From positions 1-25,615 of IMG/VR virus record IMGVR_UViG_3300025674_000345: a stretch of DNA of 25,615 nt. One strand, given 5' to 3'. The translations under genes were made by a program, and so were the position numbers. A model generated the notes under the pieces. It was given only the letters and a program-made list of their open reading frames with translations, was not told the DNA's origin and did not search any database. Every line of letters starts with the position of its first letter. Positions within the stretch are counted from its first letter, which is position 1. This document shows, piece by piece, positions 1-25,615 of the stretch. This DNA is from a virus.

Positions 1-51
1 CTTCTTCTTTGTAGTTTTCCTAGTTGATTTTCCTAATCCTACTTTAGCCAT
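1..51 (-). CDS. Partial CDS, N-terminus of a Lys/Thr-rich protein
   Basis: Only the first 17 codons are inside the window; the gene runs off the left edge. It begins with ATG at 51, reading MAKVGLGKSTRKTTKKK, and overlaps the last 8 bases of uvsX in an ATGGCTAA arrangement. The same arrangement joins the bS21 gene to its downstream neighbour near 24130, which supports it as a genuine coupled start. The visible part is strongly basic, as in small nucleic-acid-binding proteins, but no family can be named. In T4-like phages uvsX is often followed by replication genes such as the gp41 helicase, but nothing here identifies one. Confidence 0.5.
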   Translation of the reverse strand, partial: MAKVGLGKSTRKTTKKK

Positions 52-1180
52 CTTCTTCTACCTCATCTTCACTGTAAAATTCTTCTGGGGTTCCATCCCT
101 CTTGTCAAACTTAACAACTACCTCTTCTTCTAGTAATTCCAGTACCCTTTCTCGGAATTCTTCATCCTCTTCTAAGAGTTCTAGCCACTGCTTGCTCTGG
201 AACTTCTTTTCGGTGCCATCCTTATGGACTAGCGTAAACCAAGCACCGGAAGATTTTAGACTGTTTGAATTTTTTACTGCTTCAAACCAAGACTCTTTAT
301 CGAGAATTTTTACTTCGTCGCCTGCCCACTTAATCTTAAAATTACAATATCTCCCCTGTGTACCGAATCTTGACTTTTCAATCTTGGCCTTGACCTCGGT
401 TCCAATCCTAAATCCTTTGTCGTCGTAGATAAAAGAAGACTTTCCCTTTCTTGCGGTCAGCCACACTCTTAAAGAGTATGAATACGATAAAGCCTTCCCA
501 CCCGGAGTAAAGTAGGGTGTAGTTAGGGTCTCTGACGGACTTCTTGTAATATTAGTCTTTAATTGATTTAAAATCAGCAAGGTTGATTGAGTATTTGCCA
601 ATGGCTGAATCAGTTTAGACATTCCTTTCGATAAGATGCGAGGCTTTACCGCCATTGTTGACAATGGGTTAAAGTCAGACTCAATATCGGAAACTGATGG
701 CGTAAAAGCCAAACTGTCCCAAATGAAAAGCATCCTGCTTTCATTGTTTGCTAAAAGGTTCTCTATCGTCTCTAAGACAAATTCAACAGAACTAGCTTGA
801 ATATACAAGAGGTTGTCCAGATCGCAGCCGGCACTTTCTAGAAATTGTGGGTCAATAGCCGACTCTGAGTCGAAATAAATAACATCAATGCCTAGTTTTT
901 GTGCGCTGGCCGCTACTTGGCTAGCCATATATGACTTGCCAGTTGACTCTAGCCCTGCCAATTCGCTAATCTTTCCTACAGGAATTCCACCCCAATCTCC
1001 ACGCTTGATAATGCCATCAAGCCATTTTGATCCAGTAGGGATAAACTCCTTTACTTCTGTTGGATTTTCATCCTTTAGGCTAAAAGCCACATTTGTTCCT
1101 GCACTCTTATTAATAAGAGCTTTCATGTCTCCTATGCTTAATCTGCCGGGTGATTTATCTTTTTTGGCTCGCTTAGCCAT
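44..1180 (-). CDS. uvsX: UvsX/RecA-like recombinase
   Basis: RecA/UvsX-family strand-exchange ATPase for recombination-dependent replication and repair of phage DNA. Visible motifs: Walker A around residues 76-83 (G-L-E-S-T-G-K-S), the strand ending FDSESAID at 103-110 that carries the catalytic Glu (E106), and Walker B at about 150-155 (MLFIWD). The lines TPYFTPGGKAL and LRVWLTARKG fit the DNA-binding loop region and following strand of the RecA core. Length is 378 residues against about 390 for T4 UvsX. The tail is very acidic (Glu/Asp-rich after about residue 335), as in other RecA-type proteins. The start ATG at 1180 follows a perfect AAAGGAGG site. A strong hairpin separates it from gp32 upstream, so it probably also has its own transcript or read-through. 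Confidence 0.93.
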   Translation of the reverse strand: MAKRAKKDKSPGRLSIGDMKALINKSAGTNVAFSLKDENPTEVKEFIPTGSKWLDGIIKRGDWGGIPVGKISELAGLESTGKSYMASQVAASAQKLGIDVIYFDSESAIDPQFLESAGCDLDNLLYIQASSVEFVLETIENLLANNESRMLFIWDSLAFTPSVSDIESDFNPLSTMAVKPRILSKGMSKLIQPLANTQSTLLILNQLKTNITRSPSETLTTPYFTPGGKALSYSYSLRVWLTARKGKSSFIYDDKGFRIGTEVKAKIEKSRFGTQGRYCNFKIKWAGDEVKILDKESWFEAVKNSNSLKSSGAWFTLVHKDGTEKKFQSKQWLELLEEDEEFRERVLELLEEEVVVKFDKRDGTPEEFYSEDEVEEDG

Positions 1181-1189
1181 TATTCCTCC

Positions 1190-1233
1190 TTTGAAATAAG
1201 CAAAGGAAGGGGGGGCAACCCCCTTCCTTTGCT
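1190..1233 (-). terminator. Strong hairpin terminator after gene 32
   Basis: Bases 1199-1233 form a 15-bp inverted repeat (AGCAAAGGAAGGGGG and its complement) around a 5-base loop. It starts 13 bases past the gp32 stop and is followed on the minus strand by TTATTTC. The U-tract is short, so some read-through into uvsX is expected, and the uvsX Shine-Dalgarno lies immediately downstream. The plus-strand side is also T-rich (TTGTTTT), so it could act in both directions. A terminator after gene 32 is also known in T4. Confidence 0.8.
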
Positions 1234-1246
1234 TTGTTTTAGCGCT

Positions 1247-1981
1247 TTATTGAGCTAGTAACTCTTTAAACTTGCTTTCAACTGCATCCATGTTATTGGT
1301 TGCAGCGTAAGCAGTTGTCTGCTCCTTTTCCTCATCCGAAGTACCATTCAGGTAACTATCTAGTGCCTGTTGGACCTGCTCAGAAGTTTTAACGCTGAAG
1401 AGATTATCGTAATCAAACTCCTGCTCCATAAACTCCGCAGCCTTATCCGCATCTTCCATGAGAAGAGAAACTGACCGCTGTGGGTTAACATCTACCTCGG
1501 GGTAGAGCTTGCCCTGCTTTTTGCCATAGTTAAGGTTGAGGTCGGTACCGGTCTTAGGATCGGTGATGTCCCCATACTCCTTGTCCAAAATGAGGCTAAG
1601 CAGGCGTGTATACACGGTCTTGCTGTACGACCACAGCCTCACTCCCTGATCTTCCTCGCCTCTAACTACAACTGGCGAATAGAAACGCTGCTTGGCACGA
1701 ATAGTATTGGCCAACTTACGATCTTCCTCTGAACCGCTGTCGTACAGCTTAGAAACGAAATCGCACACAGGACAATGTGCTCCCTCTGTCTTTTTAGGGC
1801 AAAGGAAGCTCTGGTTACCTACTCCGTAATGGAACCAGAACTCTCGTAGAGGATCACCGTCCGGGTCTGGCACAATACGCACCGTTGAATCACCCTTTGG
1901 AATCTTCCAAAAATTGCTACTTCCGCCACCGTTGTTTACGGCGGCCATTTTCTTTTTCATTAGGTCTAAATTAATTCCCAT
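1247..1981 (-). CDS. 32: gp32-like single-stranded DNA-binding protein
   Basis: T4 gp32-family ssDNA-binding protein that coats single strands during replication and recombination and works with UvsX and the polymerase. The N-terminus is short and basic (K9-K11), followed by a Gly/Asn linker and an FWKIPKGDSTVRIVPDP strand typical of the family. A zinc site is visible: H51, C61, C70 and C73, matching the His-Cys-Cys-Cys order of T4 gp32. An aromatic-rich OB-fold core follows (KQRFYSPVVV, RLWSYSKTVYTRLLSLI). Length is 244 residues versus 301 in T4; the acidic C-terminal tail is reduced to a modest DEEKE patch and ends in a short amphipathic helix. The start ATG at 1981 has an AGGAG site. It lies 10 bases after the FtsZ-like gene, so the two are probably co-transcribed. 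Confidence 0.92.
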   Translation of the reverse strand: MGINLDLMKKKMAAVNNGGGSSNFWKIPKGDSTVRIVPDPDGDPLREFWFHYGVGNQSFLCPKKTEGAHCPVCDFVSKLYDSGSEEDRKLANTIRAKQRFYSPVVVRGEEDQGVRLWSYSKTVYTRLLSLILDKEYGDITDPKTGTDLNLNYGKKQGKLYPEVDVNPQRSVSLLMEDADKAAEFMEQEFDYDNLFSVKTSEQVQQALDSYLNGTSDEEKEQTTAYAATNNMDAVESKFKELLAQ

Positions 1982-1990
1982 TTCTTTCTC

Positions 1991-2812
1991 CTAAATGTTG
2001 GTATATTGTGGATAATTTGTGAACTTTTCAATTATCGTGTACATTTCTTGATTTTCTGTTTTTATGATTGAATATGTGCTTCTTGTTATGTCTGTTTCAT
2101 AGCTATGCTTCTCCGTCTCGATAGATGGTAACAGGGTTTCATCTTCCTGTAAAGTCTTCTCTGGGACCACACACAGTAGATTACACCCTCTTGGGTTTTT
2201 AAAGTCAAATGATTCAACAGGTTCTGATGACTCTGGTTGCTTTAAATCAATACTAAGAATCCATGCATATTCTGGAGGGTCTTCGTAGTAAGATATGATT
2301 TTTTCAGATGAAAGAAGCGCTCGGTATGCTGTATAGGACCAAACAATATACTTGTTTACTTTACTATACAGAGCTAAAACTGGCGCAGAGCCAACATGGT
2401 CTGTTATTTTTTGGCTATCATATAGGTAAAGTTTAAACTTAGCGCTTAAAGCAAAATGAGTCAAAACTCCAAAAATAACCTTTTCTTTCTTTTTAGCTGT
2501 TTCTGATAGGTTTTTTAAGAAAGGGCGAACGTATATCACAGAAATTTTCTTTTTAGATACCTTCTGCAAAACCCTCAAAGTAATAAACGTTGTATCTCCA
2601 GAGCCCGATAAAAAGACTATCACCTCCTTGGCTTTTGTCAAAGTTCTAGGTAATTTTACCTTAGATTCATACTCTTCTGGCGTGCTGAACCTTGGAATAA
2701 TGTAGCTAGCCTCTTTCTCGTCAAACGTAACAAGTTCAGAATTTGGATTATCTTCGTGAGCCAAGTTTGCTAATTGAGTGCCGGCTTTACCAATACCAAT
2801 AAAACATATCAT
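1991..2812 (-). CDS. Divergent FtsZ/tubulin-superfamily protein (candidate)
   Basis: 273 residues with the order of landmarks expected for an FtsZ-type GTPase fold. Residues 3-14 (CFIGIGKAGTQL) resemble the first glycine-rich loop (IGVGGGGxNA). SELVTFD at 25-31 resembles the second strand (FIAVNTD). VIVFLSGSGDTTF at 64-76 sits where the tubulin signature GGGTGTG lies. ISVIYVRPF at 90-98 matches the VGVVTRPF strand, and FKLYLYDSQKI at 126-136 matches LIVIPNDRL. The signature is degenerate and no NxDxxD catalytic T7 loop is visible, so GTP binding or hydrolysis may be altered or lost. Its ATG overlaps the polymerase stop by 4 bases (ATGA), and gp32 follows 10 bases later, placing it inside a replication gene set. 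A plain Rossmann nucleotide-binding protein is the main alternative. Assignment is from motif pattern only; the role is unknown. Confidence 0.6.
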   Translation of the reverse strand: MICFIGIGKAGTQLANLAHEDNPNSELVTFDEKEASYIIPRFSTPEEYESKVKLPRTLTKAKEVIVFLSGSGDTTFITLRVLQKVSKKKISVIYVRPFLKNLSETAKKKEKVIFGVLTHFALSAKFKLYLYDSQKITDHVGSAPVLALYSKVNKYIVWSYTAYRALLSSEKIISYYEDPPEYAWILSIDLKQPESSEPVESFDFKNPRGCNLLCVVPEKTLQEDETLLPSIETEKHSYETDITRSTYSIIKTENQEMYTIIEKFTNYPQYTNI

Positions 2813-3939
2813 AGCTTTTTTAGTGCTCCATAGTTCTTGCCGATACTAGCATTGACTTTATAATTCCCAAAAGGAGTTCTCCTGAACTCTTTGTATATTT
2901 TTGATATAAGGTGGGCGTCTTGATTTGAAAAATCAAGCACTAAAGAATCGTGCATTGTAAAATAAATTTTAGATTTATGGCCTTTTAATATCTTACTGAT
3001 TTCAGAGGCTCTAAGCAACAACATGTCTGACGTTGTCCCTTGTAGTAAATAGTTTAGTGCATGATATTTATCGCAATAAATGTGCCTGTTAGTGGGCGTA
3101 TGGAGCGATTTTCCATCAAAATACTCTTTTAGAATATCGTCCCGATTAAAGATTTTTTCTAGCTCCGGGTCCGATTTGTTACCGTCATAGAGCCATGAAA
3201 AAACACGGCGCTTAGCTTCGTCCCTTGTGGTACCGGTCGGAAACACATTCTCCATCAAAAACTCATGAATGTCTTTCTCTGGCTGGTCTATACCCATTAA
3301 AAACAAAAGGGTGCGAATCTCGGCTGCGTTATAGTCTAGCTCTATTAAAAAATCATTCTCGGGGACTATAGAAGGCCTGTATACCTTGTCAAGGCTTAAA
3401 ATTGGGAAACTAGACTGTTTAGTTGTGAGCCTTCCCGTTACAGACCTCCACATATCGTAAAGAATAAATCTCGGCTGCGCTCGAAGCTTTGTAAATTTAT
3501 CATACCGGCGGTGGAAGGCATTGACATTTTGCCATTCAACCTTCAATTTGTTACGCCCAACCTCCTGCACTAAGTCATATATTGCCGACATTTCATTGTA
3601 ATTCTTAGGAGGCTCTACGCTTTTTATTGTATATTCTGCTATGCTTTTAATAACATCGCAGTACTCGTTAACTACTGCGGCTGGAATCATGCTAATTTCT
3701 TCTTCACGAGATACGCTTATTCCAGCGTTCTTTAGACTATTAAAATGCGCTGATAGCCTTTTGTGCCCCTTAAAGTATCTGTCTTCGAGGTGTGGTGGGC
3801 AGATTTTTTGGAAATCATCTGATTTGCCAAGAATGCTTGCTTGTTTTAGAAGCTCTGGCAGATCTGAACACGAATAAGAACGACATAAACTATAGTAGTC
3901 TATCGCTGACGGGCGGCTGTTTTGACTCGTAGAGGTCAT
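2809..3939 (-). CDS. Family A DNA polymerase, polymerase domain only
   Basis: Replicative-type DNA polymerase of the Pol I family. TGRLTTKQSSFPIL (168-181) matches the TGRLSS motif; motif A is LDYNAAEIR at 201-209 with metal ligand D202. Motif B has the canonical spacing R239, K243, F247, Y251; LNYLLQGTTSDML (295-307) matches the NxxxQGTAAD helix; motif C is H330-D331-S332. The last position is normally Glu (HDE), so Ser is unusual. At 376 residues it has no 3'-5' exonuclease domain and little of the thumb, so proofreading must come from another protein if present. Most T4 relatives use family B gp43; a split polymerase is known from the distant T4 relative RM378 (recalled, not checked). The start at 3939 has a GGAAGG site and overlaps the upstream gene by 50 bases. 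Confidence 0.9.
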   Translation of the reverse strand: MTSTSQNSRPSAIDYYSLCRSYSCSDLPELLKQASILGKSDDFQKICPPHLEDRYFKGHKRLSAHFNSLKNAGISVSREEEISMIPAAVVNEYCDVIKSIAEYTIKSVEPPKNYNEMSAIYDLVQEVGRNKLKVEWQNVNAFHRRYDKFTKLRAQPRFILYDMWRSVTGRLTTKQSSFPILSLDKVYRPSIVPENDFLIELDYNAAEIRTLLFLMGIDQPEKDIHEFLMENVFPTGTTRDEAKRRVFSWLYDGNKSDPELEKIFNRDDILKEYFDGKSLHTPTNRHIYCDKYHALNYLLQGTTSDMLLLRASEISKILKGHKSKIYFTMHDSLVLDFSNQDAHLISKIYKEFRRTPFGNYKVNASIGKNYGALKKL

Positions 3940-5521
3940 TTAAAACACCTTCCGGCGGGTTCTGCACGCCGTACTTCAGTGAGACCACTATAGCAGGGTC
4001 TAAGTTGCCCGTCAAGCCAGAGGTATCCTCTGATAATATTTCGACCATGTGTCTTTTAATGTTGTCGATTTCAGAGGTTTGCACTAATGCTTCCAACTCT
4101 TTACTTGCTACGCTTTGTAATTTTAAAAATTTATCCAGTCTTTCTCGGATCTTGGCATTGTTTGCCAATCCTCGCTCGGATAGCTTAAGATCTCTGTACA
4201 GGGAGGTCGAATCTTTATTATATAAAGCCAACTCTAAGCGGCTGATGTCTTTGCCTAGCTCAGACTTTGCATAATAGTAGAACATCCCAAGAACAATGCT
4301 ATATGGGCTAGGATTTGCAGTTAAGTAAATGTCGTAAAACCTGCTGAATATATCGCTGCTTGTAGATATATCACCTAGGCCATTGAAAAACACTTCTTTA
4401 GCAAAGCTGCTGTAAGTTGGATACATTTCCGATGGTAAAAGAATCATATTGGAATTAGACTTTACTTGATAATACTCTTCTTGAATAGAGGATAACTTTA
4501 AATCAGTAAGACTTAAAGAGAACGCCAGTAGTTGCATTTGCGGAGTTCTTATATCAGCGTACAACCTCCAAGGATTATTTGGATCTATTTTAAATCCGTT
4601 CTTTTTCGCAGCATAAGCATACATAGGATACTTAGGGTCTCTAAGGAAGTCAAGCTTTTCTTTATCCGAGGATGGGTCTTCTGGTTCGTATATGTCAAAA
4701 GACAAGTAGGATCTGTATGTTATAGATGACTTATGCTTTAGAAACCCATCAAATGTTATTGGCTCGCTTATTTCATTTACATAGTTTAACAATTCCACCT
4801 CAAACCTTTTGTAATCGGCGTAAGCGACTTTATTGTTTCTGAATAGTCCTCCGTAAGACGATACTGGGTACCTTAACTTGTAATAAGACACAAAGCCATT
4901 ATATAGATCTTCTAAATATTTAAAATAGCTAATAAAAGGTTGATATTTGCTAGGTACCCCCCTCCTAGGGTGGGGGGCCTTTAAATATTTTCCGTAGTTG
5001 CCTAAGCTAGATATCGAGCGTCCTTTGGAGTTTTTAGCTCTAGAATTTCTAATCTTCCCCGCCTGACTATCTGTATAGGGGAAGAAGTCTTTCATGAAGT
5101 TGTTGAAGGCTGCTGCGACAAAGTCTAAAACCCATATTTCGGGAAGTTCTGGCAGCGGAACAGGGCTAAATTCAGGACTGTTGATGTTTTTCAGCTTAGA
5201 GAAGACAGGTAACAGGTAGCGACCATGTTTGGTTGTTTTGGTAAAAAAAGATTCATCTTTGTACCATGTATCTATTCGATTATCAAAAGCCTCTTCTTTC
5301 AAGCCTCTTGAATAGTTTAGGTCATTTACAAGATTTTTGTACCTGAGTCGTTGCTCATAGATATCTCTTGCCGATGAGTTGTTTGAGGCATTAGATACCT
5401 CTTCGAACTCTTCTTTGTACTCTTCTTCCAGTTTTACATGTGGCTCACGATTGTCTTTCGTTTTGATCTTAAAGAAAAATCGCTTAGCAGCTTCAATATT
5501 TTTTTCGGCAAAGTCTTCCAT
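3890..5521 (-). CDS. Conserved-looking hypothetical, probable tail/baseplate protein
   Basis: 543-residue protein that I do not recognise. It is rich in Tyr, Phe, Ser and Lys, has no signal peptide or membrane segment, and contains a hydrophobic helix-like stretch near residues 135-150 (DFVAAAFNNFMKDFF). The middle is aromatic-rich and probably globular; the C-terminal third looks helical and charged. Its ATG overlaps the stop of the 947-residue hub-region gene (TAATG), which suggests coupled translation and a related role in the virion or its assembly. It is the last gene before the replication genes and its 3' end overlaps the polymerase by 50 bases. A GC-rich hairpin lies inside it near 4952-4980. 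A structural role is inferred from position only. Confidence 0.7.
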   Translation of the reverse strand: MEDFAEKNIEAAKRFFFKIKTKDNREPHVKLEEEYKEEFEEVSNASNNSSARDIYEQRLRYKNLVNDLNYSRGLKEEAFDNRIDTWYKDESFFTKTTKHGRYLLPVFSKLKNINSPEFSPVPLPELPEIWVLDFVAAAFNNFMKDFFPYTDSQAGKIRNSRAKNSKGRSISSLGNYGKYLKAPHPRRGVPSKYQPFISYFKYLEDLYNGFVSYYKLRYPVSSYGGLFRNNKVAYADYKRFEVELLNYVNEISEPITFDGFLKHKSSITYRSYLSFDIYEPEDPSSDKEKLDFLRDPKYPMYAYAAKKNGFKIDPNNPWRLYADIRTPQMQLLAFSLSLTDLKLSSIQEEYYQVKSNSNMILLPSEMYPTYSSFAKEVFFNGLGDISTSSDIFSRFYDIYLTANPSPYSIVLGMFYYYAKSELGKDISRLELALYNKDSTSLYRDLKLSERGLANNAKIRERLDKFLKLQSVASKELEALVQTSEIDNIKRHMVEILSEDTSGLTGNLDPAIVVSLKYGVQNPPEGVLNDLYESKQPPVSDRLL

Positions 5522-8364
5522 TATTCTTTGGCCTTCTCGGTTTTATCTGCTACAGAGTCTTTTGCTGTCACTTCATAAACTTTAGATATATCTTTCATCG
5601 CTAAAACGTCAGCAACATAGTCCGCAAATGATATATTGATTCCTTTTTTGGAAATTGAACTCTTTTTTTCATTTTTGGACTGTACAGAGCTGTCCAATCC
5701 TTCCTTGACCGCCTTGGAAGATGCGTTCGGGGCAGTTTTCTTAGATTCGTTGATGGTGTCTTTTGCGAAAGTATAAGGGGCAAGGTTCATGCCTGCAACT
5801 TTTGTTTCATACCTACCAGACTCTATCTCGTCAACCATTTTATTGATTTGATAATATCCAATGACTCCAAGTTCGTCTCGTTCGGCGGCAACTTTAAATT
5901 GTCGTTCTGGCAAAACAAATATCCCAGAGTCTTCAAAGATATTATTGCCAATCAAGGTAATGTCTGCCGAGTATGTCATTTTTAGAATTGGATTTCCGTG
6001 ATCTTTTTGGTTTTCAAACAAAAGAGCTGAGCGCAACTTCGTCAGGTCGTTGTGGCTCAAAGAGGCATCAATGACCAAGCCTCTGTCCTCGTCTACAAAC
6101 AAGTGGATCATTCCATCTTTATGGTCTTCACGGCGGCGGTACGTTCTCTTCATTAGGTCTTTACCTATGAATATTGGCGATATTAACTCCTGTTTGGCCA
6201 ATGCTGCTTGTGGAATAGGCTTGAGGTGATAGAAGAAGAACGGTTCTTTAGTACTTCCCTTTTCTGGGTCGGCGTTAAATTCCTTAACTAGAGAGTAAAA
6301 AAGGTCGGCTGTGGGTGGAAAGCCGTTGCTGGCTTCTTTTTTTGCAGCATCATCCAGTCTTTTTTGCCACTCAGATAAACTAATAGTGTCATTTCCTACT
6401 TTTATTTTTTGCTTATAAAAGTGCTCGGGCACATATTTAGGCGTTTGAATAATATTGCCGTAGCTGATCTTGTCAACTCCTGTGGTGCTATTCAAGTAAA
6501 TGCATTCAGGCACTAAATCAGTCATAATCGAGGCCATGAAATTTCCATACGAGATGTCATGATTTCCTTTCACGAAAATCGTTTCGTATAGCCATCTCTG
6601 GAAAGTGCCGGTCTCTACCAGAATGTCGCCTATATTCGCCCAGAATTCCTGTCCAAAACAGCTTACAACAGTGTTGCCAAGTAGGATCGGGGGGGGCTGG
6701 AAGCATGACCCTTGGTATAACTCATACAGTGCTGAAATAAGTGCTTTTAATGGAAAAAAGCTGTAATGTCCAATACCACTAAGAGGGTGCTTGGCTCCTC
6801 CGGGTGTGAACAGCAATGCTTTCACTACTCCGTCAACTGCAACTTCTATATCTTTTGGTGATTTTTTGCCATCGACAGATTTTAATATTTTATCTCCAAT
6901 CTTTCCTTGCTTAATTAAATCTTTAGCTTTTGGCACTCCATCTTCTGTGTAGACGAAGCGGTCTTTTTTTAAATCAGCAGAAGGCTTTGTCTTGAGGTCT
7001 AGGTCAACTTTTCCTAGGAGCAAATTTACGCCGGGGAACTTAAGCTCTTTTGTAATCTCGTTGAGATATTTTTTTCTTTTCCGGCCTCGAACAACTTCTT
7101 TTTTTAGTTGCGTATCGGAAGACTTATAGATCAAGTAAAATAAATTTTCATCTCTTGAAATTTTTCTCAATAAAACATCTTGATAGTAAATCGCCAATTC
7201 TTCTTTGGCCTTAACATATGTTGTATTAAGTTTTTTAATCTTAGCTTCTTGATCTTTTGTTGTATCCTTTTCACCCCCTGAAAGGGCAATGTCTAAGGCT
7301 TTCCGGCTAGAAGTTAATTCTTTTAGCTTTCTATCTAGTACTGTCTCTTCTTTGCAGATTTCTTTTACTACTTTTTTGCTTGATCCCCTGATCACCCCAA
7401 CATCCCTATTATCATCATCACGGGCATACTCAGGATATGCAGTGTAATCAACACTAAGCCTCAAGAGACCATCTTGATCAAGAGCGATGTTGTGGCGAAA
7501 ATAGTTCATCCTTAATACTTTCTTTTCTTCTTTTAAGAATTTATAGACAAAAGCCTTTTGTGATGGCTTTAGAAGTTCAGAAAAGGTTGACGCTCCCGAT
7601 CCTATTGCGTCACCTGACCAACCATACTCAATATAAAGTTGTTCAAAGTATTTAAATTCTGGGCGTGCGGCGGATATCTTGCCACCAGTGTGCTTAAAGC
7701 AATTGCTTGAATCTTTGGGTTTCGGGCCGGGATTTAGGTTGTTGCGTATTAAATCTAAATAACTAACATCCCCGCTATCTCCAAATTCCTTTGGAAGTCC
7801 CGAGGTCAACATATCAAAGTCAGAAAAGATAAAGTCAATGGATATTTTATAATCGTTTACTACTCCAAATCGTTTCAGGTTTTTTTCCACCCTAACTCTT
7901 TCGATATTGGCAAATGAGTTAAGCCGACGGCCTGTCGCTTCATAGAAGTTCGTATTCGCATAATTTGAAAAGATCATATCCTCTTCATTCCATTTCAAAG
8001 AATTAACAGGCTTATACTTTTTAAAAATTCTGATGTACGGCACCAACGCCGAAATTTGGGCGGGGGTTAGGCTAGTTAAAAATTCAATATAGGCCCTCTC
8101 TATGTCAAAAATGCTAGCTTCTGTTTTTGCCTTTGAAGACCTTGTCCTGCGGGCGGTTCTCATCTCATGCTCAAAACGATTCCCAAACCATGCTGGAATA
8201 CTCATTATAGATTCATTATATTTTCCGCTGTAAAGGTAATCAAACAGTGAGACCCCGCCAACGCCTTTAAAGTTGGGATTATATACCTGAGATAAAAGTA
8301 TATCGGTCAAAAACCCTTGAGGATTTAAGTTCCTAGGTAGAAAAACCTTGGGGTTTTTAGCCAT
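5521..8364 (-). CDS. Large baseplate hub-region structural protein (putative)
   Basis: 947 residues, sitting directly after the LysM wedge gene in the baseplate cluster and joined to it by a TAATG overlap. The segment near 101-116 (PAQISALVPYIRIFKK) followed by ISIDFIFSDFDML (about 174-186) looks like the N-terminal part of large hub-associated proteins of T4-like marine phages. A charged, probably coiled-coil stretch spans about 329-393. A central segment (about 515-600) with GHYSFFPLKALISALYELY and PPPILLGNTV may be a folded domain. A Ser/Lys-rich linker (about 860-905) precedes a short C-terminal domain. No lysozyme catalytic motif is apparent. It may fill a gp27/gp5-like or spike-support position, but that is inferred from context. 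Confidence 0.72.
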   Translation of the reverse strand: MAKNPKVFLPRNLNPQGFLTDILLSQVYNPNFKGVGGVSLFDYLYSGKYNESIMSIPAWFGNRFEHEMRTARRTRSSKAKTEASIFDIERAYIEFLTSLTPAQISALVPYIRIFKKYKPVNSLKWNEEDMIFSNYANTNFYEATGRRLNSFANIERVRVEKNLKRFGVVNDYKISIDFIFSDFDMLTSGLPKEFGDSGDVSYLDLIRNNLNPGPKPKDSSNCFKHTGGKISAARPEFKYFEQLYIEYGWSGDAIGSGASTFSELLKPSQKAFVYKFLKEEKKVLRMNYFRHNIALDQDGLLRLSVDYTAYPEYARDDDNRDVGVIRGSSKKVVKEICKEETVLDRKLKELTSSRKALDIALSGGEKDTTKDQEAKIKKLNTTYVKAKEELAIYYQDVLLRKISRDENLFYLIYKSSDTQLKKEVVRGRKRKKYLNEITKELKFPGVNLLLGKVDLDLKTKPSADLKKDRFVYTEDGVPKAKDLIKQGKIGDKILKSVDGKKSPKDIEVAVDGVVKALLFTPGGAKHPLSGIGHYSFFPLKALISALYELYQGSCFQPPPILLGNTVVSCFGQEFWANIGDILVETGTFQRWLYETIFVKGNHDISYGNFMASIMTDLVPECIYLNSTTGVDKISYGNIIQTPKYVPEHFYKQKIKVGNDTISLSEWQKRLDDAAKKEASNGFPPTADLFYSLVKEFNADPEKGSTKEPFFFYHLKPIPQAALAKQELISPIFIGKDLMKRTYRRREDHKDGMIHLFVDEDRGLVIDASLSHNDLTKLRSALLFENQKDHGNPILKMTYSADITLIGNNIFEDSGIFVLPERQFKVAAERDELGVIGYYQINKMVDEIESGRYETKVAGMNLAPYTFAKDTINESKKTAPNASSKAVKEGLDSSVQSKNEKKSSISKKGINISFADYVADVLAMKDISKVYEVTAKDSVADKTEKAKE

Positions 8365-8711
8365 TAAAACACTCCAACTGTCTCTAACAAATCAGAAAGC
8401 GGAAAAGGTATTGAAACAACATCACCGACTGAAAAATGTTGCTCTGTGGGCTTTTTATTGAACCAAGCTATAACCCACCATGCATTAGCGTTTTTATAGT
8501 ATTTATCCGCTAACTTGTATAGACGGTCGCCAGAGGACCATACATGATAAGTATAATCATATTGCTTAATATCAGAAGCTGATGGGTACTTGAGATTCGC
8601 AATAGGCAATTGTGGTATCGCCCTTGAGTTAATTACTTTCTCGGAAAATACTTCTTTGTGGTCTTCATCATTGTTATCAAAAGGAATGCTTTTTATGTAT
8701 CTATCTGCCAT
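8364..8711 (-). CDS. 53: LysM-domain baseplate wedge protein (gp53-like)
   Basis: 115-residue protein with an N-terminal extension and a LysM-like C-terminal half (about residues 55-103: YHVWSSGDRLYKLADKYY, then NAWWVIAWFN and FSVGDVVSIP). The WxxGDRLYxLAxxYY...WWVIxxxN...GxxxxIP pattern is typical of the gp53/LysM wedge proteins that sit near the hub of contractile baseplates and contact peptidoglycan-like surfaces or neighbouring subunits. It is shorter than T4 gp53 (196 residues). It starts 3 bases after the upstream gene and ends in a TAATG overlap with the 947-residue gene, consistent with stoichiometric baseplate expression. Confidence 0.8.
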   Translation of the reverse strand: MADRYIKSIPFDNNDEDHKEVFSEKVINSRAIPQLPIANLKYPSASDIKQYDYTYHVWSSGDRLYKLADKYYKNANAWWVIAWFNKKPTEQHFSVGDVVSIPFPLSDLLETVGVF

Positions 8712-8713
8712 GA

Positions 8714-9520
8714 TTACCCGCCCAGTATTTCATCTTCTATCGATATGTCATCCGGTCTTGCCGTTTTACTAACATTGCTGAATTTATTCTGTTCAATACT
8801 TGTTAGGCCATTCTTATAGGGAAAGTCCGAACTGTTGCCGGCCCACTGTTCTCCACCGAAATTAGCAATGCCAAATGAATTGTAGCCCAAGGGCTGTTCA
8901 TGCATAGGATCGAAAGATATTGATATAGAAAAGAATTTAGTATAAATATTAGGTTGCGTATAGGAGGTGTTTTCAAATAGAAACCCTCCATTGACATCAT
9001 GAGTTATTGATAGTCTTGTAATCCTGCCCAACAACCCTATGCCTTCGTTATTTACTATTAAATTGGCAAACTTGATTCGAACCAAAGGAGGGCTTGTTAA
9101 CACACGGTTTCGCTCGCCGGATAATATGTTTACACCGCCTACGCCTGCATAGCTTGGATAAAGGTTCTTGGCTAGCTCATTTATCTTTCTATAGTTGATG
9201 TTTGCTTCGTTGCTGTCATAAGATGGAATAGTAAAAGACAAGCTTATATCTCTAGTTGTCTTGTCATAGATCGCAATAGGGTCAGAACGGCCATATGATG
9301 AGTTTGTTTTCCATTGCGCTGAAAAATTGTTGTCAAAGCTTGTTAGATAAGCCGGCAGCGTAATATAGTTTCCACGCCCAACGAACTCAAATAAGATATT
9401 CGCAAACTGGTATTTAGAACGAATCTCTTTGTCACCGGGCGATGCCCGTTGCAAAGACTTGTCATCTGGTACTTGACCTTGTGCAAGCTTTAAAAAATTT
9501 TTTGTAAAATCCGCAGTCAT
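8714..9520 (-). CDS. Baseplate/tail-tube initiator-like protein
   Basis: 268 residues, mostly beta-strand by appearance. The core LPAYLTSFDNNFSAQW (about 56-71), DPIAIYDKTTRDISLSF (about 80-96) and later RITRLSITHDVNGGF are the kind of alternating strands found in tail-tube-fold proteins that cap the baseplate and start tube polymerisation (gp48/gp54 position in T4). Between the strands is a helix (NYRKINELAKNLYPSY), and MHEQPLGYN near residue 209 precedes a Gly/Asn-rich C-terminal arm. It lies between the tape measure and the LysM wedge gene, where tube-initiator proteins usually occur. It starts 3 bases after the tape-measure stop. The exact T4 equivalent is not determined. Confidence 0.6.
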   Translation of the reverse strand: MTADFTKNFLKLAQGQVPDDKSLQRASPGDKEIRSKYQFANILFEFVGRGNYITLPAYLTSFDNNFSAQWKTNSSYGRSDPIAIYDKTTRDISLSFTIPSYDSNEANINYRKINELAKNLYPSYAGVGGVNILSGERNRVLTSPPLVRIKFANLIVNNEGIGLLGRITRLSITHDVNGGFLFENTSYTQPNIYTKFFSISISFDPMHEQPLGYNSFGIANFGGEQWAGNSSDFPYKNGLTSIEQNKFSNVSKTARPDDISIEDEILGG

Positions 9521-9523
9521 TAA

Positions 9524-10891
9524 TTATTTGCCCATCAACAATTTAATTGCGTCTATGTTCCTACCAGATCCTAAAAGATTTATCATTCTTTCAAGTTGGT
9601 CTATCTTATCTTTATTAAATACTGCTATAAAATCAGTTGCTGCATCAGAAATACCGCCGAGATCCTTATTAACTTTTTTTAACACGTTTTCTGCTATGGA
9701 GAGGAGGACAGTTTCTGCTGCTGCTTTAGCTTTTAATTCAGGGTCTGCGGCTAATTGTCTTTCAGCAGCTTTCTTAAACTGAGCTTCAGAAATGGCGGGC
9801 GGTGGGCCTGCAACAGAAATGTCTTCTCCCCTTGACAACCTAGTAAGCTGCGCAGGTGTTAGGCCGATTGCATCCTGAATCTGTTTTAACACTAGTCTTC
9901 TTGACCGCTGGCCAAACCCTGAAATTCTAGGCATAAACTCCTTAAGTTTATCTGAGAGCGCCTGCTGTTGCTCTTCTTGAGTCATAAAGGCAAATTCTGT
10001 TGCGTTAAAGTCTACTCCAAACTGCCTGAAGACCGCCGCCAATTGGCCGCCGGCCTCCTGAGCGCCTTCGATGGTATCGAACTTATCCAAGGTTCCCTTT
10101 AAGGCGCTTATCTCGATTCCAGTTTGCTTTGACGTTGCCTGAAATCTTAAGAACTTTGCCAATGTCTCTTGTGATGTCAAGCCTTCAGCAAACATATCTA
10201 GGCTTTTCTGGGCGTCAGAAAAGACCTTGCTAAAGTCTTGTCCTGTGCTATCAGAAAAGCTAGCTATCTGCCTTGAGAAATTATTAAACTGAGCTGGCGT
10301 AGAGTTGAAAAGGATGTTTAGGTCTGCAAACGCCGAAACACTATCTTGAGTTTTCACGCCTAGTCTTTCCAAGACCGTTGTTGTTCCTGCGATCTGTTCA
10401 AAGTTTTGCTGGAAACTATCTCCCAAACGAACAGACAGGGCGTCCGACAAGCTTATAGCTAAACCTTGCACTTCTCCCGTTGTAGCCCCGAATTCGGCAT
10501 TTGCTCTTTGGAGATCTACAATACTGTTGATGAGTACCCTATTTTCTTTAGAACTAGCATTAAAAATACCACGGCTTCTAATAAGTGAAGCATTTAACTT
10601 TGTAAACTGTGTAACCGCATTTTCCATTGCTTTGGCGGCGCCGCCAGCGCCGCCGGTCAGCGCCTCAAACAGACCATAGAGTTTTCCAATGCCTAATGGA
10701 ATTTTTTTAGCGAGTGTGTCGAACGCCGTCCCTAGCTTTCCCATATCACTAATTAAAGATGCGTTGGGCGCCAGTAGATAGCTCGCTGTGCCGACCGCCG
10801 CCTTGCCGGGGAGGCCGAGCGGTTCGAGCACTTTAGTAAAATCTAAGCCGGCGGCGCTGGCGTTTGGTAGTTCTTTTTTTGATTCTGCCAT
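9524..10891 (-). CDS. Tail tape measure protein
   Basis: 455 residues, Ala/Gly/Gln/Leu-rich and predominantly helical, with a hydrophobic N-terminal region (about 25-110, including GGAGGAAKAMENAV). A long run of helices (about 110-350) is rich in Phe and Gln. The position, after the tail chaperone and before the baseplate genes, is diagnostic. It sets tail length in this type of phage; by the rule of about 1.5 Angstrom per residue the tail would be roughly 70 nm, shorter than T4 (gp29, 590 residues). The start ATG at 10891 has no clear Shine-Dalgarno (GTTGCCTAATTAGTAT precedes it), so translation may depend on coupling with the small ORF just upstream. Confidence 0.82.
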   Translation of the reverse strand: MAESKKELPNASAAGLDFTKVLEPLGLPGKAAVGTASYLLAPNASLISDMGKLGTAFDTLAKKIPLGIGKLYGLFEALTGGAGGAAKAMENAVTQFTKLNASLIRSRGIFNASSKENRVLINSIVDLQRANAEFGATTGEVQGLAISLSDALSVRLGDSFQQNFEQIAGTTTVLERLGVKTQDSVSAFADLNILFNSTPAQFNNFSRQIASFSDSTGQDFSKVFSDAQKSLDMFAEGLTSQETLAKFLRFQATSKQTGIEISALKGTLDKFDTIEGAQEAGGQLAAVFRQFGVDFNATEFAFMTQEEQQQALSDKLKEFMPRISGFGQRSRRLVLKQIQDAIGLTPAQLTRLSRGEDISVAGPPPAISEAQFKKAAERQLAADPELKAKAAAETVLLSIAENVLKKVNKDLGGISDAATDFIAVFNKDKIDQLERMINLLGSGRNIDAIKLLMGK

Positions 10892-10922
10892 ATACTAATT
10901 AGGCAACTATGAACGATATTTG

Positions 10923-11036
10923 CTAGGGCTTGGGCTTGCTAAGAAATGTCTCCTCGATTATCCAGCGTCGAAGCTGAACCGGGAAACCATACAATTCAAC
11001 AAAATCCCAACCAAAGTTATTCTTCATTAAGATCAT
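10923..11036 (-). CDS. Small tail-chaperone partner ORF (possible frameshift extension of gp26)
   Basis: A 37-codon ORF in the gap between the gp26-like gene and the tape measure. From the ATG at 11036 it begins MILMKNNFGWDFVELYGF and continues with VQLRRWIIEETF to a TAG. The aromatic, LRRW-containing sequence looks like the second partner of tail assembly chaperones, which in many phages is made by frameshifting from the upstream chaperone gene. The frame is open back to about 11126 and lies in the +1 frame relative to the gp26 homologue, overlapping its 3' end. TTT TTT CGG at 11074-11082 would let tRNA-Phe re-pair on TTC after a +1 slip, giving a fusion of about 313 residues. Independent initiation at 11036 is the alternative; the upstream purine stretch is weak. 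Confidence 0.55.
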   Translation of the reverse strand: MILMKNNFGWDFVELYGFPVQLRRWIIEETFLSKPKP

Positions 11037-11061
11037 AGACCGGTATTCTTCTCTCAGGTAA

Positions 11062-11865
11062 TCATTGGTTAAGCCGAAAAAAGTCGCCTGTAAGAGGCAA
11101 ACCTCCTTCGATAGTCTCTTTGCATTTCACGCATTCATGCTCAAGTTTATAAGATATATCGGGAATCATGTTGGCGTACTTTTCTTTTAAAAAAGCTGAG
11201 TCTTTGATGGGCATAGCCTCAATTAGGTTGTTGATGGAGATCAAGTCTTGTTTGCCATCAACAGATGTAATAACTTGGCGATATCTTTCTATAAGAGCGT
11301 TTTCGGGCAAGTTATGGCGCAGGCTTGCCTCGATACGCTTCTCGATTTCTTTTTCGTCATGCTCTCTTAAGAGTTTTAAGGTTATTTTCGATTTTAGGAT
11401 AGGTAGGATAATTTCCAACTCTCCCCGTTCGTTAAACTCTTCTGTGTTTAATGTCTTGCATTTAACGTCTTCAAGGTCAATGCCCACGTCTTGCCTCGCA
11501 CTGCAAAAAGGGCATGAAATGTTTGGCGTATATTCTCTGCCATAAGCATTCTTTCTAGCATTGACAACAATGGCGGTGAGATCGCCGGGTAATATTTCAT
11601 GCCCAGTGATCTGATCCAAAGCTATGCTTTGCACGAGCTTTATAAACGTTATTCCTCTTTCCTTGTATGCTTCGGTCAGTAAAATACTTTCTTCTTTTGC
11701 GGTCATGTAACGTACTTCAACTTCTCTTTTATTGCGCCAAGGGTGTCCTTCGGGGTAAAACACTCCCTTAGAGGGAAGTTCTACAATATCTGTCGGTACA
11801 TGGTAGCTTGGAGCAGCCGTGCTTTGTGCGGGCATTGGTGCCTGCATTCTATCTTCATTTCTCAT
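11062..11865 (-). CDS. 26: gp26-like baseplate hub/tail assembly chaperone
   Basis: 267 residues. DIVELPSKGVFYPEGHPW at about 26-43 is a hallmark of the T4 gp26 family, which assists hub and tape-measure assembly and is usually not part of the mature virion. It is followed by VEVRYMTAKEESILLTEA and a helical middle. Two Cys pairs, C118/C121 (CPFC) and C245/C248 (CVKC), could form a zinc ribbon that bridges the two halves. The gene directly precedes the tape measure, as tail chaperones do. The 3' end overlaps an additional open frame (see 10923-11036), so a longer frameshift product is possible. The start ATG at 11865 has an AGGTGA site close to it and lies 7 bases after the tube gene stop. 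Confidence 0.8.
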   Translation of the reverse strand: MRNEDRMQAPMPAQSTAAPSYHVPTDIVELPSKGVFYPEGHPWRNKREVEVRYMTAKEESILLTEAYKERGITFIKLVQSIALDQITGHEILPGDLTAIVVNARKNAYGREYTPNISCPFCSARQDVGIDLEDVKCKTLNTEEFNERGELEIILPILKSKITLKLLREHDEKEIEKRIEASLRHNLPENALIERYRQVITSVDGKQDLISINNLIEAMPIKDSAFLKEKYANMIPDISYKLEHECVKCKETIEGGLPLTGDFFRLNQ

Positions 11866-11872
11866 CTTTCAC

Positions 11873-12532
11873 CTATTTTATACTAGCGTTGTTGAAATTA
11901 GGGCTAGAAAACCTTCTAGCGTTGGGAGTGTTACCTCCCGAGTCTTTAAAGAACGTAAATTCGGCCCAGTCATAAGTCACATTAAACGATAGCGTGCTTA
12001 AATCTTCAGACGCATATGTGACTTGAGTCGGCGTCATTCCAACTATAAATGCGTTCCTGAGCACCCACTCTTCTACGATATCGCCTGCGGGATTTAGTAT
12101 TCTTATCTTAAACGGCCCGAGTGAATCTATTAAGTCTCTTTTCGCCAAATCTTTATTTGGAACATTTATACTCTGCGGGTTCAAAAGATTCGGAGTATCG
12201 TAAGCTGTATAGAGTAACTTATCCATAAAGACGCCGGCTACTGAATTTATTACTTCTTTTGAAAATACTTCTATAACAGTGAAAGATATGTCTTTCCAAT
12301 CTATTGTCTTGGGGTATTTAGAGGTCCAATTCAAAAGTTTTATTTCTTGAGTCTGAAGTGTGTATGACGGGCGCTGTACGTCTTTGATGTATGCGGCATC
12401 AATGCCACTTATGTTTAAAATAAACCGGTATTGCTGCTGAGCCTCGGTTAAGGCATTTTCCCTAGGAAGGTTAGGGGGTACAGGATAGTTGTAGTTTGTT
12501 ACTTTTCTATCTTTTTCAAAAAAGAATGACAT
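11873..12532 (-). CDS. Second tail tube-like protein (gp19 paralogue)
   Basis: 219 residues. The C-terminal two-thirds follows the same plan as the neighbouring gp19: KTIDWKDISFTVIEVF parallels the other's VTYGDITVTLVDMI, and IRILNPAGDIVEEWVLRNAFI plus ASEDLSTLSFNVTYDWAEF parallel IRVINGEGETAEKWTLKNAWI and GSEDNLNISITLVFDYADV. It has an extra Pro-rich N-terminus and a Ser/Asn-rich C-terminal tail (about 200-219). It may form a distinct ring at one end of the tube or an alternative tube protein. The start ATG at 12532 has an AGGATAG site. It follows gp19 by 23 bases. Confidence 0.78.
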   Translation of the reverse strand: MSFFFEKDRKVTNYNYPVPPNLPRENALTEAQQQYRFILNISGIDAAYIKDVQRPSYTLQTQEIKLLNWTSKYPKTIDWKDISFTVIEVFSKEVINSVAGVFMDKLLYTAYDTPNLLNPQSINVPNKDLAKRDLIDSLGPFKIRILNPAGDIVEEWVLRNAFIVGMTPTQVTYASEDLSTLSFNVTYDWAEFTFFKDSGGNTPNARRFSSPNFNNASIK

Positions 12533-12555
12533 GCTATCCTAAATAGCCAGTCTGA

Positions 12556-13107
12556 TTAATTTGCATCTAAGAGAGCTTGGTTGATCTCTACGTCAGCGTA
12601 ATCAAATACTAGAGTTATACTAATGTTTAGGTTGTCTTCGCTACCGTAATTGAGATCACCAAAGTCAACTCCTGAGATCCAAGCATTCTTTAAGGTCCAC
12701 TTTTCAGCGGTTTCGCCTTCGCCATTAATTACTCTAATTGCAATTTCGCCAAGAGTCCCAACGAATGCTTTCTTAGAGAAGGTCTTGCGATAGTTTGCTG
12801 GGTCTTCTGACCACTGATTTGGCCTTTTATACCCAGCAGATTCAATAACCTTCAATAGCTGACCCGCTACATCTACATTGATCATATCGACTAGAGTAAC
12901 TGTAATGTCCCCATACGTTACTCTGCCGGGGAACTTAAATTCGTGACCAAGGTAATTGTGCCTAGCTCCAGTAGTAATAGTATACTTTGGCCTTGATGAA
13001 GTGATAATTGACCAAGCTGGAATTCCACCAATTGTCATTTGGTATTTAAACTTTCTTTTTGGTTCGATACTGGGGGCGCCCCAAGGTGGTAATGGATTTC
13101 CTGCCAT
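12556..13107 (-). CDS. 19: Major tail tube protein gp19
   Basis: 183 residues, close to T4 gp19 (163). It has the tube-protein pattern: an N-terminal arm, FKYQMTIGGIP, a Gly/Lys strand (FKFPGRVTYGDITVTLVD, about 58-75), a helix carrying KVIESAGYKRPNQW, then IAIRVINGEGETAEKWTLKNAWISGVDF and a final strand pair ending FDYADVEI. It assembles into hexameric rings inside the sheath. Directly downstream of the sheath gene, in the usual gp18-gp19 order. The start ATG at 13107 follows TAGGAGATAAAG, a strong Shine-Dalgarno. Confidence 0.85.
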   Translation of the reverse strand: MAGNPLPPWGAPSIEPKRKFKYQMTIGGIPAWSIITSSRPKYTITTGARHNYLGHEFKFPGRVTYGDITVTLVDMINVDVAGQLLKVIESAGYKRPNQWSEDPANYRKTFSKKAFVGTLGEIAIRVINGEGETAEKWTLKNAWISGVDFGDLNYGSEDNLNISITLVFDYADVEINQALLDAN

Positions 13108-13119
13108 CTTTATCTCCTA

Positions 13120-16011
13120 TTAGTCCTCAAATGATGCACCCGTATTTGTAATAACAAAGTCTACAGCAATAAATTCAATTGCTCGGGCTGGTTGCAAGAA
13201 GACCTTAGCGTACAGAATATTCTGATCAATTAAGTCAGGAGTTGTAGTGGTTTCGTCCAATACTAATTTGTACGCTGTTAGGCCAAATCTTGCTTGAATG
13301 TCCTGTAAGAATGGCTCGGCACGGGCAATGAACCTATCCCATGTTTCTTGAACGTTGGGCTCAAAGATAAGATCTTTCGAGATCGCTGAAATACCTCTCT
13401 TTGTGAATAGCAGCAGCCTTCGTACATTAATACGATCTAGGGCACTTCTTGTTTGTTGCAGTGTTTTCTGCCCAAAGATAACAATCCCTTCTTGTGGGAA
13501 GCTAGCAATTGGGTTGATATTGGCCTCGTAAAGATCATCTCTGTCTCCAGATGTCAACTTATGAGTTACACCAATAACAGGCAAACCAGCAACACCAGTT
13601 GAAAGGCCGCCCCTGTTAAAGCCTGCTGGCGCAAACCAAGGCGCTTTTACTCTGTCTGTGTATGATATTGCACCAATAGCTGGGATGCTTGGCGGAACAT
13701 ATACTGAGTTGCCCTTTAGAGTGTCCCTGATTTGTACCCAAGGATAGTAAGTCGCTCCATAACTTGAGTTAAGCGAGCGGTCTTTCAGAGTATCAATAAC
13801 ATCTCTAGGTTGGCTCGCTACAGTTGGTTTAACGTTACCAAGAGACCCTTCATGCGCTGGAGTAAATCCATTGGCAGATAGATCAATGATTGCTAGAGCA
13901 TCGGCTCTTGATTCAACTGTTTCAAGCAGATGGCTCGTCAAGCCTTGAGCCACAATACCGGGCATAGAAGCTAAGTTATACATTACAAACTCAGGGTCTC
14001 TAATTGTGTCAATAGCTTCCTTGACAGTGTTATAAGCATAGTTAGTTAGCTCATTACCTGAATCTAGTGCCTCTTTGCCAAACGGGTCTTTATATTTAAT
14101 ATTAACGCCGTCCGAACCATCAGTCAAGGGAATAGTGAAGGCATTAATTGGTGATTCCACGCTACCAGTTGGCTTTAGCAAATACGAAGAGCCGCTAAGC
14201 GCTGTAACAGATTCGTTTGATGCCCTTGAACCACTTGACCATGTGTATACATTTGTAGTTGGGTTATACACAATATCATCTAAAGTAAAGTAATATGCTA
14301 CCTCTGTTGTGTCAGCTTTAGGATCATCCGATTCCAGCCCTGCGGCCAAAGGCTTGGCAAAGTCATAAACAGATTCATTCAACTTTGTTGAAGATGAAGT
14401 TTTACCAAACCAAGCCCCAAAGAAAGCCTGTGAGTTACTTGCTAGGCCGTCTTGCGCCGAAGATGAGCGCAGTGATTGCTGAGGAAACTTGAACCTTAAA
14501 GCACTTCCAGCGGCAAAGTTATCTTGTGGCATCTCAATCTTGTTAGTAGCAACAGATGCTGTAAAAGGTGTTAGAATACCCGTTGAAGTGGCTTCTGAAT
14601 AATCGTCAACGGCAGTTGTTGTGTAAACAACGTCTGAGTATCGAGTTGGTCCAACATAACCAAATGGCAGGTAAGATGAGTTTGGAGCTGAATCGACCGT
14701 TGGGTTCATTTCTACTCTAATAAATTTTGATCTATTAGCATGGTCGCCTTTCTCTACTAACCTTCTCTTTGTACTGTCGAACTCGTAATAAGCTGTACCA
14801 ATTTTCTTGGCAACATAGTCATCAGATTCTGGGTTTAAATTACAACCATTAAACCTTTCTAAGAGTACAATAGCCTTGTCTTTATCTTCAATTCTGCGCA
14901 CTAAGACATCAAACTTGCCGTATGGGTCAATGCTGTTTGAAGATTCACGAATATTGGCGATCGATATTTTTATGTTTTTCTGCGCCCACTCACCGTGGTC
15001 TAAGGCTATAAAACGGAACAGTTTTGTTGCATTGGCAGCATTAAACTCGCTGTAGACGCCGTTATCTTTTGTGATAATCCAGCCTGTTCTTGGATCTCTT
15101 TTTTGAATTCGTCGATCAGAATGTTCGTAAGCCGAATTGCCTAAACCTACAATCATGCCTGCATAGTTTACGCCAGACCCAGACAGCGGTGTGGGAAGTT
15201 CTCCATTCGTCGAAGCCAAGGACGAGGAATAGTCATTTTCAAAAGTCTCACCAAGCCAGTAGATCTCTGCGTCAACACTGGGCGTTAAAGCGGTATTTGT
15301 CTTTGTTGGGTCCGTGTTAAATACTTTGCGGGCAAACTTAGAATCACTTTCAAGCATACTGAATTCTACTGTTTTACTCACAGAAGAGCCTGAGATTGAT
15401 AGCTTAAACCTATCGCTGGAATCTGCTGCAACTAACTGACCCAGTGCGCCGGTTAGAGTTGCACCTGTTACTGATTTCCCTGTTAGACCAACAAATCCTT
15501 TTTCCACATACCACACGGCAGCCAATGATCCTGTGGCGGTAACTGGGCTTGAGCCAGATAACGTTGCTGGAAATACGAATAGGCCGTAAGCCCCGCCTTC
15601 GCCTGCGCTGACGCCATTACTGAAATTTGCGTTAACTAAAGAACCGGAAGTCTTCCAACCGGCTTCGCCCGAATCAGTTGTTTTGTTTGCGTTCTCTTTA
15701 CCAAGCAACCTAATGACTGTGCAGGTCGAGCTATTTTTTAACCAAGCTTGAGCGGCGTATGAAGCATAGGTTGGAGCCGAAAAGTTGCCGTTTCTCCAAG
15801 GATCTTTGGAATCACCGCCGGGATGGGGCTCGCCGTAAATAGAGACAAACTCTTCGAACGAATCAACGGTTACGGGGCGCATGGCGGGGCCGCTTACTGT
15901 TCTACCAATAATAACTGGGCCTTCGGCGGCGGCTTCTCTGGGCAACTGCGAATTGTCGATTTCATTTAGAAATACACCCGGAGAGATAAATTTAAATTTT
16001 TTTGCTGTCAT
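13120..16011 (-). CDS. 18: Tail sheath protein gp18
   Basis: 963 residues. The N-terminus (FISPGVFLNEIDNSQ, then GPVIIGRTVSGPAM and PVTVDSFEEFVSIYG) and the C-terminal sheath domain (RRLLLFTKRGISAISKDL near 860, DRFIARAEPFLQDIQ, YAKVFLQPARAIEFIAVDF) are typical of contractile sheath subunits. It is about 300 residues longer than T4 gp18 (659), the extra length being Ser/Thr-rich material in the middle (about 90-560) that probably forms surface domains. The reading frame could start at a TTG (16014), but the ATG at 16011 is better placed relative to the GGGAG site and is preferred. A conserved promoter-like element lies just upstream. Confidence 0.92.
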   Translation of the reverse strand: MTAKKFKFISPGVFLNEIDNSQLPREAAAEGPVIIGRTVSGPAMRPVTVDSFEEFVSIYGEPHPGGDSKDPWRNGNFSAPTYASYAAQAWLKNSSTCTVIRLLGKENANKTTDSGEAGWKTSGSLVNANFSNGVSAGEGGAYGLFVFPATLSGSSPVTATGSLAAVWYVEKGFVGLTGKSVTGATLTGALGQLVAADSSDRFKLSISGSSVSKTVEFSMLESDSKFARKVFNTDPTKTNTALTPSVDAEIYWLGETFENDYSSSLASTNGELPTPLSGSGVNYAGMIVGLGNSAYEHSDRRIQKRDPRTGWIITKDNGVYSEFNAANATKLFRFIALDHGEWAQKNIKISIANIRESSNSIDPYGKFDVLVRRIEDKDKAIVLLERFNGCNLNPESDDYVAKKIGTAYYEFDSTKRRLVEKGDHANRSKFIRVEMNPTVDSAPNSSYLPFGYVGPTRYSDVVYTTTAVDDYSEATSTGILTPFTASVATNKIEMPQDNFAAGSALRFKFPQQSLRSSSAQDGLASNSQAFFGAWFGKTSSSTKLNESVYDFAKPLAAGLESDDPKADTTEVAYYFTLDDIVYNPTTNVYTWSSGSRASNESVTALSGSSYLLKPTGSVESPINAFTIPLTDGSDGVNIKYKDPFGKEALDSGNELTNYAYNTVKEAIDTIRDPEFVMYNLASMPGIVAQGLTSHLLETVESRADALAIIDLSANGFTPAHEGSLGNVKPTVASQPRDVIDTLKDRSLNSSYGATYYPWVQIRDTLKGNSVYVPPSIPAIGAISYTDRVKAPWFAPAGFNRGGLSTGVAGLPVIGVTHKLTSGDRDDLYEANINPIASFPQEGIVIFGQKTLQQTRSALDRINVRRLLLFTKRGISAISKDLIFEPNVQETWDRFIARAEPFLQDIQARFGLTAYKLVLDETTTTPDLIDQNILYAKVFLQPARAIEFIAVDFVITNTGASFED

Positions 16012-16034
16012 CAATGATCTCCCAACAAACTATG

Positions 16035-16048
16035 CTACAGTAATTAGT
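16035..16048 (-). promoter_or_regulatory. Candidate late promoter element upstream of gp18
   Basis: On the minus strand this reads ACTAATTACTGTAG, 13 of 14 bases identical to ACTATTTACTGTAG in front of gp22 (22822-22835). It lies in the 55-base gap between the gp15-like stop and the sheath start. The shared position and sequence suggest a common regulatory element, most simply a late promoter -10 region. Function is inferred. Confidence 0.4.
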
Positions 16049-16069
16049 ATTGCAGGACTTAAAAAGAAG

Positions 16070-17044
16070 CTATTCGATAAAGCTGCCGTTTTCAAATTCG
16101 TTAATATCGCCAACTATTGTTCTCTCTCTTGGGAATCTAACCTTTACACGGTTCTGTTTTTTAAGAATCTTAGGGTCTTCTTGGTTGTCGCCCTTATTCA
16201 AGACATAACCAAGCACTTTCACAGAAAGAGTCGCTTCATAAATTTTTTCTTCAGCCTCTAAACTAGAAAGGTTGTTGTTGAACGAATAGTTGCTCTCTAA
16301 AAAGGCTTCGTATTTATGGCCGCCGTTATATATCATAAAATATCCGGGGGCTTCACGATTGAACGCCTCTACAATGTCATTCATTTGTTGCTGATAATCA
16401 GTGCGAATATTAATTGTATATTTTATATCATAAAACACAGGCATCGGAGCATACGAATACTCGTACACTATTCTTTCATTCTTAGGTGTTCTTGAGTTGT
16501 TTTGGCTGTTTAGTCGCAGTGAAGTTGCATTAGCAAAGTTCTTGGTTTTTTCTTGGACTATTTTCCTGCCCAATAAATACCTTGGAGTCTTAGCGTCCCG
16601 GTTAGGTTGGAGCAGACCCGGTGTAGGCCTGCCCTGTGCTGAGGCTTGCGCCACAGAGGCTCTTTCTATCGATATTAGCGGAAAGATTAAGGCTTCGGAC
16701 TGGTGGTCCCTATCTTCCTTCCTATTCTTAACTTGGTACACTCTTTCTTGCGTTAACCAGACAATATTTACTTTCTTAAATCCATCGTTGGTGTTGACAT
16801 GAATATTCAATCTATCATCGATCCAATCATTAAAAGCCACGTCTATGGTTTCAAAATTCGATGGAGCTGCTGTATAATATGTTGTAGTTTTTAAATATTT
16901 GTTAAATCCATACACAAACTCTGATGGGGTCTTGCAAGGAACCCATTTACCTGAAGAGTCTTGATGAGAGCCTCGGCAGTTAAACTTTTTAGCTACTGCA
17001 CGGGCTGCACTTGAAGTATCAAATTGCCATTTCTTAACGGGCAT
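16070..17044 (-). CDS. 15: gp15-like tail terminator/sheath stabilizer
   Basis: 324 residues. The C-terminal half (FYDIKYTINIRTDYQQQM, IVEAFNREAPGYF, then IYEATLSVKVLGYVLNKG) resembles the T4 gp15 family, which caps the finished tail and connects it to the neck. The pattern is strands, then a helix around an Asp/Gln-rich DIVEAFNREA segment, then a strand-rich end. The N-terminal half has a Cys-containing segment (FNCRGSHQDSSGKWVPC) not obviously part of the family. It lies between the neck proteins and the sheath, matching the T4 order gp13-14-15-18 (genes 16 and 17 are absent from this position). The start overlaps the upstream neck gene by 11 bases. Confidence 0.65.
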   Translation of the reverse strand: MPVKKWQFDTSSAARAVAKKFNCRGSHQDSSGKWVPCKTPSEFVYGFNKYLKTTTYYTAAPSNFETIDVAFNDWIDDRLNIHVNTNDGFKKVNIVWLTQERVYQVKNRKEDRDHQSEALIFPLISIERASVAQASAQGRPTPGLLQPNRDAKTPRYLLGRKIVQEKTKNFANATSLRLNSQNNSRTPKNERIVYEYSYAPMPVFYDIKYTINIRTDYQQQMNDIVEAFNREAPGYFMIYNGGHKYEAFLESNYSFNNNLSSLEAEEKIYEATLSVKVLGYVLNKGDNQEDPKILKKQNRVKVRFPRERTIVGDINEFENGSFIE

Positions 17045-17528
17045 TGAACTTTCCCTCTCTGGCCGTTATGCATTTAGCAGTTATTTCATATCTATTGTCG
17101 ATTTGCCCGTACATTCTTTTTGGCTCTTCAAGTTCAACGATTTCATAATGTATATCACCGTATAGAACATAGTCGCCTATTCTAACGTAAAGATCTTGAT
17201 CTTCAGTTAAGCGACGTTTATGAAATTTTATACTTATCTCTGAGCGGCGGTCTACACCGAACTTTCCTGAGCGTGTCTTATTTCCAGACCATTCAACCAA
17301 AGCATGAACCCTAATAGGAGATAGAAAGGACTTTTCTATTGCTTCGCCATATACAGGATGAAAGTTCGTATGCTCTATGCTAATTGGATAGTAAATAACT
17401 GTTTGCCCAATTATTCTTTCGTTAATTTCATCAGCGACGTTTTTAGCTAAATCCTTTTCCTTGTCTCCAATGAACAAGGGAGGTGGAGGTGCTGCTGGGC
17501 GGGACCATTCGTTATCAGATGACGACAT
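17034..17528 (-). CDS. Neck/head-tail connector protein (gp14-like)
   Basis: 164 residues. After a Pro-rich N-terminus there is a helix (NVADEINERII), then beta segments: VIYYPISIEHTNFHPVYGEA, IRVHALVEWSG, ISIKFHKRRLTEDQDLYVRIGDYV, and HYEIVELEEPKRMYG. The IGDYVLYGDIHYEIVE pattern is frequent in head-completion and head-tail connector proteins of myoviruses. Position between the gp13-like and gp15-like genes supports a neck role corresponding to T4 gp14, although it is much shorter (T4 gp14 256 residues). It begins 5 bases after the gp13-like stop and its end overlaps the gp15-like start. Confidence 0.55.
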   Translation of the reverse strand: MSSSDNEWSRPAAPPPPLFIGDKEKDLAKNVADEINERIIGQTVIYYPISIEHTNFHPVYGEAIEKSFLSPIRVHALVEWSGNKTRSGKFGVDRRSEISIKFHKRRLTEDQDLYVRIGDYVLYGDIHYEIVELEEPKRMYGQIDNRYEITAKCITAREGKFNAR

Positions 17529-17533
17529 TTAAA

Positions 17534-18796
17534 CTATCCTATGTAAATTGGAAGAGGAGAATTAAGCATTGTCTTGCTAGCGCTTTCTGCTATCTCTGTG
17601 TCTCTTTTGGCAAGTTCGGCGTATGTTAATTCATTAAGCACTTTGTTTAGCTCTTCCCTTAGGGCGTCTTTTTCTGCCTTTGCTTGTTGCCAAAGTTCAG
17701 CATAGTTAAGAGTTATTGGCTCGCCGGGGATTGGAAGCGTAGTTGTTTTACCTCTTGAATGTCCAAGCATTTCCTTGGTTATAGCGAGTGCGTATCTTCT
17801 TATCCACTGCTTACCAATCGAGTTTATATTTTCGAATGGAATATTGCCAAATGGCAACGTGTTCATGTTGTTGACACCATCAGCACCTCGCCTTCTGTCG
17901 GCGTATTCTTCCCAAGCATCTTTTTCGACGGTAAAGTGAAACCAGAAAGTTTCTGGCTCAATTCCTGTCGGGGGCGGGAATAGCTTTAGCTTGTTATTCT
18001 TTATCTCGTAAGAATAGTGCGAGGCTCTAGTGTAAATTGAATCTTCATACATCATAGCCTGAAGTTTGTTCTGCCATGTAGGAACAATTTCATAAGTTGC
18101 GTCGTCGCTATACATACCATAGTTTGATAAATTTCCTACAACGTTTAACCCGCCATAAATCGCAAAGAAGCGCCACATGCTCAGCGGGGTCTTATAAAAC
18201 ATTCTTCGGATTGTTATCTTTTTAGTTCCCACTGTATCGCCCGCATCCAATGTTAAAGATCCTGACTCGATTGAAGACGAGACTATGTCTTGTAAGTCAT
18301 ACTCAGACACTCCATATGTGGGCTCAAATGATGCTGAATATACTGTAAGATCACCGCCAATGCCTGTCTCTGTAACAAGTCCGTCTGCAACCCGCTGAGT
18401 GTACTGGAAGGTAAATCTTGGGTAGTTTAATTCAACCCCTTCTGGGCCTGAGACTACTTCTCCGTCTTCGTCAAAAGAGGCTGTTGTGTTTCCTAGTAAA
18501 TTACCTAAGGAGTTTTTTGCCTGATGGATGTTGATTAAGTATGAGTACTCTAAGACAGCTTCTTCGTATGCAGAATAGATGTTTGCAGGCTGCAAGTCGA
18601 TATCAACAATGTTACCTGCTAGTTTCTGATATGTATAGGAGACTTGATCGACTGCGCCGCTAATAAAAGCGTCTGATGTGTATATGCCATAAGGCAGGTT
18701 AGTTAACACATCACTTGATGAGCCCGTTGCTGGCAAGACTTTTGTACTTGTCGTGCTAGAAGGAGTTAGTTGTGGTAAAGCGCATATATCTGACAT
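17534..18796 (-). CDS. Neck protein (gp13-like)
   Basis: 420 residues. The C-terminal part is a long helix-rich segment: WIRRYALAITKEMLGHSRGK, then LPIPGEPITLNYAEL, then charged heptad-like sequence (QAKAEKDALREELNKVLNELTY) and a short beta end LPIYIG. This layout is characteristic of neck proteins of marine T4-like phages. The N-terminal half contains YEEAVLEYSYLINIHQAKNSLG and a strand-rich central domain. In T4 gp13 and gp14 form the neck that attaches tail to head. The start ATG at 18796 has an AGGGGA site, with a promoter-like element about 20 bases further upstream. It is the first gene of a long run that extends to the tail tubes. Confidence 0.62.
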   Translation of the reverse strand: MSDICALPQLTPSSTTSTKVLPATGSSSDVLTNLPYGIYTSDAFISGAVDQVSYTYQKLAGNIVDIDLQPANIYSAYEEAVLEYSYLINIHQAKNSLGNLLGNTTASFDEDGEVVSGPEGVELNYPRFTFQYTQRVADGLVTETGIGGDLTVYSASFEPTYGVSEYDLQDIVSSSIESGSLTLDAGDTVGTKKITIRRMFYKTPLSMWRFFAIYGGLNVVGNLSNYGMYSDDATYEIVPTWQNKLQAMMYEDSIYTRASHYSYEIKNNKLKLFPPPTGIEPETFWFHFTVEKDAWEEYADRRRGADGVNNMNTLPFGNIPFENINSIGKQWIRRYALAITKEMLGHSRGKTTTLPIPGEPITLNYAELWQQAKAEKDALREELNKVLNELTYAELAKRDTEIAESASKTMLNSPLPIYIG

Positions 18797-18814
18797 TAAT
18801 ATTGTCCCCTATCG

Positions 18815-18825
18815 TAATAAATAGT
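18815..18825 (-). promoter_or_regulatory. Candidate late promoter element upstream of the gp13-like gene
   Basis: Minus-strand ACTATTTATTA, about 20 bases before the start codon. It recurs as variants in front of the basic protein, the decoration-type protein, gp22 and gp18. The opposite strand carries TAATAAATAGT, so orientation cannot be decided from sequence alone. Function is inferred. Confidence 0.4.
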
Positions 18826-18849
18826 TTATTTTATAGGAGATAATATTTT

Positions 18850-19290
18850 TTACTCTTCCGATGTCTTTTTTCTGCGTGTTCTTGTAGGCTTTTCTGCTGT
18901 TGAGCGTTTTGGCTTGGCAGGGGCTTTCTTTTTTACTGGTGCCCTTTTTCTTGTTGGTTTTTCACTATTGGGTTTATCCAAGTCTACTTTTAATTCTTCT
19001 ACAGGCTTAGAAGGTCTGTTCTTTGGCTTTTCTACGACTTCTACTTTTTCCACTGTCTCAGCAGGGGTTGCAGGTTCCTTGACTTCGGGCTCAGGTGCAG
19101 ATAGGACAGGTTCGGAATTACTTTCTTTCTCTGTTTCGACTTTTAAAGATTTGCTCTCTATGGCGTCTTCAATTGTTTCGATATATTTAGATCTTTCTGT
19201 TCTTTCTGCTAAAGCTCTAGCATAGGGATGGCTTGCATATTTTCTTCCGTATTTCTGTTGCTTTGCTCTTATCTTAGTTTTCTTACCCAT
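18850..19290 (-). CDS. Highly basic Lys/Pro/Ala-rich protein, H1-like tail
   Basis: 146 residues of very biased composition. The N-terminal third (MGKKTKIRAKQQKYGRK, then a helical YARALAERTERSKYIETI) is followed by a Glu/Pro/Val-rich middle (about 55-105). A strongly basic end contains Lys-Arg-Pro-Ala repeats such as KKKAPAKPKR and ends RRKKTSEE. The end resembles histone-H1-like DNA-condensing tails, so it might bind packaged DNA or nucleic acid during head filling, but no family is recognised and low-complexity composition can mislead. It stands alone between a terminator and the neck operon, with a promoter-like element before it. The start ATG at 19290 has an AGAGGTAAC site. Confidence 0.72.
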   Translation of the reverse strand: MGKKTKIRAKQQKYGRKYASHPYARALAERTERSKYIETIEDAIESKSLKVETEKESNSEPVLSAPEPEVKEPATPAETVEKVEVVEKPKNRPSKPVEELKVDLDKPNSEKPTRKRAPVKKKAPAKPKRSTAEKPTRTRRKKTSEE

Positions 19291-19311
19291 TGTTACCTCT
19301 TTTTGAGTTCT

Positions 19312-19323
19312 TTAATAAATAGA
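19312..19323 (-). promoter_or_regulatory. Candidate late promoter element upstream of the basic protein
   Basis: Minus-strand TCTATTTATTAA, ending about 24 bases before the ATG at 19290 and immediately after the terminator at 19327-19366. It is a variant of the ACTATTTAT-type element seen before several other genes. A terminator followed at once by a promoter-like site would isolate this gene from its upstream neighbour. Confidence 0.4.
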
Positions 19324-19326
19324 GTC

Positions 19327-19366
19327 GTAATAAAGAAAACCCCCACTGGCTATTAACCAATGGGGG
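19327..19366 (-). terminator. Rho-independent terminator after the decoration-type gene
   Basis: 10-bp stem (CCCCCATTGG with CCAGTGGGGG, one T-G pair) around a 7-base loop at 19340-19366. On the minus strand it is followed by TTTTCTTTATT. It begins about 35 bases past the stop of the 144-residue gene. Confidence 0.85.
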
Positions 19367-19400
19367 CTGTGATAAGACTTAACCTAAAACTTATAAAGGT

Positions 19401-19835
19401 TTAGGTATTCACTACTACTGCAAGTGAGCCTGATGTAATTGCTTGGCAGTGCCATGCAGTTCCCGATGAAACAACTTCTACCGAATCATTGATAGCGCAG
19501 TCGTTACCGGATACGTCAAACCTAAATGACCCGATGCCGCTAAGGGGGGCGGCGCTTCCGCTTGCGGAAACACCCTGAACATAAAATGCAGTGGCGTCGC
19601 TTGATGAACCAGTCACAGCTACGTTGCCGCCGTCGATGGCTCCTAAAATAAACTTAGCCCACCAGCCTGCACCGGCTTCTGAAGCTGCTGGCAAGGTTAA
19701 TTGGTATGAGCCGTCGCCGACCGAGCCTGACTGAAGAATGAATACCTTACCACATTCTGAGGGTTGAATAGTTTTTGCTACGGCGATCGATTCAACCTTT
19801 TTTCGATCTGCCATTGTATGTCCATTTTTAGCCAT
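19401..19835 (-). CDS. Small virion decoration-type protein (putative)
   Basis: 144 residues from the ATG at 19835, which has an ideal AAGGAG site 7 bases away. An in-frame ATG 14 codons earlier (19877) has no such site and gives an unlikely extension. The protein is Gly/Ser/Ala/Val-rich and beta-strand-like: KVFILQSGSVGDGSYQLTLP, GWWAKFILGAIDGGNVAVTG, and a strand ending SLAVVVNT. This is typical of capsid-decorating or head-fibre proteins. It follows the capsid gene but is separated from it by a strong terminator and has its own promoter-like element and its own terminator, which would allow high, separate expression. No specific family is recognised. Confidence 0.72.
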   Translation of the reverse strand: MAKNGHTMADRKKVESIAVAKTIQPSECGKVFILQSGSVGDGSYQLTLPAASEAGAGWWAKFILGAIDGGNVAVTGSSSDATAFYVQGVSASGSAAPLSGIGSFRFDVSGNDCAINDSVEVVSSGTAWHCQAITSGSLAVVVNT

Positions 19836-19874
19836 GTTTTTTCTCCTTAAAGTTAAAGGCTTTTGCCTTATCAA

Positions 19875-19889
19875 CATTATAAATAGTTT
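19875..19889 (-). promoter_or_regulatory. Candidate late promoter element upstream of the decoration-type gene
   Basis: Minus-strand AAACTATTTATAATG, about 43 bases before the start at 19835 and just downstream of the gp23 terminator. It contains the ACTATTTAT core shared with other late-gene starts and also a TATAAT, so a sigma-70-type -10 is an alternative reading. Confidence 0.45.
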
Positions 19890-19897
19890 CTAAGTTG

Positions 19898-19936
19898 CTT
19901 AAAAGAAAGAAGGTCCGGTTCTGAGAACCGGACCTT
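19898..19936 (-). terminator. Strong Rho-independent terminator after gp23
   Basis: Near-perfect 12-bp stem (AAGGTCCGGTTC and its complement) with a tight 3-base loop at 19910-19936. It is followed on the minus strand by CTTTCTTTTAAG and lies 24 bases beyond the gp23 stop. It ends the capsid transcript. Confidence 0.9.
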
Positions 19937-19960
19937 CCTAGCCTAGATTAGACTATTGGC

Positions 19961-21667
19961 TTATGAGCCGCCACCTGACTCACCAAGCATTCCTCGTACA
20001 ACCACTAGGCCATACATATCAGGACGTACCATCTTCTTACCGTAACGAGTCATTACGATCTTGCGTGGTACACCATCTTCTGGGCCATAAATGGTCTGTG
20101 TAGCCTGTAGAGGGACGTAAGGTGCGTAAACATAGCCGCTTTCTAGGAAGCTTGAGCCTTTACGACCGACCAATACGACGTTCCGAGGGAAGTATGGATC
20201 GACGTAAACGTCAAACTTCTTTGAAATTGAGCCTACTTTTTCTGCACCGGCTGTGCTTGCACCGTCTTGATCGACAGTAACGCTTGCACGGAAGCCCGAG
20301 GTGAACTCAAGGATTGCCGCTACTTCTGGTGAGCAAACAATAAAGTTTGCGCCACCACGCAATGTTTTACGGTGGATACGAGCAGAAACATCATTGATTG
20401 TTTCTAGCAGGGTCTCGTACCATTCCGAAACAGTACCTGTGAAGTCAGGGGCAGCAGATGTAGCACCGATCTCCAAGCCAGTCGTGCGATCTACGAATAG
20501 ACCGGGTGAGCGTGACCAGTAGAGAGTACCAGCAGTTGCACCTTGGACGAGGTCGTTTAGGATCTCTTGATCGATCTCCAATGACATGTGCTCAGAAAGA
20601 ACTGATAGAAGTTCTGACTCTGCATCAGCATTGTGGAAAGCGTTAAGATCTTGGCCAACCTCTGGGGTCCACTTGGCCTTTAGCTTCTTCGAGACGGCGG
20701 TAATTGCGACTGAATCAACTTTGATTTCAATCTCAGGAATAACGTCTCTAGCCAAATCGTCAAATGTGCCGGCGGGGGGGGCGCCAGCACCTTCCAAGCC
20801 CCATAGTTCCGCACCGACAACCGAGCCGAGAGCATTCGAACCAAAGCCGTCCTTCACTGGGTAAGTACCAGTAATGGCTGTAACGCCCGATGCGTTGCTG
20901 GCATCAGTAACTGTAATTGTTACAGTGTTGCCCGAAATCGATGTCAGTCTACGAACGATAGCAGGATCACCTGCGGCGTTTGTGAAGGTACTGACATCAA
21001 TTGCAATAAGGTTATCCTCGTTGAAATCGCTTGGCTTCGTGAAGGTGTACTGGGCCACATACGAAGCAGTTTCAGCTAGAAGATCAGGGTCGAAACGTAG
21101 AAGTTTCTTTTCTGCATCCGACAAAGCTGAAACCTGAGTCGAGGCCAGCGGGTTGCTGCCGATGCTGGCCTGAAGCGATGCTGTTGGTGACGAATAACCT
21201 GACTGTAGGTTGTAGAAACCACCACCTTCTTCAGTCAAGTCACTGACACCGCCAGTGATCTGGCTACCGACAACGCCACCACCGTAAACCGATTCGGTGC
21301 CGGCGAGGCCGTGGCGAGCATTTTCAACCTTAAAATCCATGAAGAAGATAAGGCTGGTTGGCAACTTCATTGGCTGTACAGAGACGATATCGTTGGCCAA
21401 TAGACCACCGAATACTCTGCGGACGATTGGGAATGCTACACCAGCAAAGCCCTCAACGTCACCAGCAGCCATAGAGGTTGCTTCTGTAACTCTGACAAAT
21501 TCTTTTGTTTGGTTCTCCAAAAGAACTGCCATTACATTCTTTTGATACTCGTTCTTAAGACCTTCGAGAAGACCAACGTTTTCCCACTTGGAAACTAGGG
21601 CTGCACCTTCTTTCTGGTAATCACGAGCAACAATGTTTTCTGATAATCTTTCTAGAATACCTGACAT
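19961..21667 (-). CDS. 23: Major capsid protein gp23
   Basis: 568 residues with T4 gp23 hallmarks: an N-terminal region with VMAVLLENQTKEF, then VAFPIVRRVFGGLLANDIVSVQPM and LIFFMDFKVENAR. The C-terminal half has FIVCSPEVAAILEFTSGF, VYVDPYFPRNVVLVGRKG and YAPYVPLQATQTIYG. LLE|N near residue 50 fits the (L/I)-x-E cleavage rule for T4-type prohead proteases and would remove the N-terminal segment, consistent with the gp21 in this window. The start ATG at 21667 follows AAAGGAG; an in-frame ATG 11 codons upstream lies inside gp22 and is not favoured. It follows gp22 by 13 bases and is ended by a strong terminator. Confidence 0.95.
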   Translation of the reverse strand: MSGILERLSENIVARDYQKEGAALVSKWENVGLLEGLKNEYQKNVMAVLLENQTKEFVRVTEATSMAAGDVEGFAGVAFPIVRRVFGGLLANDIVSVQPMKLPTSLIFFMDFKVENARHGLAGTESVYGGGVVGSQITGGVSDLTEEGGGFYNLQSGYSSPTASLQASIGSNPLASTQVSALSDAEKKLLRFDPDLLAETASYVAQYTFTKPSDFNEDNLIAIDVSTFTNAAGDPAIVRRLTSISGNTVTITVTDASNASGVTAITGTYPVKDGFGSNALGSVVGAELWGLEGAGAPPAGTFDDLARDVIPEIEIKVDSVAITAVSKKLKAKWTPEVGQDLNAFHNADAESELLSVLSEHMSLEIDQEILNDLVQGATAGTLYWSRSPGLFVDRTTGLEIGATSAAPDFTGTVSEWYETLLETINDVSARIHRKTLRGGANFIVCSPEVAAILEFTSGFRASVTVDQDGASTAGAEKVGSISKKFDVYVDPYFPRNVVLVGRKGSSFLESGYVYAPYVPLQATQTIYGPEDGVPRKIVMTRYGKKMVRPDMYGLVVVRGMLGESGGGS

Positions 21668-21680
21668 AATATTACTCCTT

Positions 21681-22802
21681 TTATTTCTCAATGCCTGCAA
21701 GAACTCTCATTCTTTTTGCAAGCTCACTTATACCCACGTCTTGATTTTCTTTTGGTTTGCGTGAGTAAAGCAATGATACTGAAGAATGGTTGCTAACTGC
21801 TTCCCTTAGTGATTCTGGCCCTCTATTCTGAGAGGAGCCCACGCCGGCTTGAAGAGTTTCATAAATCATCTTCGCTTTTTCAACGCTATCTGCGTTGTTG
21901 ATAGATTCGACAATTTTATTTTTTTGTCGCTCATTCAGGGAGTCATCTACCAATGTTTTATTTGTGAAGTGAAGTTTTGCATTTAAAACTTGCATCTTCT
22001 CAAACTTCTCTTTAACCTTGTTAAAGGCCTCTAAGAGTTTCTTGTTGTGTTGGGCCGACTCTAACAGTTTCTTGTTTAGATCATCGGCTTTTTTATCCAA
22101 CTCTTTGTTCTTTGTTTTGAGCTTTTTATTCTTTGCTTCAAGCTCTTCGTTGTGTCTTTGGAACTCATTGGCCAGAGCTTGAGCCATTACTTCATTGCGT
22201 CTTAAGTTATCGGGGCTGTTTAGCCATCCTGTCTTTGTAGCCTCATAGTTCATATTGACGGCTTCTTCAACGGCGTTCTTTATAGCTTCTTCTAGGCCGG
22301 CTTCATCAAGCTCAACTTCTTCGTCTACAGCCGCAGCTTCAAGGCCTGCCAAAAGATCTTCTTCGTTTTTATTTTTATCTTCCGAGTTTTCCGAGTCTAG
22401 CATCTCTGATAAGTCTGACTCATCTACTTCGTATACCTCTTTTTCATCTAGGTTGTAGACGCCGGCCTCTTCCATTCTTTTAACTTCGGAGAGGATTGAT
22501 TCGAATGAAAGTTCGACCTCTTCACTGCTAACTTCTTTTGAGGTTTCTTCCATAAAGGCAAAGCCTTGACCGTCTTGCTCTTTAAGTTGATCGTTTATTT
22601 CCACTACATGAGTTTTGTCTTCATCAAGCTTTGGATCTTTTTCTTCTGGCACTTCTTCCATGTCTTCCTGCTCTAGGATATATTGAACAGCCGAGTCGAT
22701 ATTCGATCTGTATTTCTCAACTAAAGTTTTTTCTGCGTGCTTTAGAGCCATTTCTCTAAGCTTTGTGGCATCTGCAATCGCACTTTCTAGAACAGTTGAC
22801 AT
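21681..22802 (-). CDS. 22: Prohead core scaffold protein gp22
   Basis: 373 residues, highly charged, and directly before gp23 as in T4. Residues about 45-185 are very acidic with repeated Glu/Asp clusters. A predicted long coiled coil spans about 205-275 (Lys/Glu/Leu/Asn-rich), followed by a helical C-terminal part ending in ISELAKRMRVLAGIEK. This is the scaffold architecture: it fills the prohead core and is degraded by gp21 during maturation. T4 gp22 is 269 residues, so this version has an extended acidic region. The start ATG at 22802 has an AGGAG site, with a promoter-like element about 24 bases before it. Confidence 0.88.
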   Translation of the reverse strand: MSTVLESAIADATKLREMALKHAEKTLVEKYRSNIDSAVQYILEQEDMEEVPEEKDPKLDEDKTHVVEINDQLKEQDGQGFAFMEETSKEVSSEEVELSFESILSEVKRMEEAGVYNLDEKEVYEVDESDLSEMLDSENSEDKNKNEEDLLAGLEAAAVDEEVELDEAGLEEAIKNAVEEAVNMNYEATKTGWLNSPDNLRRNEVMAQALANEFQRHNEELEAKNKKLKTKNKELDKKADDLNKKLLESAQHNKKLLEAFNKVKEKFEKMQVLNAKLHFTNKTLVDDSLNERQKNKIVESINNADSVEKAKMIYETLQAGVGSSQNRGPESLREAVSNHSSVSLLYSRKPKENQDVGISELAKRMRVLAGIEK

Positions 22803-22821
22803 TCATTAACTCCTAAACAAT

Positions 22822-22835
22822 CTACAGTAAATAGT
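22822..22835 (-). promoter_or_regulatory. Candidate late promoter element upstream of gp22
   Basis: Minus-strand ACTATTTACTGTAG, nearly identical (13 of 14) to the element before gp18 (16035-16048) and sharing the ACTATTTA core with the sites before three other genes. It would give gp22 and gp23 a transcript of their own. Function is inferred. Confidence 0.42.
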
Positions 22836-22856
22836 GGCTAAAGACTTAAAAAGGCT

Positions 22857-23717
22857 TTAAGCTTCCCTATCTATCTCATTCATAGCGGAATATATTTTAC
22901 GCACTTCATCAGCCGAGGGATAATAATTGGGGGCGATTAACATGCTTCTAATGTACATTTTTTGGCCGTAATATTGGGCATTGCTCACCGCACTAAGTAT
23001 TTTCCCCAAATAAAGAGCATAGTTTCCAAAAGTGGAGTCCGAGGCCATAACGTATTCTGCTTGGTCTGTATCGTCATATTCTCCGTCCAAATAGCACTCA
23101 ATTTGTTCGTCGTCGGTCTGTTTCGTATAATCAATTTTGTATAAAAACGTCTTATAGTCGCCGGGGGTATAGGCGTTGATAGTTGTTGACTCTAAATTAA
23201 AATCGGGCACGTTGTCTCTGACATTACAAAATATCCCGTCGATAAACGTATTGTGATATAGTCTTATACTGCCTGTGCCACTAGCGGTTGGTTCGCTACT
23301 ATAGTTAAGGACTCCATTTAAATTAACGGGATTCTGCTCGGTACAAAATTTAAAAGCTATAAATATCTTATTGTACGAAGATAAATCATAACCACCCTGT
23401 GGGATTGTTAGTTGATCATTAGAATTAAAATATACTGCTCTCTCGTTTAGAGTGTTTGCTGACGAAGAGATGACAGGCTGGGCAGATGGTGTGGACTCGG
23501 TCAATGAATAATTATTTATTCTTGATGTCCAAGAAGACACCGCAGCCTGCTCATTCACATCTCTTAAGTCTACAGCGGTAAATAATGCTAACTTGTCTGA
23601 GCTTAGTGTTTTCTCGATAAATCCAGTTGGTCCATTAAGATAGAGATCAAACTCACGAGCTTTGCCTGTTTGGCAAGAGGATAGATTACCTCTCTTGCGG
23701 CCAAACCCGCTAATCAT
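22857..23717 (-). CDS. Concanavalin-A/LamG-like virion protein
   Basis: 286 residues in a beta-rich arrangement typical of LamG/concanavalin-A-like jelly-roll domains: ALFTAVDLRDV, RAVYFNSNDQLTIPQGGYDLSSYNKIFIAFKF, a strand carrying IRLYHNTFIDGIFCNVRD, YKTFLYKIDYT and IECYLDGEYDD, and a terminal KMYIRSMLIAPNYYPSADEVRKIYSAM. Such domains often occur on phage particles and bind glycans or decorate heads. It sits between capsid-assembly genes, so a head-surface protein is likely, but that is by position. The upstream gene's TAA directly abuts its ATG (TAAATG), implying coupled translation. The N-terminus (SGFGRKRGNLSS) is short and basic. Confidence 0.7.
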   Translation of the reverse strand: MISGFGRKRGNLSSCQTGKAREFDLYLNGPTGFIEKTLSSDKLALFTAVDLRDVNEQAAVSSWTSRINNYSLTESTPSAQPVISSSANTLNERAVYFNSNDQLTIPQGGYDLSSYNKIFIAFKFCTEQNPVNLNGVLNYSSEPTASGTGSIRLYHNTFIDGIFCNVRDNVPDFNLESTTINAYTPGDYKTFLYKIDYTKQTDDEQIECYLDGEYDDTDQAEYVMASDSTFGNYALYLGKILSAVSNAQYYGQKMYIRSMLIAPNYYPSADEVRKIYSAMNEIDREA

Positions 23718-24134
23718 TTATCCTACTCCTGCTGACCCGGACCAATTATGCCAGCCTGTATCTAAAGATGCAGTTGTAATGCCTGTTAGACCAGCGATAA
23801 CTGAGCAAGTTGAGCTAGTGCCCGTGTCACCTAAAAGGTAAATAGAGGTCACTCTAAACTCGCCAGTGTACGATTCGCCATTTGCTAAGACAAAATAGTT
23901 GTTATCTCCAGAATTACTTACACCATTTGAGGAAAAACCAACTCGAATTGGAGCAGCAGAACCAGTAGCTTCGTTGACAACGGTTATAAATTTAGTAATT
24001 CTAGGAAAATTAATTTCTTCTGGTGAGCTGCCTGAGTCCGCTACTGAAATTGAAGAACTGACATAGGGAATACCAGACATCATATATTGGCCTACTGAGC
24101 CGACGCCCACACGATAACTTCCAAAATTAGCCAT
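23718..24134 (-). CDS. Small beta-rich virion protein, head-associated (putative)
   Basis: 138 residues. GSVGQYMMSGIPYVSSSISV, INFPRITKFITVVNEAT, PIRVGFSSNGV, YFVLANGESYTGEFRVTSIYLLG, CSVIAGLTGI and an ending NWSGSAGVG follow a layout I associate with conserved small virion proteins of marine T4-like phages. It is Gly/Ser/Thr-rich and contains no membrane segment. It may be a decoration or head-vertex protein. Its ATG overlaps the end of the bS21 gene by 8 bases (ATGGCTAA). Confidence 0.65.
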   Translation of the reverse strand: MANFGSYRVGVGSVGQYMMSGIPYVSSSISVADSGSSPEEINFPRITKFITVVNEATGSAAPIRVGFSSNGVSNSGDNNYFVLANGESYTGEFRVTSIYLLGDTGTSSTCSVIAGLTGITTASLDTGWHNWSGSAGVG

Positions 24135-24321
24135 TACTGTTCTCCTGCAACTTCTTTAGTCTTTTTTCTCTTAATCTCTTTTCTTTTCTCTTTTTGTCCG
24201 ATGGTTTTATAAAATACATTCTTTCTTTGTATTCTTCTAAAATACCAGAATCTTTAATTTTTTTTGAAAACCTTCGAATAAGACTGTGCGGGTTTTCATT
24301 TTTCCTTGCCTTGACTTCCAT
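24127..24321 (-). CDS. rpsU: Phage-encoded small ribosomal subunit protein bS21
   Basis: 64 residues from the ATG at 24321, which has an AGAGGAAAG site; an upstream in-frame ATG at 24363 would add 14 residues overlapping the previous gene and lacks a site. It matches bS21: a short N-terminal strand (MEVKARKNENP), then LIRRFSKKIKDSGILEEYKERM, then the YFIKPSDKKRKEKRLREKRLKKL helix with the FxKPSxxRxxK pattern. bS21 sits near the anti-Shine-Dalgarno of 16S rRNA and helps initiation. Phage copies may replace or compete with the host protein on ribosomes and favour phage mRNAs. It is expressed within the head gene cluster, hence probably late. Confidence 0.88.
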   Translation of the reverse strand: MEVKARKNENPHSLIRRFSKKIKDSGILEEYKERMYFIKPSDKKRKEKRLREKRLKKLQENSNG

Positions 24322-24344
24322 TCTTTCCTCTTCTTTAAATAGCC

Positions 24345-24731
24345 CTATACTTTGTCTTTCCATCGATCAAAGCCGGGAAACTTAGTAATATCTATTCCGG
24401 GGTCATTTTTAGATAACCCGGATAACGGTGAAGCTGTTGATTCGCCCGGAATAGCTTCTACGCCCTCAAATATATTTTGCAATGGAGTTCCGGCAAACTT
24501 TTGTTCGAGAGCCTTCATCGCCTCGCTCTTTTCAAACTTTGGGCGTAATGGTGCTCTAGGGCGGGCGGGGGCCTTAGCCTCTATCATTGGCTGAGGGGCA
24601 GGGCTGCTTATATTGGCTTTTCGGATGCCCTCGGCTAGAACCTCACTTAAAAGTCCCTCTTCTACTAATACCTCTCTAAGGCATTGCTTGATTACTTCTT
24701 TTATTTTTCCTGATTTATCTTTCGAACTCAT
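24345..24731 (-). CDS. Small Ala/Pro-rich protein, probable head assembly factor
   Basis: 128 residues. The N-terminus is a helical, charged stretch (KIKEVIKQCLREVLVEEGLLSEVLAEGI). It is followed by an Ala/Pro/Arg segment (about 43-65, KAPARPRAPLRP) and a C-terminal part ending DITKFPGFDRWKDKV. It occupies the space between gp21 and gp22, near where T4 carries small core proteins (gp67, gp68), but it shows no recognisable sequence relation to them. It is probably a core or assembly protein. It ends 23 bases before the bS21 start and starts 2 bases after the gp21 stop. Confidence 0.6.
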   Translation of the reverse strand: MSSKDKSGKIKEVIKQCLREVLVEEGLLSEVLAEGIRKANISSPAPQPMIEAKAPARPRAPLRPKFEKSEAMKALEQKFAGTPLQNIFEGVEAIPGESTASPLSGLSKNDPGIDITKFPGFDRWKDKV

Positions 24732-24733
24732 AT

Positions 24734-25360
24734 CTATCCTTTAAGAAGGGTATCTATTTTATTTAAAATGCTTGTTTTGTTCCCAGCGTGACGGAGATCT
24801 TCCGATAAAGGATAGCTGCCGTCATTTCTTTGATCAGGGTTCATGTAAGCCCCCGGCGTTGATGGTTCTGCTACAATATCAAAGCAAATGAGCATAAAGT
24901 CATCTTCTACTAATGTCTGGCCGTTTTCTTTTTTAATTGTTCCCATCCCTCTAGATGAAATACCAACTTTCACGCCGCCTTCAATGAGAGCTTTTAGAAC
25001 TTTACCCGCAGGAGTATCTAAAACCTTTATCTTTCCACGAACTTCGTCGCCGTCCATTCCTATGGCGGTTACCATGTGAGATACGTTCTGGAGGTTTACT
25101 ATTGAAGACTCTGGGTGATCTAATTCTCCGAGGGCACGGTTTTGTGCTATTATATCTTTGTATTTTGCAACTTCTCTTTGCAAGGTCTCTCTTTTATACA
25201 CTCTGCCGTTGCCGTTCTTTTTATTGGCGCACTGCATGACGCCGGTCAAATATAGGGCTCCATTCTCGGCTATCTCTCTTTTCTCAGATTCAGTCAACAA
25301 ATCTTCGCAATAGCCATTAGGGCAAAGCTCATAAAATTCTCGTAATATTTGTTTACTCAT
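24734..25360 (-). CDS. 21: Prohead maturation protease gp21
   Basis: 208 residues, close to T4 gp21 (212). It shows the herpes-protease-like fold signatures of T4-type prohead proteases: GELDHPES around residues 78-85 with probable catalytic H82, KVGISSRGMG at 131-140 with the nucleophile Ser (S135 or S136), and LICFDIVAEPSTPGA at 157-171. It cleaves scaffold and capsid proteins at (L/I)-x-E sites. The likely target gp23 site is visible near its residue 50. The start ATG at 25360 follows AAAAGG and lies just downstream of a small GC hairpin. Confidence 0.92.
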   Translation of the reverse strand: MSKQILREFYELCPNGYCEDLLTESEKREIAENGALYLTGVMQCANKKNGNGRVYKRETLQREVAKYKDIIAQNRALGELDHPESSIVNLQNVSHMVTAIGMDGDEVRGKIKVLDTPAGKVLKALIEGGVKVGISSRGMGTIKKENGQTLVEDDFMLICFDIVAEPSTPGAYMNPDQRNDGSYPLSEDLRHAGNKTSILNKIDTLLKG

Positions 25361-25375
25361 TTACTTATACCTTTT

Positions 25376-25394
25376 AAAAGCGGGCGTTACCCGC
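25376..25394 (-). terminator. Weak terminator or attenuator before gp21
   Basis: 5-bp GC stem (GCGGG with CCCGC) and 5-base loop at 25380-25394, followed by TTTT on the minus strand and then the gp21 Shine-Dalgarno. It could limit transcription into gp21 or be a processed 3' end of the upstream mini-ORF. The stem is short and the U-run is only four. Confidence 0.4.
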
Positions 25395-25399
25395 CTGAG

Positions 25400-25480
25400 C
25401 TAAGAGCCCTTGCAGCAATTTGTTGGTGGTCTAAGCATCCAATGATTCTCGACCCATACGTTGTGACCTGTGGCTAACAT
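25400..25480 (-). CDS. 26-codon mini-ORF upstream of gp21
   Basis: A short ORF with a perfect GAGGAG site 5 bases before its ATG. It reads MLATGHNVWVENHWMLRPPT and ends NCCKGS. It begins 15 bases after the stop of the preceding partial gene and lies before the weak hairpin. The strong ribosome site argues that it is translated. It may be a leader peptide or a very small phage protein (the CC and the Trp/His residues are striking). Too short for a family. Confidence 0.45.
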   Translation of the reverse strand: MLATGHNVWVENHWMLRPPTNCCKGS

Positions 25481-25495
25481 GTTAACTCCTCGCTC

Positions 25496-25615
25496 TTAAT
25501 CGTTAAATAACGTATCTAGAGCATAACTGGTTCCGGCGCTTAAAAATCCCAATAAAACAGAATTTAAAAAACCGCCTTCAAAGGTAAATAGTTCTGTGTA
25601 TGGCGAAATGATGTG
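25496..25615 (-). CDS. Partial CDS, C-terminus of a hydrophobic protein
   Basis: The last 39 codons of a gene that enters from the right edge, ending in TAA at 25496. The visible part is hydrophobic: a possible membrane-spanning segment (FLNSVLLGFLSAGTSYALDT) lies close to the C-terminus, preceded by YTELFTFEGG. The coding frame is inferred because it stays open to the edge. Its identity cannot be determined; a membrane-associated small phage protein is possible. Confidence 0.4.
   Translation of the reverse strand, partial: HIISPYTELFTFEGGFLNSVLLGFLSAGTSYALDTLFND

Follow-up and report, generated by a model that had tools for sequence, protein, structure and literature searches.

The minus-strand gene at positions 1991–2812 of the analyzed DNA (the window, i.e., 25,615 nucleotides of the IMG/VR virus record IMGVR_UViG_3300025674_000345) encodes a 273-aa protein with the fold of the tubulin/FtsZ superfamily. 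The original prediction of a divergent member of this superfamily, co-encoded with replication genes, was strongly supported by a family-based structural model and by fold comparison. The protein, named here mini-tubulin, represents a new family within a known superfamily; its setting is new and its chemistry altered. With a probability that we put at about one half, this reduced tubulin/FtsZ member is a core component of the replication operon in one large clade of uncultivated T4-type phages and acts as a pseudo-GTPase partner of the replisome.

The Mini-Tubulin Gene and Its Operon

The mini-tubulin gene is located between the gene for a family A DNA polymerase (2809–3939, 376 aa) and that for a gp32-like single-strand DNA-binding protein (1247–1981), with a UvsX/RecA-like recombinase encoded further downstream (44–1180), all on the minus strand. 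The position had been predicted correctly with the strand left unstated; the plus strand is full of stop codons. The anticipated overlap of the mini-tubulin start with the polymerase stop was found as ATGA at 2812–2809 of the minus strand, shared by the TGA and the ATG, and the gap between the mini-tubulin stop and the gp32 start is 9 nt (1982–1990), both being read directly from the sequence. The polymerase gene lacks an exonuclease domain and encodes the family A polymerase domain alone. A 16-pair hairpin between gp32 and uvsX (window positions 1198–1234, AAGCAAAGGAAGGGGG...) is probably the end of the transcription unit comprising the polymerase, mini-tubulin and gp32 genes. Promoter-like matches near the operon did not exceed the chance level.

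Elsewhere the window encodes a major capsid protein, a head-maturation protease, a tail sheath and two tail tube proteins (PHROG families), and therefore it is a fragment of a T4-type phage. The two tail tube genes, which belong to the same PHROG family, lie side by side (11873–12532 and 12556–13107). A link to cyanophages was not found when psbA was sought in 13 records.

Discovery and Size of the Family

The window protein alone, used as a query against IMG/VR, retrieved only 99% identical copies, on three other contigs and one partial, and found no match in the isolate-phage collection or in the genome-collection contigs. The search based on gp32 yielded 13 contigs with 40–58% gp32 identity, all of which carried a homologous gene for 264–282 aa in the same place. 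A profile built from these gp32-linked homologues and run on IMG/VR detected at least 412 relatives, from which 80 loci were kept. The window copy shares only about 22–29% identity with the family. Since a homologous gene is present in 97 other loci, the mini-tubulin open reading frame is not a chance one.

The family had escaped annotation: no model of Pfam, PHROGs or NCBIfam claims it. The Pfam model PF00091 (Tubulin) gave the window protein 12.9 bits, below the gathering cut-off of 33 bits, and in single-protein scans it scored for 8/81 members with a best E-value of 1e-3. Applied to whole records, the Pfam tubulin model revealed no second tubulin in seven long records. When three family members were compared by tblastn with 50,697 phage records, nothing matched at E ≤ 1, the tubulins of isolate phages included. 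No relative was found when the clade alignment was run on the genome collection, which thus provided no link to a host or prophage. The literature searched, incomplete in coverage and without preprints, contained no tubulin of a T4-type phage, and neither tubulin nor FtsZ is mentioned in the Far-T4 paper.

Mini-Tubulin Occupies a Fixed Slot in the Replication Operon

The order polymerase, mini-tubulin, gp32, uvsX defines a fixed slot, kept in every contig long enough for testing, including the 80 loci found by mini-tubulin alone. The polymerase gene lies upstream in 86 of the 97 other loci, and the remaining 11 contigs start less than 1 kb before the mini-tubulin gene; gp32 follows downstream in 92, and the other five contigs end within about 1.4 kb. 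The distance between the polymerase and mini-tubulin genes was −30 to 60 nt in 52/87 pairs (window counted), and the 4-nt overlap was present in 25 of the 87. Many relatives have a small gene of about 105 aa, starting with KLVRDRIPEII, between the polymerase and the tubulin-like gene (e.g., L028, 371–688; L046, 5661–5999; L098, 5684–6004). To the eye its product resembles MazG; no Pfam or PHROGs model supports this.

The mini-tubulin gene was absent from the isolates with the most similar gp32 (Microcystis phage Mel-JY01 and the Flavobacterium immutoviruses) and from the 80 loci closest to the gp32 of Mel-JY01. The slot near a Mel-JY01-type gp32 is usually occupied by a gene for an unrelated protein of 127–138 aa without a Pfam or PHROGs match (L005, 2867–3256; L008, 1346–1801; L128, 4460–4843; and others). 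This sister-phage protein is conserved, with the motif LVHRKKETNTLYTINSLN. The tubulin-like gene was present in 10/10 tubulin-bearing and 0/10 sister records, and the 127–138 aa gene in 5/5 sister and 0/7 long tubulin-bearing records, the absences being provisional because records may be fragments. The two genes never occurred together in the tested records. The idea that the smaller gene is a remnant of mini-tubulin was rejected, as the proteins are unrelated (hhalign probability 0.2%).

The Model Displays a Two-Domain Tubulin Fold

The single AlphaFold2 model, that of the window copy (the most divergent member), was obtained from 81 family sequences without templates. It reached a pLDDT of 95.4 and a pTM of 0.92, whereas the single-sequence model had a pLDDT of 40 and was useless. 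In Foldseek, the best 50 matches in the PDB were all FtsZ or TubZ, with E from about 1e-11 to 1e-9 (FtsZ about 1e-11). VIA-align gave Z-scores of 23.3 for TubZ (271/273 residues, 3.2 Å), 23.1 for CetZ2, 22.2 for FtsZ and about 20 for tubulins. Among viral models, the best match in the fold search was an FtsZ-like protein of an uncultured Caudovirales phage, followed by PhuZ (Noxifer PhuZ, E 5e-6). By the model and the fold comparison, the two-domain fold of the tubulin/FtsZ superfamily thus extends over the whole chain. A plain Rossmann fold, named beforehand as the outcome that would speak against the prediction, was looked for by the fold search and not obtained.

The elements of the model, named by analogy with FtsZ, are S1 (residues 2–7), H1 (8–21), S2 (26–31), S4 (63–69), T4 (69–76), H4 (73–84), S5 (89–96), H5 (104–123), S6 (126–132), H7 (145–168), S7 (185–191), S8 (209–217), H10 (227–237), S9 (244–252) and S10 (258–265). 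Mini-tubulin and FtsZ share the two-domain fold and the order T1-S2-T4-H4-S5-H5-S6-T6-H7-S7-S8-H10-S9-S10. In an independent alignment of the family profile with ten FtsZ and FtsZ-like sequences, T1, T4, S6-T6 and H7 were collinear, and the T6 Asn and the region of the H7 Asn were in register (pairwise P 5e-5). The hhalign probability was only 67%, and therefore the superfamily assignment comes mainly from structure.

Most Members Keep Predicted Nucleotide-Pocket Residues and Lack the Catalytic Motifs

The predicted glycine-rich first loop was found as FIGIGKAGT at T1. The T1 loop itself (GIGKAGT, residues 6–12, minus strand 2777–2797) is the best-conserved part of the pocket, with GxGxxG kept in 77/81 members, the window copy among them. 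At the T4 position the altered tubulin signature was borne out as FLSGSGDTTF (SGSGDTTF, residues 69–76, minus strand 2585–2608). The signature [SAG]GGTG[SAT]G occurs in T4 of none of the 81 members and is replaced by the family consensus GxGxISG, represented in the window by GSGDTTF. The VYVRPF strand exists as VIYVRPF (S5/T5), but its FtsZ-like ‘PF’ is peculiar to the window copy, the Phe occurring only there and Asp in 67/81 relatives. LYLYDSQKI is likewise a real strand, not the terminal one as had been supposed; it is S6 (S6/T6), and about 140 residues follow it. In tubulin/FtsZ GTPases the guanine is read by an Asn in T6 and an Asn or Asp in H7. Asn is found at both of the presumed T6 and H7 positions in 69/81 members (Ser and Asn, respectively, in the window copy), the positions being equated by the profile alignment and the element order. 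The T3 equivalent is short and variable. Taken together, the pocket columns surpass 5000 equally sized random sets in conservation. The kept T1 and the T6/H7 Asn residues suggest that most members still bind nucleotide.

The lack of a T7 loop, noticed originally in the window protein, proved to be a family-wide feature and is accompanied by the lack of helix H8. The region after H7 (residues 168–184, minus strand 2261–2311), where FtsZ has T7 and H8, is short and poorly conserved. H8 is missing, since no helix separates H7 from S7 in the model. The T7 motif NxDxxD was sought in the 81 members and no family-wide motif was found; one stray NFDDDE lies further along the chain. Segment 168–183 is among the least conserved, as are the columns equivalent to T3 and to T7/H8. 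With H8 absent and T7 unconserved, neither canonical hydrolysis nor a canonical filament is expected; judging from these motifs, nucleotide is probably bound by the family but not hydrolyzed in the canonical way. An acidic residue at position 170, directly after H7, is present in 57/81 members, its equivalence to T7 being uncertain, and may allow weak catalysis or a non-canonical filament.

The strongest conserved block of the family is LQE[YF][AT]RSG at the end of H5 (residues 116–124, minus strand 2441–2467; consensus [VI]LQEYARSG). LQExxRS-type residues occur in 80/81 members, and the sole exception is the window copy with LTHFALS, within the degenerate VLTHFALSA. In the window copy, Ser also replaces the T6 Asn, and Trp stands where Arg 184 is otherwise conserved; hence, this copy is a derived outlier, the most altered member of the family. 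These residues do not result from an assembly error because they are shared by its four contig relatives. In one subclade (e.g., the tubulin-like C terminus of L098), a conserved acidic tail, LDDQDI[SG], extends past the last strand and is possibly a docking peptide.

Purifying Selection and Co-Divergence with the Polymerase

Mini-tubulin is under purifying selection. The dN/dS between related copies was 0.07–0.12 for pairs with enough synonymous change; the window copies, nearly identical and with few changes, gave 0.27–0.35. In the 48 loci with all four genes, the mean identity was 37% for the tubulin-like protein, 43% for the polymerase, 55% for gp32 and 66% for UvsX. The partial distance correlation between polymerase and tubulin-like protein, controlled for the other two proteins, reached 0.57 and the other five pairs gave −0.04 to 0.37; linkage may contribute to the former value, since linkage of neighbors and shared history can alone raise it.

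Comparison with Known Tubulin-Like Proteins

FtsZ is the cell division GTPase of bacteria and archaea, whereas mini-tubulin is viral and encoded beside replication genes. Their identity is about 11%, and unlike FtsZ mini-tubulin has no GGGTGTG, T3 GLGAGANP or T7 NxDxxD, no H8 or H9, and no long linker with a C-terminal peptide. TubZ of plasmid and prophage segregation and CetZ of archaea gave the top structural Z-scores (23.3 and 23.1), but they are much longer than mini-tubulin and contain the catalytic and filament parts. Their roles are in DNA segregation or cell shape. PhuZ, the phage TubZ of phiKZ-type jumbo phages (annotated PHIKZ039), is also a phage-encoded member of the superfamily. 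In contrast to mini-tubulin with its lost T7 motif, PhuZ retains the T7 Asp and assembles into filaments (PMC3678025); its gene belongs to phages of about 280 kb and is not part of a pol-gp32-uvsX cluster. FtsZl-1 and FtsZl-2 are likewise divergent members of the superfamily in which standard filament elements are thought to be missing (Makarova and Koonin 2010, PMC2875224). By its description FtsZl-1 is set apart, having an altered S6-T7 region and an unrelated C-terminal domain, whereas mini-tubulin keeps the S8-H10-S9-S10 domain (PMC2875224).

Possible Roles of Mini-Tubulin

The retained residues of the presumed pocket, the loss of T7 and H8, the fixed slot and the tracking of the polymerase led us to favor a nucleotide-binding pseudo-GTPase serving as a scaffold or accessory of the replisome. 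Most members would bind a guanine nucleotide without hydrolyzing it by the tubulin mechanism and would not build canonical head-to-tail protofilaments. Mini-tubulin would assist the reduced family A polymerase and its neighbors in a structural or a regulatory capacity, and the LQExxRS motif of H5 would be a likely hot spot, either for binding or structural. In the window copy, deprived of LQExxRS and of the T6 Asn, nucleotide binding is perhaps gone. A more specific version, which we put forward tentatively as the less probable form of the idea, makes the pseudo-GTPase an obligate subunit of the viral replisome, a nucleotide-sensing processivity or assembly factor of the minimal family A polymerase that replaces the unrelated slot protein of the sister phages.

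Formation of PhuZ/TubZ-like filaments that position or organize the replicating phage genome is an unlikely role, although it has a precedent in PhuZ, a phage tubulin positioning DNA (PMC4244570). It agrees with the whole-chain match to the filament-forming TubZ and CetZ, with the similarity to Noxifer PhuZ, and with the T1 and T6/H7 Asn kept by most members. However, in the protofilaments of phiKZ TubZ, tubulin and FtsZ the subunit contact is made by loop T7, the base of H8 and strand S9 (PMC3678025), and of these H8 is lacking in the mini-tubulin model and the T7 region is unconserved; the tubulin signature is missing in 81/81 members.

Still less probable is a role as a mimic of FtsZ, capping or poisoning the division ring of the host. 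The FtsZ-like fold fits it, a filament cap is conceivable from a subunit without one of its two longitudinal faces, and phage inhibitors of FtsZ (T7 Gp0.4, lambda Kil, T5 Hdi, P1 Icd) are common, but the known ones are unrelated proteins. Even very divergent phages keep the mini-tubulin gene within the replication operon, its distances follow those of the polymerase, and at 37% mean identity one constant host-facing surface seems unlikely. The kept pol-mini-tubulin-gp32 order and the co-divergence with the polymerase favor a replisome role over host takeover.

The reading as an NAD(P)-binding protein of Rossmann type, with a GxGxxG that merely resembles T1 of FtsZ, prompted by TrkA_N scoring in more single-protein scans than Tubulin (31/81 members, best 9e-6) and by weak matches to dehydrogenases, was rejected as highly improbable, because short GxGxxG matches are expected from the Rossmann-like GTPase domain of FtsZ itself and the confident full-length model fits FtsZ, TubZ, CetZ and tubulin in both domains, whereas Rossmann dehydrogenases have no such C-terminal domain.

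Significance

To our knowledge, the phage tubulins known until now, PhuZ and TubZ, are GTPases that form filaments, and they come from jumbo phages, a prophage or plasmids. Mini-tubulins constitute a separate and widespread family from another type of phage, and a single viral collection contains at least 412 copies. They are tied to replication genes and have lost the parts for GTP hydrolysis and polymerization. Hundreds of unannotated viral genes can now be named. If mini-tubulin is indeed a partner of the replisome, the tubulin fold would have been reused as a replication factor, and the family would offer a small, well-behaved target for studying tubulin function without polymerization.
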